A stretch of 64,000 nt of DNA from Streptomyces sp. NRRL F-5727 (lineage in GTDB: Bacteria > Actinomycetota > Actinomycetes > Streptomycetales > Streptomycetaceae). Positions within the stretch are counted from its first letter, which is position 1, and every line of letters starts with the position of its first letter. The stretch spans positions 1-64,000 of the forward strand of contig NZ_JOGX01000013.1 in the NCBI RefSeq assembly GCF_000719555.1. The letters are read 5' to 3'. The position numbers and the translations under genes are program-made. The notes beneath the pieces were generated by a model. That model was not told where the DNA came from and searched no databases. It worked only from the letters and a program-made list of their open reading frames with translations. Shown here piece after piece: positions 1-64,000 of this stretch.

Positions 1-130
1 GGGTCGGGTCGGGTGGGTCGGGTCGGGTGGGCCGGGTGGGCCGGGCCGGGTCGGCCGGGTCGGGTCGGGTCGGCCGGGCCGGGTCGGCCGGGCCGGGTCG
101 GGTCGGGTGCGCCGCGTCGGGCCGTGTCGG
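1..130. repeat. G-rich degenerate tandem repeat
   Basis: The first 130 bases are built of short repeats of GGGTCG, GGGCCG and GGGTGG type with few interruptions. Closely spaced runs of three Gs on the plus strand could form G-quadruplexes. The reading frame of the downstream oxidoreductase stays open through the repeat, but the translation there (Gly/Arg/Val/Ala repeats) is low complexity and does not look like protein. The repeat starts at the window edge, so its full length is unknown. Confidence 0.7.
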
Positions 131-164
131 GAAGATCCCGGGCCCCGCCCCCGTTAGTAGAAAC

Positions 165-1358
165 GTGAACGATTCGGTGGTGGCAGCGGGTGACGTGGTC
201 GGGACGGGTGCGGAGGCCGTGCGCGCCGTGGACGTCGTGGTCGTGGGGGCCGGGCAGGCGGGGCTCTCCGCCGCCTTCCACCTGCGCCGCGTCGGACTCG
301 AACCGGACCGGGACTTCGTCGTCCTCGACCACGCGCCGCTTCCGGGCGGGGCCTGGCAGTTCCGCTGGCCGTCACTCACCTACGGGAAGGTGCACGGGAT
401 GCACTCCCTGCCGGGCAGGGAGCTGACCGGGGCCGATCCCGCCCGGCCCTCCTCCGAGGTGATCGGCGCCTACTTCGACGCCTACGAGCGGGAGTTCGCC
501 CTGCGCGTGCACCGGCCCGTGGACGTGACCGCCGTGCGGGAGGGCGAGGGAGGGCGGCTGCGGGTGGAGACCTCGGAGGGGGTGTACGCCACCGGGGCGC
601 TGATCAACGCCACCGGCACCTGGGACCGGCCGTTCTGGCCCCGCTACCCCGGCCAGGAGACCTTCCGGGGGCTTCAGCTGCACACCGTGCGGTACCCGGG
701 GCCGGAGGCGTTCGCCGGCCGGCGGGTGATCGTGGTGGGCGGCGGCGCGTCGGCCACCCAGCACCTGCTGGAGATCGCCGAGCACGCCGCCGGAACGACG
801 TGGGTGACCCGGCGCGAGCCGGTCTTCCGCGAGGGCCCCTTCGGCGAGGCCGAGGGCCGCGCGGCCGTCGCGCTGGTCGAGGAGCGGGTACGGCAGGGGC
901 TGCCGCCGCGCAGCGTGGTCTCCGTGACCGGGCTGCCGCTGAACGACGCCATCCGCGCGGGGATCGCCGACGGCGTGCTGGACCGGCAGCCGATGTTCGA
1001 ACGGATCACGCCGACCGGGGCCGTCTGGGCGGACGGCCGCACGGTCGACGCGGACGTGATCCTGTGGGCGACCGGCTTCCGGCCGGCCATCGACCACCTG
1101 GCCCCGCTGCGGCTGCGGGGTCCGGGCGGCGGCATCCAGGTGGAGGGAACCCGCGCCGTCCTGGACGAGCGCGTCCACCTGGTGGGTTACGGCCCCTCGG
1201 CCTCGACGATCGGCGCCAACCGGGCCGGGCGCGCCGCGGTGAACGAGATCCGCCGGCTCCTGGCGCGCCACGAGGAGGAGCGCCGCGAGGAGCAGCTCGG
1301 CGAGGAGCGTGACGCGGAGCGTGACGAGGGGCCGGTACGCGAGCCGGTCACGGTCTGA
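165..1358 (+). CDS. FAD/NAD(P)-dependent flavin oxidoreductase
   Basis: A 397-residue flavoprotein of the flavin monooxygenase / pyridine nucleotide-disulfide oxidoreductase fold. The first Rossmann motif (VVVGAGQAGLSAAFHL) lies near residue 25 and binds FAD; a second (VIVVGGGASATQHLLEIA) in mid-protein binds NAD(P)H; the ATGFRP motif near the C-terminus is typical of this family. Substrate cannot be told. The frame stays open upstream to 27, but that part translates a G-rich repeat, so the GTG at 165 is preferred; a TTAGTAG stretch a few bases before it could be a -10 element, making the message leaderless. The C-terminus is a charged Glu/Arg-rich tail. The 3' end overlaps the convergent small gene by 11 nt. 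Confidence 0.85.
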   Translation: MNDSVVAAGDVVGTGAEAVRAVDVVVVGAGQAGLSAAFHLRRVGLEPDRDFVVLDHAPLPGGAWQFRWPSLTYGKVHGMHSLPGRELTGADPARPSSEVIGAYFDAYEREFALRVHRPVDVTAVREGEGGRLRVETSEGVYATGALINATGTWDRPFWPRYPGQETFRGLQLHTVRYPGPEAFAGRRVIVVGGGASATQHLLEIAEHAAGTTWVTRREPVFREGPFGEAEGRAAVALVEERVRQGLPPRSVVSVTGLPLNDAIRAGIADGVLDRQPMFERITPTGAVWADGRTVDADVILWATGFRPAIDHLAPLRLRGPGGGIQVEGTRAVLDERVHLVGYGPSASTIGANRAGRAAVNEIRRLLARHEEERREEQLGEERDAERDEGPVREPVTV

Positions 1359-1701
1359 GCGAACCGTCGCGCGGCCGCCACTCCCCCCGCGGCGCGTACC
1401 GCGGTCCCGTCTCCGGCACGCACCGCGTCCCCGCCTCCGGCCCGTATCGCAGCCCCTCCTCCCAGGAGACGCCGCTCCGGGCGAGGAGGACCTGGGTGAG
1501 GACGTCGTGCGCGAGGGCGAAATGCCGCTCGTCCGGATGGGTGGTCAGCCGGATCTCGACCCAGGCTTCGTCGAAGGCCGCCCCGGTCATCCGGGCCAGT
1601 CGTCTGGCCTGCCAGGAGGTGATGGGTGACCAGATCCAGCGACGTCGTCTGAGCTGCTTCATGTGCTGCCCAACGAGCCGGACGCGCTCGCGATACCGCA
1701 C
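1348..1701 (-). CDS. hypothetical protein, 117 aa
   Basis: An open frame starting at GTG 1701, just downstream of the MltG-like gene on the same strand. The sequence has balanced composition (for example ARRLARMTGAAFDEAWVEIR and DVLTQVLLARSGVSWEEGL), more protein-like than the opposite-strand frames here. No family is recognised. A purine-rich stretch at the end of the MltG-like gene could serve as ribosome site, and co-transcription with that gene is likely. The C-terminal 30 residues are rich in Pro, Gly and Arg. ATG at the QHMKQL position is an alternative start. Presence of a real gene is only moderately supported. Confidence 0.5.
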   Translation of the reverse strand: MRYRERVRLVGQHMKQLRRRRWIWSPITSWQARRLARMTGAAFDEAWVEIRLTTHPDERHFALAHDVLTQVLLARSGVSWEEGLRYGPEAGTRCVPETGPRYAPRGEWRPRDGSLRP

Positions 1702-1715
1702 AAACCGGTCGATAC

Positions 1716-2582
1716 CTACCCCTCTCGCTGCTGCCTCCGGCGCTCGTTGAACTCGGCCACGTTCGCCTGGTGCTCGGCGTAGTCGGCGGTGAAGCGGGTG
1801 TCGCCGGGGGCCACCGTGACGAAGTAGAGCCAGTCGCCGGACGGCGGGTGGAGGGCGGCGGTCATGGCCTGTTCCCCGGGGTTGCCGATGGGGGTCGGCG
1901 GGAGCCCCTTGCGCGCGTAGGTGTTGTACGGGCTGCCGATCCGGGTGTCGTCGAGGGTGGTGTCGACGGTGCTGCGCCCCAGGGCGTAGTTGAGGGTCGA
2001 GTCCATCTGGAGCGGCATGTCCCGGGCGAGGCGGTTGTGGACGACGCGGGCCACCTTCCCCATGTCGTCGGGGGTGTCCGCCTCGGCCTGGGCGATGCTC
2101 GCGACGATCAGGGCCTGGTGGACGGTGAGGCCCTGGGCGCGGGCGGCCTCGGCGGTGGCCGGGGTGCCGAAGCGGCGGCCGGCGACGCCGACCATGTAGC
2201 GGAGGAGGCCCTCGGCGGTGGTGCCGTCGGGGAGCGGATAGGTGGCGGGGAAGAGGTAGCCCTCCGGGTTGCCGCCGGCCTCGGCCGGCAGGCCGAGCGC
2301 GGCGGCGGGGGCGGTGGCGGCCCTGCGGGTGGTGCCGTCCGGCAGGGCGAGGACGCGGTCCACGGCCTCGTACACCTGGGTGGAGCGCCAGCCCTCGGGG
2401 ACGAGGAGGGTGGGCGGCGCGGGCGGGGCGGCGGGCCTGTCGCGCGGGAGGAGGAGCAGCAGGGGGACGGCGGTCGCGACGGCGAGGGCGAGCAGGGCGC
2501 CGGCGAGGACGGCGAACCGGCCGCGGCGGGTGAGCCGGGGGCGACGGCGGGGTGCGTACGGGGAGGGGGGCCGGTACGGCAT
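1716..2582 (-). CDS. MltG-like endolytic transglycosylase
   Basis: A 288-residue membrane-anchored protein of the MltG/YceG family, which cleaves nascent peptidoglycan strands at the outer face of the membrane. A basic N-terminus (RRRPRLTRRGR) precedes one transmembrane helix at about residues 18-40, followed by a degenerate LysM-like part and the YceG catalytic domain (YLFPATYPL, MGKVARVVHNRL, MDSTLNYALG, SPYNTYARKGLPPTPIGNPG). It is shorter than typical family members and is probably a secondary paralogue. The active-site stretch reads ASIAQAEAD where E. coli has ASIVEKE, so the first Glu is Gln here. Start ATG 2582 places the basic N-terminus directly before the helix; the ribosome site is weak. 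Confidence 0.82.
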   Translation of the reverse strand: MPYRPPSPYAPRRRPRLTRRGRFAVLAGALLALAVATAVPLLLLLPRDRPAAPPAPPTLLVPEGWRSTQVYEAVDRVLALPDGTTRRAATAPAAALGLPAEAGGNPEGYLFPATYPLPDGTTAEGLLRYMVGVAGRRFGTPATAEAARAQGLTVHQALIVASIAQAEADTPDDMGKVARVVHNRLARDMPLQMDSTLNYALGRSTVDTTLDDTRIGSPYNTYARKGLPPTPIGNPGEQAMTAALHPPSGDWLYFVTVAPGDTRFTADYAEHQANVAEFNERRRQQREG

Positions 2583-2633
2583 GGCGGCACCGTAACCCGG
2601 TGGGGCGGGGATTCCGGGGAGCCCGCACACGGC

Positions 2634-2672
2634 GGCGCCGCCGGTCCCCTGGGACGGGGGACCGGCGGCGCC
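2634..2672 (-). terminator. strong hairpin terminator after microprotein
   Basis: A perfect 16-bp inverted repeat (arms 2634-2649 and 2657-2672, 7-nt loop) lies 14 nt past the stop codon of the 19-residue gene and before the MltG-like gene. It would end the microprotein transcript. No U-tract follows, as is common in Streptomyces. Confidence 0.8.
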
Positions 2673-2686
2673 GGGAGCTGCGAGCG

Positions 2687-2746
2687 TCAGACGAGCCAGC
2701 CCAGGAAGTGGACGACGCCGGCGAGCAGGTTGGTGATGACGTTCAT
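2687..2746 (-). CDS. 19-residue hydrophobic microprotein
   Basis: ATG 2746 is preceded by an excellent ribosome site (GAGGAGAAG, 6 nt before the start) and opens a 19-codon frame, MNVITNLLAGVVHFLGWLV, ending in TGA. The peptide is almost entirely hydrophobic with one His and no charged side chain, enough for a single short membrane helix. The gene has its own hairpin terminator immediately downstream and about 120 nt of upstream non-coding DNA, so it looks like a free-standing transcription unit rather than a leader peptide. Function unknown. Longer reading through the same frame upstream has Arg/Cys-rich, unlikely sequence. Confidence 0.65.
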   Translation of the reverse strand: MNVITNLLAGVVHFLGWLV

Positions 2747-2867
2747 GGTGGGACTTCTCCTCGTACAGGTGTTTCGTGGGACAGCGCAGTCGCGGTCTGC
2801 AGCCCGTCGCTTGCGCACCGTAATCATCCGACGCCGTACGGGAGTTGGGCAACGAATCCGAAGACGA

Positions 2868-4703
2868 TCACACGTTCGTGGGAACAACCGCTCCCACGTT
2901 CGCCTGTTCGTCCCGGCGGACCAGGGCGGCGTACGCGCCGTCCGCGGCCATCAGCTCCTCATGGGTGCCGCTCTCCGCGATCCGGCCCGCCTCCAGGACG
3001 ACGATCCGGTCGGCGTCGCGGACGGTGGAGAGGCGGTGGGCGATGGTGATCGTCGTGCGCCCGGCGGACAGGGCGTCGATGGCCTGCTGGACCGCGTGCT
3101 CGGTGCGGGTGTCGAGGGCGCTGGTCGCCTCGTCGAGGATGAGCACCGGCGGGTCGCGCAGGATCGTGCGGGCGATGGCCAGGCGCTGCTTCTCGCCGCC
3201 GGAGAAGCGGTAGCCCCGCTCGCCGACCAGGGTGTCGTAGCCGTCGGGCAGCGAGGCGATGTGGTCGTGGATCTGGGCGGCCCGGGCGGCGGCCTCGATC
3301 TCCGCGTCGGTGGCGTCGGGCCGGGCGAAGCGCAGGTTGTCCGCGACGGAGGCGTGGAAGAGGTACGTCTCCTGGGAGACGACGCCGATCGCGCCGGCGA
3401 GGGTGTCGAAGCCGAGGTCGCGGACGTCGACGCCGTCCAGCGTGACCCGGCCCTCGGTCACGTCGTAGAGCCGCGGCACCAGATAGCTGAGCGTGGACTT
3501 GCCGGAGCCGGTGGGGCCGACGACGGCGAGGCTGCCCCCGGCGGGCACCGTGAGGTCGATGCAGTCGAGCGTGGGGCGGTCGGCGCGCTCGGGGTCGTAG
3601 TGGAAGCGGACCTTCTCGAAGCCGATCTCGCCGCGGACCGCGCCGATGCGGACGGGCTCCTCGGGCTCGGTGATGTCCACCGGGAGGTCGAGGTACTCGA
3701 AGATGCGCTGGAAGAGCGCGAGCGAGGTCTGGATCTGGACGCCGGTGGAGAGCAGGCTCACGGTGGGCCGGAAGAGGCCCTGCTGGAGCGAGACGAAGGC
3801 GACCAGGGTGCCGAGCGATATCGCGGCGCCGCCGGCCTGCACGGCGAAGCCGGCCGCCCAGTACAGCAGGGCGGGCATGGCGGCCATGACGATCCCGATG
3901 ACGGACATCCGCCAGCGTCCGGCCATGGAGGAGCGCACTTCGAGGTCGACGAGGCGCTCGGACTCCCGGGCGAAGGACTCGGTGAGCGAGTCGGCGCTGC
4001 CCATGGTGCGGCCGAGCAGGATGCCGCTGACGGAGAGCGACTCGGTGACGGTCGCCGCCATGGCGGCCATCTGCTTCTGCCGCTGGGTGGTGATCCGCTT
4101 CCGCTCGTCGCCGACCCGCCGGCTGATCCACACGAAGACCGGGAGCAGCAGGAGGGAGAAGACGGTGAGCCGCCAGTCGAGGGCGAGCATCGCGACCACG
4201 GTGGCGACGACCGCGGTGAGGTTGGAGACCAGCGACGTCGCCGTGGAGGTGACGGTGGCCTGCATGCCGCCGATGTCGTTGGCGATCCGGGACTGGACCT
4301 CTCCGGTCCTGGTCCGGGTGAAGAAGGCCAGCGGCATCCGCTGGAGCCGGCCGTAGACGGCCGTGCGCAGGTCGTGCATGACGCGCTGGCCGACCGTGGT
4401 GGAGATCAGCGTCTGGAGCACGCCGAAGACACCGGTCAGCACGGCGGTGGCGATCATGCCGAGGGCGAGCAGGCTGAGCAGCCCGGTGCGCCCCTCGGGG
4501 ATCGCGGTGTCGAGGATCTCCTTGAGGAGGAACGGGGAGGCGACCGACACCAGCGAGGCGGCGGCGACCAGCAGGCCGACGAGCGCGAGGCGAGCGCGGT
4601 AGGGACGGAAGAGGCCGAGGATGCGCCGCAGCTGGGCGGGCTCCTTCGGCTGCGCGGGATCGCGCGGCGGGGGTGTCCAGGAGGACTCGTCGTGGGGGCG
4701 CAT
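2868..4703 (-). CDS. ABC exporter, fused permease and ATPase
   Basis: A 611-residue half-transporter: six-helix type I exporter membrane domain (residues ~35-330), then a nucleotide-binding domain with Walker A GPTGSGKST, signature FSGGEKQRLAIART, Walker B VLILDEATSALD and H-loop IAHRLST, all intact. It probably works as a homodimer exporting a drug-like or lipid substrate. Start ATG 4703 has GAAGGAG just upstream; the frame extends to an ATG at 4781 but the added residues look non-coding. The gene is divergent from a MarR-family regulator, a usual arrangement for a substrate-inducible efflux pump. Confidence 0.93.
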   Translation of the reverse strand: MRPHDESSWTPPPRDPAQPKEPAQLRRILGLFRPYRARLALVGLLVAAASLVSVASPFLLKEILDTAIPEGRTGLLSLLALGMIATAVLTGVFGVLQTLISTTVGQRVMHDLRTAVYGRLQRMPLAFFTRTRTGEVQSRIANDIGGMQATVTSTATSLVSNLTAVVATVVAMLALDWRLTVFSLLLLPVFVWISRRVGDERKRITTQRQKQMAAMAATVTESLSVSGILLGRTMGSADSLTESFARESERLVDLEVRSSMAGRWRMSVIGIVMAAMPALLYWAAGFAVQAGGAAISLGTLVAFVSLQQGLFRPTVSLLSTGVQIQTSLALFQRIFEYLDLPVDITEPEEPVRIGAVRGEIGFEKVRFHYDPERADRPTLDCIDLTVPAGGSLAVVGPTGSGKSTLSYLVPRLYDVTEGRVTLDGVDVRDLGFDTLAGAIGVVSQETYLFHASVADNLRFARPDATDAEIEAAARAAQIHDHIASLPDGYDTLVGERGYRFSGGEKQRLAIARTILRDPPVLILDEATSALDTRTEHAVQQAIDALSAGRTTITIAHRLSTVRDADRIVVLEAGRIAESGTHEELMAADGAYAALVRRDEQANVGAVVPTNV

Positions 4704-4801
4704 GGGCTCCTTCGGGGGTTCGCGTACACGAGGATGCGCTTCGGACTGTAGCTCACTCTTACCTATGTTCACAATGAGCATGGTCCTGATATCGTTCCCG
4801 C
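4704..4801. promoter_or_regulatory. divergent promoter region, ABC exporter / MarR
   Basis: A 98-nt region between two divergent starts. Its middle (about 4750-4795) is noticeably AT-richer than the surroundings, with a TGTTCACAA stretch and a GATATCGT stretch that could be -10 material for the regulator, whose ATG then has almost no leader. The MarR protein would be expected to bind here. No clean palindrome was found. Confidence 0.45.
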
Positions 4802-5263
4802 ATGACCTCCCCTGCCCTGTCCGCCCCCGACCCCGACGGGCTCCTCGCCGAGCAGCTGCTCCGGCTCACCCGCCGGCTCCACCGCATCCAGAAGCGCCAC
4901 CTGGAGCCGGTCGGCATCACCCCGGCCCAGTCCCGGCTGCTGCGCGTGGTCGCGCACTACGGCGACACCCCGCCCCGGATGGCCGACCTCGCCGCCCGCC
5001 TCGAGGTGGTGCCCCGCGCGGTGACCAGCCTGGTCGACGGCCTGGAGGCGGCCGGGCGGGTGCGCAGGGTGCCCGATCCGGCCAGCCGCCGGGTGATCCG
5101 GATCGAGCTCACCGACGAGGGCCGCGCCACGCTGCGGGAGCTGCGCAGCGCGCGCCGGGCGGCCGCAGAGGACATCCTGGCTCCATTGACCGTCGAACAG
5201 CGCGAGGTGCTGGGAGGTCTGCTGACCGCCCTGGCCGGGCCCGTCCCGGAGAGCGGCTGCTGA
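4802..5263 (+). CDS. MarR-family transcriptional regulator
   Basis: 153 residues with the MarR winged-helix arrangement: N-terminal dimerisation helix, recognition region (MADLAARLEVVPRAVTSLVDGLEAAGRVRR, residues ~60-90), the wing (PDPASRRVIRIELTDEG), and a C-terminal helix pair. MarR proteins usually repress their own gene and a neighbouring efflux gene until a ligand releases them; the divergent ABC exporter is the obvious target. No ribosome site precedes ATG 4802, so translation is probably leaderless. It ends 34 nt before the FAD/Fe-S oxidase gene, which may be read through. Confidence 0.9.
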   Translation: MTSPALSAPDPDGLLAEQLLRLTRRLHRIQKRHLEPVGITPAQSRLLRVVAHYGDTPPRMADLAARLEVVPRAVTSLVDGLEAAGRVRRVPDPASRRVIRIELTDEGRATLRELRSARRAAAEDILAPLTVEQREVLGGLLTALAGPVPESGC

Positions 5264-5297
5264 CGCCGCCGGCGCCCGCGCCGAGGGGAGCCGTGCC

Positions 5298-8222
5298 ATG
5301 CCGCTGCTGGAACCGAACCCGCGGGCCCTCCGCCCGGGCCGGAAGCGGACCCCGGCTCCGGACCGGGTCCCGGACCTCCAGGCGCGGGGCACCCCGCGGC
5401 GGCTGCGCGAGGACCTCGCGGCGCTGATCGGGCCGGAGAAGGTGCTCTCGCGCGTCTCCGACCTGGTGGCGTACGCCTCCGACGCCAGCCCGTACCGGTT
5501 CCTGCCGCAGGTGGTGGTCGTCGCGGAGGACGTCGACGACATCTCGGCCGTGCTGTCCTACGCCCACGGCAAGGGCCGCGAGGTGGTCTTCCGGGCCGCC
5601 GGGACCAGTCTCAACGGCCAGGCGCAGGGCGAGGACATCCTCGTCGACGTCCGCCGCCACTGGGCCGGCGTCGAGGTCCTGGACGGCGGAGCCCGGGCCC
5701 GCATCCGCCCCGGCACCACCGTCGTCCGGGCCAACGCGGCCCTCGCCCCGTACGGCCGGGTGCTCGGCCCCGACCCGGCCAGCGCGGTCGCCTGCACCCT
5801 CGGCGGGGTCGTCGCCAACAACGCCTCCGGCATGACCGCGGGGACCACCCGGAACGCGTACCGGACCGTCTCGTCGCTGACCTTCGTCCTGCCGAGCGGC
5901 ACCGTCGTCGACACCGCCGACCCGGCCGCCGACGAGGAGCTGGCCCGCGCCGAGCCCCGGCTCTGCGCGGGGCTGCTCGCCCTCAAGGCCGAGATCGAGG
6001 CCGACCCGGAGCTCACGGCCCGGATCCGCGCCAAGTACGAGATCAAGAACACCAACGGCTACCGGCTCGACGCCTTCCTCGACGGCGCCTCCCCGGTGCA
6101 GATCCTGCGCGGTCTGATGGTCGGCTCCGAGGGCACCCTCGGCTTCCTCTCCGAGATCGTCTTCGACACCCTCCCGCTCGACCGGCTCGTCTCCACGGCC
6201 CTGCTCTTCTTCCCCTCCCTGCCCGCCGCCGCGGCGGCCGTCCCCCGCTTCAACCAGGCGGGGGCGCTCGCCGTCGAGCTGATGGACGGCAACACCCTGC
6301 GGGCCTCGGTGAGCGTGCCCGGCGTCCCGGCCGACTGGGCGGAGCTGCCCAAGGACACCACGGCCCTGCTCGTCGAGTTCCGGGCCCCGGACGAGCCCGC
6401 GCTCGCCGCGTACGAGCGGGCGGCCGGCGAGGTCCTGGCCGGACTCGACCTGGTCGCCCCGGTCCCGTCGGCCGTCAACGCCTTCACCCGGGACGCCGCC
6501 GTCATCGGCCGCCACTGGAAGGCCCGCAAGGCGTTCGTGACCGCCGTCGGCGGCTCCCGCCCCTCCGGTACGACCCTGATCACCGAGGACTTCGCGGTGC
6601 CCCCGCCCCGGCTCGCCGAGGCGTGCGCCGAACTGCTCGACCTGCAGGCCCGGCACGGCTTCGACGCGGCCGTCGCCGGCCACGCCGCCCACGGCAACCT
6701 GCACTTCCTCCTCGCCTTCGACGCCGCCGACCCGACCGACGTGGAGCGGTACGCCTCCTTCATGGACGACTTCTGCAAGCTCACCGTCGAACGCTTCGAC
6801 GGCTCCCTGAAGGCCGAGCACGCCACCGGACGCAACATCGCGCCCTTCCTGGAGCTGGAGTGGGGCCCGAAGGCGACCGACCTCATGTGGCGGACCAAGG
6901 AGCTCATCGACCCGGACGGGGTGCTGGCCCCCCGGATCGTCCTCGACCGGGACCCCCAGGCCCATCTGCGCGGCCTGAAGACCATCCCGACGGTCGAGCG
7001 GACCGCCGACCCGTGCATCGAGTGCGGCTTCTGCGAACCGACCTGCCCCAGCCACGACCTGACGACCACCCCGCGCCAGCGGATCGTGCTGCGCCGGGAG
7101 ATGCTGCGGCAGGCCGACGGCTCCCCCGTCGAACAGCGGCTCCTGGAGGCGTACGGCTACGACGCCGTCGACACCTGCGCCGGGGACTCCACCTGTCGGC
7201 TGGCCTGCCCCGTCGGCATCGACACCGGCGCGCTGATGAAGGACTTCCGGCACGCCCGGCACTCCCCCCGCGAGGAGCGGATCGCCGCCCTCGCCGCCCG
7301 GCGCTTCCGCGCGGTGGAGAGCTCCGCGCGGCTCGCCGTGGCCGCCGCCGACCGGATGGGCGACGGCTTCCTGGAGCGGGTGACCGGCCTCGCCCGCAAG
7401 GCGGTCCGGCCCGACCTCGTACCGGAGTGGCTGCCCGAGATCCCGGGCGCGGCGGCCCGCCGGCTGCCCCGCACCCACCGCCCGGCGGCCACCGCCGTCT
7501 ACTACCCGGCCTGCGTCAACCGCGTCTTCGGCAACCCCGACGGCGTCGAGGGCCCCTCCCTGCCCGAGGCCGTCGTCACGGTCTCGGCCCGGGCGGGCCG
7601 GCCCGTGTGGATCCCCGACGACGTCGCCGGCACCTGCTGCGCCACCATCTGGCACTCCAAGGGGTACGAGGCGGGCAACGAGGTGATGGCCAACCGGATC
7701 GTCGAGGCCGCCTGGGGCTGGACCGCGGGCGGCCGCCTCCCGCTGGTCGTGGACGCCTCCTCGTGCACCCTCGGCATCGCCCACGAGGTCGTCCCCCACC
7801 TCACCGACGACAACCGCGCGCTGCACGCCGAACTGACCGTCGTGGACTCCCTGGTGTGGGCCGCCGACGAACTCCTCCCCCTGCTCGACGCCCGCCGCAG
7901 GGTCGACTCGGCGGTGGTGCACCCCACCTGCTCGATGCGGCACCTCGGCGACGCGGACAAGCTCACCGAGATCGCGGAGTTCTGCGCCGAGGAGGTCGTC
8001 GTGCCGGTCGACGCCGGCTGCTGCGCCTTCGCCGGCGACCGGGGCATGCTCCACCCCGAACTGACCGCCTCGGCCACCGCCCGCGAGGCCGCGGAGGTCA
8101 CCGCCCGCCCCTTCGACGCCCACCTCTCCGCCAACCGGATGTGCGAGATCGGCATGGACCGCGCCACCGGCCGCCGCTACGTCTCCGCGCTGCTCGCCCT
8201 GGAACGGGCCACCCGTCCCTGA
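5298..8222 (+). CDS. FAD-linked oxidase fused to Fe-S/CCG subunit (D-lactate/glycolate dehydrogenase type)
   Basis: A 974-residue fusion of a GlcD-like flavoprotein and a GlcF-like iron-sulfur protein. Residues ~50-290 form the PCMH-type FAD domain (AGTSLNGQAQGEDILVDV, GVVANNASGM); ~300-560 the FAD-oxidase C domain; then two 4Fe-4S sites with cysteines at 573, 576, 579, 583 and at 627, 633, 637; then two cysteine-rich CCG domains (AGTCCATIWHSKG, DAGCCAFAGDRGM). Such proteins oxidise D-lactate or another 2-hydroxy acid and pass electrons to the membrane quinone pool. Substrate is inferred from the family only. Start ATG 5298 has GAGGGGAGCC upstream. Confidence 0.9.
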   Translation: MPLLEPNPRALRPGRKRTPAPDRVPDLQARGTPRRLREDLAALIGPEKVLSRVSDLVAYASDASPYRFLPQVVVVAEDVDDISAVLSYAHGKGREVVFRAAGTSLNGQAQGEDILVDVRRHWAGVEVLDGGARARIRPGTTVVRANAALAPYGRVLGPDPASAVACTLGGVVANNASGMTAGTTRNAYRTVSSLTFVLPSGTVVDTADPAADEELARAEPRLCAGLLALKAEIEADPELTARIRAKYEIKNTNGYRLDAFLDGASPVQILRGLMVGSEGTLGFLSEIVFDTLPLDRLVSTALLFFPSLPAAAAAVPRFNQAGALAVELMDGNTLRASVSVPGVPADWAELPKDTTALLVEFRAPDEPALAAYERAAGEVLAGLDLVAPVPSAVNAFTRDAAVIGRHWKARKAFVTAVGGSRPSGTTLITEDFAVPPPRLAEACAELLDLQARHGFDAAVAGHAAHGNLHFLLAFDAADPTDVERYASFMDDFCKLTVERFDGSLKAEHATGRNIAPFLELEWGPKATDLMWRTKELIDPDGVLAPRIVLDRDPQAHLRGLKTIPTVERTADPCIECGFCEPTCPSHDLTTTPRQRIVLRREMLRQADGSPVEQRLLEAYGYDAVDTCAGDSTCRLACPVGIDTGALMKDFRHARHSPREERIAALAARRFRAVESSARLAVAAADRMGDGFLERVTGLARKAVRPDLVPEWLPEIPGAAARRLPRTHRPAATAVYYPACVNRVFGNPDGVEGPSLPEAVVTVSARAGRPVWIPDDVAGTCCATIWHSKGYEAGNEVMANRIVEAAWGWTAGGRLPLVVDASSCTLGIAHEVVPHLTDDNRALHAELTVVDSLVWAADELLPLLDARRRVDSAVVHPTCSMRHLGDADKLTEIAEFCAEEVVVPVDAGCCAFAGDRGMLHPELTASATAREAAEVTARPFDAHLSANRMCEIGMDRATGRRYVSALLALERATRP

Positions 8223-8252
8223 CCGCCGCAGCTGTCCGGAAACCGCTCCCCC

Positions 8253-8273
8253 CGGCGGGTGAACCGCCCGCCG
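8253..8273 (+). terminator. possible hairpin after oxidase gene
   Basis: A 7-bp GC-only inverted repeat (arms 8253-8259 and 8267-8273, 7-nt loop) lies 30 nt past the oxidase stop and before the next ABC gene. It could be a weak terminator. Confidence 0.4.
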
Positions 8274-8346
8274 GCCGGTGCTCCGCGGACCAGGCTGGGT
8301 AACACCTCCCCTTCCGTGTCGTCACTCGGACGGGGGACACACCACC

Positions 8347-10299
8347 GTGACCGCTGAACAGACCACCGACACCACGGCGCCGGGCCCGGACCCGGCGCCG
8401 GATCCGCATCCGGCGGCGCCGCCCGCCGAGGAGTACCGCTTCCAGGGCGGCAAGCTCACCGCCATCGGAGACAGACCCACCTCGCCGTGGGTGATGGCCC
8501 GCCGGCTGCCGCAGCTCGTCCGCAGGGGGCTCGCGCTCGGCTGGCGGGTGGACCGCAGGGCCGTCACCCTGCTCCTCTCCTGCCAGGCCCTGTCGGCCGT
8601 CCTGGAGGCCACCGGACTCGTCGCCACCGGCGCCACCCTCACCTCGCTCGTCGCCCCCGGCGACATCCGGGACCGGCTCGTCGAGGCGCTCCCCGCGATC
8701 ACCCTGATCGCCGCCGCCGTGGGGCTGCGGGCCGTGCTCGGCATCGTGATCTCCGACGTCTCCTCGCGCCTCTCGCCTCGGATCTCCCGCGAGGCCGAGC
8801 TGGAGATGCTGCACGCGGCCGCGAACGCCGAGCTCACCGCCTACGACCACCCCGGCTTCAACGACAAGTGGGACCACGCCGACCGGGGCGCCGACGTCGC
8901 CAAGGACCTCATCACCGAGTCGCAGATGCTGATGTCCTGCCTCGCCTCGATCATCGCCGCGGCCGGCGTCGTCGCCGTCCTCCACCCGGTGCTGCTGCCG
9001 CTGCTCGTGCTCGCCGTGCTCCCGCAGGCGCTGGCCCGGATGAAGGGCGCGCACCTCCAGTGGGAGAGCAGCCGGGCCGTCTCCGCCGAACGCCGCACCC
9101 TGGGCCATCTGCGCTGGTACATCGCGGACCGGCAGATCGCCGACCAGCTCCGCTCCGGCACCATGTTCGGCTTCCTCCTCGGCCGCTACCGGGAGATCGG
9201 GGCCCGTGTGGACGCCGTCACCGACCGGTCCATCCACCGCGGTTCGCGCTGGGCGATGGCCGGTTCGGCGGCCGGCGGCGTCGCCTCGGCGGTGATGTGG
9301 GGCGCGCTGGTGCTGCTGCTCGCCTCCGGGCGGATGACGCTGGCGTCGGCGGGCACCGCGGTCTTCGCCCTCCAGACGGTGGGCAACAACCTCTACGGGA
9401 TCGTCGGCTACGGCACCCGGATCTTCCGCACCGGCCTGTACGTCGACGACTGGGCCGACTTCATCGCCGAGGCGGGCGGCCACCGGCTGGACCGGGGCAC
9501 CGTCGTCCCCGGCCCGCCGAAGACCGTCCGCGCCGAACGGCTCTGCTACCGCTACCCGGACGCCGACGGGCCCGCGCTCACCGATGTCACGCTGGAGGTG
9601 CGGGCCGGCGAGATCGTCGCCCTGGTCGGCGAGAACGGCTCCGGCAAGACCACCCTCTCCCGGCTGCTCACCGGCCTGTACCTGCCGACGGAGGGCACGG
9701 TGAGCTGGGACGGGCGGGACGTGCGGGAGCTGGACGCGTACGCCATGTGGCGGCACACGGCGGTCGTCCCGCAGGTCTTCGCGCACTGGCCGCTGTCCGC
9801 CGAGGAGAACGTGACGCTGGGCCAGCCGCACGGCGGGCACCGGGCGCTGGCGCGGGCCGCCGAACGGTCGGGCGCGGCCGAGGTGGTGGACGGGCTGCGC
9901 AGCGGCTGGGGGACGCTGCTGGCGCGGGAGTGGTTCGGCGGGGTCGAGCTGTCCGGCGGGCAGTGGCAGCGGATCGCGATCGCCCGGGCGTTCTACCGGC
10001 CGGGGGTGCTCGTCCTCGACGAGCCGACGAGCGCGCTGGACGCCCGGGCCGAGCACCGCATCTTCGCCGGGCTGCGGGAGATCGCCGAGGGGCGGCCCGT
10101 GGTGCTGGTGACCCACCGGCTGGCGAACGTGGCCGTGGCCGACCGGATCGTCGTCCTCGGCCACGGCCGGATCGTGCAGGAGGGCACCTTCGACGAACTC
10201 GCGGCCGCCCCGGGGCTGTTCCGGGAGCTGCTGGAGCTCCAGAACGACCGGGGCGTGCCCGGACCGCGGCAGCCGGGGGAACCGCCGCGGCAGGGGTGA
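8347..10299 (+). CDS. ABC exporter half-transporter (intact ATPase)
   Basis: 650 residues: an Ala/Pro-rich cytoplasmic N-terminus, a membrane domain (~60-350) and a nucleotide-binding domain with Walker A LVGENGSGKTT, signature LSGGQWQRIAIAR, Walker B VLVLDEPTSALD and H-loop VTHRLANV. All ATPase motifs are canonical. The membrane domain resembles those of exporters near peptide natural-product genes, but no precursor peptide or modification gene is visible here. Start GTG 8347 was chosen because translation upstream of it is not protein-like. It is followed after 209 nt by a coupled pair of further ABC half-transporters. Confidence 0.88.
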   Translation: MTAEQTTDTTAPGPDPAPDPHPAAPPAEEYRFQGGKLTAIGDRPTSPWVMARRLPQLVRRGLALGWRVDRRAVTLLLSCQALSAVLEATGLVATGATLTSLVAPGDIRDRLVEALPAITLIAAAVGLRAVLGIVISDVSSRLSPRISREAELEMLHAAANAELTAYDHPGFNDKWDHADRGADVAKDLITESQMLMSCLASIIAAAGVVAVLHPVLLPLLVLAVLPQALARMKGAHLQWESSRAVSAERRTLGHLRWYIADRQIADQLRSGTMFGFLLGRYREIGARVDAVTDRSIHRGSRWAMAGSAAGGVASAVMWGALVLLLASGRMTLASAGTAVFALQTVGNNLYGIVGYGTRIFRTGLYVDDWADFIAEAGGHRLDRGTVVPGPPKTVRAERLCYRYPDADGPALTDVTLEVRAGEIVALVGENGSGKTTLSRLLTGLYLPTEGTVSWDGRDVRELDAYAMWRHTAVVPQVFAHWPLSAEENVTLGQPHGGHRALARAAERSGAAEVVDGLRSGWGTLLAREWFGGVELSGGQWQRIAIARAFYRPGVLVLDEPTSALDARAEHRIFAGLREIAEGRPVVLVTHRLANVAVADRIVVLGHGRIVQEGTFDELAAAPGLFRELLELQNDRGVPGPRQPGEPPRQG

Positions 10300-10508
10300 C
10301 GGGGCGTCGGGGCGGGGCCGGAGGGCCCGCTTCGTACCGCCGCAGCCGGAAATTCCGTTGCCGCGGGCCCCGGCGGGGGGCGAACCTGGCACGGATCCCG
10401 CATCCCGGGGTCCGTACCCACGGGGTCCCTCGACGGGCCCTCGCCGAGGCACGCCCGCGTGCGCCCGGCTCACCCCCCTGTCCGCCCCCGAGCACCCCTG
10501 GGGACGTC

Positions 10509-12308
10509 ATGCAGATCCATCAACTCCCCTACGCCGACCCGGGGGTGCCCGACGTCCGGTCGGGCAGCCGGTTCCTGGTCTGGCTCGCGCGGATGCAGCT
10601 CGGCGGTCAGGTGCGGTCGCTGCTGTGGGGGCTGCTGCTCCAGCTGTGCATCGCCGGACTGCCGGTCGGCGTCGGTCTCGCCGTGCAGGCGGTCGTCGAC
10701 CGGGACGGCGGCGGGCTCGCGCTCGGCTGCGGGGTGGTCGTGGCGCTCGGCGCCGGGATCGCCGTCGGCGACACGATGCTGCACCGCACCGCCGTCACCA
10801 ACTGGATCACCGCCGCCGCGCGGGTCCAGCAGCTGCTGGCCCGCAGGACCGCCGAGCTCGGCTCGCTGCTGACCCGGCGGGTCGCCGCCGGAGAGGTCGT
10901 CGCCGTCTCCACGGGTGACGTCGAGAAGATCGGCTGGTTCGTGGAGGCGTTCTCCCGCTTCGCCGCCGCCGTCCTCACCCTGCTGGTCGTCTGCGTCGGC
11001 CTCGTCGTGTACGAGCCGGCGCTCGGCGTCGTCGTCGCCGTGGGCGTCCCGGCGCTCGCGCTGGCCGCGCTGCCGCTGCTGCCGCGCGCGACCCGGCGGG
11101 CCGACGAGCAGCGCGAGAAGGCCGGCAAGGCCACCGAGCTCGCCTCGGACACGGTCGCCGGACTGCGCGTGCTGCGCGGCATCGGCGGCGAGGAGCTGTT
11201 CCTCGGCCGGTACCGGGCCGCCTCGCAGGAGGTCCGCCGGGCGGCCGTGCGCAGCGCCCGGATGTGGGCGCTGATCGCCGCCGTCCAGGTGCTCCTTCCG
11301 GGGCTGCTGCTCATCGCCGTGGTGGCGTACGGGGCGGGCCTCGCGCTCGACGGCCGGATCTCGGTCGGCGCGCTGGTCACCGTCTACGGCGCGGTGGCGC
11401 TCACCCACCATCCGCTGCGGAACGTGGAGGAGATCGCCATGGCGTACGCCTTCTCCCGGCCGTCCGCGAAGCGCGCGGCGCGCGTGCTCGCGCTGAGCCG
11501 GGTGACCGAGCCGGCCGGGGACACCCGGGACCGGAAGGCGTCGGGCGACCTGTACGACCCGGTGACCGGGCTCATCGCCCCCGCCGGGCTGCTGACCGCC
11601 GTGGTGTGCGGGGACCCGGACGCGGCGGGCCGGCTCGCGGACCGGCTCGGCGGCCACCCGGCCGAGCCGGGCGACGACCACGTCTCCGTACGGCTCGGCG
11701 GGGTGCCGCTGGACGAGCTGTCGCTGGACGCGGCGCGGACGGCCGTCCTCGTCCAGGACAAGGAGCCGGTGCTGCTGTCGGGCACCCTCCACGAGCTGCT
11801 CGACGTGCCGTCGTCCGGCGCCGTCCGGGCGGCGGACGCGCTCGCCGCCGCGCAGTGCGGCGACGTGCTCGACGCGCTCGCGCAGGCGTCGGTGGACGCC
11901 GACGGCGACCCGATGCGGACCCGGATCACCGAGCGGGGCCGCTCGCTCTCCGGTGGCCAGCGCCAGCGCCTCGCGCTCGCCCGGTCCCTGGTGGCCGATC
12001 CCGAGGTGCTCGTCCTCGACGAGCCGACCTCGGCGGTCGACTCGCACACCGAGTCCCGGGTCGCGGCGGGCGTGCGCAAGCTGCGCGCGGGTGCGACCAC
12101 CGTCGTGCTGGCCTCGTCGCCGCTGCTCCTGGACCTGGCGGACCGGGTGGTCCTGGTCCACGAGGGCCGGGCCGTCGCCCACGGCACCCACCGCGAGCTG
12201 CTGGCCGCCGAACCCCGCTACCGGGCGGTCGTCACCCGGGAGACGGACGACGAACTCACCGCGGCGGTGGCCGCCGGACGTGACGCACTGGAAGGGGAAA
12301 CCGCATGA
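10509..12308 (+). CDS. ABC exporter subunit with degenerate Walker A
   Basis: 599 residues, six-helix exporter domain then an ATPase domain with unusual losses. Where Walker A should be the sequence reads CGDPDAAGRLAD (residues 367-378), with no GxxGxGK and no lysine; the H-loop histidine is replaced (LASSPLLLD, Ser537). The signature LSGGQRQRLALAR (480-) and Walker B VLVLDEPTSAVD are intact. It cannot bind ATP normally at its own site but can supply the signature to a partner. The last four bases overlap the next gene (ATGA at 12305-12308), which encodes the complementary subunit. Start ATG 10509 matches the onset of protein-like sequence. Confidence 0.9.
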   Translation: MQIHQLPYADPGVPDVRSGSRFLVWLARMQLGGQVRSLLWGLLLQLCIAGLPVGVGLAVQAVVDRDGGGLALGCGVVVALGAGIAVGDTMLHRTAVTNWITAAARVQQLLARRTAELGSLLTRRVAAGEVVAVSTGDVEKIGWFVEAFSRFAAAVLTLLVVCVGLVVYEPALGVVVAVGVPALALAALPLLPRATRRADEQREKAGKATELASDTVAGLRVLRGIGGEELFLGRYRAASQEVRRAAVRSARMWALIAAVQVLLPGLLLIAVVAYGAGLALDGRISVGALVTVYGAVALTHHPLRNVEEIAMAYAFSRPSAKRAARVLALSRVTEPAGDTRDRKASGDLYDPVTGLIAPAGLLTAVVCGDPDAAGRLADRLGGHPAEPGDDHVSVRLGGVPLDELSLDAARTAVLVQDKEPVLLSGTLHELLDVPSSGAVRAADALAAAQCGDVLDALAQASVDADGDPMRTRITERGRSLSGGQRQRLALARSLVADPEVLVLDEPTSAVDSHTESRVAAGVRKLRAGATTVVLASSPLLLDLADRVVLVHEGRAVAHGTHRELLAAEPRYRAVVTRETDDELTAAVAAGRDALEGETA

Positions 12309-14086
12309 TCGGCCTGGCGCCGCCCGCGTACGACCCGGCGGCCCCGACGACCGCCACCACCCTGCCCGTCGCCGCCGGCGCGACCGTCCGGGCCTACGTC
12401 GCCGGGCTGCTGCGCCGGCACCGCGCGGCCTTCGCGCTGCTCGTCGGAGTGAACGCGGTCGCCGTGATCGCGTCGATGGCCGGGCCGTACGTCCTCGGGC
12501 AGGTGGTGGACCGGCTGGCCGAAGGCGCCCGGGAGCTCCAGCTGGGACGCGCGGTCGCGGTGTTCGCCGTCGCGCTCGTGGTGCAGACGGTGTTCGTGCG
12601 GCTGGTCCGGCTGCGCGGGGCGATGCTCGGCGAGGAGATGCTGGCCGACCTGCGGGAGGACTTCCTGGTCCGCGCGGTCGGCCTGCCGCCGGGCGTCCTG
12701 GAGCGGGCCGGCACCGGCGACCTGCTCTCCCGCATCACCACCGACGTGGACCGGCTGGCCAACGCGATGCGGGAGGCCGTGCCGCAGCTCGTCATCGGCG
12801 TGGTGTGGGCGGGACTGCTGATCGGCGGGCTCGCCTTCACGGCGCCGCCGCTCGCCCTGGCCGTGGTGATCGCCGCGCCGCTGCTGATCGCCGGCTGCCG
12901 CTGGTACTTCAAGCGGGCGCCCTCGGCCTACCGCTCCGAGGCCGCCGGGTACGCGGCGGTGGCGGCCGCGCTCGCCGAGACCGTCGACGCGGGCCGCACG
13001 GTCGAGTCGCACCGGCTCGGCGCCCGCCGGGTGGCGCTCTCGGACCGGCGGATCCACGAGTGGACGCGCTGGGAGAGGTACACGCTCTACCTGCGGGCGG
13101 TGCTCTTCCCGGTCGTCAACCTGACGCACACGGCGGTGCTCTGCGGGGTCCTCGCCATCGGCGGGTTCTGCGTCCTCCGCGGCTGGATGGACGTCGGGCA
13201 GCTGACGACGGGCGCGCTGCTCGCGCAGATGCTGGTGGACCCGATCGGGGTCGTGCTGCGCTGGTACGACGAGCTCCAGGTGGCGCAGGTGTCGCTGGCC
13301 CGGCTGGTAGGCGTGCGGGACATCGAGCCGGAGCCCGGCGACGGGTCGGTGCGGCCCGACGGGCGGGACGTCGAGGCGGCCGGGGTGCGCTTCGGGTACC
13401 GGGAGGGCGTGGACGTGCTGCACGACGTGTCGCTCGCGGTGGCGCCGGGCACCCGGCTCGCGCTGGTCGGCCCCTCCGGGGCGGGCAAGTCGACGCTGGG
13501 CCGGCTCCTGGCGGGCATCTACGGTCCGCGCGCCGGGGCGGTCACGCTCGGCGGGGCCGAGCTGGCCCGGATGCCGGCCGAGCGGGTCCGCGAGCACGTG
13601 GCGCTGGTCAACCAGGAGCACCACGTCTTCGTCGGCACCCTCCGCGACAACCTGCTGCTCGCCCGCCCGGAGGCCGGGGACCCGGAGCTGTGGTCGGCGC
13701 TGGCGGCGGTGGACGCGGAGGGCTGGGCGCGCGGGCTCGACGCGGGCCTCGACACCGAGGTCGGCTCGGGCGGCCGGACGCTGACCCCGGCGCAGGCCCA
13801 GCAGATCGCGCTGGCCCGGCTGGTCCTGGCCGATCCGCACACGCTGGTCCTGGACGAGGCGACCTCGCTGCTCGACCCGCGCGCGGCCCGTCATCTGGAG
13901 CGCTCGCTCGGCCGGGTCCTCGACGGCCGGACGGTGGTGGCGATCGCGCACCGCCTGCACACCGCCCATGACGCCGATCTGATCGCGGTGGTCGAGGACG
14001 GCCGGATCAGCGAGCTGGGCAGTCACCACGAGCTGGTCGCCGCCGACGGCGCGTACGCGGCGCTGTGGCGGTCCTGGCACGGCTAG
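12305..14086 (+). CDS. ABC exporter subunit with degenerate signature motif
   Basis: 593 residues, partner of the preceding subunit. The ATPase domain has a canonical Walker A LVGPSGAGKST (K395), Walker B LVLDEATSLLD and H-loop IAHRLH (H549), but the signature LSGGQ is changed to LTPAQ (493-497). In a heterodimer its Walker A would face the intact signature of the other subunit, giving one working ATP site; the second site would lack both Walker A and signature. Its start codon overlaps the stop of the upstream gene, so the two are translationally coupled. Substrate unknown. Confidence 0.92.
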   Translation: MIGLAPPAYDPAAPTTATTLPVAAGATVRAYVAGLLRRHRAAFALLVGVNAVAVIASMAGPYVLGQVVDRLAEGARELQLGRAVAVFAVALVVQTVFVRLVRLRGAMLGEEMLADLREDFLVRAVGLPPGVLERAGTGDLLSRITTDVDRLANAMREAVPQLVIGVVWAGLLIGGLAFTAPPLALAVVIAAPLLIAGCRWYFKRAPSAYRSEAAGYAAVAAALAETVDAGRTVESHRLGARRVALSDRRIHEWTRWERYTLYLRAVLFPVVNLTHTAVLCGVLAIGGFCVLRGWMDVGQLTTGALLAQMLVDPIGVVLRWYDELQVAQVSLARLVGVRDIEPEPGDGSVRPDGRDVEAAGVRFGYREGVDVLHDVSLAVAPGTRLALVGPSGAGKSTLGRLLAGIYGPRAGAVTLGGAELARMPAERVREHVALVNQEHHVFVGTLRDNLLLARPEAGDPELWSALAAVDAEGWARGLDAGLDTEVGSGGRTLTPAQAQQIALARLVLADPHTLVLDEATSLLDPRAARHLERSLGRVLDGRTVVAIAHRLHTAHDADLIAVVEDGRISELGSHHELVAADGAYAALWRSWHG

Positions 14087-14106
14087 GGACGGTGCGCACG
14101 CACGGC

Positions 14107-14149
14107 GAAGAGGGGCCGCACCGGAACGTGTCCGGTGCGGCCCCTCTTC
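14107..14149. terminator. bidirectional terminator between convergent genes
   Basis: A perfect 19-bp inverted repeat (arms 14107-14125 and 14131-14149, loop ACGTG) sits between the ABC subunit gene and the convergent membrane hydrolase gene, with TTCT on the plus-strand side and AAG on the other. It should stop transcription from both directions. Confidence 0.9.
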
Positions 14150-14164
14150 TCGCGCGGTGTCCGG

Positions 14165-14956
14165 CTAGAGGAAGCCGAGCGCCGACGCCCCGCCGACGCC
14201 GCCGAGCAGCATGAAGGCCGGCATGAGGACCTTCAGCTCGACCCAGCTGCCGGCCCGGAAGCGCATGCCCCTGGGCGGGCCGATCGGGTACCAGCGCTTG
14301 CGGCCGATGGGGATCGGCCAGAGGATCGGGCAGCCGGAGACGGTGAGCGCGTCGCCGATGTCGTGGACGAGGGCGCCGAGGACGATCGGCAGGCCCAGCC
14401 ACAGGTACTCCTGGCCGGGGCCGGTGAAGAGCCAGTCCGAGCCGTTGCCCGGCTGGTCGAGGACGCCGGCGAGGATCCACGCGCTGGTCGCGCCGAGCAG
14501 CCACACCAGGATGTCGCTGGACATCCGGGCGGCCCGCCACAGCAGGCCCTCGACGGCGAGGACGAGGTGGACGAAGAGGATCGCGAGGACCGCCCAGCGG
14601 CCGCCGGTGACGGCCGCGACCGAGCAGCCGCCGCCGATCAGGACGGCCCACAGCCAGGTGTGGGTGAGGGTGCGGTGGCCGCCGGAGCGGCGCGGGTCCT
14701 GGGGGCTGCGGGTCGCCTTGTAGACGGCGTACGACAGCTTGTCGACGATCTCGCACAGGCCCCGGGAGACGGGGCCGAAGGCGCGCGAGATGGTCGCCGA
14801 CTTGTGGTCCAGGTCGGGGGCGAGGGCCGCGCCCGCGCACAGCAGCGCGCCGACGAGCAGCACCGGCCAGGGCATCGGGTGGTCGAAGGCGGCCGCGGCG
14901 GCTCCCACGCCCAGCCAGGCCGCCGCTCCGGACAGCGAGTGCGCCGGTCCCATCAT
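14165..14956 (-). CDS. membrane metal-dependent hydrolase (YdjM/DUF457 type)
   Basis: 263 residues with several transmembrane helices and the conserved His/Asp signatures of membrane-bound metal-dependent hydrolases: an early HSLSG motif, ALAPDLDHKSA, GGHRTLTHT, and VHDIGDALT near the C-terminus. This family is related to the LexA-regulated YdjM protein of E. coli; its biological role is largely unknown. ATG 14956 and 14953 are adjacent alternatives. The gene diverges from the helicase gene across 132 nt. Confidence 0.85.
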   Translation of the reverse strand: MMGPAHSLSGAAAWLGVGAAAAAFDHPMPWPVLLVGALLCAGAALAPDLDHKSATISRAFGPVSRGLCEIVDKLSYAVYKATRSPQDPRRSGGHRTLTHTWLWAVLIGGGCSVAAVTGGRWAVLAILFVHLVLAVEGLLWRAARMSSDILVWLLGATSAWILAGVLDQPGNGSDWLFTGPGQEYLWLGLPIVLGALVHDIGDALTVSGCPILWPIPIGRKRWYPIGPPRGMRFRAGSWVELKVLMPAFMLLGGVGGASALGFL

Positions 14957-15088
14957 GGTCGGTGTAGCCCCGTTTCTCCCCTGCCGGCGCCGAGTTGACG
15001 ACCGGTCGACGGAGCAGCCTATCGGGCGTGATCTTGGCGTTCGACGGCCGGTTCCCTCATCCGGGCGGAATGCAGGCAAGATGGGGAC

Positions 15089-17602
15089 GTGACCCTTATC
15101 GATCAGCTGCCGCCGACCGCCGACCCCGATGCCCTCTTCGAGGCTTTCTCCGCCTGGGCCGAGGAGCGCGGCATCTCGCTCTACCCGGCGCAGGAGGAGG
15201 CGCTGATCGAGGTGGTCTCGGGGGCGAACGTGATCCTGTCGACCCCGACGGGGTCCGGGAAGTCGCTGGTGGCGGCCGGGGCGCACTTCACGGCGCTCGC
15301 CAACGACCAGGTCACGTTCTACACGGCGCCGATCAAGGCGCTGGTGTCGGAGAAGTTCTTCGACCTGTGCAAGATCTTCGGCACCGAGAACGTCGGCATG
15401 CTGACCGGCGACGCGTCCGTGAACGCGGACGCGCCCGTCATCTGCTGTACGGCGGAGGTGCTGGCCTCGATCGCGCTGCGGGACGGCAAGGACGCCGACA
15501 TCGGCCAGGTCGTCATGGACGAGTTCCACTTCTACGCCGAGGCCGACCGGGGCTGGGCCTGGCAGATCCCGCTGCTCGAACTGCCGCAGGCGCAGTTCGT
15601 CCTGATGTCGGCGACGCTCGGCGACGTGTCGATGTTCGAGAAGGACCTGACCCGGCGCACGGGCCGGCCCACCTCGGTGGTCCGCTCGGCGACCCGGCCG
15701 GTGCCGCTCTCGTACGAGTACCGGCTGACGCCCATCACGGACACCCTGACCGAGCTCCTGGAGACCAAGCAGGCGCCCGTCTACATCGTGCACTTCACGC
15801 AGGCGCAGGCGGTCGAGCGCGCGCAGTCGCTGATGAGCATCAACATGTGCACGCGCGAGGAGAAGGACAAGATCGCCGAGCTGATCGGCAACTTCCGCTT
15901 CACCACCAAGTTCGGCCAGAACCTCTCCCGGTACGTCCGGCACGGCATCGGCGTGCACCACGCCGGCATGCTGCCGAAGTACCGGCGGCTCGTGGAGAAG
16001 CTGGCGCAGGCGGGTCTGCTCAAGGTGATCTGCGGGACGGACACCCTGGGCGTCGGCGTCAACGTGCCCATCCGCACGGTCCTCTTCACCGCGCTCACCA
16101 AGTACGACGGCAACCGGGTGCGCACCCTGCGGGCCCGCGAGTTCCACCAGATCGCCGGCCGGGCCGGCCGGGCCGGCTTCGACACCGCCGGCTTCGTCGT
16201 GGCACAGGCCCCCGAGCACGTCATCGAGAACGAGAAGGCGCTGGCGAAGGCCGGCGACGACCCGAAGAAGCGCCGCAAGGTGGTCCGCAAGAAGGCCCCG
16301 GAGGGCTTCGTCGCCTGGAGCGACACCACCTTCGAGAAGCTGCAGTCCGCCGAGCCGGAGCCGCTGACCTCCCGCTTCAAGGTCACCCACACCATGCTGC
16401 TGTCGGTGATCGCCCGCCCGGGCAACGCCTTCGAGGCGATGCGCAAGCTCCTGGAGGACAACCACGAGCCGCGCCGCAACCAGCTGAAGCACATCCGCCG
16501 GGCCATCGCGATCTACCGCTCGCTGCTCGACGGCGGTGTGGTGGAGCAGCTGGACACGCCGGACGCGGAGGGCCGCACGATCCGGCTGACCGTCGACCTC
16601 CAGCAGGACTTCGCGCTGAACCAGCCGCTGTCCACGTTCGCGCTGGCCGCCTTCGACCTGCTCGACCCGGAGTCGCCGTCGTACGCCCTGGACATGGTCT
16701 CCGTGGTCGAGTCGACGCTGGACGACCCGCGGCAGATCCTCGCCGCCATGCAGAACAAGGCGCGCGGCGAGGCCGTCGGCCAGATGAAGGCGGACGGGGT
16801 CGAGTACGAGGAGCGGATGGAGCGGCTCCAGGACATCTCGTACCCGAAGCCGCTGGAGGAGCTGCTCTGGCACGCGTACAACGTGTACCGGAAGTCGCAC
16901 CCGTGGGTCGGCGACCACCCGGTGTCGCCGAAGTCCGTCATCCGTGACATGTACGAACGGGCCCTGACCTTCACCGAGTTCACCTCGCACTACGAGCTGG
17001 CGCGGACCGAGGGCATCGTGCTGCGCTATCTGGCGAGCGCGTACAAGGCGCTCGACCACACCATCCCGGACGACCTGAAGACGGAGGACCTGGAGGACCT
17101 GATCGCCTGGCTGGGCGAGCTGGTGCGCCAGGTGGACTCCTCGCTGCTCGACGAGTGGGAGCAGCTGGCCAACCCGGAGGTCCAGACGGCCGAGGAGGCC
17201 CAGGAGAAGGCCGACCAGGTCAAGCCGGTCACGGCGAACGCCCGCGCCTTCCGGGTCCTGGTGCGCAACGCGATGTTCCGGCGGGTGGAGCTGGCGGCGC
17301 TCGACAAGGTCGGCGAGCTGGGCGAGCTGGACGCCGAGTCCGGCTGGGACGCGGACGCGTGGGGCGAGGCGATGGACGCGTACTGGGACGAGTACGACGA
17401 CCTCGGCACCGGTCCCGACGCGCGCGGCCCGAAGCTGCTCGCCATCGAGGAGGACGCGGCGCACGGTCTGTGGCGCGTCCGGCAGACCTTCGCCGACCCG
17501 AACGGCGACCATGACTGGGGCATCAGCGCGGAGGTGGACCTGGCCGCCTCCGACGAGGAGGGCCGGGCGGTCGTCCGTGTGACGTCGGTCGGACAGCTGT
17601 AG
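15089..17602 (+). CDS. Ski2-like DEAD/DEAH-box helicase with DUF3516-like C-terminus
   Basis: 837 residues. Superfamily 2 helicase motifs in order: motif I TPTGSGKS (~50), DEFHFY (motif II), SATLGD (III), GVHHAGMLPKYR, and motif VI QIAGRAGRAGFD. The rest (~400-837) matches the actinobacterial DUF3516-type extension rather than HelY. Such proteins are thought to unwind RNA, though substrates in actinobacteria are not established. Start GTG 15089 is preceded by GGGGAC. The thioesterase gene starts about 10 nt downstream, suggesting one transcript. Confidence 0.9.
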   Translation: MTLIDQLPPTADPDALFEAFSAWAEERGISLYPAQEEALIEVVSGANVILSTPTGSGKSLVAAGAHFTALANDQVTFYTAPIKALVSEKFFDLCKIFGTENVGMLTGDASVNADAPVICCTAEVLASIALRDGKDADIGQVVMDEFHFYAEADRGWAWQIPLLELPQAQFVLMSATLGDVSMFEKDLTRRTGRPTSVVRSATRPVPLSYEYRLTPITDTLTELLETKQAPVYIVHFTQAQAVERAQSLMSINMCTREEKDKIAELIGNFRFTTKFGQNLSRYVRHGIGVHHAGMLPKYRRLVEKLAQAGLLKVICGTDTLGVGVNVPIRTVLFTALTKYDGNRVRTLRAREFHQIAGRAGRAGFDTAGFVVAQAPEHVIENEKALAKAGDDPKKRRKVVRKKAPEGFVAWSDTTFEKLQSAEPEPLTSRFKVTHTMLLSVIARPGNAFEAMRKLLEDNHEPRRNQLKHIRRAIAIYRSLLDGGVVEQLDTPDAEGRTIRLTVDLQQDFALNQPLSTFALAAFDLLDPESPSYALDMVSVVESTLDDPRQILAAMQNKARGEAVGQMKADGVEYEERMERLQDISYPKPLEELLWHAYNVYRKSHPWVGDHPVSPKSVIRDMYERALTFTEFTSHYELARTEGIVLRYLASAYKALDHTIPDDLKTEDLEDLIAWLGELVRQVDSSLLDEWEQLANPEVQTAEEAQEKADQVKPVTANARAFRVLVRNAMFRRVELAALDKVGELGELDAESGWDADAWGEAMDAYWDEYDDLGTGPDARGPKLLAIEEDAAHGLWRVRQTFADPNGDHDWGISAEVDLAASDEEGRAVVRVTSVGQL

Positions 17603-17614
17603 AGGAGTTCCGTG

Positions 17615-18481
17615 GTGACCAATCCCGCCGAGAGGCTCGTGGACCTGCTCGACCTGGAGCAGATCGAGGTGAACATCTTCCGCGGCCGCAGCCCGCAGGA
17701 GTCGCTGCAACGGGTCTTCGGCGGGCAGGTCGCCGGGCAGGCCCTGGTCGCGGCCGGACGGACGGTGGACGCGGACCGGCCGGTGCACTCGCTGCACGCC
17801 TACTTCCTGCGGCCGGGCCGGCCGGGCGTGCCGATCGTCTACCAGGTGGAGCGGGTCAGGGACGGGCGGTCGTTCACGACCCGCCGTGTCACGGCGATCC
17901 AGGAGGGCCGGACGATCTTCAACCTGACGGCGTCCTTCCACCTCCCGGAGGAGGCGGGCTTCGAGCACCAGCTGCCGCCGCGGCACCTGGTGGACCCGGA
18001 GAGCCTGCCGAAGCTGGCGGACGAGATCCGCGACCACCTCGGGGCGCTGCCGGAGGCGCTGGAGCGGATGGCCCGCCGGCAGCCCTTCGACATCCGGTAC
18101 GTGGACCGGCTGCGCTGGACGAAGGACGAGGTCGAGGACGCCGATCCGCGCAGCGCGGTGTGGATGCGGGCCGTCGGGCCGCTCGGCGACGACCCGCTGG
18201 TCCACACCTGCGCGGTGACGTACGCCTCGGACATGACGCTGCTCGACGCGGTGCGGATCCCGGTCGAGCCGCTGTGGGGCCCGCGGGGCTTCGACATGGC
18301 GTCGCTGGACCACGCGATGTGGTTCCACCGCCCGTTCCGCGCGGACGAGTGGTTCCTGTACGAGCAGGAGTCCCCGGTCGCGACCGGCGGCCGGGGACTG
18401 GCCCGGGGCCGGATCTACGACCGGGACGGGCGGATGCTCGTGTCGGTGGTCCAGGAGGGCCTGTTCCGCTCCCTCGCCTGA
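17615..18481 (+). CDS. tesB: acyl-CoA thioesterase II
   Basis: 288 residues, double hot-dog fold of TesB: FGGQVAGQALVAAGRTV at the N-terminal hot-dog, the SFTTRRVTAIQEGRTIF segment, and ASLDHAMWFHRPFRADEWFLY in the C-terminal half including the conserved Asp of the catalytic network. It hydrolyses medium to long acyl-CoAs to free acid and CoA in the cytoplasm. Two GTG codons at 17612 and 17615 follow AGAGGAG; the second has the better spacing (7 nt). The gene lies just after the helicase gene, with the ribosome site overlapping that gene's stop codon. Confidence 0.93.
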   Translation: MTNPAERLVDLLDLEQIEVNIFRGRSPQESLQRVFGGQVAGQALVAAGRTVDADRPVHSLHAYFLRPGRPGVPIVYQVERVRDGRSFTTRRVTAIQEGRTIFNLTASFHLPEEAGFEHQLPPRHLVDPESLPKLADEIRDHLGALPEALERMARRQPFDIRYVDRLRWTKDEVEDADPRSAVWMRAVGPLGDDPLVHTCAVTYASDMTLLDAVRIPVEPLWGPRGFDMASLDHAMWFHRPFRADEWFLYEQESPVATGGRGLARGRIYDRDGRMLVSVVQEGLFRSLA

Positions 18482-18509
18482 GCGGGCCCGGCGGGGCGGG
18501 CGGCCCGGG

Positions 18510-19580
18510 TCACTCGTACTCGGTGCCGCCCTTGCGGGTCAGGTAGGCCGGGCTGACCGCCTTGGCGACGGCCCGGCCGCCGGTGACGGGGCTGTACCGC
18601 TCCACGGCCGGCCGGACGACCACGCCCTCCCGGAGGTGGGCGGAGCGGCCGGAGACGGTCTCGGCACCGCTCGCGTGCGCGAGGACGGTGTCGAGGTCGT
18701 ACGGGCCCTCGTACAGGCGCGGGACGAGGGGGACCTCGCCCGGCTCCAGGACCTCGGCCGGGTCCAGCCAGCGGACCTGGCCGTCGATCTCGGCGGACAC
18801 GTCGAACAGGGCGTAGCCGACCGCCTCGCGGCGGGCGTCGGCGCCGTACGCCAGGTCCTGGACGCCGGAGCCGTACACCTCGCCGAAGAGGCCGACGCGG
18901 GTGGCGCCGAGCCGGGCGGCGAGCCGCTCGGCGACGGCGGGCAGCCCGTGCGCGTGGACGGCCCGCCAGTACAGGTTGCGCGGGTCCTCCTGGAGGGCGA
19001 GCCCCTTGGCGCCGAAGCCCTTGGACGAGACGTGGACGCGGCCGCCGTCGGCGACGAAGGTGAGCAGGCAGGCCGTGCCGTGGATCTTCTCGGTCAGGAC
19101 GACCCGCTCGCCGGGCTCGAACACGTCGGGGTAGCGGTGCAGGTTCTCGATGTCCACCCAGGGCAGCAGGTCGGGCGCGACCTCGACGTCGCCGCTCATG
19201 GTCGGCGGGATCGGCGGCACCCACTTGGTGATCCCGAGCAGCTCCGCGAAGTCCGTGCCGTCGGCGGCGGCCCGCTCCAGGTCGACCCCGGCGAGGGCGC
19301 CCGGCCGGCAGACGATCCCCTGCGACAGCTCCCCGCGCAGCCGCACCGCCTTCACCCGGTCCGACGCCTTCCCCGCCAGCCGCCCGGTCAGCCCCAGCTC
19401 GTCGACGAGCGCGGCGGGCAGCACGGCCTGCTCCGGGATGTACACGGCGGTGTCGCCGGTCCGGTAGGCGCCCTTGGCGACGACGGCCCGGTAGAGCCCG
19501 ACCTGGGCCAGTTCGAGTGCGTCGGCGTTCGGGTGCGGGTGGACGGTGAGGACTTCGGCGGTGACGCGCAGGGTGGACAT
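18510..19580 (-). CDS. ATP-dependent RNA ligase, Rnl5 (DRB0094) family
   Basis: 356 residues. The N-terminal ~110 residues resemble the OB-like domain of Deinococcus DraRnl (VTAEVLTVHPHPNADALELA). The nucleotidyltransferase domain follows: motif I EKIHGT with the candidate AMP-accepting Lys165, motif III-like VGLFGEVYG, motif IV REGVVVRP and motif V AVAKAVSP. Enzymes of this family seal 3'-OH/5'-phosphate RNA nicks through ligase-AMP and RNA-adenylate intermediates. The usual role in Streptomyces is not known. No RNA-processing partner is next to it; a DUF6011 protein lies 121 nt upstream on the same strand. Confidence 0.9.
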   Translation of the reverse strand: MSTLRVTAEVLTVHPHPNADALELAQVGLYRAVVAKGAYRTGDTAVYIPEQAVLPAALVDELGLTGRLAGKASDRVKAVRLRGELSQGIVCRPGALAGVDLERAAADGTDFAELLGITKWVPPIPPTMSGDVEVAPDLLPWVDIENLHRYPDVFEPGERVVLTEKIHGTACLLTFVADGGRVHVSSKGFGAKGLALQEDPRNLYWRAVHAHGLPAVAERLAARLGATRVGLFGEVYGSGVQDLAYGADARREAVGYALFDVSAEIDGQVRWLDPAEVLEPGEVPLVPRLYEGPYDLDTVLAHASGAETVSGRSAHLREGVVVRPAVERYSPVTGGRAVAKAVSPAYLTRKGGTEYE

Positions 19581-19701
19581 GGTTCAGGACTCCGGTCGGT
19601 GAGGTCTCGGTCTCATCGCGCCCCAGCCTGGCGGGCGGTGAAATCCGTGGGCCACCGGTTTTGACGGCTGGTAGGGTCGCGCGCCGGCCCGCCCGGCGGG
19701 G

Positions 19702-19926
19702 TCATTCCAGACCGGGGAGGGGGTCCTGGTCCACCTCGTGGCGGCGGGTGCGGATGTCGGGGGCCGGCGGGTGAAGCTTGGCGTCGCAGGTGGGGCCGAG
19801 GCCGGTGCGGCGGGAGTCGGCGCCGGTGAGGGGGCGGCCGCAGAGCCGGCAGCGGACCGGGCGCCGTGACGCGGCGGAGGCGGACGCGGCGGAATCGACC
19901 GCGATTGCCAGCGGTTCTTCACTCAT
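19702..19926 (-). CDS. DUF6011-like zinc-finger protein
   Basis: 74 residues. The core CRLCGRPLTGADSRRTGLG followed by PTCDAKL is the DUF6011 signature, with three cysteines that could hold a metal. The N-terminus is Ala/Ser-rich and the C-terminus acidic. Function of the family is unknown; members often occur as small stand-alone actinobacterial proteins. No clear ribosome site precedes ATG 19926, so the message may be leaderless. It is divergent from the glutathione peroxidase gene, the two starts being 36 nt apart. Confidence 0.75.
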   Translation of the reverse strand: MSEEPLAIAVDSAASASAASRRPVRCRLCGRPLTGADSRRTGLGPTCDAKLHPPAPDIRTRRHEVDQDPLPGLE

Positions 19927-19962
19927 GTTGTCATCACACTCTCATCTCGACGAGGAGCCCCC

Positions 19963-20445
19963 ATGAGTCTGTACGACATCCCGCTGAAGAACCTGGCCGG
20001 CGAGCCGGTCTCCCTGGCCGACTACCGGGACAAGGCCGTGCTGGTCGTGAACGTCGCCTCCAAGTGCGGCCTCACCCCGCAGTACGAGGGCCTGGAGCGG
20101 CTGCAGAAGACGTACGGCGAGCGTGGCCTGACCGTCGTCGGCGTGCCCTGCAACCAGTTCCTCGGGCAGGAGCCGGGGACGGCGGAGGAGATCCAGAGCT
20201 TCTGCTCGACGACGTACGGCGTCACCTTCCCGCTCCTGGAGAAGACCGAGGTCAACGGCGACGGCCGGCACCCGCTCTACACCGAGCTGACCCAGGTGGC
20301 GGACGCCGACGGCGAGGCCGGTGACGTGCAGTGGAACTTCGAGAAGTTCCTGATCTCCGCCGACGGGACCGTCACCCGCTTCCGTCCGCGCACGGAGCCG
20401 GAGGCCGCCGAGGTCGTCGCGGCCATCGAGGCGCTGCTCGGCTGA
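19963..20445 (+). CDS. glutathione peroxidase family thiol peroxidase
   Basis: 160 residues, the length usual for bacterial Gpx. The peroxidatic Cys35 lies in VNVASKCGLTPQY; the glutamine of PCNQFLGQEPG and the tryptophan of QWNFEKFLI complete the family tetrad. Cysteine replaces selenocysteine. It reduces peroxides in the cytoplasm, in actinobacteria probably with thioredoxin or mycothiol-linked donors rather than glutathione (inference). ATG 19963 follows GAGGAG at good spacing. Confidence 0.95.
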   Translation: MSLYDIPLKNLAGEPVSLADYRDKAVLVVNVASKCGLTPQYEGLERLQKTYGERGLTVVGVPCNQFLGQEPGTAEEIQSFCSTTYGVTFPLLEKTEVNGDGRHPLYTELTQVADADGEAGDVQWNFEKFLISADGTVTRFRPRTEPEAAEVVAAIEALLG

Positions 20446-20489
20446 GCCCACGGCGATCCGGTGCCGGGCGGCCGCCCGGCACCGGCCCT

Positions 20490-20640
20490 GGGGTACGATC
20501 ATCGGGCTCTGCACACGGCGACCGGAGGAGGTGGGTTCGATCCGCACCACGCAGGCAGGACGCTCCCTCTCGGCGGCCGTGCGACCGACCCGGTCGTAGC
20601 GGACCGCGGGAGCCTCCGTACGGCTTCCCGGAAGGTCTTC
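20490..20640 (+). other. possible structured leader before PrmC-like gene
   Basis: About 150 nt precede the methyltransferase start. They contain several short complementary segments (for example CGACC-GACCC-GGTCG near 20581-20597 and GGAGCC/GGCTTCC near 20608-20628) and a T-arm-like GGTTCGATCC. No tRNA can be folded and no known riboswitch is recognised. It may be a structured 5' leader; this is inference. Confidence 0.3.
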
Positions 20641-21432
20641 ATGTCGCTCGACCCCTCTGTCTCCCTCCGCTCCACCACCGTCTCCCGACTCCGCGCCGCG
20701 GGCTGCGTGTTCGCCGAGGACGAGGCGGAACTCCTCTTCTCCGCGGCCCGTGACGCCGCCGAGCTCGACGTCCTCGTCGAGCGGCGCGCCGCCGGGCTCC
20801 CGCTGGAACACGTCGTCGGCTGGGCCGAGTTCGGCGGCCTGCGGATCGCCGTGGACCGCGGCGTCTTCGTGCCCCGGCGGCGCACCGAGTTCCTGATCGA
20901 GCGGGCCGTGGCGCTGGCCGCGCCCGGGGCGCTCTGCGTGGACCTGTGCTGCGGCTCCGGCGCGGCCGGCGCGGTCCTGCTGTCGGCCGTGCCCGGCGCC
21001 CGCGTGTACGCCGCGGACATCGAGCCCGCCGCGGTGGAGTGCGCCCGGCGGAACATCGAGCCGCGCGGCGGGCACGTCTTCGGCGGCGACCTGTTCGCAC
21101 CGCTGCCGGACGGGCTGCGCGGCCGGGTCGAGGTGCTGGTCGCCAACGTGCCGTACGTGCCGACCGAGGAGGTCGGGCTGCTGCCGCCCGAGGCGCGCGA
21201 GCACGAGCCGCTGGTCGCGCTCGACGGCGGCCCGGACGGCCTCGACGTGCTGCGCCGGGTGGCCGCCGAGGCCCCCGGGTGGCTGGCGCCGGGCGGGCAC
21301 CTGCTCGTCGAGACGAGCGAGCGCCAGACCGGCGCGGCCGTGGCCGCGGTCTCCGCGCACGGCCTCGACGCGCGGATCGTGGCCTGCGAGGAGCGGTACG
21401 CGACCGTGCTGGTCGCGACCCGGGCCGGCTGA
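20641..21432 (+). CDS. PrmC/HemK-like N5-glutamine methyltransferase
   Basis: 263 residues. A short N-terminal helical domain is followed by the SAM-binding fold: motif [17 protein letters not shown], motif II YAADIEPAAVECARRN, and ANVPYVP where PrmC proteins have NPPY (here NVPY). The RRRTEFLIERA segment is typical of the family. It probably methylates a glutamine of a release factor-like protein, but the altered motif leaves the substrate open. ATG 20641 has GGAAGG upstream; a longer frame upstream is leader sequence. Its stop lies 3 nt from that of the convergent mce-operon end, with no room for a terminator. Confidence 0.85.
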   Translation: MSLDPSVSLRSTTVSRLRAAGCVFAEDEAELLFSAARDAAELDVLVERRAAGLPLEHVVGWAEFGGLRIAVDRGVFVPRRRTEFLIERAVALAAPGALCVDLCCGSGAAGAVLLSAVPGARVYAADIEPAAVECARRNIEPRGGHVFGGDLFAPLPDGLRGRVEVLVANVPYVPTEEVGLLPPEAREHEPLVALDGGPDGLDVLRRVAAEAPGWLAPGGHLLVETSERQTGAAVAAVSAHGLDARIVACEERYATVLVATRAG

Positions 21433-21435
21433 GGC

Positions 21436-22155
21436 TCAGCGGCCGAAGGTGTCGAGGTTCTCGACCAGCCAGGTCCCGTCGCGGTGGACGAGGTCGACCG
21501 CGAACATCGCGCCCGCGTAGACGCCCTGGTCCTGCGCCTTCGTCCGCTGCTTCCCGGCCGTGGCGACGCTGCTCTGGTCGGCGTAGACCAGGACCCGGGC
21601 GCGGTCGCCGTCGATCCGCTCGACGGCGCTCTCGGTGACGGTCGTCGTGATCACCGACTTCCGCTCGGCGGCCTCGGCCAGCACTCCGGCGAAGAGCGTC
21701 CGGTGCTGCTCGACGGCCTTGCCGGTGAGGAAGGTCTTCCCGGCCCGGGTGAAGGCGCCCGGGTCGGTGTGGTCGTAGGAGAAGAGCGCGGCGACGGCGG
21801 CGGCCGTCCGTCCCTTGATCTCGCTGGTGCGGGCGAGATCGGTGAGGGCCGTGTTCGCGCGCGCGGGATCGCCGCGGAGGGCGCCGGCCCTGCTGTGGGC
21901 CCAGCCGGCGAACCCGCCGAGCAGGAGCGTGAGGACGCACAGGACCACCAGCGGGACCCGGTGCCGGGCCCCGCGGGCGGCTTCCCGCACCGCGCCTTCG
22001 GACTTGTCCGGTACGGGCTTCGCCGCCGGTCGCCGCGCGGTCCGGGGCGCGGGCTCGGTCAGGACGGCGACGGGGGTGGTGCCGGCGGTGGCCGGCTGTT
22101 CGGCGCGGGCGCGGCGGCGGCGCTGCCGGTTGAGGTGGTGGCGGGGCGTCGGCAT
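21436..22155 (-). CDS. Mce-associated membrane protein (last gene of mce operon)
   Basis: 239 residues: basic, disordered N-terminus (~90 residues), one transmembrane helix (VVLCVLTLLLGGFAGWAHS) and an extracytoplasmic domain of about 120 residues with a SnoaL-like/NTF2-like look (KGRTAAAVAALFSYDHTDP, DGTWLVENLDTF). This is the layout of the Mas proteins found beside mce genes, which stabilise or help the lipid transporter. Start ATG 22155 follows GGAAAGGACA. The gap to the preceding operon gene is 68 nt, the largest in the operon. Confidence 0.8.
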   Translation of the reverse strand: MPTPRHHLNRQRRRRARAEQPATAGTTPVAVLTEPAPRTARRPAAKPVPDKSEGAVREAARGARHRVPLVVLCVLTLLLGGFAGWAHSRAGALRGDPARANTALTDLARTSEIKGRTAAAVAALFSYDHTDPGAFTRAGKTFLTGKAVEQHRTLFAGVLAEAAERKSVITTTVTESAVERIDGDRARVLVYADQSSVATAGKQRTKAQDQGVYAGAMFAVDLVHRDGTWLVENLDTFGR

Positions 22156-22223
22156 GGTGCGGTGTCCTTTCCGGTGCGGGCGGCTCTCGCGGACGGCTCT
22201 CGCGGGCGGTGGGCGCGGCCCGG

Positions 22224-22766
22224 TCAGCCGCCCGCCGTGCCGCCCACGGGGGCCTGCCCCAGCCCGCTGAGCTTCCACCGGCCGTCGGTGCGGGTGAGTT
22301 CGCCGAGCATGCGGCTGTCCTTCTCGGTGCTCTTGGCGTCCGGCGTGGTGACGGTGACCCGCAGGGCGACCAGCAGCCTGGCCCGCCCCGACCGGTCGTC
22401 GAGCTCGGTGACGGCGCCGGACAGCACCCGGGCCGTGGTGACCGTCTTCGCCGCCTTCACCTGGTCGGCGAACTCCTCGCGCCCGTCGACCAGTTGCTCG
22501 TGCAGTTCGCCGGTGGTCGAGGACTCCCAGAGGTCGAGTCCCTGGTCCACCCGCCGGTGGTCGAGCGTGTTGAGGTTCTGCACCGCCTGCTCCCCCGCCG
22601 CGAGCGCCCGGTCGCGCTCGGCGGCGTAGCGGGCGGAGTCGTCGTGGGCCGCGGCGTACCAGCCCTGGCCGGTCCAGGCCGCGAAGCCGCCCGCGGTCAG
22701 GGTGAGCACGAGGGCCACGGCCAGGGCCGGCCGGGCACCGGCCGTGGTGCGGACCGCGCGTGTCAT
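22224..22766 (-). CDS. Mce-associated membrane protein
   Basis: 180 residues: one N-terminal transmembrane helix (ALAVALVLTLTAGGFAAWTG) and an outside domain ending with DGRWKLSGLGQAP, shared in form with the other small proteins at this end of the operon. ATG 22766 has GGGAGCACC before it. It follows the preceding gene by 25 nt. Function is inferred from position and architecture: an accessory of the Mce lipid importer. Confidence 0.8.
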   Translation of the reverse strand: MTRAVRTTAGARPALAVALVLTLTAGGFAAWTGQGWYAAAHDDSARYAAERDRALAAGEQAVQNLNTLDHRRVDQGLDLWESSTTGELHEQLVDGREEFADQVKAAKTVTTARVLSGAVTELDDRSGRARLLVALRVTVTTPDAKSTEKDSRMLGELTRTDGRWKLSGLGQAPVGGTAGG

Positions 22767-22791
22767 GGGGTGCTCCCGTCTCCCGCCCACG

Positions 22792-23445
22792 TCAGCGGGC
22801 CTTGATGTCGGTGATCCGCCACCGGTCGTCCTGGAACCGGGCGGTGACGGTGAGCTGGGCCGCCGCGGCGGTGACGGCGCCCTTGTCCCGGCGCGACACC
22901 TGGTCCAGGAAGACGAGGAGGCGGGCGCTGTCGCCGTCGAGTTCGATCACGCCGGTGCGGACGGCCTGGGTGGCGAGGGTGAGGCGCTGCTCGACCAGGC
23001 TCTCGCGGACCTGGGCGAAGAGGTCGCCGTACTGGCGGGCGGCGCGGCCGGCGAGGACGGTTCCGGCGGAGCGTTCGGCGGCGTCGGAACTGGTGGGCGT
23101 GTAGGAGAAGATCCGGGCCAGGCCCTCGCCGACGTCGCCGCCGACGCGGGTGGTGGCGGCGGTGTCGGTGAGCGCCTGGTTGCGCGCGGACGGGGTGGAG
23201 CGGAGCTGGTGGGCGGCGTGGAAGAACGCGCCGCCGGCGAGGAGGAGGGCGGTGACGGCGAGGGGGGCGACGGCCGTGCGCCAGCGGGGGGCGGTGGTCT
23301 CGTTGCCGGTCGGGTTGCCGGTCGCGTTGTCGGTCTCGTTGCCAGTCGGGTTGTCGGTCGGGTTGTCGGTCTCGTTGTCGGTCTCGTTGCGGGTCTTGTT
23401 GTCGGTGTCGGGCTCGTTCTCGGGTTGGCTGTCGGGCTCGGTCAC
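22792..23445 (-). CDS. Mce-associated membrane protein with N-x-T repeat tail
   Basis: 217 residues. Residues 16-50 are nine tandem four-residue units of N-x-T-D/G type, then a transmembrane helix (AVAPLAVTALLLAGGAFFHA) and an outside domain like its neighbours' (FSYTPTSSDAAERSAGTVLAG, FQDDRWRITDIKAR). GTG 23445 overlaps the stop of the preceding gene (GTGA), so translation is coupled. With the helix after the repeat, the tail should lie in the cytoplasm. Role inferred as Mce accessory. Confidence 0.8.
   Translation of the reverse strand: MTEPDSQPENEPDTDNKTRNETDNETDNPTDNPTGNETDNATGNPTGNETTAPRWRTAVAPLAVTALLLAGGAFFHAAHQLRSTPSARNQALTDTAATTRVGGDVGEGLARIFSYTPTSSDAAERSAGTVLAGRAARQYGDLFAQVRESLVEQRLTLATQAVRTGVIELDGDSARLLVFLDQVSRRDKGAVTAAAAQLTVTARFQDDRWRITDIKAR
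23296..23400. repeat. 12-nt tandem repeat coding N-x-T-D/G units
   Basis: Nine imperfect copies of a 12-nt unit (minus strand AAC-xxx-ACC/GAC-GAx) lie inside the Mce-associated gene and encode NKTR, NETD, NPTD, NPTG and NATG units. The DNA repeat could expand or contract in frame. Confidence 0.85.
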
Positions 23446-23951
23446 TCGGTCTTCTCCGCTTCTGTCACGGGAACCGCGCTGAGCGCCGCCACCTTCCACG
23501 TGTTCTCGCCGGTGCGGTTGAGGACCGCCTCCAGGCGCTTGCGGTCCGTGGTCGGGGCGCCGGAGCCCCGGGGGGTGACGTCCACGCGGACGGTCGCGAT
23601 CAGCTTCGCCGTACCGGCCCGGGTGTCGAGGGCGGTGAGCGCGGCCTCGGTGACGGTGGCCCGTGCGGACGCGCCCACCGTGGGTTCGGTGCGGCCCAGT
23701 TCGGTGGCGAGCGGGCCGGTGGCGGCGGCGCGCCAGGCGGCGATGCCGGCCTCGGCGCGCTCGCGGCTGGAGGCGTCCAGGGTGTTCAGGACGGTGAGGC
23801 GCTGCCGGCCCTCGGCGAGGGCGGTGTCGCGTGCGCGGCCGAAGGACAGCTCCTGGTCGGTGCGGGCCTGGACGTAGCTCCAGGCCCCGGTGGCGCAGAA
23901 GCCCAGGGCGACGGCGAGGGCGCCGGCGGAGAGGAGCCCGGCCCGCCTCAT
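23442..23951 (-). CDS. Mce-associated membrane protein
   Basis: 169 residues with an N-terminal helix (AGLLSAGALAVALGFCATGAW) and an outside domain (LTVLNTLDASSRERAEAGIA, NTWKVAALSAVPV). Its ATG at 23951 overlaps the MceF stop by 4 nt (ATGA) and its stop overlaps the next start by GTGA, so it is embedded in the coupled chain. First of four related small proteins that follow mceF. Confidence 0.82.
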   Translation of the reverse strand: MRRAGLLSAGALAVALGFCATGAWSYVQARTDQELSFGRARDTALAEGRQRLTVLNTLDASSRERAEAGIAAWRAAATGPLATELGRTEPTVGASARATVTEAALTALDTRAGTAKLIATVRVDVTPRGSGAPTTDRKRLEAVLNRTGENTWKVAALSAVPVTEAEKTE

Positions 23952-25219
23952 CGCGCGCTCCCGGTGCCGAGGCCGAGAAGTCCGGCCAGGTCCGTCGGCC
24001 CGTCGGACTGCCCGGGGAGCGCGAGCGCGCCGGGCAGCGGCGGCGGGGCGCCCGGGTCCTTGCGCGCCTGCGGGAGCACGGTGGCCGGGCGGTACGGGGC
24101 GGGTGCGGTGTCGCCCTCGGGGGCCTGTGCGGAGCCGCGTACGTTGATCCCGGAGGCGGCGGGGCTCGTGCAGGCGGCGCCGGTGTTGAGGGCGGGCGCG
24201 GTGCCGAGGTCGAGGCCGTTGCGGTAGCGGGTGCCGCCGTAGCCGGAGGTGCAGGGCAGCGGCTTGAAGAAGGTGACGGCCATGCCGATGTTGAGGCGGC
24301 CGCCGTCGACGGCGGTGGCTCCGGCGGAGACGGCGGCCGGGTAGGTCACGAGGAGTTCCTCGATGCCGCGCTGGCGGGTGAGGGCGATCTCCGAGGTGGT
24401 GAGGAGGTTGGCGAGGACGACGCCCAGGCTGGGGTCGAGGTCGTCGAGGAGCCCGCTGACCTGCCCGGCCGCGTCGGGCGTGACGGTGAGGAGGCGGCGC
24501 AGGTCGGCGTCGGAGCTCTTGAGGGTGGTGGCGAGGGCGCGGGCGCCGGTGGCGAAGTCGCGGATGGCCCGGCTCTCGTCGGCCTGGGTGCGCAGGACGA
24601 CCTCGCCGTCCCGGATGAGCCGCGTGGTGACCGGCAGGGAGCGGTCGGCGGCCCGGACGAAGGCGCTGCCGCTGTCGAGGAGGACCTGGAGGTCGTCGCC
24701 GTGTCCCTCGAACGCCTTGCCGAGCTCGTCGACGACGGTGCGGAGGGAGTCCAGGGGGACGGAGCGGGCCAGGTCGTCCATGCTGCTCAGCACGTCGGTG
24801 ACGGGGGCCGGCACCTGGGTGTCGGTCACCTCGATGCGGGCCCCGTCGGCGAGGAAGGGGCCGCCGTCGCTCGCGGGGCGAAGGTCGATGTACTGCTCGC
24901 CGACGGCGGAGAGTCCGGCGACGACGGCCCGCGCGTCGGCGGGGATGCGGGGCGCCGACTTCTTGATGCGGAGTTCGGCGACGACGCCGTCGGCGGTGAG
25001 GTCGATGGCGCCGACGCGGCCCACCGAGACGCCCCGGTAGGTGACGTCGGAGTGGGGGAAGAGACCGCCCGTGCGGGCGAGGTGGACCCGGACGGTGTAG
25101 TGGTCGGCGATGCCGACGTGGCGGCCGAGGTCGGCGTACCGGACGCCGACGAAGCCGAGGACGGTGACGGCGATGACGAGGAACGCGAGGTTCTTCAGCC
25201 GTACGGTGCGGGTGATCAC
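23948..25219 (-). CDS. mceF: MceF-type substrate-binding protein
   Basis: 423 residues: N-terminal membrane helix (NLAFLVIAVTVLGFVGVRY), MCE/MlaD domain at ~35-115 (VTYRGVSVGRVGAIDLTADG, VGEQYIDLRP), helical MCE-associated part to ~300, and a Pro/Ala-rich tail with a conserved cysteine pair region (LPCTSGYGG, GAACTSPA). Sixth and last MCE protein of the operon. MCE proteins form hexameric needles that pass lipids across the cell envelope. Joined to both neighbours by ATGA overlaps. Confidence 0.92.
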   Translation of the reverse strand: MITRTVRLKNLAFLVIAVTVLGFVGVRYADLGRHVGIADHYTVRVHLARTGGLFPHSDVTYRGVSVGRVGAIDLTADGVVAELRIKKSAPRIPADARAVVAGLSAVGEQYIDLRPASDGGPFLADGARIEVTDTQVPAPVTDVLSSMDDLARSVPLDSLRTVVDELGKAFEGHGDDLQVLLDSGSAFVRAADRSLPVTTRLIRDGEVVLRTQADESRAIRDFATGARALATTLKSSDADLRRLLTVTPDAAGQVSGLLDDLDPSLGVVLANLLTTSEIALTRQRGIEELLVTYPAAVSAGATAVDGGRLNIGMAVTFFKPLPCTSGYGGTRYRNGLDLGTAPALNTGAACTSPAASGINVRGSAQAPEGDTAPAPYRPATVLPQARKDPGAPPPLPGALALPGQSDGPTDLAGLLGLGTGSAR

Positions 25220-26382
25220 CGGTGCTCGCCTCCGTCGTTCGGTTCGTTCGGTTCGTTCGGTGTCAGGGCCGGCAGGGGCAGGGGGGACGACGGGCTGGGG
25301 GTGGGCGTGGGCGTGGGCTCGGCCCGGGGGACGAGCGGCGGGATCACCTCGGTGCCGGGGGTGGCGGCGAGGTGGAGGTAGGTGTTGAGGTAGTCGCCCT
25401 TGATGCCCTTCATGACCTCGTCGGTGAAGGGGTACGTGAGCAGGACCTGGAGCGATGCGGGGAGGTCGGCGCCCGCGTCGGCGAGGGCCGTCAGGGTGGG
25501 GGCGAGGGCCTTGAGGTCGGCGACCATGTCCTGCTTGCTCGCCTCGACGGTGGAGACCGCCACTCCGGAGAGGGTGTCCAGGGCGCGGAGCATGGTGATG
25601 AGGGAACCCCGCTGCTTCTCCAGGGTCTTCAGGCCGGGCGAGAGCTCGGTGACGATCGTGCCGACGTCCTTCTTCCGGCCGGCGAGGGTGGTGGAGAGAC
25701 GGTTGAGGCCGTCGAGGGCGCGGGTGATGTCGCCGCGATGCGCGTCGAGGGTCGTGACCAGGGTGTCGACCCTCTTCAGCAGGGAGCGGACCTGGGGTTC
25801 GCGGCCGCCGAGGGCCGCTTCGAGTTCGCGGGTGATGGTCTTGAGCTGGTTGACGCCGCCGCCGTTGAGCAGGAGGGAGAGGGCGCCGAACACCTCCTCG
25901 ACCTCGGTGTTGCGGCTGGTGCGGGCCAGCGGGATGACGCTGCCGTCGTCGAGCCGGGCGCCGGCGTCCCGGCGGGCGGGGGCCACGAGCTGGACGTACT
26001 TCTCGCCGAGGAGGCTGGACTGTTCCACCCGGGCGCCGGTGTCGGCGGGCAGCCGGACCTTCCCGTTGATCTGCAGGGTGACGCGGGCGGACCAGGTGCC
26101 GGGGTCCAGTTCGATGGCGCTGACGCGGCCGACGGCGACGTCGTTCACCTTGACCGCGGCCTGCGGCACCAGGCTGAGGACGTCGGCGATCTCGGCGGTG
26201 ACCGTGTAGGGCCGGTCGCCGAGGTCGGCGCCGCCGGGCAGCGGCAGGTCCTGGATGCCGTCGAAGCGTACGGAAGGCAGGGGGAGCACGCCGAGGGCGA
26301 GAACCAGGCCGAGTCCGAGCGCGACCGCGCCCGCGGCTCCGGCGCCGGCGGCCCTGGCGGAGGGCAGGCGGGGGCGTCTCAC
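25216..26382 (-). CDS. mceE: MceE-type substrate-binding protein
   Basis: 388 residues: membrane helix (AAGAVALGLGLVLALGVLPL), MCE domain (VKVNDVAVGRVSAIELDPG, LLGEKYVQLVAP), long helical region and a Pro/Thr/Asn tail (PTPTPTPSPSS, NEPNEPND). In mycobacteria MceE is a lipoprotein; no cysteine occurs in this N-terminus, so a lipid anchor is not supported here. Assignment as E rests on position (fifth). ATGA overlaps on both sides. Confidence 0.9.
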   Translation of the reverse strand: MRRPRLPSARAAGAGAAGAVALGLGLVLALGVLPLPSVRFDGIQDLPLPGGADLGDRPYTVTAEIADVLSLVPQAAVKVNDVAVGRVSAIELDPGTWSARVTLQINGKVRLPADTGARVEQSSLLGEKYVQLVAPARRDAGARLDDGSVIPLARTSRNTEVEEVFGALSLLLNGGGVNQLKTITRELEAALGGREPQVRSLLKRVDTLVTTLDAHRGDITRALDGLNRLSTTLAGRKKDVGTIVTELSPGLKTLEKQRGSLITMLRALDTLSGVAVSTVEASKQDMVADLKALAPTLTALADAGADLPASLQVLLTYPFTDEVMKGIKGDYLNTYLHLAATPGTEVIPPLVPRAEPTPTPTPSPSSPLPLPALTPNEPNEPNDGGEHR

Positions 26383-27419
26383 CGGTCCTCCTCTGCGGGG
26401 GTGGTGGGCGTCGGGCCGCTCGCGGAGCCTCCGGTGACGGGCAGCGGGAGCAGGGGCCCGCCCATGCTGATCTCGTTGAGGTTGGCCCGGCCGTGGAGGG
26501 TGCGGGTGTCCCTGTCGTAGGCGCCGACGAGGTTTCCGGCGGCGAGCGGGGCGACGTCGAGGGCCTCGGCGAGGGAGGCGCGCTGGTCGACGAGGGTCCG
26601 GGTGAGGGGGACGAGCCGGTCGACGTTCTTCTTCAGTTCGCCGCGGTTGTCCTTGACGAAGGTCTTGACCTGGGCGAGGGCCCTGCCGAGTTCCTTGAGG
26701 GCGGCGGCGAGGTCGTCCCTGTTCTCGGCGAAGTAGCCGACGACCTCGTCGAGGCGTTCCTGCGCGGCGCGTACGTCGCCGTCCTTCTCCTTCAGCATGG
26801 TGGTGAAGGTCTGGAGGTTGCCGAGGGTGGCGAACAGCTCGGGGCTGCTGCCGTCGAGGGTCTTGGCGGCCTTGCCGAACCGGTCGATGGAGGCGCCGAG
26901 GGCGGCGCCGTTGCCCTTGAGGTTCTTCGCGCCGGTGTCGAGGAGCGCGGAGAGGGCGCCGGTCGAGTTGGCGCCGTCGGGGCCGAGAGCCCGGCCGAGG
27001 TCGGTGATCGAGGCGTAGAGCTGGTCGATCTCGACGGGGGTGCGGTTGCGGGAGGCGGGGAGTTCGGCGCCGTCGTCGAGGGCGGGGCCCGAGGTGTAGG
27101 CGGGGGTGAGCTGGACGTAGCGGTCGGCGACGATGCTGGGGGCGACGACGACGGCGCGGGCGTCGGCGGGGATCCGGACGCCTTCGTCGAGGCGGAGCTC
27201 CACCCGTACGCGGGTGCCCCGGGGTTCCACCGACTCGACCTCCCCGACGCGGACGCCGAGGACGCGCAGGTCGGATCCGGCGTAGACGCCGATCGCCCGG
27301 TCGAAGTAGGCGGTGACGCGGATGCCCTCGTCGTCGAGGACCCGGGCGGCGGCGAGGCCGCCGGCGGCGAGCACCGCGAGGGTGAGTGCGGCGGCGAGGG
27401 GCCTTCTGGTCCTGGTCAT
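26379..27419 (-). CDS. mceD: MceD-type substrate-binding protein
   Basis: 346 residues: N-terminal helix (LAAALTLAVLAAGGLAAARV), MCE domain at ~30-110 (YAGSDLRVLGVRVGEVESVE, IVADRYVQLTPAY), helical region with coiled-coil-like spacing (AAQERLDEVVGYFAENRDDL), and a short Pro/Thr tail. Fourth of six MCE proteins. ATGA overlaps on both sides couple its translation. Confidence 0.92.
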   Translation of the reverse strand: MTRTRRPLAAALTLAVLAAGGLAAARVLDDEGIRVTAYFDRAIGVYAGSDLRVLGVRVGEVESVEPRGTRVRVELRLDEGVRIPADARAVVVAPSIVADRYVQLTPAYTSGPALDDGAELPASRNRTPVEIDQLYASITDLGRALGPDGANSTGALSALLDTGAKNLKGNGAALGASIDRFGKAAKTLDGSSPELFATLGNLQTFTTMLKEKDGDVRAAQERLDEVVGYFAENRDDLAAALKELGRALAQVKTFVKDNRGELKKNVDRLVPLTRTLVDQRASLAEALDVAPLAAGNLVGAYDRDTRTLHGRANLNEISMGGPLLPLPVTGGSASGPTPTTPAEEDR

Positions 27420-28501
27420 CGTGGGCCGCTCCCGTTCGGCGTGGTCTTCTGTTTCGGCGTCGTCTTCTGCTTCGCCGTCGTGGGCTGTTTCGGCGGCATG
27501 CAGCCGGTCGTGGGCGGGGTGCCTTCGGGCAGGTAGCCGCGGGGCACCACGCCGCAGAGGTAGCTGTCGAACCAGCGGCCGCTGCCGAGGGTGTTGCCGA
27601 CGAGGCGGTAGTACGGGCCGACGAGGGCGAGCGTCCTGTCGAGCCGGCCGACGTTCTTCTCCAGGACGTCGGTGACCCTGCCGAGGGCCTTCAGCGTCGG
27701 GCCGAGCCGGCGGTCGTTGTCGGTGACGAGGCCGCCGAGTTCGGTGCCGAGGGCCCGGCTGCCCTTGAGGAGGGCGCGGACGGCGTCGCGGCGCTTGCTG
27801 AGCTCGCCGAGGAGGGAGGCGCCGTCCTGCAGGAGGAGTTCGAAGCTGGACTTCCGCTCCTTGAGGGTCCTGGTGAACTTCTCGCTGTTCCGGAGGAGCC
27901 GGGCGAGTTCGGTGTCGCGCTTGGAGACGGTCGTCGACAGTGCGGAGAGGCCGTCGACGGCGTTGCGGACGTGCGGCGGCGCGCTCGCGAAGGTCTCGGA
28001 GAGGGTCCGGAAGCTCTCCGCGAGCTTCCCGGTGTCGAGCTCGTCGATGGTGCCGCCGAGGTCCTGGAACGCCTGCGTCACGTCGTACGGGGAGGTGGTG
28101 CGCGACAGCGGGATGCGGGTCCCGGGGTCCTGGCGTGCGGTGCCCAGCGGGTCGAGGGCCAGGTACTTCTCGCCGAGGAGGGTCTTGACGGCGATGGCCG
28201 CGGTCGACCGGTCGCCGACCCAGGCGTCGCCGACCTCGAAGGTCACCTTCACCTTGGGGCCGTCGAGGCTGACGCCGGTGACCTCGCCGACCCTGACGCC
28301 GGCGATCCGGACCTCGTCGCCGGTGTCGAGGCCGGCGGCCTCGGAGAAGTCGGCGCTGTAGGCGGTGTCGCCGCCGACCAGGGGTAGCCGTTCGACCTGG
28401 TACGCGAGGGTGGCCAGGAGGCCGAGGAGGAGCAGCCCGACGACGGCGACGGCGACGGGATTGCGTTCCTTGACGGGTCTGGTCCGGAAGGGGGCCCTCA
28501 T
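27416..28501 (-). CDS. mceC: MceC-type substrate-binding protein
   Basis: 361 residues: helix (NPVAVAVVGLLLLGLLATLAYQ), MCE domain (GDEVRIAGVRVGEVTGVSLD, LLGEKYLALDPLG), helical region, and a tail with lysine/glutamine/threonine repeats (KQKTTPKQKTTP). ATG 28501 overlaps the MceB stop (ATGA); the in-frame ATG nine nt upstream is less likely. Third MCE protein. Confidence 0.92.
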   Translation of the reverse strand: MRAPFRTRPVKERNPVAVAVVGLLLLGLLATLAYQVERLPLVGGDTAYSADFSEAAGLDTGDEVRIAGVRVGEVTGVSLDGPKVKVTFEVGDAWVGDRSTAAIAVKTLLGEKYLALDPLGTARQDPGTRIPLSRTTSPYDVTQAFQDLGGTIDELDTGKLAESFRTLSETFASAPPHVRNAVDGLSALSTTVSKRDTELARLLRNSEKFTRTLKERKSSFELLLQDGASLLGELSKRRDAVRALLKGSRALGTELGGLVTDNDRRLGPTLKALGRVTDVLEKNVGRLDRTLALVGPYYRLVGNTLGSGRWFDSYLCGVVPRGYLPEGTPPTTGCMPPKQPTTAKQKTTPKQKTTPNGSGPR

Positions 28502-29532
28502 CCGCGGCACCTCGGTTCGGTCACGGCGATGCCGGTCGGCGGCTTCGAGCCGTCGGAGGTCTTCACGCCGGTCACGCGCGCCTCGCAGAGGTAGAGGTTG
28601 AACCAGGATCCGTAGGAGGAGAGGCGGGCCAGGGCTGTCATCTTGTCGGGGGTCCGGGCGAGAAACCGTTCGAGGGCGGGGGTGTGGTCGGCGAGGGTGC
28701 CGGAGAGCCGGCCCAGTTCCGCGATGTCCTTCTTGAGGGGGGCGCGGGCGTCCTGGAAGAGCCCGGCGGTGGTGGTGGTGAGGTCGCCCATGGCCTGGAC
28801 GGCCTCGCCGAGGGGCTTGCGGTCGGTGGCGAAGCCGGTGACGACCTTCTGGAGGGTGACGACGAGGTCCTCGAAGCCGGCCTCGCGGTCGTTGAGGGTG
28901 GTGAGGACGGTGTCGAGGTGGGTGACGACGTCGCCGATGACCTTGTCCTTGGCGGCCACCGTGCCGGTGAGGGAGCCGATGTGGCGCAGCAGGCTGTCGA
29001 CGGTGCCGCTCTCGCCCTGGAGGACCTGGACGAGCGAGCCGGCGAGGTCGTTGACGTCGGCGGGCGACAGGCCCTCGAAGAGCGGCTTGAAGCCGTTGAA
29101 GAGCAGGGTGAGGTCGAGCGCGGGGGTGGTCCGGTCGAGCGGGATGGTCTCGCCGTCGTCCAGGGTGCCGGTCAGGTCGCCGCTGCCGCGGCCGAGGGAG
29201 ACGTACCGCCGGCCGACCATGTCGAGGTACTTGACGGCGGCGGTGGCGGAGCGGGGCAGGGTGCGGTCCTCGCGGACCGTGAAGGTGACCTGGGCGGTGC
29301 GGCGCTCCACGACGCGGACGTCGGTCACCTCGCCGACCTTCACACCGGCGATGCGCACGGAGTCGCCGGCGACGAGGCCGGTGACGTCGGTGAAGAGCGC
29401 CTTGTAGGAGCGGGTGGCGGAGCCGACGCCGGTGTCGGCGATGCTGAAGCCGAGGACGGTGGTGGCGACCGCCGTGACCAGGACGAAGGCGAGGGACTTG
29501 AGGACGGTGCCGGTGAGCGGCCGTCTTCTCAT
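28498..29532 (-). CDS. mceB: MceB-type substrate-binding protein
   Basis: 344 residues: helix (VLKSLAFVLVTAVATTVLGF), MCE domain (AGDSVRIAGVKVGEVTDVRV, VGRRYVSLGRG), helical region to ~310 and a short tail with two cysteines (LYLCEARVTG, EPRCRG). Second MCE protein. ATGA overlaps on both sides. Confidence 0.92.
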   Translation of the reverse strand: MRRRPLTGTVLKSLAFVLVTAVATTVLGFSIADTGVGSATRSYKALFTDVTGLVAGDSVRIAGVKVGEVTDVRVVERRTAQVTFTVREDRTLPRSATAAVKYLDMVGRRYVSLGRGSGDLTGTLDDGETIPLDRTTPALDLTLLFNGFKPLFEGLSPADVNDLAGSLVQVLQGESGTVDSLLRHIGSLTGTVAAKDKVIGDVVTHLDTVLTTLNDREAGFEDLVVTLQKVVTGFATDRKPLGEAVQAMGDLTTTTAGLFQDARAPLKKDIAELGRLSGTLADHTPALERFLARTPDKMTALARLSSYGSWFNLYLCEARVTGVKTSDGSKPPTGIAVTEPRCRG

Positions 29533-30782
29533 CGGAGGGTCACCTCCGCTCCCCGGAAGGCGGGTCCCGCGAGCAGGCTGCTCCAGTCGGGCAGCTCCCC
29601 GGCCGGCCGCTGGGCGCCGGGGGCGAGGAGTTCGGTGACGAGGTCGTTCTCCTGCGGGGAGTTGGCCGGCCCGAGGTCCTGGTCGGCCGCGGCGGAGGCC
29701 CGGGCGGCGGGTGCGGCGGGGACGCCGAGGTAGGGCACCGGGTGGCAGCGGGGGCCGCCGCCGGAGCCGTACCGGGGGGTGTCGCGGCCGGGGACGTACG
29801 CGCCGCGGGAGGGCACGGTGGTGACGTTCACGTGCAGTCCGGGCCGGTCGGTGCCCTTGCCGAGGGCCTTGTCCATGGCGGGCACGAACCGGGCGAGGGT
29901 GCGCAGGGTGCAGGGGAAGGACGAGGAGTACTCGGCGAGCAGCTCCAGGGTGGGCCGGCTCTTCGCGCTGAGCCGGATGAGGGTGTCCTTGTTCTTGCGG
30001 AGGAAGGCGGTGAGGTCCTGGGCGGTGCGGGTGGTGGCGCCGAAGGTGGCGGAGAGCGCCGCCTCCTGTTCGGCGAGGGTGCCGCTGGTGGTGGTGAAGT
30101 CGGTGAGCGCGGTGAGGATGTCCGGGGCGGCGTCCGCGTAGAGGTGGCTGACCTTCACGAGTTGTTTCAGATCCCGGGTGAGGGCGGGCAGGTGGGGGTT
30201 GAACCTCTTGAGGTGGGCGTCGAGCCGGGCGAGGGTGTCGCCGAGTTTCCCGCCGCGTCCTTCGAGGGCCTGGGAGACGGCGGACAGGGTGGCGGAGAGC
30301 TTCTGCGGCTGGACGGCGGTGAGCAGGGGCAGGACGTCGTCGAGGACCTGCTGGAGTTCGACGGCGTTGCCGGAGCGGTCCTCGGGGATGACGGCGCCGG
30401 GGGCGAGCGGCTCCGGGGAGGGGTGCGCGGGCGGTACGAGGGCGACGAACCGCTCGCCGAAGAGCGTCGTGGGCAGCATCTGCGCGCGGACGTCGGAGGG
30501 GACGTGGCCGAGGGCCCCGGGGCGCAGGGCGAGGGTGAGCCGGGCGCCGTCGCCGCTGGCGTCGATGGCGCGGACCTCGCCGACGACGACGCCGCGGAGC
30601 TTCACCTCGGCGCCGAGGTGCATCTCGTTGCCGACGCTGCCGGTCTCGACGGTGACCGGGTCGGAGTCGGTGAACCTCTTCTCGTAGACGGCGACCGCCA
30701 GCCAGGCGAGCAGCGCGGGGACCAGCAGGAAGACGACGCCGGCGGACCGGCGGCGCAGGGTCTCTCCTCGTGGAGCGTTCAT
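29529..30782 (-). CDS. mceA: MceA-type substrate-binding protein
   Basis: 417 residues: membrane helix (AGVVFLLVPALLAWLAVAVY), MCE domain (AEVKLRGVVVGEVRAIDASG, LFGERFVALVPP), helical MCE-associated region, and a Pro/Ala-rich tail. First of the six MCE proteins, starting 1 nt after the stop of the second YrbE gene; its own stop forms an ATGA overlap with mceB. Confidence 0.92.
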   Translation of the reverse strand: MNAPRGETLRRRSAGVVFLLVPALLAWLAVAVYEKRFTDSDPVTVETGSVGNEMHLGAEVKLRGVVVGEVRAIDASGDGARLTLALRPGALGHVPSDVRAQMLPTTLFGERFVALVPPAHPSPEPLAPGAVIPEDRSGNAVELQQVLDDVLPLLTAVQPQKLSATLSAVSQALEGRGGKLGDTLARLDAHLKRFNPHLPALTRDLKQLVKVSHLYADAAPDILTALTDFTTTSGTLAEQEAALSATFGATTRTAQDLTAFLRKNKDTLIRLSAKSRPTLELLAEYSSSFPCTLRTLARFVPAMDKALGKGTDRPGLHVNVTTVPSRGAYVPGRDTPRYGSGGGPRCHPVPYLGVPAAPAARASAAADQDLGPANSPQENDLVTELLAPGAQRPAGELPDWSSLLAGPAFRGAEVTLR

Positions 30783-30783
30783 C

Positions 30784-31590
30784 TCACCCCGCCACCTTCA
30801 CGGTCGTGGTCGCGCCCCAGAGGGCCAGCGACAGGAAGAAGTCGGTGACGCTGATCAGCACGATGGCGTTGCGCACGGACCGGCCGACGGCGATGCCGAC
30901 GCCGGCGGGGCCGCCGGAGGCGCGGAAGCCGTAGTAGCAGTGGGCGACGATCACCATCACGCTGAAGATCAGCACCTTGAGCATGGAGAGCAGGACGTCG
31001 GTCGGCGACAGGAACAGCTCGAAGTAGTGGTCGTACGTGCCCTGGGACTGTCCGTTGAAGAGCACCGTGACGGTGCGGGAGGCCAGGTAGGAGGAGAGCA
31101 GGCCGATCGCGTAGAGCGGGACGATGGCGACGACGCCCGCGATGATGCGGGTGGTGACCAGGTACGGCATGGAGCGGATGCCCATGCCTTCGAGGGCGTC
31201 GACCTCCTCGTTGATGCGCATGGCGCCGAGCTGGGCGGTGAAGCCGGCGCCGACGGTGGCGGAGAGGGCGAGGCCGGCGACGAGCGGGGCGATCTCGCGG
31301 GTGTTGAAGTAGGCGGAGACGAAGCCGGTGAAGGCGGCGGTGCCGATCTGTTCGAGGGCGGCGTGGCCCTGGAGGCCGACGACGGTCCCGGTGAAGAGCG
31401 TCATCGCGATCATGACGCCGATCGTGCCGCCGACGACGCCGAGGCCGCCGGAGCCGAAGGCGACCTCGGCGAGCAGCCGTTGCACCTCCTTGAGGTAGCG
31501 GCGCAGGGTCCTGGGGACCCAGAGCAGGGCCCGTACGTAGAACAGCAGCTGGTCGCCGGAGCGGTCGAGCCAGACGAACGGGGAGGCCAT
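30784..31590 (-). CDS. yrbEB: YrbE/MlaE-family permease B
   Basis: 268 residues with five to six hydrophobic segments and the MlaE signature (INEEVDALEGMGIRSMPYLV) that contacts the ATPase. It forms half of the inner-membrane permease on which the MCE hexamer stands. It follows the first YrbE gene by 5 nt and precedes mceA by 1 nt. Confidence 0.93.
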   Translation of the reverse strand: MASPFVWLDRSGDQLLFYVRALLWVPRTLRRYLKEVQRLLAEVAFGSGGLGVVGGTIGVMIAMTLFTGTVVGLQGHAALEQIGTAAFTGFVSAYFNTREIAPLVAGLALSATVGAGFTAQLGAMRINEEVDALEGMGIRSMPYLVTTRIIAGVVAIVPLYAIGLLSSYLASRTVTVLFNGQSQGTYDHYFELFLSPTDVLLSMLKVLIFSVMVIVAHCYYGFRASGGPAGVGIAVGRSVRNAIVLISVTDFFLSLALWGATTTVKVAG

Positions 31591-31595
31591 CCGCC

Positions 31596-32360
31596 TCAGC
31601 CTCCCTTCGGCGGGACGATCTGGAGGTAGAGGCCGGTCAGCACCATGTTCACGAAGAACAGCAGCAGGAAGGTGATGACGACGGCCTGGTTGACGGCGTC
31701 GCCGACGCCCTTGGGGCCGCCGCGGGGGTTGAGTCCCCGGTAGGCGGCGACGATGCCCGCGATGAACCCGAAGACCAGGGCCTTCAGTTCGCTGACGTAC
31801 AGGTCGGGCAGCTGGGCGAGGGCGGAGAAGCTGGAGAGGTAGGCGCCGGGGGTGCCGCCCTGGAGGACGATGTTGAAGAAGTAGCCGCCCAGGGTGCCGA
31901 CGACGGAGACCATGCCGTTGAGGAGGACGGCGACGGCCATGGTGGCGAGGACGCGCGGGACGACGAGGCGCTGGACCGGCGAGACGCCCATGACCTCCAT
32001 CGCGTCGAGCTCCTCGCGGATCTTGCGGGAGCCGAGGTCGGCGCAGATCGCGGAGCCCGCGGCGCCGGCGATGAGGAGGGCGACGATGAGCGGGCTGGCC
32101 TGCTGGATGACGGCGAGGACGCTGGCGCCGCCGGTGAACGACTGGGCGCCCAGCTGCTGGGTGAGGGAGCCGACCTGAAGGGCGATCACGGCGCCGAACG
32201 GGATGGAGACGAGGGCGGCGGGCAGGATGGTGACGCTCGCGACGAACCAGAACTGCTCGACGAACTCCCGGAACTGGAACGGCCTGCGGAAGACGGCCCG
32301 GCCGACCTCGGCGGCCAGGGCGAAGAGCCGGCCGGTCTGCCGCAGCGCGCCGGCGATCAC
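31596..32360 (-). CDS. yrbEA: YrbE/MlaE-family permease A
   Basis: 254 residues, MlaE fold: IREELDAMEVMGVSPVQRLV is the conserved cytoplasmic loop, flanked by helices such as ASPLIVALLIAGAAGSAIC and FLLLFFVNMVLTGLYLQIV. Start GTG 32360 overlaps the ATPase stop (GTGA), so it is coupled to the ATPase gene. It pairs with permease B in the transporter core. Confidence 0.93.
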   Translation of the reverse strand: MIAGALRQTGRLFALAAEVGRAVFRRPFQFREFVEQFWFVASVTILPAALVSIPFGAVIALQVGSLTQQLGAQSFTGGASVLAVIQQASPLIVALLIAGAAGSAICADLGSRKIREELDAMEVMGVSPVQRLVVPRVLATMAVAVLLNGMVSVVGTLGGYFFNIVLQGGTPGAYLSSFSALAQLPDLYVSELKALVFGFIAGIVAAYRGLNPRGGPKGVGDAVNQAVVITFLLLFFVNMVLTGLYLQIVPPKGG

Positions 32361-33370
32361 GAGCCGCCGCCGGTGGCCGGGATCGGGACGGTGGGCGGGC
32401 CGGCGTGGGCCGCGTAGGTCGCTTCGATGGCGGCGCGGGCGGCGGGCGGCAGCGTGTCGAGCAGGGCGAGGACGCGCTGCCGGCGGCGGACGACGGCGGC
32501 GCGCGGGGGCAGCCCGGGCGAGGGCTCCAGCTGGGGGACGAGGGCGCGGGGCGTGGCCGGCGGGGCGGTGGCGGCGTGGCCGGCCTCGGCGGCGAGGGTG
32601 GCGGCGTCCTTCTCCTCGGACATGCCGATGGGGCCTTCGCGGCGGCCGGCGAGGAACTGGGTGACGACCGGTTCCTCGCTGGTGAGGAGGACCTCGCGGG
32701 GCCCGAAGGTGACGAGTTCGCGCCGGAAGAACATCCCCATGTTGTCGGGGACGGTGGCGGCGATGTCGAGGTTGTGGGTGACGATCAGCATCGTCGCGTC
32801 GATCCGCGCGTTGAGGTCGATCAGCAGCTGGGAGAGGTACGCGGTGCGGACCGGGTCGAGTCCGGAGTCGGGCTCGTCGCACAGCACGATCTGCGGGTCG
32901 AGGACGAGCGCGCGGGCCAGGCCGGCGCGCTTGCGCATGCCGCCGCTGATCTCGCCGGGGAGCTTGCCCTCGGCGCCGAGCAGGCCGACGAGGTCGATGC
33001 GCTCCATGACGATCTTCCGGATCTCGGACTCCCGTTTGCGGGTGTGCTCGCGGAGCGGGAAGGCGATGTTGTCGAAGAGCGTCATCGAGCCGAAGAGGGC
33101 GCCGTCCTGGAACATGAGGCCGAAGAGCTTCCGGGTCTCGTAGATGTCCCGTTCGGGGCTGCGGACCATGTCGACGCCGTTGATGAGGACCCGGCCGCGC
33201 TGGGGTTTGAGCAGGCCGATGAGTGATTTCAGGAAAACGGTCTTTCCGGTTCCGGAAGGGCCGAGCATGACGCTCACCTCTCCGGCCGGCAAGGTCAGCG
33301 ACACGTCCTGCCAGATGTTCTGCCTGCCGAAGGACATGGTCAGCCCCTCGACGACTACTTCGATTCCCAT
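32357..33370 (-). CDS. mceG: MceG/MlaF-type ABC ATPase
   Basis: 337 residues. Walker A LGPSGTGKTVFL, signature ISGGMRKRAGLARAL and Walker B IVLCDEPDSGLD are intact, the ...GLDPVR continuation being typical of MlaF/Mkl. Residues ~245-337 form an Ala/Pro-rich C-terminal extension. It powers the YrbE/Mce lipid importer. In mycobacteria mceG is unlinked from mce operons; here it leads the operon, which fits Streptomyces. ATG 33370 follows GGAGGT. Confidence 0.93.
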   Translation of the reverse strand: MGIEVVVEGLTMSFGRQNIWQDVSLTLPAGEVSVMLGPSGTGKTVFLKSLIGLLKPQRGRVLINGVDMVRSPERDIYETRKLFGLMFQDGALFGSMTLFDNIAFPLREHTRKRESEIRKIVMERIDLVGLLGAEGKLPGEISGGMRKRAGLARALVLDPQIVLCDEPDSGLDPVRTAYLSQLLIDLNARIDATMLIVTHNLDIAATVPDNMGMFFRRELVTFGPREVLLTSEEPVVTQFLAGRREGPIGMSEEKDAATLAAEAGHAATAPPATPRALVPQLEPSPGLPPRAAVVRRRQRVLALLDTLPPAARAAIEATYAAHAGPPTVPIPATGGGS

Positions 33371-34620
<1,250 letters not shown>

Positions 34621-34632
34621 GGGACCGAGACC

Positions 34633-34673
34633 CCGCGTCCGTCCGGCCGGCACCCCCGGCCGGGCGGACGCGG
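34633..34673 (+). terminator. hairpin after first exported-protein gene
   Basis: 18-nt arms (34633-34650 and 34656-34673, loop CACCC) pair with a single G-T mismatch, starting 12 nt past the stop codon. It may end or attenuate transcription before the DUF6801-like gene. Confidence 0.75.
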
Positions 34674-34739
34674 CCCTGTCCGCGCCCCTCGCCGGCCCCT
34701 TCCCCCGCCGGCGCACGAACGACCCGAGCGGAGCACCCG

Positions 34740-36413
34740 ATGAGAGGCCCCGGGCCCACCCACCCCCGATCCACCCGCGCCCGCGTGCGCGGCGCGACGA
34801 TCGCCGCGTTCGTGGCACTCGCCCCCCTGCTCCCGGCCGCGGCCGTCGCCGTCGGGAGGCTGGAGGTCGACGCCGCGCTGCCCTATGTCTGCGCGCTGCC
34901 CTCGGGACCGCACCCGGCGACGGTACGCGTCACGGCGGCGTTCCCCGAACGGGCCGCCGTGGGCGAGGAGATCCGGCCCACCGACGTGACCACGACGGTG
35001 GAGCTCCCGGCGGCGGCCGTGGCCGACCTCACGGCGGTCCGGGCCGCCACCGTACGGGCCGAGACCCGGCTGACGGTCGGCGTGGCCCAGAACGAGCGGC
35101 GCACCGAGGTCACGTGGAGCGGCACGGCCGAGCCCGTCGCCGTACCCGCCGAAGGCCCCCTCACGCTCGCCACGAGCGGTGACGTGCCGTCCCTGACGAC
35201 GGACAGCGCCGGCGCCCTGGCCCTCACCGCCGGCGCTCTCGCCCTCGGCCTCGCCCCGAGCACCGCCGACGGCGCGGCCACCACCCCCGCGTCCCTCTCC
35301 GTGACCTGCGTCCCCGGCCCGGACGCGGAGGACCGTACGGGGCTCGCCGAGATCCCGGTCGGCACCGGCACCGGCACACCGGGCACCCCGCCGGCGACGC
35401 CCGCCCCGCCGTCCTCCCCCGCCCCGTCCTCCCCCGGCGCACCGTCCGCCCCGTCCCCCTCCTCGGGCCTCCCCCTGCCGCCGCGACCGTCGGACCGGAC
35501 GCCCCCGGCGGCGACGGGAGCCGCGGGCGGCACGGCCCCGGTGCCCGCCCCGGGGGCGCCGGACACCGGGCCGCGCACCGGGCAGGGCCTGACGGAGACC
35601 GAGGAGACCACGTCCGGCACTCCGGTGCCCCGGCCCACCGCGCCCCCGTGCCTCACCGGGAAGCCCACCCCGATGTCCCTCTCGGCGTACATCACCGGCT
35701 ACGCCAACGTGCGGAAGCTGAACGGCGCCAGCCTGGTCCCGGAGACCTGCGTCCTGCTCGAACAGGGCCTGCCGCGCTTCGAGGTGCGGCCGGACGGCAG
35801 CATGCACGTCGTCACCCCGGCGGAGGGGAGGCTCTCCCACTACGGACGCGAGGAGACCGCGCCCTTCGAGGCCACCTTCCTGACCTTCGGCTTCGCCCCG
35901 ACCAAGGCGACCCTGGTCCTGGAGCAGTCGGGACCGCTCACCGTCGTCTCGGACGTCCTCCTCATCTTCCCCACCAACATCCTGACGACGCACGTCCGGG
36001 TCCCGCTGACCCTGCGCGTCCTCGACGTCGAGGTGAACGGCACACGGCTGGACGTCGGCCGCTCCTGCCGCACCGAGCGGCCGCTCTCGTCCCCCGAACC
36101 GGAGCCCGCCACGTACCCCGGCGACCACCTCGTCCTCGTCGGCAAGGGGAGCCAGACCCTCCCCGACCCGCCCGTCGGCTACATCCTCACCGGCGGCGGT
36201 CCGCTCACCGGCGAGGTGACCATCCCCGCCTTCACGGGGTGCGGCGCCGGCGGCGAGGACCTCGACCGGCTTCTGACCGCCGCCATCTCCGGGCCCGGCA
36301 ACCACATCAAGCAGATCCAGGGCAGCACCTGCTCCGTGGGCGTCGAGGCACCCCCCATGGAGTTCTGCACCCAGGACCTCCAGCCCCGCCAGGTCCCGAA
36401 GCCCGAGCGCTGA
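34740..36413 (+). CDS. exported two-domain protein with DUF6801-like N-terminus
   Basis: 557 residues. Signal peptide (basic RSTRARVRG then AAFVALAPLLPAAAVAV). Residues ~45-190 resemble DUF6801 (LPYVCALPSGPHPATVRVTA, AVGEEIRPTDVTTTVELP, closing SVTCVPG). Then a long Pro/Ser/Ala linker (~195-300) and a second domain with several cysteines (PPCLTGKPTP, PETCVLL, FTGCGAGG, GSTCSVGV). Linker and cysteines fit an extracellular or wall-spanning protein. ATG 34740 follows GGAGCACCC. The gene lies between two other exported-protein genes and opposite the mce operon. Function unknown. Confidence 0.82.
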   Translation: MRGPGPTHPRSTRARVRGATIAAFVALAPLLPAAAVAVGRLEVDAALPYVCALPSGPHPATVRVTAAFPERAAVGEEIRPTDVTTTVELPAAAVADLTAVRAATVRAETRLTVGVAQNERRTEVTWSGTAEPVAVPAEGPLTLATSGDVPSLTTDSAGALALTAGALALGLAPSTADGAATTPASLSVTCVPGPDAEDRTGLAEIPVGTGTGTPGTPPATPAPPSSPAPSSPGAPSAPSPSSGLPLPPRPSDRTPPAATGAAGGTAPVPAPGAPDTGPRTGQGLTETEETTSGTPVPRPTAPPCLTGKPTPMSLSAYITGYANVRKLNGASLVPETCVLLEQGLPRFEVRPDGSMHVVTPAEGRLSHYGREETAPFEATFLTFGFAPTKATLVLEQSGPLTVVSDVLLIFPTNILTTHVRVPLTLRVLDVEVNGTRLDVGRSCRTERPLSSPEPEPATYPGDHLVLVGKGSQTLPDPPVGYILTGGGPLTGEVTIPAFTGCGAGGEDLDRLLTAAISGPGNHIKQIQGSTCSVGVEAPPMEFCTQDLQPRQVPKPER

Positions 36414-36458
36414 CCGGCCCGGTCCCCTCGCCCCCCCTTCCACCGAAAGGCTTCCGCC

Positions 36459-37403
36459 ATGCCCCTCGTCCCCGCCCGTACGAAGCTGGCCACCGTCGCC
36501 GCCCTGACCGCCCTCGGCGCCTTCGCCTCCATGGGCTCGGCCACCGCCGCCGCCCCGGTGCTGAACGGCGGCTGGGCGCCGTCCACCCGCTGCCCCGTCG
36601 ACGCCGCGCCGATGCTCGCCTCGGACGGCCTCGACCGGTCGCCGCAGTGCGTCGTCTCGTACTCCCTCAGCGGCACCGTCAAGCTGGGCAACACCACGGT
36701 GACGACCGGGAAGACCAACCTCCAGATGGGCGTCGTGCAGAACGCCGACGGCACCAACGCGGTCGTCGGGCCCGCCGGCGGCGCGCTCATCGCCGACTCC
36801 GCCACCGTCCCCGGCGGACTGATGGGCCTCATGTGCCCGAGCGACATCCCGTTCGTCACCGACATCTGCCGGCAGCTGTCGGACGCGAGCCTCAACAAGA
36901 TCACCGCCACCATGGAGTCGGTCGGCACCCCCTCGGACTTCGACCAGATCGCGGGCGTCCTCACCGACCAGCCGATCGTGACCATCCCGGTCCGCATCCG
37001 CCTGCAGAACCCGTTCCTCGGCGACAACTGCTACATCGGGACGAAGTCCGACCCGATCCTGCTCCGCCCCAAGAACCTCACGGCGCCCGAGTTCGGCGTC
37101 GAGCGCTTCGACGGCGACGGCACCGCGAACGAGGAGGGCGAGATGAGCCGCCTCAACCTCCTCGGCGCCACCCAGTACGACGACTCCTTCGCCGTCCCCG
37201 GCGCGAGCGGCTGCGGCCTCGGGTGGTTCGGCATCATCGACGCGGCGGTCAACCTGAAGACCGGCCTGCCCTCCGCCGCCGGCCGCAACCGGCTCACGCT
37301 GAACGACACCCAGACCTATCTGACCGGCCTGTTCGCACCCGGCGTCGCCGCCCCCGAGGCAGGCAGGGTCTTCTCGCGGAACTGGCACTCGGCCGTCAAC
37401 TAA
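36459..37403 (+). CDS. secreted protein of unknown function
   Basis: 314 residues with signal peptide (ARTKLATVAALTALGAFASM, cleavage near ATAAA). The mature protein has cysteines at TRCPVD, SPQCVVS, LMCPSD, TDICRQL, DNCYIG and SGCGLGW, probably disulfide-bonded, and segments such as VTIPVRIRLQNPFLGDNCYI reminiscent of beta-sheet surface proteins. No named domain recognised. GAAAGGC precedes ATG 36459. It follows the DUF6801-like gene by 45 nt, so the two are likely co-transcribed. Confidence 0.83.
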   Translation: MPLVPARTKLATVAALTALGAFASMGSATAAAPVLNGGWAPSTRCPVDAAPMLASDGLDRSPQCVVSYSLSGTVKLGNTTVTTGKTNLQMGVVQNADGTNAVVGPAGGALIADSATVPGGLMGLMCPSDIPFVTDICRQLSDASLNKITATMESVGTPSDFDQIAGVLTDQPIVTIPVRIRLQNPFLGDNCYIGTKSDPILLRPKNLTAPEFGVERFDGDGTANEEGEMSRLNLLGATQYDDSFAVPGASGCGLGWFGIIDAAVNLKTGLPSAAGRNRLTLNDTQTYLTGLFAPGVAAPEAGRVFSRNWHSAVN

Positions 37404-37471
37404 CGGCCACCCAGGGGTGATTACCGGCCGACTCGGCCGCCCGCCCCCTTCCCTGAGAGCTGAGTCTTGCT

Positions 37472-37498
37472 CAACTTGTGTACAGCACACATCAGTTG
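37472..37498. promoter_or_regulatory. palindromic candidate operator upstream of pucR-like gene
   Basis: Nested inverted repeats: CAACT ... AGTTG outside and TGTGT-ACAGC-ACACA inside, in one of the AT-richer spots between the exported-protein gene and the PucR-type gene. A CTAGCTT just after it may be -10 material. The symmetry suggests binding of a dimeric regulator, perhaps the PucR protein itself. Confidence 0.5.
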
Positions 37499-37619
37499 GC
37501 CTAGCTTCAGCAGTCCACATCGGTACGTACCTGACGGTTCCTGCGGCGCCCGCCCTCCCCGGACGGGCGCCGCAGCGCCGCTCCCCCACCGGTCACGTAG
37601 CAGAGCAAGGGATCGGTCC

Positions 37620-38831
37620 ATGCCCTCAGTCGCCCAGTCACCGGAGCTCGGTGAGCCGCTCGATCCGCTGCCCCGCGAGTTCGCCGCCCTGATGAGACCG
37701 GAGATCCCGGGCCTCATCAAGGAGATCGGCGTGGAGATCGAGCGCGCCTACCCCGTGTACGCCCACCTCTTCCGCGGGCCCCACTCGGACGCCATCCGCC
37801 AGGGCGTGGAACAGGCCCTGGCCGCCTTCGTGGACCGCGTCGACCATCCCGGCACGAAGTCCGCCCTCCGCGACGAACTCCTGCGCCAGTTCGGCCGGGT
37901 GGAGGCGTACGAGGGGCGGGACCTCGACACGTTACAGGGCGCGTACCGGCTCGGCGCCCGGATCGCGCTGCGCCGGGCCAAGAGCATCGGGCGCACCTAC
38001 AACCTCTCCCCCACCCTGATCCTGGCCTTCGCGGACGCCCTCTTCGCGTACGTGGACGAGCTGGAGGCCCTCTCCCGGGAGGGGTACCTCGCCGTCCAGA
38101 GCCGCGCGGTCTGCGACGTGGCCGCGCTGCGCAGGAAACTGCTCCACCTCGTCGTCGCCGGACCGCCGCTGCCCCGTGCGACCATCGCCGAGCTCTGCCA
38201 GGAGGCGTCCTGGCAGCTTCCCGCCGAGTGCACCCTGGTCGCCCTCCGGCCGCCCGCCACGGGTGTCCTCCAGTCGCGGCTCGACCGGGACGTCCTCGCC
38301 GACCTCAGCCTGCCGCACCCCCATCTGCTGGTCCCCGGCGCGCTGACCGCCGAGCGCCGGGCGATGCTCGACTCCGCCCTGGCCGGCACCCCGGCCGTCC
38401 TCGGGCTGACCGTGCCCACCGCGCAGGCCGCCCACTCGCTGCGCTGGGCCCGGCGGGTCCTCCGGCTGATCGACGAGGGCATCGTGCCGGACGCCGCCGC
38501 GGTGGCCTGCGAGGACCATCTGACCACCCTGTGGCTGCTCTCCGACCCGGCCCTGACGGACCAGCTCGCCCGGCGCGAGCTGGCCCCGCTCGACGGCCTG
38601 TCGGGCACCCGGCGGGAGCGGCTGGTCGAGACCCTGCGGGTGCACGTCTCCACCCGGGCCCCCGCCGAGCAGGTCGGCGAACTGCTCGGGGTGCACGCCC
38701 AGACGGTCCGCTACCGCCTGCGGAATCTCGACAACCACTTCGGCGACCGGCTCCTCGACCCCGACCGCCGCTTCGCCCTGGAGGCGGCGCTGCGCGCGCT
38801 CCACCTCCACGGCCGGAAGCACCCGGACTGA
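37620..38831 (+). CDS. PucR-family transcriptional regulator
   Basis: 403 residues. The C-terminal ~60 residues carry the PucR helix-turn-helix (VGELLGVHAQTVRYRLRNLD, then RRFALEAALRAL). The N-terminal part (~20-170) resembles the RsbRD-like helical domain often seen in actinobacterial members, and the middle is a GGDEF-like degenerate region. ATG 37620 has AAGGGAT before it. It ends 11 nt from the convergent P450 gene. Targets are not shown; the neighbouring exported proteins, the P450 gene and itself are candidates. Confidence 0.88.
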   Translation: MPSVAQSPELGEPLDPLPREFAALMRPEIPGLIKEIGVEIERAYPVYAHLFRGPHSDAIRQGVEQALAAFVDRVDHPGTKSALRDELLRQFGRVEAYEGRDLDTLQGAYRLGARIALRRAKSIGRTYNLSPTLILAFADALFAYVDELEALSREGYLAVQSRAVCDVAALRRKLLHLVVAGPPLPRATIAELCQEASWQLPAECTLVALRPPATGVLQSRLDRDVLADLSLPHPHLLVPGALTAERRAMLDSALAGTPAVLGLTVPTAQAAHSLRWARRVLRLIDEGIVPDAAAVACEDHLTTLWLLSDPALTDQLARRELAPLDGLSGTRRERLVETLRVHVSTRAPAEQVGELLGVHAQTVRYRLRNLDNHFGDRLLDPDRRFALEAALRALHLHGRKHPD

Positions 38832-38842
38832 GTCCGGGCCGG

Positions 38843-40213
38843 CTAGGCCCGGGGGACGAGCCGGCAGCGCGCCGGGCCGGTCGCCTGGAGGGTGATCGCC
38901 GGGCCCACCGGCACCTCGGTGTCGACGGCCTCGAAGCCGTGGCGCTGGAGGATCATCGCGAGCGCGATCACCGACTCCAGCATGGAGAAGTGCTGTCCGA
39001 TGCAGGCCCGCGGGCCGCCGCCGAAGGGGAACCAGGCGTAGCGCGGCCGGGCGGCCTCCGCCTCCGGGGTGAAGCGGTCCGGGTCGAAGCGCTCGGCGTC
39101 GTCCCAGTAGGCGGGGTGCCGGTGGGTGACCCACGGGGCGACGATGACGTCGGCGCCGGCCGGGATGACGACCCCGCCGACCGTGGTCTCGGCGACGGCC
39201 CGGCGGCCGATGACGGGCGCGGCCGGGAAGAGCCGCATCGCCTCCTTGAGGACCTGCGTCACGTACGGCAGGGCGTCGAGGTCGGCGGCTCCGGGGGTGC
39301 GTCCGCCCAGGACGCGGTCGACCTCCTCGTGGGCGCGCCGCTGCACCTCGGGGTGGGTGGCGAGGAGGTGGAGGGCGAAGCCGATCGAGGTGGCCGTCGT
39401 CTCGTGGCCGGCGACCAGGAAGACGAGGACCTGCTCGCGGAGTTCGGTGGCGTCGAAGGCGCCGTCCTCGGCGCTCTCGGCGCCCATCAGCAGGGTCAGC
39501 AGGTCGTCGCCGTCGGTGCCGGTCCGCCCGCCGGCCTTCCGCTCGGCGATGATCCGGTCGCACTCCTCGTACAGCGCCTGGTGGAGGGCGGCGGCCCGGC
39601 GGTTGCCGGGCGTGGGCCAGTCGCGGGGCGGCTTGACCGGCGAGTAGCCGCGGCGGAGCACGTACGAGCCGACGCCGGGGAAGCAGCGCTCGACGACCTC
39701 GACGGCGGAGTCCACGTCGGTGCCGAAGAGGATGCGGGCGACGGCGCGCAGCGCGAGCCGGGTCGACTCGTGGAGGACGTCGACGGAGGTGCGGCCCGCC
39801 TTCTCCCACTCGGTGACGAGGGTGGTGACCTCGGTGGCGATGGCGTCGGCGTAGCCGTCGACGCGGCGCTTGGTGAAGAGCGGCTGGACGAGCCGACGCT
39901 GGCGCAGGTAGTCGTCGTCCTGGCTGGTGAGCAGGCCGTTGCCGAAGGACTCGCGGATCTCCTGGTAGAAGGCGTTGTCCTTGCGGAAGTTGGCGGACTC
40001 GCCGGCGAGGACCTGCTGGACGCCCTCGGCGGAGAAGACGGCGTAGACCTGGGAGCGGACGCCGGGCGGCCCCGCGGTGATGCGGACGACGTCGCCGTGG
40101 TCGCGCCGGGCGCGCAGGAAGGTGCCGAGCGAGTCGTTCTTCAGGTCGAACATCGAGCCGAGGACGGGCAGTCCGGTGAGGACGGGTGCTTCGGTCCGGG
40201 TTTGGGTGGTCAT
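38843..40213 (-). CDS. cytochrome P450
   Basis: 456 residues. I-helix oxygen-binding motif AGHETTATS, ExxR motif KEAMRLFP, and heme-binding loop FPFGGGPRACIGQHF with the axial cysteine. The sequence style (long, YLRQRRLVQPLF, PFGGGPRACIG) is closer to CYP102/fatty-acid or eukaryote-like clans than to the usual short Streptomyces CYP105/107 types. It needs separate ferredoxin and reductase, none of which is adjacent. ATG 40213 follows GAGGGATG. Substrate unknown. Confidence 0.92.
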   Translation of the reverse strand: MTTQTRTEAPVLTGLPVLGSMFDLKNDSLGTFLRARRDHGDVVRITAGPPGVRSQVYAVFSAEGVQQVLAGESANFRKDNAFYQEIRESFGNGLLTSQDDDYLRQRRLVQPLFTKRRVDGYADAIATEVTTLVTEWEKAGRTSVDVLHESTRLALRAVARILFGTDVDSAVEVVERCFPGVGSYVLRRGYSPVKPPRDWPTPGNRRAAALHQALYEECDRIIAERKAGGRTGTDGDDLLTLLMGAESAEDGAFDATELREQVLVFLVAGHETTATSIGFALHLLATHPEVQRRAHEEVDRVLGGRTPGAADLDALPYVTQVLKEAMRLFPAAPVIGRRAVAETTVGGVVIPAGADVIVAPWVTHRHPAYWDDAERFDPDRFTPEAEAARPRYAWFPFGGGPRACIGQHFSMLESVIALAMILQRHGFEAVDTEVPVGPAITLQATGPARCRLVPRA

Positions 40214-40355
40214 GTGGCATCCCTCGTGGTCGCAGCGGCGCGGCGATTCTCGCTCACGGAGGTGACCTGGCGGTAGCTTCCGCCGGCGGACCGTCCGGAT
40301 CTGGCCTGTTGGCTGGATCCCGGCGCTTGTCAGTGGTGTCTGGGAGGCTCGGGAC

Positions 40356-40841
40356 ATGGACGAGAACGAGGTGGGCGAGCGCCCCGGGCTGACCCTCCAG
40401 CTGACGATCGACTGCGCGGATCCGGGCCGGCTGGTGCCGTTCTGGGCGGAGGCGCTGCGGTATGTGCCGGAGCCGCCGCCGGAGGGGTACGCGAGCTGGC
40501 GGGAGTACTGGGCGGCGTCCGGGGTGCCGGAGGAGGAGCTGGGCGACGGGGCGGGGGACCTGCCGGAGTCCCTGGTCGACCCGGCGGGGGCGGGGCCGCG
40601 GGTGTGGTTCCAGCAAGTCCCGGAGCCGAAGACGGTGAAGAACCGCGTCCACCTGGACCTGAAGGTCGGCGGTGGACGCGGTGTGCCCCTGGCGGTGCGC
40701 CGGGCGCGGGTCGACGGGGAGGTGGCCCGGCTGACCGCGCTCGGCGCGACCGTGCTGCGCACGATGGACGAGCCGCACGGGATGGACTACTACGCGGTGG
40801 TGCTGCAGGACCCGGAGGGCAACGAGTTCTGCGTGGTGTGA
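40356..40841 (+). CDS. VOC-family protein
   Basis: 161 residues with the glyoxalase/bleomycin-resistance fold: LQLTIDCADPGRLVPFWAEA at the start of the first module, VHLDLKV at the second, and YAVVLQDPEGNEFCVV at the end. This is the subtype with an inserted loop (PEPPPEGYASWREYW) common in actinobacteria. Metal ligands and substrate cannot be assigned. GGGAGG precedes ATG 40356. Divergent from the P450 gene. Confidence 0.85.
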   Translation: MDENEVGERPGLTLQLTIDCADPGRLVPFWAEALRYVPEPPPEGYASWREYWAASGVPEEELGDGAGDLPESLVDPAGAGPRVWFQQVPEPKTVKNRVHLDLKVGGGRGVPLAVRRARVDGEVARLTALGATVLRTMDEPHGMDYYAVVLQDPEGNEFCVV

Positions 40842-40849
40842 CCCTCGGT

Positions 40850-42169
40850 TCAGTCGGTGTCGCGCGGGTCGAAGGAGTCGGTGTCGACGGTCAGCGGCGC
40901 GGGGAAGGCCCCGGCGACGTCGTCCCAGCGGGTGAACTTGAAGTTGGTGCCCTCGCGGTCGCCGTCCGCCGGGGCGGCCTCGCCGTCGTGGGTGACGAGC
41001 AGGCCCTTCGGGAAGGCGGTGCCGAGCGGCACGTTCACCACGGTGGAGCCGTCGGAGTGCTGCACCCCGTCGGTGGCGGGCCCGTCGGTGACGGCGAAGG
41101 AGCCGAGGTAGGCGTTGGCCCCCTCGCGGGCGTAGACGGCGAAGGCGTTGTCGCCCTGGCTGGAGGCGAGGACATAGCCGGTGCCGTCGTCGCCGTGGTA
41201 GACGGTGACGCCCTCGGCGTCGGCGCTCAGGTGCCGACCGCCGAAGCCGGGGTCGTGCGCGGTGTCGAGGACGCACTCCTCCTCGGCCTCGTCGTACGTC
41301 CACGGGGTGCCGTACTGGCGGACGCGGTCGAGGAGTTCGGGCCGCTCGAACTCCTCGTCGTCGATCTCGACGCGCCAGAGGCCGACGGCCTCCTGCGCGG
41401 CGTAGAGGACGTGCTCCTCCTGGTCGACGGCCATGCCCTCGACCTGCGGCAGCTCGCCGGGGTCGGCGCAGGGCCGCCAGGAGGTGCCGTTCGGCAGGGT
41501 GAAGGACCGGGGCAGGTCGAGGGTGTCCTCGGTGCGGTAGCCGACCCGGCCGCCGCGGTCCTCCAGCTCCAGGAGGCGCAGCCGGGTGCGCTCGCGCTGG
41601 GAGACGACGACGTAGGCGTCGTCTCCGTCGCGGTAGGCGGTGAGGCCGTAGGAGGTGGTCTGGTCGTCGACCTCGGCCTCGCTCGCGGCGAAGACGGGGG
41701 TGACGTCGGCGGCGGTGACGTCCCGCAGCGGGGCACGGCCGGCGGCGAGGGCGGCCGGGTCGATGGCGTAGGCGCGGATCCGGTCGCGGCCGCGGTCGCT
41801 GACGACGGCCAGGTCGGTCGGGCGGCCGTCCAGCTCGAAGCCGTAGACCAGGTCGACGTTGTTGAACCGTCCGGGGGCGGCGTCCTCGCCGGGGGCGGGC
41901 GGGGCGGCGATGTGCTGGATGCGGCGGCCGTCGAGCCCGTAGACGTCGAGGCCGCCCTCCTTGAGGGTGCCGATGACGAGGCTGCGGCCGGGCCGGGTGG
42001 GGTCGACCCAGACGGCGGGGTCGTCCGCGTCGGCGTTGCCGCCGGCCTCGTCGTCGTACACGACGGGCGTCTCGACGCGGGCGGTGACGGGGACGGGCTG
42101 GGGGGCGGCGGGGACCGCGGCCACGACGCTGAGGGCGGCGGCCAGGGCGGTCAGAGCGGAGGCGCTCAC
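40850..42169 (-). CDS. secreted beta-propeller phytase
   Basis: 439 residues. Signal peptide at the N-terminus (ALTALAAALSVVAAVPAA). The mature part has the phytase propeller blades, starting with ADDPAVWVDPTRPGRSLVIG, then FNNVDLVYGFELDG, DDQTTSYGLTAYRDG, VEGMAVDQEEHVLYAAQE, DAEGVTVYHGDDGTGYVLAS and TDGVQHSDGSTVV. Many Asp residues fit the calcium sites of this family. It releases phosphate from phytate outside the cell. GTG 42169 follows GAGGAG; the frame extends further upstream without protein-like sequence. Confidence 0.9.
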   Translation of the reverse strand: MSASALTALAAALSVVAAVPAAPQPVPVTARVETPVVYDDEAGGNADADDPAVWVDPTRPGRSLVIGTLKEGGLDVYGLDGRRIQHIAAPPAPGEDAAPGRFNNVDLVYGFELDGRPTDLAVVSDRGRDRIRAYAIDPAALAAGRAPLRDVTAADVTPVFAASEAEVDDQTTSYGLTAYRDGDDAYVVVSQRERTRLRLLELEDRGGRVGYRTEDTLDLPRSFTLPNGTSWRPCADPGELPQVEGMAVDQEEHVLYAAQEAVGLWRVEIDDEEFERPELLDRVRQYGTPWTYDEAEEECVLDTAHDPGFGGRHLSADAEGVTVYHGDDGTGYVLASSQGDNAFAVYAREGANAYLGSFAVTDGPATDGVQHSDGSTVVNVPLGTAFPKGLLVTHDGEAAPADGDREGTNFKFTRWDDVAGAFPAPLTVDTDSFDPRDTD

Positions 42170-42287
42170 GATACTCCTCGGTAGCGATCTCGGACGGGCC
42201 GAGACGCTACGGAGGCGGAATGGAGCGGTCCTTGCGGACCCGTGAATTCCGGGCGGCCGTCTCGCACACGCGGATAGCCTCCCTGCC

Positions 42288-42884
42288 ATGGGGAGCGACA
42301 TCGAGGGCGCGATCGAGGTGCGGGGGCCGGACGGGCGCTGGACGGTCCGCGACTGGCTGCCGGAGTGCGCGACGGTGCGCGACCGGGAGGCGCGGGAGGT
42401 CCTGTGGGGGTACGGCGGCGGGCTCCAGGTGGACCGTCCGCTCTTCGACGCCCGGGGCCTCCCGGAGGGGGTCTCCGGGGACATCCCCGACGACGAGATC
42501 AACCACAGCCATTCGTACGCCACCTGGGCCGAGGTGGCGGCGGTCGACTGGGACGCGCCGCTGAACGACCGCCCCGACGGCAACCACCTCGCGGTGTGGG
42601 TGCCGGGTCCGGACGGCGAGCCGGTCTTCGACCACGTGCGGTGGGCGCCGATCGAGGTCCTCGACGCCTCGGAGGAGCTCTTCGGCGAGGACCTGTGGCC
42701 GTGGGAGTGGCCGCCCGGCGGCGAGGTCCGGTGGGAGGGGGCGGTCTACCGTCCGGTCCGGTACACGCCCCGGATGTTCGTCCCGCCGGACGGCGAGCGC
42801 TGGGGTCCGGTCTGGACGGTCATGCGCGATCTGGCGGCCGTCCACGGTGACGCGAACGTCCGCCTGATCGTCTGGTTCGGCTGA
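42288..42884 (+). CDS. hypothetical acidic protein, 198 aa
   Basis: 198 residues, rich in Trp, Asp, Glu and Pro, without signal peptide or membrane segment; no domain recognised. It has non-repetitive protein-like composition (GPDGRWTVRDWLPECATV, RYTPRMFVPPDGERWGPVW). A GATAGC stretch a few bases before ATG 42288 suggests a leaderless message. Its stop lies 8 nt from that of the convergent acyl-CoA dehydrogenase gene. Confidence 0.75.
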   Translation: MGSDIEGAIEVRGPDGRWTVRDWLPECATVRDREAREVLWGYGGGLQVDRPLFDARGLPEGVSGDIPDDEINHSHSYATWAEVAAVDWDAPLNDRPDGNHLAVWVPGPDGEPVFDHVRWAPIEVLDASEELFGEDLWPWEWPPGGEVRWEGAVYRPVRYTPRMFVPPDGERWGPVWTVMRDLAAVHGDANVRLIVWFG

Positions 42885-42892
42885 GCGCCGGG

Positions 42893-44110
42893 CTACTTGG
42901 CGAGCGCCCGGCTGATGACCATCCGCTGGATCTCGCTGGTGCCCTCGAAGATGGTGTAGATCGCGGCGTCGCGGTGCATGCGCTCGACCGGGTACTCGCG
43001 GGTGTAGCCGTTGCCGCCGAGGATCTGGATCGCCTGGGCCGTGACGGACTTGGCGACCTCGCTCGCGTACAGCTTCGACATGGAGCCCTCGGCGTTCGTG
43101 AAGGGCTTGCCGGCGGTGGCCATCCAGGAGGCGCGCCACACCAGCAGCCGGGCCGCGTCGATCTGGGTCGCCATGTCCGCGAGCTGGAAGGCGACGCCCT
43201 GGTTCTCGATGATCGGGCGGCCGAACTGCACGCGGGTCTTCGCGTAGTCGAGGGCGACCTCGTACGCGGCGCGGGCGGTGCCGACGGCCATGGCGCCGAC
43301 CGCCGGGCGGGACGCCTCGAAGGTGGCCATGGCGGCGTTCTTGACCCGCTCGCCGCCGCCCGCCTTCGCCTTCTCGCGGGCTCGGGCGAGGCGCTCGTCG
43401 AGCTTGTCCTTGCCGCCGAGCAGGCAGGAGCCGGGGACGCGGACGTCCTCCAGGACGACCTCGGCGGTGTGCGAGGCGCGGATGCCGTGCTTCTGGAACT
43501 TCTGGCCCTGGGAGAGGCCGGGGGTGTTCGGCGGCACGATGAAGGAGGCGTGGCCCTTGGAGCCGAGCTCCGGGTCGACGACGGCGACGACGACGTGGAC
43601 GTTGGCGATGCCGCCGTTGGTCGCCCAGGTCTTGGTGCCGTTGAGCACCCACTCGTCCTTGGCCTCGTCGTAGACGGCCCGGGTGCGCATGGCGGCGACG
43701 TCGGAGCCGGCGTCGGGCTCGGAGGAGCAGAAGGCGGCGACCTTCACGTCGTTCGCGTCGCCGTACATCTGCGGCACCCAGGTGCCGATCTGCTCCTCGG
43801 TGCCGTTGGCGAGGACGCCGACGGCGGCGAGGCCGGTGCCGACGATGGAGAGCGCGATGCCGGCGTCGCCCCAGAAGAGCTCCTCCATGGTCATCGGGAC
43901 GCCGAGGCCGGTCGGGTCGAAGAACTGCTGGGCGTAAAAGTCGAGGGAGTAGATTCCCAGCTTGGCCGCCTCCTGGATGATGGGCCAGGGGGTCTCCTCA
44001 CGCTCGTCCCACTCGGCGGCGGCCGGCCGCATGACGTCCGCGGCGAAGCCGTGAAGCCAGTCACGGACTTCCCTCTGGTCGTCGTTGAGCTCGAACGTGA
44101 ACTCGCCCAT
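42893..44110 (-). CDS. acyl-CoA dehydrogenase
   Basis: 405 residues: N-terminal helical domain, middle beta domain (AFCSSEPDAGSDVAAM, TKTWATNGG) and C-terminal FAD/helical domain (TRVQFGRPIIENQGVAFQLADM, QILGGNGYTREYPVERMHRD, IFEGTSEIQ). It oxidises an acyl-CoA to the enoyl-CoA with electrons passed to ETF. Chain length is not clear. GGGAGGGACC precedes ATG 44110. A palindromic operator lies 20-50 nt upstream and a TetR gene begins on the opposite strand, so it is probably induced by an acyl ligand. Confidence 0.93.
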   Translation of the reverse strand: MGEFTFELNDDQREVRDWLHGFAADVMRPAAAEWDEREETPWPIIQEAAKLGIYSLDFYAQQFFDPTGLGVPMTMEELFWGDAGIALSIVGTGLAAVGVLANGTEEQIGTWVPQMYGDANDVKVAAFCSSEPDAGSDVAAMRTRAVYDEAKDEWVLNGTKTWATNGGIANVHVVVAVVDPELGSKGHASFIVPPNTPGLSQGQKFQKHGIRASHTAEVVLEDVRVPGSCLLGGKDKLDERLARAREKAKAGGGERVKNAAMATFEASRPAVGAMAVGTARAAYEVALDYAKTRVQFGRPIIENQGVAFQLADMATQIDAARLLVWRASWMATAGKPFTNAEGSMSKLYASEVAKSVTAQAIQILGGNGYTREYPVERMHRDAAIYTIFEGTSEIQRMVISRALAK

Positions 44111-44128
44111 GGTCCCTCCCAGCAGTAC

Positions 44129-44157
44129 GTTACTTACGGTAACAGCAGTCTGTTACC
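44129..44157. promoter_or_regulatory. TetR-type operator between acyl-CoA dehydrogenase and tetR
   Basis: A perfect palindrome GGTAACAG-CAGT-CTGTTACC at 44138-44157 overlaps a second one, GTTAC-TTACG-GTAAC, at 44129-44143. They lie just upstream of the acyl-CoA dehydrogenase start, in the 173-nt divergent region with the TetR gene. This is the expected place for a TetR dimer site controlling both genes. Confidence 0.75.
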
Positions 44158-44283
44158 GGCGGGTACGGCTGTCAACCTGCGGGTCCTCCCGAGCGAAGCG
44201 GATCGGGCGGTTCGGCACGGGGTGCCGGTCGGGTGTTACGTTGCGACAGCCTCAGGTCATCACACGGGCGGGGAGACACGCTT

Positions 44284-44931
44284 ATGGACATCGCACACCG
44301 GACCACCGACCAGCAGAAGCCCGCCGAGCAGCGGCGGCGCGAACTGCTGGAGGCGGCGGACCGGGTGGTGCTCCGCGACGGCCCCAAGGCATCCATGAAC
44401 GCGATCGCGGCCGAGGCCGGCATCACCAAGCCGATCCTCTACCGCCACTTCGGCGACAAGGGCGGCCTCTACCGCGCCCTCGCCACCCGCCACACCGACG
44501 CCCTCCTCGCCTCGCTGCGGGCCGCCCTCGACGCCCCCGCGGACCGGCGCCGCCGGGTCGAGGCCACCCTCGACACCTACCTCGCCTCCATCGAGGCGAT
44601 GCCGCAGGTCTACCGCTTCCTCATGCACCCGGCCGAGGAGTCCCACCAGGCCGAGCAGGGCTTCGACGTCGGCCGCCACTCCGCCCCGCTGCTCCGCCGC
44701 ATGGGCGAGGAACTGGGCCAGGTCATCGCCGAGCGCGTCGACCTCGGCCCGGCCGCCGAGGCGCAGGCCCGGATCTGGGGTCACGGCATCGTCGGCATGA
44801 TGCACGCCGCCGGCGACTGGTGGCTGGGCGAGCGCCCCTGCTCCCGCGCCGAACTGGTCCGCTCCCTGGCGGACCTCCTCTGGGGCCGCCTGGCCGAGGC
44901 CGACGACCGCGCGGACGGCCCGGGCTTCTGA
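44284..44931 (+). CDS. TetR-family transcriptional regulator
   Basis: 215 residues. The N-terminal HTH is typical (ILYRHFGDKGGLYRALATRH preceded by MNAIAAEAGITKP). The C-terminal ligand domain contains VYRFLMHPAEES and GIVGMMHAAGDWWL. ATG 44284 has GGGGAG upstream; the frame extends further up without ribosome site. By position it most likely represses the divergent acyl-CoA dehydrogenase gene and itself through the palindromes at 44129-44157. Confidence 0.9.
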   Translation: MDIAHRTTDQQKPAEQRRRELLEAADRVVLRDGPKASMNAIAAEAGITKPILYRHFGDKGGLYRALATRHTDALLASLRAALDAPADRRRRVEATLDTYLASIEAMPQVYRFLMHPAEESHQAEQGFDVGRHSAPLLRRMGEELGQVIAERVDLGPAAEAQARIWGHGIVGMMHAAGDWWLGERPCSRAELVRSLADLLWGRLAEADDRADGPGF

Positions 44932-45067
44932 CTTCCGGGGCCGGACCGGGCATCCGGACACCGGCCGGGGGTCGGATCGGGAGCGACCCCGGAGGGGGCC
45001 TGGGCGGGCGGTGGGGGGCCTGGCGATCGCGGGCGGCCGGGCTCGGAGCCGTACCGGGAGAACCTCG

Positions 45068-45628
45068 CTACGCCTCCAGGGCGGACGCGCCCTCGCCCCA
45101 GGGCTGCCTGCGGATGGTGCGGAGGAGACGTGATCTGCGCCACCCGGTGACGCGCTCCGCGTAGACGCGGCCCTCCAGGTGGTCCATCTCGTGCAGCAGG
45201 CAGCGGGCGAAGAAGCCGGTGCCCTCGACGCGGACCGGGGTGCCGTCGGTGCGGACGCCCTCCACCACCGCGCGGTCGAAGCGGGCCACCGGCGCCTCCA
45301 GGCCCGGCAGCGAGAGGCAGCCCTCCGGGCCGCGGTACTCGTCGCCGTCCGCCTCGACCAGCCGCGGGTTCACCACGTGCCCCAGGTGCCGCACGTCCTC
45401 GTCGTCCGGGCAGTCGTAGACGAACACCCGCAGCCCCACGCCCACCTGGTTCGCGGCGAGACCCACGCCGTGCGCCGCGTACATGGTGGCGAACATCGAC
45501 TCGACGAGACCGTCGAGCTCGCGCCCGAACTCGGTGACGGGGGCACAGGGCGTGTGCAGCACGGGGTCGCCGAGCAGGGTCATCGTCCGGACGATGCCGG
45601 AGCTGCCTGGGATGGGGCGGTTTCGCAT
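45068..45628 (-). CDS. def: peptide deformylase
   Basis: 186 residues, cytoplasmic metalloenzyme removing the N-formyl group from nascent proteins. All three motifs are present: GVGLAANQVG, EGCLSLPG (Cys metal ligand) and HEMDHLEG (two His ligands and catalytic Glu). The C-terminal tail RSRLLRTIRRQPWGEG is a common extension in Streptomyces. It is not linked to fmt here, so it is likely one of several deformylases. Divergent from murT. Confidence 0.94.
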   Translation of the reverse strand: MRNRPIPGSSGIVRTMTLLGDPVLHTPCAPVTEFGRELDGLVESMFATMYAAHGVGLAANQVGVGLRVFVYDCPDDEDVRHLGHVVNPRLVEADGDEYRGPEGCLSLPGLEAPVARFDRAVVEGVRTDGTPVRVEGTGFFARCLLHEMDHLEGRVYAERVTGWRRSRLLRTIRRQPWGEGASALEA

Positions 45629-45690
45629 GCCCGTAAGCGTACGGTCCGCCCTGACCTCCTCATTTCATACGGTCGGCCCGGGTGCCGCGG

Positions 45691-45720
45691 TTCGGGCTCC
45701 TGGCCGGTACTCGATAGGCT
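45691..45720 (+). promoter_or_regulatory. candidate promoter of murT-gatD
   Basis: TTCGGG at 45691-45696 and TAGGCT at 45715-45720 with an 18-nt spacer resemble a Streptomyces housekeeping promoter; the leader to ATG 45754 would be about 27 nt and holds AAGGAGG. Confidence 0.5.
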
Positions 45721-45753
45721 GAGCCCCGACCGACGCAAGGAGGATCAAGGACG

Positions 45754-47001
45754 ATGTCAGGACACCCCGGTAATCCAGAGCCGCTGTCGCCGCGCGCCAA
45801 GCTGGCCGTGACCGCGGGCAAGGCGGCCGCCGCGGTGTCGCGGGCGGCCGGCCGTGGCAGCGGATCGGTGATCGGCGGACGGGTCGCGCTCAAGCTCGAC
45901 CCCGACCTGCTGGGACGGCTCGCGCAGCACCTGGACGTCGTCCTCGTGTCCGCCACCAACGGCAAGACCACCACGACCCGGCTGATCGCCGAGGCGCTCC
46001 GGGCCAGCGGCCCGGTGGTCTCCAACGCCCTCGGCGCCAACATGCCCGCGGGCATCACCTCCGCCCTCGCCGGCGGAGGCGACGCCCGGTACGGCGTGAT
46101 CGAGGTCGACGAGAAGTACCTCGCCGGCGTCGCCCGCGACACCACCCCCAAGGCGATCGCGCTGCTCAACCTCTCCCGCGACCAGCTCGACCGCGCCGCC
46201 GAGACGCGGATGCTCGCCGAGAAGTGGCGCGAGGGCCTCAACGGCTCCAAGGCCGTCGTCATCGCCAACGCCGACGACCCGCTGATCGTGTGGGCCGCCT
46301 CCTCCTCCCCCAACGTGGTGTGGGTCGCGGTCGGCCAGGAGTGGAAGGACGACGCCTGGTCGTGCCCCTCCTGCGGCGGCGTCCTCCAGCGCCCCGGCGA
46401 CGACTGGTTCTGCGGCGAGTGCGGCTTCCGCCGCCCCGCCCCGAGCTGGGCGCTCAGCGGCGACCACGTGCTCGACCCGCACGGCTCCGCCTGGCCGATC
46501 CGGCTCCAGCTGCCCGGCCGCGCCAACAAGGCGAACGCCGCCACCTCGGCCGCCGTCGCCGCCGTCTTCGGCGTCCCGCCGCAGGTCGCCCTGGAACGCA
46601 TGTTCCAGGTGCAGGCCGTGGCCGGCCGCTACGACGTGGTCTCCTTCCAGGACCGGCAGCTGCGGCTGCTGCTCGCGAAGAACCCGGCCGGCTGGCTGGA
46701 GACCTTCTCCCTCATCGACCCGCCGCCGACGCCGGTCATCCTCTCGGTCAACGCGCGCGGCGCCGACGGCACCGACACCTCCTGGCTGTGGGACGTCGAC
46801 TACGGCCGGCTCGCCGGCCACCCGATCATGGTGATCGGCGACCGCCGGCTCGACCTCGCGGTCCGCCTGGAGGTCGCGGGCGTGGACTTCCGCGTCTGCG
46901 ACACGCTCGACGAGGCGGTCGCCATGGCCCCGCCCGGACAGATCGAGCTGATCGCCAACTACACCGCCTTCCAGGACGTACGCCGCCGTGTCGGCAACTG
47001 A
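45754..47001 (+). CDS. murT: lipid II isoglutaminyl synthase subunit MurT
   Basis: 415 residues. Mur-ligase ATP loop VVLVSATNGKTTTTRLIAEA near residue 65, the EVDEKYL segment, an inserted zinc ribbon (CPSCGG about residue 205, CGECGF about 225), and the DUF1727 C-terminus (VILSVNARGADGTDTSWLWD). With GatD it amidates the D-glutamate of lipid II to isoglutamine, using glutamine-derived ammonia and ATP. AAGGAGG is upstream. gatD starts 31 nt after the stop. Confidence 0.95.
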   Translation: MSGHPGNPEPLSPRAKLAVTAGKAAAAVSRAAGRGSGSVIGGRVALKLDPDLLGRLAQHLDVVLVSATNGKTTTTRLIAEALRASGPVVSNALGANMPAGITSALAGGGDARYGVIEVDEKYLAGVARDTTPKAIALLNLSRDQLDRAAETRMLAEKWREGLNGSKAVVIANADDPLIVWAASSSPNVVWVAVGQEWKDDAWSCPSCGGVLQRPGDDWFCGECGFRRPAPSWALSGDHVLDPHGSAWPIRLQLPGRANKANAATSAAVAAVFGVPPQVALERMFQVQAVAGRYDVVSFQDRQLRLLLAKNPAGWLETFSLIDPPPTPVILSVNARGADGTDTSWLWDVDYGRLAGHPIMVIGDRRLDLAVRLEVAGVDFRVCDTLDEAVAMAPPGQIELIANYTAFQDVRRRVGN

Positions 47002-47032
47002 CCCCGCCCCGACTCGCAGAAGGAGTGGCAGC

Positions 47033-47761
47033 ATGAGTGACAGCAGCCTGCGTGTGGTCTGGGTCTACCCCGACCTGCTCAGCACCTACGGCGACCAGGG
47101 CAACGTCCTCGTCGTCGAACGCCGCGCCCGCCAGCGCGGCCTGCACGTCGAGCGCGTCGACGTCCGCAGCGACCAGCCGGTCCCCACCTCCGGCGACATC
47201 TACCTGATCGGCGGCGGCGAGGACCGGCCGCAGCGACTCGCGGCCGAGCGGCTGCGCCGCGACGGCGGCCTCTCCCGGGCCGCCTCGAACGGCGCGATCA
47301 TCTTCTCGGTCTGCGCCGGCTACCAGATCCTGGGCCACGAGTTCATCAACGACCTCGGGGCGCGCGAGCCGGGCCTCGGCCTGCTCGACGTGACCACGGT
47401 CCGGGGCGAGGGCGCCCGCTGCGTCGGCGACGTGCTCGCCGACATCGACCCGCACCTGGGCCTCCCCCAGCTGACCGGCTTCGAGAACCACCAGGGCGTC
47501 ACCCACCTCGGCCCGACGGCCCGCCCCTTCGCGCGGACCGTCTTCGGCAACGGCAACGGCACCGGCGACGGCACCGAGGGCGCGTACAACGACACCGTCT
47601 TCGGCACCTACATGCACGGTCCCGTGATGGCCCGCAACCCGCAGATCGCGGACCTGCTGCTGAAGCTGGCCCTCGACGTCAACGCGCTGCCGCCGACCGA
47701 CGACCGGTGGTACGAGGCGCTGCGCGCCGAGCGCATCGCGGCCGCCTCGCAGCCCGCCTGA
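47033..47761 (+). CDS. gatD: lipid II isoglutaminyl synthase glutaminase subunit GatD
   Basis: 242 residues, class I glutamine amidotransferase of the CobB/CobQ type. The nucleophile is Cys94 in FSVCAGYQILG; the catalytic His is in VFGTYMHGPV. It supplies ammonia to MurT for peptidoglycan amidation. ATG 47033 has AGAAGGAG upstream and is preferred over an in-frame GTG at 46988 inside murT. Confidence 0.95.
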   Translation: MSDSSLRVVWVYPDLLSTYGDQGNVLVVERRARQRGLHVERVDVRSDQPVPTSGDIYLIGGGEDRPQRLAAERLRRDGGLSRAASNGAIIFSVCAGYQILGHEFINDLGAREPGLGLLDVTTVRGEGARCVGDVLADIDPHLGLPQLTGFENHQGVTHLGPTARPFARTVFGNGNGTGDGTEGAYNDTVFGTYMHGPVMARNPQIADLLLKLALDVNALPPTDDRWYEALRAERIAAASQPA

Positions 47762-47820
47762 CGCACCATCAAGGGCGATAAGGGGCATTGCGGACCGCAC
47801 TTCTGAGCGGCCTAGCGCAC

Positions 47821-47902
47821 ATTGGATTCGTAAGTAAATACGGTGTCCAATCTGCGGACATCCGGTTCGGCCCCGCCACCCGGCGACGATAGGGTGGCGG
47901 GG
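47821..47902 (+). promoter_or_regulatory. pfkA upstream region with inverted repeats
   Basis: The 197-nt gap before pfkA holds an AT-rich spot with arms ATTGGA (47821-47826) and TCCAAT (47846-47851), and a perfect 11-bp hairpin (arms 47871-47881 and 47892-47902, 10-nt loop). The hairpin may terminate murT-gatD transcription; its loop also contains a TAGGGT that could be a pfkA -10 sequence. Which is right cannot be decided from sequence. Confidence 0.5.
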
Positions 47903-47958
47903 ATCCAGCCGGACGACGTGGTCCGGGAGTCGGCCCACGTTGCAAAGGTTTTTGGGCT

Positions 47959-48987
47959 ATGCGCATTGGTGTGCTCACCTCCGGCGGAGACTGCCCCGGT
48001 CTGAACGCCGTCATCCGTTCCGTCGTGCACCGGGCCGTCGTCGACCACGGTGACGAGGTCATCGGCTTCCACGACGGGTGGAAGGGCCTCCTGGAGTGCG
48101 ACTACCGGAAGCTCGACCTCGACGCGGTCGGCGGCATCCTCGCCCGCGGCGGCACCATCCTCGGCTCCTCCCGCGTCCAGCCCGCCCACCTCGTCGACGG
48201 GGTCGAGCGGGCCAAGGGCCACGTGGCCGACCTCGGCCTCGACGCGATCATCCCGATCGGCGGCGAGGGCACCCTCAAGGCCGCCAACCTCCTCTCCGAG
48301 GCCGGTCTCCCCATCGTCGGCGTCCCGAAGACCATCGACAACGACATCGCCTCGACCGACGTCACCTTCGGCTTCGACACCGCCGTCACCGTCGCCACCG
48401 AGGCCCTCGACCGGCTGAAGACCACCGCCGAGTCCCACCAGCGCGTCCTCGTCGTCGAGGTCATGGGCCGTCACACCGGCTGGATAGCCCTCCACTCCGG
48501 CATGGCCGCCGGCGCCCACGCCGTCGTCGTCCCGGAGCGCCCCTTCGACATCGACGAGCTGACCTCCCGGGTCGGCGCCCGCTTCGAGGACGGCAAGCGG
48601 TTCGCCATCGTCGTGGTCGCCGAGGGCGCCAAGCCGCGCGAGGGCTCCTCCATGGACTTCAAGACCGCCGGCACCGACATCTACGGCCACGAGCGGTTCA
48701 CCGGCGTCGCCAACCAGCTCTCCGTCGAGCTGGAGCGCCGGCTCGGCAAGGAGGCCCGCCCGGTCATCCTCGGCCACGTCCAGCGCGGCGGCACGCCCAC
48801 CGCGTACGACCGCGTCCTCGCCACCCGCTTCGGCTGGCACGCGGTCGAGGCCGCGCACCGCGGCGAGTTCGGCATGCTGACCTCGCTGCGCGGCACCGAC
48901 ATCGTGATGGTGCCGCTGGCGCAGGCCGTGGAGACGCTGAAGACGGTCCCCGAGGACCGCTACGCCGAGGCCGAGTGCGTGCTCTGA
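47959..48987 (+). CDS. pfkA: 6-phosphofructokinase
   Basis: 342 residues of the group III/mixed-substrate PFK clade. Phosphate-binding GVLTSGGDCPGLNA at the N-terminus, GGEGTLKAA, PKTIDNDI with the catalytic Asp, EVMGRHTGWIAL and GHVQRGGTPTAYDR are all present. Glycine in GGEGT at the position that distinguishes donors points to ATP rather than pyrophosphate. It phosphorylates fructose 6-phosphate in glycolysis. No good ribosome site precedes ATG 47959. Confidence 0.94.
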   Translation: MRIGVLTSGGDCPGLNAVIRSVVHRAVVDHGDEVIGFHDGWKGLLECDYRKLDLDAVGGILARGGTILGSSRVQPAHLVDGVERAKGHVADLGLDAIIPIGGEGTLKAANLLSEAGLPIVGVPKTIDNDIASTDVTFGFDTAVTVATEALDRLKTTAESHQRVLVVEVMGRHTGWIALHSGMAAGAHAVVVPERPFDIDELTSRVGARFEDGKRFAIVVVAEGAKPREGSSMDFKTAGTDIYGHERFTGVANQLSVELERRLGKEARPVILGHVQRGGTPTAYDRVLATRFGWHAVEAAHRGEFGMLTSLRGTDIVMVPLAQAVETLKTVPEDRYAEAECVL

Positions 48988-49006
48988 CGACGCGCGTACG
49001 TCACAC

Positions 49007-49038
49007 CCGCCCCCGGTCGCGAGCGCGACCGGGGGCGG
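49007..49038 (+). terminator. terminator after pfkA
   Basis: A perfect 15-bp inverted repeat (arms 49007-49021 and 49024-49038, 2-nt centre) starts 19 nt after the pfkA stop and is followed by TTCT. Confidence 0.85.
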
Positions 49039-49104
49039 TTCTAGTCTGGTGCGGACAACAAGCGCGAAACGGGCTCGGCGCGCAATGGGCTCCAGGAGTA
49101 AGCG

Positions 49105-50052
49105 ATGGATCACAGCGGGCACGGCATGACCACGGATCTGCCGCCGTTCACGCTGGGGCGGGGCCTGGAGTTCTCTCCCGACCTCTTCTTCCTGATCGGC
49201 TGCCTCACGGCGCTCGGTCTGTACGGGTGGGGGGTCGCCCGGCTGCGCAGGCGCGGTGACGCCTGGCCGGTCGCCCGGACCGTGCTGTTCACGGTCGGCG
49301 TGCTGAGCGTCGCCCTGGTGATGTGCACCAAGCTGAACGACTACGGCATGGTCATGTTCAGCGTGCACATGGTGCAGCACATGGTGATCTCCATGGTCTC
49401 GCCGATCCTGCTGCTGCTCGGCGCGCCGGTGACGCTGGCGCTGCGGGCCCTCCCGGTGGCCGGGCGCGGCTCGCTCGGCCCGCGCGAGCTGCTGCTGAAG
49501 CTGCTGCACAGCCGGTACATGCGGATCGTCACGCACCCCGCGTTCACCATCAGCATGTTCATCGCCAGCCTCTACGGCCTCTACTTCACCTCGCTCTTCG
49601 ACACCCTGATGGCGTCGAAGCCCGGGCACATCGCGATGATGGTCCACTTCCTCGCGGTGGGCCTGGTCTTCTTCTGGCCGATCATGGGCGTCGACCCGGG
49701 CCCGCACCGCCCCGGGTACGTGATGCGGATGCTGGAGCTCTTCGCGGGCATGCCGTTCCACGCCTTCTTCGGCATCGCGATGATGATGGCGACCCAGCCG
49801 ATGGTGGACGCGTACAAGAACCCGCCCGCCTCGCTCGGCATCGACGCGCTCGCCGACCAGAACGCCGCCGGCGGCATCGCCTGGGCGTTCAGCGAGATCC
49901 CTTCGGTGCTGGTGCTGATCGCGCTGGTCTACCAGTGGTACCACTCCGAGCAGCGGCAGGCGGTCCGCAAGGACCGGCAGGCCGACCGGGACGGCGACAA
50001 GGAGCTGGCGGAGTACAACGCGTACCTGGCCTCGCTCCAGGCGCGCCGCTGA
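49105..50052 (+). CDS. CtaG-like cytochrome c oxidase assembly membrane protein
   Basis: 315 residues with about seven transmembrane segments and many Met/His residues within them (HMVQHMVISMVSP, FGIAMMMATQPM, MMVHFLAVGLVFFWP), as in the CtaG (caa3-type) family linked to copper insertion into cytochrome oxidase. The C-terminal tail is charged and cytoplasmic (RQAVRKDRQADRDGDKEL). CAGGAGTAAG is upstream of ATG 49105. No oxidase genes are adjacent. Confidence 0.9.
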   Translation: MDHSGHGMTTDLPPFTLGRGLEFSPDLFFLIGCLTALGLYGWGVARLRRRGDAWPVARTVLFTVGVLSVALVMCTKLNDYGMVMFSVHMVQHMVISMVSPILLLLGAPVTLALRALPVAGRGSLGPRELLLKLLHSRYMRIVTHPAFTISMFIASLYGLYFTSLFDTLMASKPGHIAMMVHFLAVGLVFFWPIMGVDPGPHRPGYVMRMLELFAGMPFHAFFGIAMMMATQPMVDAYKNPPASLGIDALADQNAAGGIAWAFSEIPSVLVLIALVYQWYHSEQRQAVRKDRQADRDGDKELAEYNAYLASLQARR

Positions 50053-50107
50053 CCGCCTCGGCCGCTTGACCGCCTTTGACCGCTTGTCCGCCTCGGCCGC
50101 CTTCTCG

Positions 50108-50183
50108 GCCTTGGACGCCTCGGACGCCTCGGACGCGCCTTGAACGCCTTGGACGCCTTGGACGTGCCTTGAACGCCTTGAAC
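50108..50183. repeat. 9-nt tandem repeat after ctaG-like gene
   Basis: Eight copies of a degenerate 9-nt unit (GCCTTGGAC, GCCTCGGAC or GCCTTGAAC) with two 2-nt insertions lie in the non-coding space after the CtaG-like gene. Looser copies extend back to about 50055. No protein-like frame supports coding. Confidence 0.75.
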
Positions 50184-50286
50184 GCCGCCGGCCCCCCGGG
50201 CCCGTCCGGGGAGTAGCGCGCGCCCCCCGCGGGGAGTCACCATGGGGGGAGGCTTCCCTGGCCCCGGTCGGGAGGAGGGCGGGCAG

Positions 50287-50505
50287 ATGTCCGGTTCCAC
50301 GAAGGCGATGACGATCGTCACCTGCGCCGTGCTGGTGCTGATCACCGCGTACACGGTGGCGCTCGGCAGCAGCGGCTGGCTCTGGTTCGGCTGGATCGTG
50401 CTCGGCGTGGCGACGATCGGGATGGCCGCGGCGGACAGCACCGAGACGCCGGTCACGCCCCGCGCACCACGGGCGGGCGGCGGCCCCGGGCCGTCCCCCC
50501 GCTGA
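50287..50505 (+). CDS. small two-helix membrane protein
   Basis: 72 residues with two hydrophobic segments (AMTIVTCAVLVLITAYTVAL and GWLWFGWIVLGVATIGMAA) and a Pro/Gly-rich tail. ATG 50287 has GGAGGAGG at 8 nt; an in-frame ATG at 50242 with GGGGAG is possible but adds Gly/Glu-rich residues. No family recognised. Its stop lies 5 nt from that of the convergent PRC-barrel gene. Confidence 0.65.
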   Translation: MSGSTKAMTIVTCAVLVLITAYTVALGSSGWLWFGWIVLGVATIGMAAADSTETPVTPRAPRAGGGPGPSPR

Positions 50506-50510
50506 CCGGC

Positions 50511-50861
50511 TCACATGTGCCGGTTCGCGTAGTACTGCTCGACGAGGCGGATGAACGTCACGTCCTGCTCGTTCTGGCCCGCCTCGAAGTCCGGGGACTC
50601 GCGGACCTGGTCCTTGGTGCAGTTCACGTGCACCGTCTCGTTGTCCCTGTCCACGCGGTCGACGAGGCCGGCGGGCAGGACGACCTTGTGGCCGAGGATC
50701 CACGGCCCGGTGTCCACCACGAGGTAGGACCGGTCGACGTCCTCCGTGTGCCGGTCGACCTTGCCGATGCCGCCGTCGGTGGCCTCCACCGCGTACCCGA
50801 TCAGGGTGTCGCCCGGCACGTGGCCGGAGGACTTCGGGTAGCCCCAGATGTCGGCGCCCAT
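50511..50861 (-). CDS. PRC-barrel domain protein
   Basis: 116 residues. Residues ~15-85 match the PRC-barrel fold (TLIGYAVEATDGGIGKVDRH, SYLVVDTGPWILGHKVVLP, VHVNCTKDQVRESPDF). Small stand-alone PRC-barrel proteins are common in Streptomyces; roles are mostly unknown, often linked to stress responses or RNA processing by analogy. ATG 50861 has GAGAGGAGG at good spacing. Confidence 0.85.
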   Translation of the reverse strand: MGADIWGYPKSSGHVPGDTLIGYAVEATDGGIGKVDRHTEDVDRSYLVVDTGPWILGHKVVLPAGLVDRVDRDNETVHVNCTKDQVRESPDFEAGQNEQDVTFIRLVEQYYANRHM

Positions 50862-50950
50862 GGCGTGCCTCCTCTCCGGGAGTCTCGTCTCCTCCGTGCC
50901 TCGCGCCTACCCGGCCCGGTGCCGGTCATCCGCGGGTCGATGCGCCCGGC

Positions 50951-51949
50951 TCAGCGAGGGGCCAGGACGAACCAGACCTGTCCGCGGGCGAAGGCGAGCG
51001 GGCTGCCGTCGGGGGTGGTGAAGGCGGTGCCGCCGGCCGGGTCGGGGCGGGACCAGCGGGCCTCGTACGCCCGCCCGTCACGCAGCACGGTCGCCGTGCC
51101 GGAGCCGGTGGTCTCGGTGTACGGGGAGACGGCGCCGGTCACGTCGTGGAACTCGGACGGGCGGACGGTCACCCGCTGGACGACGACGGTGGCGGGGGCG
51201 AGCCGACCGGTGTCGGTGGCGGTCATCGCGCGGCCGTCGAGGGTCACGTGCCAGCCGCGGTCGGCCGCGGACCAGGTGAAGGTGTAGCGGGCGGCCGGGA
51301 AGCGGACGGTCTCCTCGGCGGCCGCGGTGCCGCCGGCGGGCGCGGCGCCGAAGCGCAGCCCGACGGGGGCCGCGTCGGAGGCGTCGGGGGCGGCGGCGAG
51401 GGCGCGCTCGGGGCGCAGATAGAGGTTGTGCGGGGCGGGGCGGTCCGGGGAGCGCCGGAACGCGCCGGGCGCGTTCGACTCGGTGACGAGGTCGAGGGAG
51501 GCGGCGTCCAGCAGCGGGTTCAGCTTGGTCTGGGCGCCGGAATAGGCGAGGGCGGGCCGGCCGAAGGGGCGCAGGAGGGAGATGTCGGACTCGCGGGCGC
51601 TGCGGACGGGGCCGACGCTGTCGGGGAGGCGGGAGGAGTAGACGGCGAGCAGGCGGGTGACGCCGCCTTCGACCTGCTCGACGTAGACGAGGTCGGCGGC
51701 GCCGAGCCCGGTCTGGGGGCGGGCCGCGGCCACGTTGTCCACCTTCACGGCGAGCACGGGGCCGATGCGGGCGGGCAGTCCCGTGAACGGCGAGACGCCG
51801 GCGGGGGCGGTGGTGGGCGCGCGCGTCGGCGTCGGTGGCGGGTCCGGCGGGCCCGAGCCGGAGCAGCCGTACAGACCGGCCGCGGTCACCACGCACAGCA
51901 GCGCGGTGAGCCCGCGCCCGGGACGCCGGGGTCCGCGCGCGCCTGGCAT
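50951..51949 (-). CDS. DUF3048 (YerB-like) lipoprotein
   Basis: 332 residues. Signal region (LTALLCVVTAAGLYGC) with a possible lipobox cysteine, then a Pro/Thr linker and the DUF3048 domain (SPFTGLPARIGPVLAVKVDN, GLGAADLVYVEQVEGGVTRL, VGPVRSARESDISLL, AHNLYLRPERAL-like). The tyrosine at -2 of the lipobox is unusual. Function is unknown; the family includes B. subtilis YerB. Divergent from the PlsC-like gene. Confidence 0.87.
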   Translation of the reverse strand: MPGARGPRRPGRGLTALLCVVTAAGLYGCSGSGPPDPPPTPTRAPTTAPAGVSPFTGLPARIGPVLAVKVDNVAAARPQTGLGAADLVYVEQVEGGVTRLLAVYSSRLPDSVGPVRSARESDISLLRPFGRPALAYSGAQTKLNPLLDAASLDLVTESNAPGAFRRSPDRPAPHNLYLRPERALAAAPDASDAAPVGLRFGAAPAGGTAAAEETVRFPAARYTFTWSAADRGWHVTLDGRAMTATDTGRLAPATVVVQRVTVRPSEFHDVTGAVSPYTETTGSGTATVLRDGRAYEARWSRPDPAGGTAFTTPDGSPLAFARGQVWFVLAPR

Positions 51950-52042
51950 GTCGGCCTCCCGGTGGGTCGGGACACTCCTACCAGTGGACCACGGGCGGCC
52001 GGGGGGTTACAACGGGCGTGACGACGACGAACGGGGGTCCCG

Positions 52043-52720
52043 GTGTTCTACCGGCTGCTGAAGTACGTACTGCTCGGACCGCTGCTGAAACTGCTGTTCC
52101 GGCCGCGGGTCGAGGGGATCGAGCACATCCCGGAGGAGGGCGCGGCGATCGTCGCGGGCAACCATCTCTCCTTCTCCGACCACTTCCTGATGCCGGTGGT
52201 GCTCGACCGGCGGATCACCTTCCTGGCGAAGCAGGAGTACTTCACCGGGCCGGGGCTGAAGGGGCGGCTGACCGCCGCCTTCTTCCGGGCGGCCGGGCAG
52301 ATCCCGGTGGACCGCTCGGGCAAGGAGGCGGGGCGGGCGGCGATCCGGGAGGGACTCGGGGTGCTCGCGAGGGACGAGCTGCTGGGGATCTACCCGGAGG
52401 GCACCCGCTCGCACGACGGGCGTCTGTACAAGGGCAAGGTCGGCGTCGCGGTGATGGCGCTGACGGCGGGCGTGAAGGTGGTGCCGTGCGCGATGGTCGG
52501 CACCTTCGAGATCCAGCCGCCCGGGCGGGTGGTGCCCCGGATCCGGCGGGTGACCATCCGGTTCGGGGAGCCGCTGGACTTCTCGCGCTTCGCGGGCTCG
52601 GCGGACGAGCGGGCGGTGGTGCGGGCGGTCACGGACGAGATCATGTACGCGATCATGCGGCTGTCGGGGCAGGAGTACGTGGACGAGTACGCGGCCGTGG
52701 TGAAGGCGGCCGGGGCCTGA
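52043..52720 (+). CDS. PlsC-like 1-acylglycerol-3-phosphate acyltransferase
   Basis: 225 residues. Acyltransferase block I NHLSFSDHFL, block II around TFLAKQEYFTGPGLKG, block III YPEGTRSHDGRLYKGK and block IV VVPCAMVGTFEI. These proteins acylate lysophosphatidic acid at the inner membrane; the exact acceptor here is unproven, as Streptomyces have several. GTG 52043 is preceded by GGGGTCC only. A perfect hairpin follows the stop. Confidence 0.9.
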   Translation: MFYRLLKYVLLGPLLKLLFRPRVEGIEHIPEEGAAIVAGNHLSFSDHFLMPVVLDRRITFLAKQEYFTGPGLKGRLTAAFFRAAGQIPVDRSGKEAGRAAIREGLGVLARDELLGIYPEGTRSHDGRLYKGKVGVAVMALTAGVKVVPCAMVGTFEIQPPGRVVPRIRRVTIRFGEPLDFSRFAGSADERAVVRAVTDEIMYAIMRLSGQEYVDEYAAVVKAAGA

Positions 52721-52728
52721 ACACGGCG

Positions 52729-52760
52729 GAGGGGCCGTCGGCCGGTGGCGACGGCCCCTC
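52729..52760 (+). terminator. terminator after PlsC-like gene
   Basis: A perfect 12-bp inverted repeat (arms 52729-52740 and 52749-52760, 8-nt loop) begins 9 nt after the stop, between convergent genes. Confidence 0.85.
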
Positions 52761-52822
52761 GTGCGTCCTCGTTCGTCAGCCCGTGAGGACGGCGACTGCT
52801 TCGGCTACAGCCACGGCTGCGG

Positions 52823-54409
52823 CTACGGCTGCGGAGTCGCGTGCGGCGCGCACGTCTGGTCCGTGGCGTCGAGCCTGCCGCTCAGCAGGTAGTCCTCGAC
52901 CTTGGTGTTGAGGCAGGGGTTGGCCAGGTTCGTGATGCCGTGCGAGCCGGCGTCGCGCTCCGTGATCAGGCGCGAGTTCCTGAACCGCTTGTGCAGTTCC
53001 ACAGCGCCCTCGTACGGGGTGGCGGCGTCGCGCTCGGCCTGGGTGATGAGCACGGGCGGCAGGCCCTTGCCCGTCTTGACCTGCACCGGGCGCTGGCTCG
53101 GCACCTTCCAGGTGGCGCAGGGCAGGTTCATCCAGGCGTTGGCCCAGGTCATGAACGGGTACTGCTCGTGGAGGCGGGAGTTGTCCCGGTCCCACTTCTT
53201 CCAGCTGGTCGGCCACGGGGCGTCCGCACACTCGACGGCCGTGTAGACCGCGTTGCCGTTCTCCGAGGCGATGTTGCCGGCGGTGTCGGTGAGGTCCGCG
53301 GCGGCGTTGTCGATCAGCGGCTGCGGGTCGCCGGCGGCGTACGCGCTCCACGCATCGGCGACCGGGGCCCACATGGAGTCGTAGTACGGGGCGTTCTGGA
53401 AGAAGCCGATGAGCTCGGCCGGTCCGACCTTGCCGCCGAGCGGCGCCTTCTTGGCGGCGGCGCGCAGGGAGTCCCACTGCTGCCGGACCTCGGCGAGGGT
53501 GGAGCCGAGGTGGTAGGTGGCGTCGTGCTGGGCGACCCAGGTCATCCAGTCGGTGAGCCGGCCCTCGAAGGCGATGTCCTGGCCGAGGTTGGCCTCGTAC
53601 CAGATGGAGCGGGTCGACGGGTTGACGACGCTGTCCAGGACCATGCGGCGGACGTGCGTCGGGAAGAGGGTGCCGTAGACGGCGCCGAGGTAGGTGCCGT
53701 ACGAGACGCCGACGAAGTTGAGCTTCCGCTCGCCGAGGGCGGCGCGGATGACGTCGAGGTCGCGCGCGGTGTTCGGCGTCGTCATGTACGGGAGCATGTC
53801 GCCGCTCTTCTCGGCGCAGCCCTCGGCGTACTCGGCGGCGAGCTTGCGCTGCGCCAGCTTGTCGGCCTCGCTGTCGGGGACCGGGTCGAGCTTGGGGCCC
53901 TTGACGAACTCGGTCGGGTCGACGCAGGAGATCGGGGCGGACTTGCCGACGCCGCGCGGGTCGAAGCCGACGAAGTCGTACGCCTTGGCGGTGTTCGCCC
54001 AGATCTTGTTCTTGGTGGTGACGCGGCGCGGGAAGCGCAGGCCGGAACCGCCGGGGCCGCCGGGGTTGTAGAGGAGCGCGCCCTGGCGCTCGGCCGGGGT
54101 GCCGGTGGCGGCGATCCGGTCGACGGCGAGCTTGATCTTCTTGCCGTACGGCTTCGCGTAGTCGACGGGCACGGTGACCCAGCCGCACTGGATCGGCTTC
54201 TCCAGGCCCCAGTCGGCCGGACAGTCCTGCCAGTCGATGCCGGTGTGGGCCGCCTGGGCCGCGGCGATGGCGACACCGGTCGCCTCGGCGTCGCGCCCGT
54301 GGCGCGCTCCGCTGTCGGCGCTCGCGGCCGGCGCGGCGAGCGCGCCCGCGACGAGCGTGCCGGCGATGAGCGTGCCGGCGGAGCCGAGCACTGCCGTGCG
54401 TCGTCTCAC
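52823..54409 (-). CDS. tap: secreted tripeptidyl aminopeptidase (alpha/beta hydrolase)
   Basis: 528 residues. Signal peptide (GTLIAGTLVAGALAAPAASA). Alpha/beta hydrolase core: oxyanion NPGGPGGSG, DFVGFDPRGVGKS, nucleophile elbow VGVSYGTYLGA, and the C-terminal TAP domain with the catalytic His in DAGSHGI. Cysteine pairs (DCPADW/QCGWV and others) suit an extracellular protein. It cleaves N-terminal tripeptides; Streptomyces Tap is the known case. GTG 54409 follows GGGGAGGACC. The frame extends upstream into unrelated sequence. Confidence 0.92.
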   Translation of the reverse strand: MRRRTAVLGSAGTLIAGTLVAGALAAPAASADSGARHGRDAEATGVAIAAAQAAHTGIDWQDCPADWGLEKPIQCGWVTVPVDYAKPYGKKIKLAVDRIAATGTPAERQGALLYNPGGPGGSGLRFPRRVTTKNKIWANTAKAYDFVGFDPRGVGKSAPISCVDPTEFVKGPKLDPVPDSEADKLAQRKLAAEYAEGCAEKSGDMLPYMTTPNTARDLDVIRAALGERKLNFVGVSYGTYLGAVYGTLFPTHVRRMVLDSVVNPSTRSIWYEANLGQDIAFEGRLTDWMTWVAQHDATYHLGSTLAEVRQQWDSLRAAAKKAPLGGKVGPAELIGFFQNAPYYDSMWAPVADAWSAYAAGDPQPLIDNAAADLTDTAGNIASENGNAVYTAVECADAPWPTSWKKWDRDNSRLHEQYPFMTWANAWMNLPCATWKVPSQRPVQVKTGKGLPPVLITQAERDAATPYEGAVELHKRFRNSRLITERDAGSHGITNLANPCLNTKVEDYLLSGRLDATDQTCAPHATPQP

Positions 54410-54548
54410 AGGTCCTCCCCCTGTAGGTGGTCGTCTGTTCGAGCGATCCTTTCGTCCGGGAGGCCGCGGCGTCAGTGCGAACACGCGTTTCTTTGCCGAA
54501 CCCATAACCGGAGTGCGGAATCCGCTGAGCGGTGCACCCGGATCGGGG

Positions 54549-55291
54549 TCAGCCGGCGGCGAGTTCGGCGAGCGCGGTGTCGAGGATCCTGCGCAGGGCG
54601 AGCGCGTCGGGCGCGACCGCGGTGACGAGGACGGCCGTGCCTGCCAGCGGGGTGAGGGCGGCGTGCTCCCCGAGCGGGCGGGCCGGCGGCGGCGCGTCCG
54701 CGTACGCCGGGTCGACGACCAGGAGTTGGCCGGTGGCCCGGTGACCGGCGAGGACGGCGCCGCCGTCCCAGCCGCCGGCGGCGCCGGGGCCGTACGCGAG
54801 CTCCTGGTCGAGCAGCGGACGGCCGCCGCGGCGGACGGTGAGCCGGGAGACGAGGGTGCCGGGCGGTTCGCCGTGGCGGCCGAGGACCTGCTCCTCGCGC
54901 AGGACCAGCCGCGCGGTGGGCGCCAGGTCGACGCCGGTGCGCACGCGGAGGTCGGAGCGGTGGGCGCTGACGAGCTGTTCGGGCAGCCAGTGCAGGACGG
55001 CGTCCGCGCCGACCCGGAGCCGGAGTTCGTACCGGGCGGGGTCAGGGGCGCGGCCGGGCAGGGCGAGTGTGGCGGCGGCCGAGTCGACCCGGAGCCGGGC
55101 CCCGTCCCGTACCTCGGTCTCGATCGCCAGCCGGTCACCGCCGAGCGGGGCGCTCATCGCGCCGACGACCGTCACCCGCGACCAGCCGGGGTCCGCGGCG
55201 CGGGTGCGCCGCAGGGCGAGCGGCCCGTCGCTCTCCAGGACCGGCAGCGAACCGCCGGCCCCGGCGGCGATCCGGGCGGTGGCGCGCAGGC

Positions 55292-55295
<4 letters not shown>
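54549..55295 (-). CDS. ureD: urease accessory protein UreD
   Basis: 248 residues. UreD family features include [30 protein letters not shown] [18 protein letters not shown], and an arginine-rich middle. With UreF and UreG it loads nickel into apo-urease. ATG 55295 overlaps the ureG stop by 4 nt (ATGA). Last gene of the urease operon; no clear terminator in the 139 nt before tap. Confidence 0.92.
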
Positions 55296-55987
<692 letters not shown>

Positions 55988-56000
55988 GGGTGCTCCCGGG

Positions 56001-56669
56001 TTACGAGGCGAAGAGGCGGACGGGCCAGGCCGCGTGCTGTTCGGCGGTGATGTCGAGGAGCGGCGCGGAGGCGGCGGGCAGCGCGTCGATCCCTTCGCGG
56101 GCGGCGGCGGTGGCCCGCCGCGCGACCTCGTCCATCGCGGGTGCGAGCCGGGCGAGGACGCCGGTCGCCTGATAGGGGTCGAGGCCGAGGAGGCGTACGG
56201 TCGCGGTCGCGGGGCCGCCGACCGTCTCGTACGCGGCGCAGTGCGCGGCGTCCTCGGGGCCGAGTCCCGCCGCCCGGGCCGTGACGCCGAGGACGACGGG
56301 CTGGTGCGCGCCGCGCGGGAAGGCGGCGGCGAGCGCGTCGAGTTCGGGGTGCGGCCAGGCGGCGCGGGCGGCCCGCATCAACTGGCGGCCGAGCCGCCGG
56401 GCGGCGGTGCGCAGCGCGGGCGAGGGGGTGCGGGCGTCGGCGGCGGCGTCGAGCTCGTGCGGGTCGAGCCCGAGGGCCGCCGCGGCGGCGAGGCCCGCCG
56501 CGGTGAGCCCGACGGTGTGCAGACGCCCAAGGCAGAACGCTTCGAGCCCGGCGGCGTCGCGGATGCGCCCGGCCTTCACCGCGGCCTCGGCGCCGCCGGA
56601 GTGGGCGTGCCCGCCGGCGGGGAAGCGCCCGTCGGCGAGCACCAGGAGTGCGGAGCGGGAAGCGGTCAT
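56001..56669 (-). CDS. ureF: urease accessory protein UreF
   Basis: 222 residues, all-helical Ure[21 protein letters not shown] near the N-terminus, [16 protein letters not shown], and [20 protein letters not shown]. It binds UreD and gates UreG action. Its ATG 56669 shares one base with the ureC stop (TGATG). Confidence 0.92.
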
Positions 56670-58390
56670 CAGAAGAGGAAGTAGCGCTGTGCCATGGGCA
56701 GTTCCACAGCGGGGGCGGGTTCGACCGCTTCGCCGTCGATGGTGACGGTGAAGGTGTCGGCGTCGACCTCGACGCGCGGCAGGGCGTCGTTCTCCCGCAT
56801 GTCCGCCTTGGTGAGGCGGCGGGTGGAGCGGATCGGGGTGAACTCCTTGGCCAGGCCGAGCCGCTGGGGCAGGTCGTCCTCGATCGCCGCCTCGGCGGTG
56901 AAGTTGACGGAGCCGGCGGCCGCCGCCCGGCCGAGGGCGCCGAACATGGGGCGCGGCAGCACCGGTTGGGGCGTGGGGATCGAGGCGTTGGCGTCGCCCA
57001 TCTGCGCGTAGGCGATCTGGCCGCCCTTGAGGACGGCGAGCGGCTTCACCCCGAAGAAGGCGGGCTCCCACAGGACGAGGTCGGCGAGCTTGCCGGGTTC
57101 GACGGAGCCGATGAGGTGGTCCATGCCTTGGGCGACGGCCGGGTTGATCGTGTACTTGGCGACGTAGCGGCGCACCCGCCGGTTGTCGGCGCGGCTGTCC
57201 CCCGGCAGCGTGCCGCGCCGCTTCTTCATGACGTGGGCGGTCTGCCAGGTCCGCAGGATCACCTCGCCGATCCGGCCCATGGCCTGGGAGTCGGAGGAGA
57301 TGATCGAGATGGCGCCGAGGTCGTGGAGGACGTCCTCGGCGGCGATCGTGGACGGCCGGATCCGGGATTCGGCGAAGGCGAGGTCCTCGGGGACGGCGGG
57401 GTTGAGGTGGTGGCAGACCATCAGCATGTCGAGGTGTTCCTCGACGGTGTTGACGGTGTGCGGCCGGGTCGGGTTGGTCGAGCTGGGCAGCACGTACGGC
57501 TCGGAGACCACGGTGATGATGTCGGGCGCGTGCCCGCCGCCCGCGCCCTCGGTGTGATACGCGTGGATGGTCCGGCCCGCGACGGCGGCGAGGGTGTCGC
57601 CGACGAACCCGGCCTCGTTGAGGGTGTCGGTGTGGATGGCGAGCTGGGCGCCGGTCTCCTCGCAGACGCCGAGGCAGGCGTCGATGACGGCGGGGGTGGC
57701 CCCCCAGTCCTCGTGGATCTTGAAGCCGAGGGCGCCGCCGCGCAGCTGGGAGTGCATCGCCTCGCGGGACATGGTGGTGCCCTTGCCGAGGAGGCCGATG
57801 TTGACGGGGAAGGTGTCGAGGGCCTCGAACATCCGGGCGGTGTGCCAGGGGCCGGGGGTGACGGTGGTGGCCTTGGTGCCTTCGGCGGGCCCGGTGCCGC
57901 CGCCGACCAGGGTGGTGACGCCGGTGGCGAGCGCCTGCTCGACGACGGTCGGCGAGATGAAGTGGACGTGGGCGTCGACGGCGCCCGCGGTGACGATCCG
58001 CCCGTTGCCGACGACGACCTCGGTCTCGGGGCCGATGACGAGCTCGGGGTGGACGCCGTCCATGGTGTCGGGGTTGCCGGCCTTGCCGAGGGCGGTGATC
58101 CGGCCGTCGCGGATGCCGATGTCCGCTTTGACGATCCCCCAGTGGTCGATGACCACCGCACCGGTGATCACCGTGTCGGGGGCGCCTTCGGCGCGGGTGG
58201 TACGGGCCTGGCCCATCGACTCGCGGATGACCTTGCCGCCACCGAAGACGGCTTCCTCGCCGGCCCGGCCGGGGCCGCCGGAGCGGTCCTCCTCGATCTC
58301 CACCAGCAGGTCGGTGTCGGCGAGCCGGATCCGGTCGCCGGTGGTGGGGCCGAAGAGGTCGGCGTACACGGCGCGGTGGAGGTCAGGCAC
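56669..58390 (-). CDS. ureC: urease alpha subunit
   Basis: 573 residues. Nickel and catalytic regions all present: [10 protein letters not shown] (two His ligands), [15 protein letters not shown] (carbamylated Lys), [33 protein letters not shown] (active-site flap His) and [12 protein letters not shown]. It hydrolyses urea to ammonia and carbamate. GTG 58390 lies within ureB, overlapping it by 8 nt. Confidence 0.97.
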
Positions 58391-58775
58391 GGGGGGCTCC
58401 GTTCGGCGTCACGGGCTGCGGGGCGGCGGGACGGGACCCGGAGCCAGGGGCGCCGGACGCGTCCGGCGGGTCGAGGGGGCCGGCGGTCTCGCCGCGCAGC
58501 CCCGGGACGATCCGGCGGCCGGCGATCGGCACGAGTTCGACCTCGACGGGGATGCCGGGCTCGAAGCGGACGGCGGTCCCGGCGGCGATGTGCAGCCGCA
58601 GCCCGTGGGCGGCGGCGCGGTCGAAGTCGAGACCGGGGTTGACCTCGGCGAAGTGGTAGTGGGAGCCGACCTGGACGGGCCGGTCGGCGGCGTTCAGGAC
58701 GGTGAGGCGGGTGACGGGGCGGCCCTCGTTGAGGGGCACGGGCCCGACCGCGTACAGGATCTCTCCGGGGATCAT
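58383..58775 (-). CDS. ureB: urease beta subunit
   Basis: 130 residues: [58 protein letters not shown] are typical. A C-terminal Pro/Ala/Gly tail of about 30 residues exceeds the core length of UreB. It starts 15 nt after ureA and overlaps ureC. Confidence 0.95.
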
Positions 58776-58790
58776 CGGCTCAGGCCCCCG

Positions 58791-59093
<303 letters not shown>

Positions 59094-59140
59094 TCTTCCA
59101 CCTCACAGTCGTCCACCGGGCCGCACCCGGACAGCTGCGG

Positions 59141-59169
59141 ACCCTACCGACCGTCAACACTCTGTTGAA
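59141..59169 (-). promoter_or_regulatory. candidate urease operon promoter with palindromic operator
   Basis: Minus strand: TTCAAC (59164-59169), 17-nt spacer, TAGGGT (59141-59146), giving a leader of about 40 nt. A 15-bp palindrome TCAACA-CTC-TGTTGA (59154-59168) overlaps the -35 box, where a repressor (for example a nitrogen or nickel regulator) could act. Confidence 0.55.
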
Positions 59170-59255
59170 CAGCGGAGATGCGGTGGACGGCCGGACATTG
59201 CACGTTAGGGCGGAAGTTTTTCCGGCGCGTTAACTCCGGCTTTGCGATTCCATGA

Positions 59256-59888
59256 TCACCGGGTCGGCGGCGTGGCGGCGGTCACGTCCATCGACATGAG
59301 CCCGCGCAGCCCCTCCCTCAGGACGTCGATCTCGACGTCCCCGAAGAGCGCCTGCTGGGCGATGAAGCCCTGGACGGTGGCGATGAGGGTACGGGCCATG
59401 TCGGCGGAGGAGACGTCGGCGGGGACGAGGCCGTTGGCGCGGTACGCGTCGACGAGCCCCGTCCAGATCTCCCGCATGCCGCCGAAGCCCTGGGCGAGGG
59501 TCTTCGCCAGGTTCTCGTCCCGGAGGGTCTCCGCCCAGACCTGGATGATCAGGCGCGCGAACGCCTGCCGCTCCGCGCCGGCGATCCCCCCGTCCAGCAC
59601 GATCGTCAGCACCCGGGCGATCAGCACGTCGGGCAGGAGCGGCGGGCTCACCTCGGTGGCCTCCGTGAACGCACCGCGGATGCGGACGAAGGTCTCGTCG
59701 GCGATGGCCGCGATCAGTTCGTCCTTGCTCCGGAAGTAGCGGTAGACCGCACCGGCGGAGAGACCGGCCTCGGCGAGCACGTCCTGCATGGAGGTCGCGT
59801 GGAAGCCGTTGCGGGCGAAGCAGCGGGCAGCGCCGTCGAGGATCTGGCGGCGACGGGCGTCGAGGTGTTCCTGGGAGACACGGGCCAT
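59256..59888 (-). CDS. TetR-family transcriptional regulator
   Basis: 210 residues. HTH: MQDVLAEAGLSAGAVYRYFRSKDEL. The C-terminal part (FARLIIQVWAETLRDENLA) is the usual ligand domain. ATG 59888 lies only six bases past a -10-like TAGTTT, so the message is probably leaderless. Divergent from the membrane protein gene at 60063, which it likely represses, and from the urease operon in the other direction by 162 nt. Confidence 0.92.
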   Translation of the reverse strand: MARVSQEHLDARRRQILDGAARCFARNGFHATSMQDVLAEAGLSAGAVYRYFRSKDELIAAIADETFVRIRGAFTEATEVSPPLLPDVLIARVLTIVLDGGIAGAERQAFARLIIQVWAETLRDENLAKTLAQGFGGMREIWTGLVDAYRANGLVPADVSSADMARTLIATVQGFIAQQALFGDVEIDVLREGLRGLMSMDVTAATPPTR

Positions 59889-59894
59889 GCCCCG

Positions 59895-59923
59895 AAACTA
59901 AAACGAATATTCATTCTTGACAA
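59895..59923 (-). promoter_or_regulatory. tetR promoter containing its likely operator
   Basis: Minus strand TTGTCA (59918-59923), exactly 17-nt spacer, TAGTTT (59895-59900). The spacer holds a near-perfect palindrome AA(C)GAATATTC(A)TT at 59902-59915. The half-site AAAACGAA recurs at about 59957-59964 nearer the divergent gene. This fits autorepression and control of the neighbour. Confidence 0.7.
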
Positions 59924-60062
59924 CCGCGCCACCCGGGCGGAGAGTGTGGAGCAGATAAAACGAACGATCCTTCTCTTTGGGATCCGGTCGGCACCGCCCA
60001 GGGTCGGCCTGCCCCCGCCCGGCTCCGCTCCTCTCCTACCCGACCTGTGAATCGAGGCCGTC

Positions 60063-61064
60063 ATGTCCGCCGCCACCGCCCCCACCGCGGGGCGCAAGAC
60101 CCTCGCGGTACTCCTGCTCGTCCCCGCGCTCGCCGCCCTCGTCCTGTGGACCTTCGCCTGGCCCGCCGCCCGCATCGCCCCGCGCGACCTGCCCGTCGGC
60201 GTGGCCGGCCCGGCCGCGGCGGCGGACGGCTTCGCCCGCGAACTCGGACGTCACGAGGGGGCCTTCGAGGTCCACCGGTACGAGGACGCCGCCGCCGCGC
60301 GCTCCGCCGTCGAGAACCGGGAGGTCTACGGCGCGGTGGTCGTCACCCCCGCGGGCCCGGAACTGCTGACCGCCTCCGCCGGCAGCCCGGTCGTCGCCGG
60401 CCTGCTGCGCGAGGCCGTCACGGGCCGGGCGGCCGCCGAGGGCAGGACGGTCCCGGTCACCGACGTCGTCGCGCTGCCCTCGGGCGACCCGCGCGGCGCC
60501 GTGCTCGGCGCCAGCCTGCTGCCGCTCGCGATCGCGGGCGCCGCCACCGGTGCGGCCACCGTGCTCCTCGGCCTGCGCGGCGCCCGCGGCGCCGCGACCC
60601 TCGTCGGCGCCTCGGTGCTCGCGGGACTCACCGGCGCGGCGCTCGCGCACGGCTGGCTCGGCGCGCTGACCGGGAACGTCTGGGCGGAGGCCGGCGTGCT
60701 GTCGCTGACCGTGCTGGCGATCGGCGCGACCTTCGCGGGCCTCGCCACCGCGCTCGGCAGGCCCGGCTTCGGACTCGCCGCCGTGCTCACCATCCTCGCA
60801 GGCAACGCCTTCTCGGGCATGAGCAGCGCGCCGGAACTGCTGCCGTCCGGGATCGGTCTGCTCGGCCAGTGGCTGCCGCCGGGCGCGGGCGGCACGGCGC
60901 TCCGCTCCGTCGCCTACTTCGACGGCGCCGCCGCCGGCGGACCGCTGCTGGTCCTCTCCCTCTGGTCGGCCGCGGGCCTGGCGGCGCTGGCCTTCGGCGG
61001 CCGGCGGCGGACCGCGCCGGCTCCCGTACCGGCCCCGGCTCCGGTACCGACGGCGGCGGGCTGA
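60063..61064 (+). CDS. ABC-2/YhgE-like membrane protein
   Basis: 333 residues: an N-terminal transmembrane helix (LLLVPALAALVLWTFAWPA), an outside domain of about 100 residues (LPVGVAGPAAAADGFARELG, VYGAVVVTPAGPELLTA), then five further helices with a NAFSGMSSAPELLPSG loop, as in YhgE/Pip-like or ABC-2 permeases. No ATPase lies beside it. The likely role is efflux or membrane homeostasis under control of the divergent TetR. GAGG is upstream of ATG 60063. Confidence 0.8.
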   Translation: MSAATAPTAGRKTLAVLLLVPALAALVLWTFAWPAARIAPRDLPVGVAGPAAAADGFARELGRHEGAFEVHRYEDAAAARSAVENREVYGAVVVTPAGPELLTASAGSPVVAGLLREAVTGRAAAEGRTVPVTDVVALPSGDPRGAVLGASLLPLAIAGAATGAATVLLGLRGARGAATLVGASVLAGLTGAALAHGWLGALTGNVWAEAGVLSLTVLAIGATFAGLATALGRPGFGLAAVLTILAGNAFSGMSSAPELLPSGIGLLGQWLPPGAGGTALRSVAYFDGAAAGGPLLVLSLWSAAGLAALAFGGRRRTAPAPVPAPAPVPTAAG

Positions 61065-61220
61065 CCGCCCGCCGCACCGAGACGGCCGCGTGCCCCCGAC
61101 GTAGCGGACGGGGGTACGCGGCCTCGGCGTATGCGGCCTGCTTCTCCGCGGCTTCCTCGCGGGCGGCTTCCTTGTATACGGAGGAGGGGCGCGGGCTCGG
61201 AGACCCCCTGGGCCCGGAGG

Positions 61221-61520
61221 TCAGCGCGCGCCGGGCTCGCGGTGGTGGGCGGCGATGCCGAAGCGGCGCTGTTCACCGGTGGCGGAACCGAGACCGCCCG
61301 CGATCCCCGTACCGGAGACCGAACTGATCACCGGGCCGTCGGCCGGCTCCGGCGCCTCCGCCTCCAGCTTCTCCAGTCGTTCCAGGTCAGCGGCGGAGAC
61401 CAGGGCGACGAGCGGCTTCCCGTGGCGGGTCACGACCACGCGCTCGCCGCCGTACACCACGCGGTTGATGAGGTCGGCGAGCTCCGCCCGCGCTTGCGTC
61501 ACCGGGATCTCGTAGGTCAT
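61221..61520 (-). CDS. Phd/YefM-type antitoxin without adjacent toxin
   Basis: 99 residues. The N-terminal ~55 residues are the Phd/YefM fold (IPVTQARAELADLINRVVYG, ERVVVTRHGKPLVALVSAAD), which dimerises and binds DNA. The C-terminal tail is longer than usual and would be the toxin-binding part, but no Doc-, RelE- or PIN-like gene lies next to it on either side. It is divergent from a ClpP-like gene with a shared control region carrying a palindrome. ATG 61520 has GAGGAGC upstream. Confidence 0.85.
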   Translation of the reverse strand: MTYEIPVTQARAELADLINRVVYGGERVVVTRHGKPLVALVSAADLERLEKLEAEAPEPADGPVISSVSGTGIAGGLGSATGEQRRFGIAAHHREPGAR

Positions 61521-61538
61521 GCTCCTCATCTTACGGCC

Positions 61539-61553
61539 TGTACGTCCTGTACA
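61539..61553. promoter_or_regulatory. palindromic operator between phd and clpP-like gene
   Basis: TGTAC-GTCCT-GTACA is a perfect inverted repeat at 61539-61553, centred in the 58-nt divergent gap; CTGTAC also occurs as a direct repeat. Phd-family proteins bind short palindromes of this type in their own promoters. Confidence 0.65.
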
Positions 61554-61578
61554 TTTTTGACAGAAGGAGGTGCTCCTC

Positions 61579-62202
61579 ATGGACGCGCGCCACGTACTGC
61601 CGGAGTTCTCGGAGCGGACCTCGTACGGCACCCGGACCCTCGACCCGTACACGAAGCTTCTGGAGAACCGGGTGGTCTTCCTCGGCACGACGGTCGACGA
61701 CGTCACCGCGAGCGATGTGATCGCCCAGCTCCTGTATCTGGACGCCGACGCCCCCGGCCGGGACATCGCGCTCTACCTCAACTCCCCCGGCGGCTCGATC
61801 ACCGCGATGACCGCGATCCACGACACGATGCGCAGCCTGGCGAGCGACGTGGAGACGACCTGTCTCGGACACGCGGGTTCCACGGCGGCGGTCCTGCTCG
61901 CCGCCGGCACGCCCGGGAAGCGGATGATGCTGCCCGGCGCCCGGGTCACCCTGCGCCAGCCGGTCCTGGACGAGCCGTTCGCCGGACAGCCCTCGGACCT
62001 GGAGCTCCAGGCGCGCGAAATGGGGCGGCTGCGCGCCGTGATGACGGGGCTGCTCTCCGCGTACACCGGTCACGGCGAGGCTCGGATCACCGCCGACACC
62101 GACCGCCCGACCGTCCTCGACGCGCCGTCCGCGCTCGCGTACGGCCTGGTCGACCACATCGTCAGCGACCGCCGGACGGCCTCCGGCACGTCGGCCCGGT
62201 GA
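61579..62202 (+). CDS. ClpP-family protein with degenerate catalytic triad
   Basis: 207 residues, full ClpP length and fold: VFLGTTVDDVTASDVIAQLL, YLNSPGGSITAMTAI, CLGHAGSTAAVLLAAG (nucleophile Ser101). By comparison with E. coli ClpP (Ser, then His 25 residues on in MIHQP, then Asp in TERD), here the His position is Arg126 (TLRQP) and the Asp position is Pro177 (TDRP). Two triad members are therefore lost. It may act as a non-catalytic ring subunit, as ClpR does in cyanobacteria. ATG 61579 follows GAAGGAGG; a GTG at 61570 overlaps that ribosome site and is rejected. Confidence 0.9.
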   Translation: MDARHVLPEFSERTSYGTRTLDPYTKLLENRVVFLGTTVDDVTASDVIAQLLYLDADAPGRDIALYLNSPGGSITAMTAIHDTMRSLASDVETTCLGHAGSTAAVLLAAGTPGKRMMLPGARVTLRQPVLDEPFAGQPSDLELQAREMGRLRAVMTGLLSAYTGHGEARITADTDRPTVLDAPSALAYGLVDHIVSDRRTASGTSAR

Positions 62203-62209
62203 GGCCGCG

Positions 62210-62515
62210 ATGGTGCCGGAGCTTCCGCCGCTGCCCGCCCTGACGCGCGCCGAGGGGCAGTTGATCGACGCGTACCTCGAAGTCGTCGACCTCCTGGGGA
62301 AGATCAATCCATCCAGGGGTTCGCATACGTATGGGGCGCTGCGTGCGGCACAGGCGCTGGTCGGAAGGGTGGAGGCGCTGCGCGAGGCGCTGACGCTCAT
62401 GCATATGCGGGGTGAGAGCGAGGTCCACGCGGAGACATTGGCCTGTGCGCTGCGGGTGTTGGACGGTGAGCGGCGGGCCGCCCGCGTCACCGTCCCCGGA
62501 ACACGGGCCAGTTGA
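62210..62515 (+). CDS. hypothetical helical protein
   Basis: 101 residues, predicted mostly alpha-helical (LTRAEGQLIDAYLEVVDLLG, TLACALRVLDGERRAARVTV). Its ATG follows the ClpP-like stop by 7 nt, so the two are probably one transcript; GTGAGG at the ClpP end serves as ribosome site. No family recognised. It could be an adaptor or partner of the ClpP-like protein by position only. Confidence 0.7.
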   Translation: MVPELPPLPALTRAEGQLIDAYLEVVDLLGKINPSRGSHTYGALRAAQALVGRVEALREALTLMHMRGESEVHAETLACALRVLDGERRAARVTVPGTRAS

Positions 62516-62834
62516 CATTCCGACGTGTCGTGTCGAGCCCCGGACGGCCGACACCGGACGCAGAAACCGTCCCCCGTTCGGCGTAGCAGCGCGATCGACA
62601 GATGAAGTGTGCGAGTTGCGCAACAGGTGTACGCATTTGGCGGAATCGGGCATTCCGATGCTGGTACGGGGCTCGTCGGCCAAACCTACGACGATCACGA
62701 AACCCACTTGTCCACCCGTATGGATCAGTCGTGAGGAGCCTCACATAACGCCGTTTCCGCTCGGTTTTCGCCCTACTCGTGGGTCAAGATCCTCGACGAC
62801 GACAAGCCCCCGCCACCCAGGCGGGGCGGCCCGG

Positions 62835-63026
62835 GCGGACGCCGAGTCCTGCCGCCGTCCCGGACGTCTGGTCGACAGGATTGGATCGGCAGGAGTGGAG
62901 GACCCGAGCAGTACGGGTCGATCGCGCCGGGCACACCGGCGTGACCGTCCCTTGGGGTGAAGCCGCAGCCGCGGCCGGGCATCTTCGCCTGCCCGAACCC
63001 GACAGGTCATCCTTCACAGGCGGCTG
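62835..63026 (+). promoter_or_regulatory. c-di-AMP riboswitch (ydaO/yuaA type)
   Basis: The leader of the NlpC/P60 gene contains the conserved blocks of the ydaO class in order: GCCGAGTCCTGCCG (62841-), GGACCCGAG near 62900, TTGGGGTGAAGCCGC (62952-), a variable hairpin, GCCCGAACCCGACAGGTCAT (62991-63010) and a closing AGGCGG. This class binds cyclic di-AMP and turns off genes for cell-wall hydrolases and ion transport in actinobacteria. The stretch 62516-62834 before it holds no supported gene; the promoter should lie there. Confidence 0.85.
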
Positions 63027-63040
63027 ACGAAGGGTTGCGC

Positions 63041-63517
63041 ATGACTGCGCAGATGCATGTCCCGTCTCTGCTGTCCCGGGCGGGAGCCGTCTCGGCTCTC
63101 ACCCTCGCCGCCGTCGGCGGCACGCTCCTCGCACCGGGAGCGGCACCCGAAGCCCAGGCAGCCACCACGCACGCGACGAAGGCACTCAACGTCGCCGCGG
63201 CCAAGAAGGGCGCGCCCTACCGGTACGGCTCGGCGGGTCCCACCCGCTTCGACTGCTCCGGGCTCACGCTCTACGCGTACAAGAAGGCGGGCAAGTCGCT
63301 GCCCCGCACCGCGCAGCAGCAGTACAACAAGACCCGGCACATCTCCGCCTCCAGCCGGCAGAAGGGCGACCTGGTCTTCTTCCACTCCGGCGGCCGGGTC
63401 TACCACGTGGGGATCTACGCCGGCAGCGGCAAGATCTGGCATTCGCCCAAGACGGGGTCCTGGGTGAAGCTCGACAAGATCTGGACCTCGAAGGTCTACT
63501 ACGGCCGCGTGCGCTGA
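63041..63517 (+). CDS. secreted NlpC/P60 peptidoglycan hydrolase
   Basis: 158 residues. Signal peptide with cleavage after AEAQA (residue 40). NlpC/P60 domain with catalytic Cys72 (RFDCSGLT), His122 (YHVGIYAG) and third residue His134 (IWHSP). It cuts stem peptides of the cell wall outside the cell. It has no LysM, SH3 or other binding domain. AAGGG lies 7 nt before ATG 63041. Expression is probably controlled by the c-di-AMP riboswitch directly upstream. Confidence 0.93.
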   Translation: MTAQMHVPSLLSRAGAVSALTLAAVGGTLLAPGAAPEAQAATTHATKALNVAAAKKGAPYRYGSAGPTRFDCSGLTLYAYKKAGKSLPRTAQQQYNKTRHISASSRQKGDLVFFHSGGRVYHVGIYAGSGKIWHSPKTGSWVKLDKIWTSKVYYGRVR

Positions 63518-63523
63518 CCCACC

Positions 63524-63582
63524 GGCGCCTGCGGCCGTCCCCAGGGTGCGGTGGCGCCGCCGCACCCCGCACCGCAGGCGCC
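63524..63582 (+). terminator. nested hairpin terminator after NlpC/P60 gene
   Basis: Outer arms of 11 bp (63524-63534 and 63572-63582) enclose an inner 7-bp hairpin (63545-63551 and 63560-63566), starting 7 nt after the stop codon. Confidence 0.75.
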
Positions 63583-63615
63583 TCGGTCGTCCGCGCCGGA
63601 GTCCGACCGGATCCC

Positions 63616-63621
63616 TAGGAT
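63616..63621 (+). promoter_or_regulatory. -10 box for leaderless deaminase-like gene
   Basis: TAGGAT lies six bases before ATG 63628 and matches the Streptomyces -10 consensus, so transcription probably starts at or next to the start codon. No ribosome site is present. Confidence 0.55.
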
Positions 63622-63627
63622 GCGGCG

Positions 63628-64000
63628 ATGACTCTCGATCAAGCTCTTGTCGACGCCGCCATCGCGCAGGCGGACCGCCGCTGGTCCCCCGAGGAGCCGG
63701 GCGGGGCCGCCGCCGTCCGTCTGGACGACGGGCGGATTCTGACCAGCGTCGGCCTCGACAACATCCACGGCAGCGTCGCCCTCTGCCAGGAGACCGGCGC
63801 GTACTGCCAGGCGTACACCCTGAACCGCCGGGTGACCGCGTCCGTCTGCGTCTTCCGCGATCCCGAGGACGGCCGGTACGTCATCCTGCCGCCGTGCGGC
63901 GTCTGCCAGGAACGGCTCGCGCTCTGGGGGCCCGACGTCGAGGTCGGCGTACCCGACCCCGAGGACCCGACCCGCTGGGTGGCGCACCGGCTCGCCGAGC
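63628..64000 (+). CDS. cytidine/blasticidin deaminase-like protein (partial, cut by window end)
   Basis: 124 residues are visible and the gene runs past the window. Cytidine deaminase zinc site: ALCQETGAYC with ligand Cys53 and catalytic Glu55, and PPCGVCQE with ligands Cys90 and Cys93. The usual (H/C)AE motif is CQE here. It probably deaminates a nucleoside or related base in the cytoplasm; substrate cannot be told. Confidence 0.85.
   Translation, partial: MTLDQALVDAAIAQADRRWSPEEPGGAAAVRLDDGRILTSVGLDNIHGSVALCQETGAYCQAYTLNRRVTASVCVFRDPEDGRYVILPPCGVCQERLALWGPDVEVGVPDPEDPTRWVAHRLAE

What the first reader, a model, noticed from the sequence alone, without database searches (positions are those of the whole stretch)
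61221..62515. Orphan Phd antitoxin divergent from a ClpP homologue that has lost two triad residues
A Phd/YefM-type antitoxin with no toxin gene shares a 58-nt control region and a perfect palindrome with a ClpP-family gene. The ClpP protein keeps Ser101 but has Arg126 for the catalytic His and Pro177 for the Asp, judged by residue spacing against E. coli ClpP. P1 Phd is known to be degraded by ClpXP, so a Phd-type protein controlling (or controlled by) a ClpR-like protein plus a small helical protein could be an unrecognised regulatory or stress module.
Basis: partly seen in the sequence, partly recalled or inferred. Interest (0 to 1): 0.7.

Follow-up and report, generated by a model that had tools for sequence, protein, structure and literature searches.

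The report
Pseudo-ClpP gene under orphan Phd regulator
A widely conserved Streptomyces gene for a ClpP protease subunit has repeatedly lost its cutting residues while keeping its shape, and it sits with an antitoxin-type DNA-binding protein that has no toxin, which suggests a dedicated, tightly controlled non-cutting part of the cell's protein-degrading machine.

Summary
Confirmed, and wider than claimed. The window gene is the stand-alone (ClpP5-type) ClpP of its genus (Streptomyces, inferred). Of 199 same-genus genomes sampled, 149 carry an intact copy; 92 of 149 lack the Ser-His-Asp triad and 57 keep it, against no loss in 30 ClpP1 and 30 ClpP2. Different clades lost different residues (about 18-24 events), yet dN/dS stays well below 1. 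The P2-like member of clpP3-clpP4 pairs also lost its His in 19 of 19, its P1-like partner in none. I infer that ClpP5 is a non-catalytic, P2-type docking ring for ClpP1. The Phd-type gene has no recognised toxin beside it and shares a 26-bp operator with clpP5: 142 of 199 genomes hold one near-match each, the reversed control none; it stays by clpP5 in 37 of 38 loci where phd lies far off. Phd tracks clpP5, not its other neighbour urease. Not shown: Phd binding or repression, assembly with ClpP1, the third gene's role, any stress link. In at least 8 of 199 genomes clpP5 is broken or missing beside a kept small gene, so decay remains a serious rival.

The parts
61221..61520 (-). Phd/YefM-family gene without recognised toxin; near-invariant DNA-binding N-half and a short conserved C-terminal RFGIAA[E/H]HR segment (start 61520 preferred, 61529 possible)
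   Evidence: Pfam/NCBIfam hits; alignment of 198 distinct orthologues; neighbours
61539..61564 (.). 26-bp operator TGTACGTCCTGTACATTTTTGACAGA: two GTAC cores 9 bp apart and a degenerate third core 9 bp on; contains the palindrome 61539-61553
   Evidence: 153 of 174 distinct intergenic regions within 3 mismatches of the consensus; cores 9 bp apart in 170 of 174; a 25-base version matches once per genome in 142 of 199 genomes, control 0; single copy in own genome with a 19-base version
61579..62202 (+). clpP5-type gene, 207 aa, ClpP fold with S101, R126, P177 at the Ser-His-Asp positions
62210..62515 (+). small 101-aa protein, three predicted helices, probably on the clpP5 transcript (7-nt gap here; 4-11 nt in 191 of 212 orthologues, start extrapolated)
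   Evidence: no Pfam, NCBIfam or PHROG family

Best explanation
clpP5 encodes a P2-type Clp ring subunit freed from catalysis. It most likely assembles with the catalytic ClpP1 ring (ClpP1 and ClpP2 are the only other ClpPs of this genome) and offers an alternative docking face for Clp ATPases or adaptors, so that it retunes rather than performs proteolysis. Its operon (clpP5 plus the small gene) is controlled at one dedicated 26-bp operator, most likely repressed by the toxin-less Phd-family protein encoded divergently. Shown by sequence: recurrent loss of the triad, purifying selection, closeness to ClpP2, operator conservation and co-occurrence with Phd. Inferred: Phd binding and repression, co-transcription with the small gene, assembly with ClpP1, altered docking.
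For: Triad lost in 92 of 149 intact genus orthologues versus 0 of 30 ClpP1 and 0 of 30 ClpP2. Among 58 columns invariant in all 60 of those ClpP1/ClpP2, ClpP5 keeps a median 98%, and the triad columns His, Asp and Ser are 2nd, 5th and 9th most variable. Tyr62, Gly68, Leu114 and Arg192 (mature E. coli numbering) stay near-invariant. About 18 parsimony changes or 24 Dollo losses. Median dN/dS 0.40 in triad-less pairs, 0.32 in full-triad pairs. 52% identity to own ClpP2, 40% to own ClpP1. In the ClpP1P2 enzyme a ClpP2 Ser mutant kept full activity and ClpP2 carries the ATPase docking face (PMC9765437, passages and section 8). At the pocket residue that paper found to be Tyr in ClpP1 and Ser in ClpP2, ClpP5 has Ser/Ala/Thr/Cys in 208 of 214 and never Tyr/Phe. 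In clpP3-clpP4 pairs the P2-like member lost His in 19 of 19, the P1-like member is SHD in 19 of 19. Operator and Phd.
Against: No assembly, binding or expression data. 57 of 149 orthologues keep the full triad, and ClpP2 itself keeps it in 30 of 30, so P2-type catalysis is not simply useless. The pocket residue is no clean marker: ClpP1 has Tyr 19, Phe 9, Asn 2 of 30, ClpP2 Ser 29, Tyr 1 of 30, and the catalytic P1-like members of the extra pairs have Ser in 13 and Gly in 4 of 21. Other columns fixed in ClpP1/ClpP2 have loosened as much as the triad. ClpP5 is far less conserved than ClpP2 (listed genus hits mostly 55-65%, against 86-98%), and at least 8 of 199 genomes hold a broken or missing clpP5 while keeping the small gene, so it is dispensable. 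An S. cattleya study reports a shorter RelB half-life with four of six ClpPs co-expressed with ClpX in E. coli (PMC4989188 section 9); which of the six is this orthologue I did not establish.
Confidence: 0.45

Rival explanations
1. ClpP5 is a redundant paralogue under relaxed selection on the way to loss; the missing triad residues are early steps of decay and there is no special function.
For: Broken or absent clpP5 with the small gene kept in at least 8 of 199 sampled genomes (G087, G107, G145, G170, G172, G187, G192, G197; some frame breaks may be sequencing errors and G192 lies at a contig end); dN/dS higher in triad-less pairs (0.40 vs 0.32); mean column entropy higher (1.03 vs 0.81); several non-catalytic columns loosened too.
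Against: Intact reading frame in 149 of 199 genomes, dN/dS far below 1, most columns fixed in ClpP1/ClpP2 still kept (median 98%), operator kept almost letter for letter.
Confidence: 0.25
2. Toxin-antitoxin-like pair with ClpP5 in the toxin's place: the conserved C-terminal segment of Phd binds ClpP5 (or a Clp ATPase), so that Clp state feeds back on operator binding.
For: A C-terminal RFGIAA[E/H]HR segment is conserved across a variable linker in an alignment of 198 distinct Phd orthologues although no toxin is recognised; its IAA core is found also in loci with a clpP and Phd but no small gene detected (L047, L053, L263).
Against: A strict form of the motif is kept in 134 of 148 genomes with intact clpP5 and 3 of 7 others (Fisher p 0.004), but the strict form was chosen after looking, the same variants occur beside intact clpP5, and the rows are not independent. 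No binding data.
Confidence: 0.12
3. The Phd gene belongs with the urease operon beside it; its link to clpP5 is only neighbourhood, and another factor uses the 26-bp operator.
For: Of 110 loci (duplicates included) with phd and ureA both on the stretch, ureA follows phd on the same strand within 400 bp in 58; 6 of 20 loci fetched for a phd that is distant from clpP5 or lacks it show ureA 211-545 bp downstream. In 19 of these 20 no paired GTAC cores lie within 160 nt upstream of phd.
Against: 36 of 43 genomes without phd still have urease, whereas a phd was read in 148 of 149 genomes with intact clpP5; TGTACA cores are the known YefM-type operator.
Confidence: 0.1
4. ClpP5 forms an inert ring of its own that sequesters Clp ATPases or ClpP1 as a brake rather than forming a working mixed protease.
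For: Same sequence facts: fold kept, catalysis lost.
Against: Nothing here separates it from the best explanation; triad-intact orthologues with the same neighbours suggest a working context originally.
Confidence: 0.08

Closest known systems
Streptomyces ClpP2 in the ClpP1P2 protease (PMC9765437, passages and section 8 seen)
   Same: Closer own-genome paralogue (52% against 40% for ClpP1), same fold; ClpP2 catalysis was dispensable in that paper's assays
   Different: ClpP2 keeps Ser-His-Asp in 30 of 30 genomes and is 86-98% identical to the window genome's copy in the best locus of each genome; ClpP5 lost the triad in 92 of 149 and has its own operator
Streptomyces clpP3-clpP4 operon under PopR (PMC9765437, PMC9775585, passages seen)
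   Same: Extra ClpP set under a dedicated regulator; its P2-like member has lost His in 19 of 19 loci read here
   Different: Two-gene pair with its own catalytic partner and a TCTGCC-type PopR site; clpP5 stands without a P1-like partner gene, with a Phd-type gene and a GTAC-core operator
ClpR subunits of cyanobacteria and plastids (recalled)
   Same: ClpP homologues without a full triad kept under selection
   Different: Different lineage; here the loss is recurrent with many replacement residues
YefM-YoeB / Axe-Txe operators (PMC7730913; Streptomyces yefM-yoeB, PMC3303803; passages seen)
   Same: Phd/YefM DNA-binding domain, paired TGTACA-type palindromes at a promoter
   Different: No recognised toxin gene; cores spaced 9 bp (not 12) and the flanking target is a clpP gene

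Membership tests
ClpP peptidase family (PF00574) | ClpP fold and family profile | tested here: met
ClpP peptidase family (PF00574) | Ser-His-Asp catalytic triad | tested here: not met
   S101, R126, P177
NCBIfam ClpP models | score above the curated cut-off | tested here: not met
   best subfamily PRK12553 225.8 bits against 228; equivalog TIGR00493 189.9 against 308.6
Streptomyces ClpP5 | single-gene fifth ClpP besides clpP1-clpP2 and clpP3-clpP4 | tested here: inconclusive
   By elimination in five-ClpP genomes; the S. lividans clpP5 sequence itself was not seen
ClpR-type inactive subunit | loss of catalytic residues with the fold under purifying selection | tested here: met
ClpR-type inactive subunit | assembly in a mixed ring or core with active ClpP | not testable with these tools
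   needs purified proteins
Phd/YefM type II antitoxin | Phd/YefM N-terminal DNA-binding domain | tested here: met
Phd/YefM type II antitoxin | cognate toxin gene adjacent | tested here: not met
   Window: neighbours are ClpP, TetR and ABC-2 families. Relatives: of 194 phd loci with 500 bp or more downstream, 16 had a coding-like same-strand ORF within 150 bp, 8 of them UreA by eye, the rest not toxin-like by eye; not scanned against a toxin library
Phd/YefM type II antitoxin | TGTACA-type palindromic operator by the gene | tested here: met
   spacing differs from YefM (9 vs 12 bp, PMC7730913)
Phd/YefM type II antitoxin | binds that operator | not testable with these tools
   needs gel shift

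The most novel reading that the evidence does not exclude
A toxin-antitoxin architecture re-used as a protease rheostat: the antitoxin-type repressor keeps a conserved C-terminal peptide that reads the Clp machine (ClpP5 or an ATPase) instead of a toxin, and the gene in the toxin's functional slot is a catalytically dead ClpP2-type ring that is switched in when Phd is removed by Clp, closing a feedback loop.
Probability: 0.15. Interest if true: 0.82.

Novelty: new variant of a known kind. Interest (0 to 1): 0.6.

Why it matters
It offers a simple, testable rule for the unusually complex Streptomyces Clp system: in the copies examined, P1-lineage rings keep the catalysis, and P2-lineage copies other than ClpP2 itself are free to lose it and may act as docking rings. 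It names a candidate regulator and operator for a clpP gene whose control and role I did not find described in the papers seen. Clp is an antibiotic target (ADEP), so knowing which rings cut and which only dock bears on how the machine is built and drugged.

Tried and rejected
Co-evolution of the Phd C-terminal motif with clpP5 loss looked striking but did not hold when counted: the strict motif was picked after looking and its variants occur beside intact clpP5. Kept as a lead only.

Full triad goes with having clpP3-clpP4: 44 of 75 genomes with 4-5 clpP matches keep SHD against 13 of 74 with 3 (Fisher p 2.7e-7), but in phylogenetically independent pairs the effect is not significant (8 pairs, median p 0.5). 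Not used as evidence.

The contrast of full-triad and triad-less groups by column entropy is circular for the triad columns, because the groups were made by them; (columns fixed in ClpP1 and ClpP2) replaces it.

In-frame TGA flagged in some clpP5 hits: no stop lies inside the matched frame of those loci; not pursued.

The small protein: no family; AlphaFold2 only moderate (pLDDT 72); no PDB fold match at E 0.001 or better. In another actinobacterial family no clpP or Phd match lies on the three stretches fetched (L136-L138); neighbours read by eye as LysR- and GNAT-like. Function left open.

Paper searches listed no paper that I recognised as reporting triad loss in ClpP5 or a Phd-clpP5 link; I opened only some. 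Viala 2000, the primary paper on the S. lividans clpP family, was not read. Seen: passages of PMC9765437 plus its section 8; passages of PMC12607617, PMC9775585, PMC2635970, PMC3303803 and PMC7730913; passages plus section 9 of PMC4989188. Others: listings only.

Full report
1. What is there. The window end carries, from left to right, a Phd/YefM-type gene on the minus strand (61221-61520, or 61529), a 58-nt control region, a ClpP gene on the plus strand (61579-62202) and a 101-codon gene 7 nt behind it (62210-62515). Domain searches confirm Phd/YefM and ClpP; the third protein matches no Pfam, NCBIfam or PHROG family. Ser101 is kept, Arg126 and Pro177 stand where E. coli has His and Asp (the E. 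coli sequence was recalled).

3. The unit is conserved. 64 named loci were fetched; Phd, ClpP and the small protein recur together in most of the Streptomyces among them, and two or three of the genes in other actinobacteria (L047, L052, L053, L054, L139). In a sample of 199 same-genus genomes (own included), 149 have an intact clpP5 beside the small gene or Phd: the small gene is next to it in 148; Phd lies divergently within 350 bp in 120, at 350-1800 bp in 13, and off the fetched stretch in 16. Searched alone, Phd is found in 156 of 199 (E 1e-15 or better) and the small protein in 160 of 199 (E 1e-6 or better). In a class-wide sample the small protein occurs in 37 of 394 genomes, 6 of them outside the genus.

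4. The triad is lost again and again. Of the 149, 57 keep Ser-His-Asp and 92 do not. Over 214 distinct sequences (named loci and genome samples pooled, identical ones removed) 67 are SHD; Ser is replaced in 49, His in 132, Asp in 47, the last count including Glu and Asn. Controls: ClpP1 30 of 30 and ClpP2 30 of 30 SHD. A FastTree tree without the triad columns gives 18 changes by parsimony, 24 losses if regain is barred (branch support was not examined). Of 58 columns invariant in those 60 ClpP1/ClpP2, ClpP5 keeps a median 98%; His, Asp and Ser of the triad are the 2nd, 5th and 9th most variable, but other columns (E. coli precursor positions 85, 110, 95, 62) are among the loosest too. Median NG86 dN/dS is 0.40 for triad-less pairs, 0.32 for full-triad pairs, and 0.22-0.26 for the small gene and phd (pairs with dS 0.15-1.0, not independent). 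So this is neither a local accident nor free drift, although decay does happen: at least 8 of 199 genomes keep the small gene with clpP5 broken or not found; further genomes with a small-gene match but no listed clpP5 (G016, G061, G106, G148) were not read there.

5. A wider rule. In 19 clpP3-clpP4-type pairs the P1-like member is SHD in 19 of 19, the P2-like member has Gly for His in 19 of 19 (18 SGD, 1 SGE); two further extra pairs (L262, L374) show SQA and SQD in the P2-like member with SHD partners (20 stretches plus L262). In Streptomyces ClpP1P2 the ClpP1 site does the cutting, a ClpP2 Ser mutant keeps full activity, and ClpP2 carries the ATPase docking face (PMC9765437, passages and section 8). 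The pocket residue that differs there (Tyr in ClpP1, Ser in ClpP2) is Ser/Ala/Thr/Cys in 208 of 214 ClpP5 and never aromatic; but it is no clean marker, since ClpP1 has Tyr 19, Phe 9, Asn 2 of 30, ClpP2 Ser 29, Tyr 1 of 30, and the P1-like members of the extra pairs have Ser in 13 and Gly in 4 of 21. Also ClpP2 itself keeps its triad everywhere examined. Hence an inference only: ClpP5 is a P2-type docking ring that needs no catalysis and borrows it from ClpP1.

6. The control region. The consensus TGTACGTCCTGTACATTTTTTACAGA is within 3 mismatches in 153 of 174 distinct phd-clpP intergenic regions (loci with phd within about 420 bp and a ClpP match over 180 aa); GTAC cores 9 bp apart in 170 of 174, third core TTAC in 126 and GTAC in 18. 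Genome-wide it is single: a 25-base version matches once in each of 142 of 199 genomes at 3 mismatches or fewer, the reversed control nowhere; a 19-base version matches once in the own genome. In 38 loci with intact clpP5 and phd farther away or not on the stretch (a few from sister genomes), the best match, at 7 mismatches or fewer, starts 55-142 nt before the ClpP match in 37; the exception is L142, where it lies by phd (counted by reading). Twenty stretches around a phd that is distant from clpP5 or lacks it were fetched: in 19 no paired cores lie within 160 nt upstream of phd; G016 has them. YefM-type antitoxins bind TGTACA cores spaced 12 bp (PMC7730913, PMC3303803, passages). The bare pattern GTAC-N5-GTAC is not rare by itself: 3 in the window, 52 in 260 kb of other fetched stretches, some overlapping. 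A TANNNT -10 (TACATT) for clpP5 inside the element and TAAGAT before phd are my reading of the sequence, not tested.

7. No recognised toxin. In the window the neighbours are ClpP, TetR and ABC-2 families. Of 194 phd loci with 500 bp or more downstream, 16 had a coding-like same-strand ORF within 150 bp, 8 of them UreA by eye, the rest not toxin-like by eye. Of 110 loci with phd and ureA both on the stretch (duplicates included) ureA follows within 400 bp on the same strand in 58. Urease does not explain Phd: 36 of 43 phd-less genomes have urease, whereas a Phd was read in 148 of 149 genomes with intact clpP5.

8. Phd itself. Its first half is nearly invariant; after a variable linker comes a conserved RFGIAA[E/H]HR segment (198 distinct sequences). 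Its partner is unknown; a link to clpP5 presence did not survive counting.

9. Judgement. A real, conserved module around a pseudo-ClpP, not described in the papers seen, made of known parts in a new arrangement. The mechanism beyond the sequence level is inference.

Noticed in passing
L355-L373 (clpP3-clpP4-type pairs of unnamed same-genus genomes): The P2-like member has Gly in place of the catalytic His in 19 of 19 loci, while the P1-like member is intact; I saw no mention of this in the passages read.
   Followed up: partly
L262, L374 (genomes G162, G004): An extra clpP1-clpP2-like pair (P2-like members 83% identical to each other) whose P2-like member has SQA or SQD at the triad.
   Followed up: partly
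window 56669-59093 (-), 59256-59888 (-), 60063-61064 (+): Urease genes lie next to the unit (ureA/B/C named by eye and by ureA matches); in the window a TetR-family gene and an ABC-2-type membrane gene sit between phd and ureA, while in many relatives phd directly precedes ureA.
   Followed up: partly
L136-L138, L142: The small protein occurs in another actinobacterial family without a clpP or Phd match on the fetched stretch; G440 has a second copy (L142) with its own full-triad clpP and a phd.
   Followed up: no
L025, L066, L148, L164, L242: Different genes (by eye acyltransferase-, excalibur-, flavin-oxidase- and trypsin-like, and an unknown one in L148) lie between phd and the operator-clpP5 part, different in each locus.
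   Followed up: no
L004: A record titled Microtetraspora glauca carries a unit 92% identical to the window's; the species label may be wrong.
   Followed up: no
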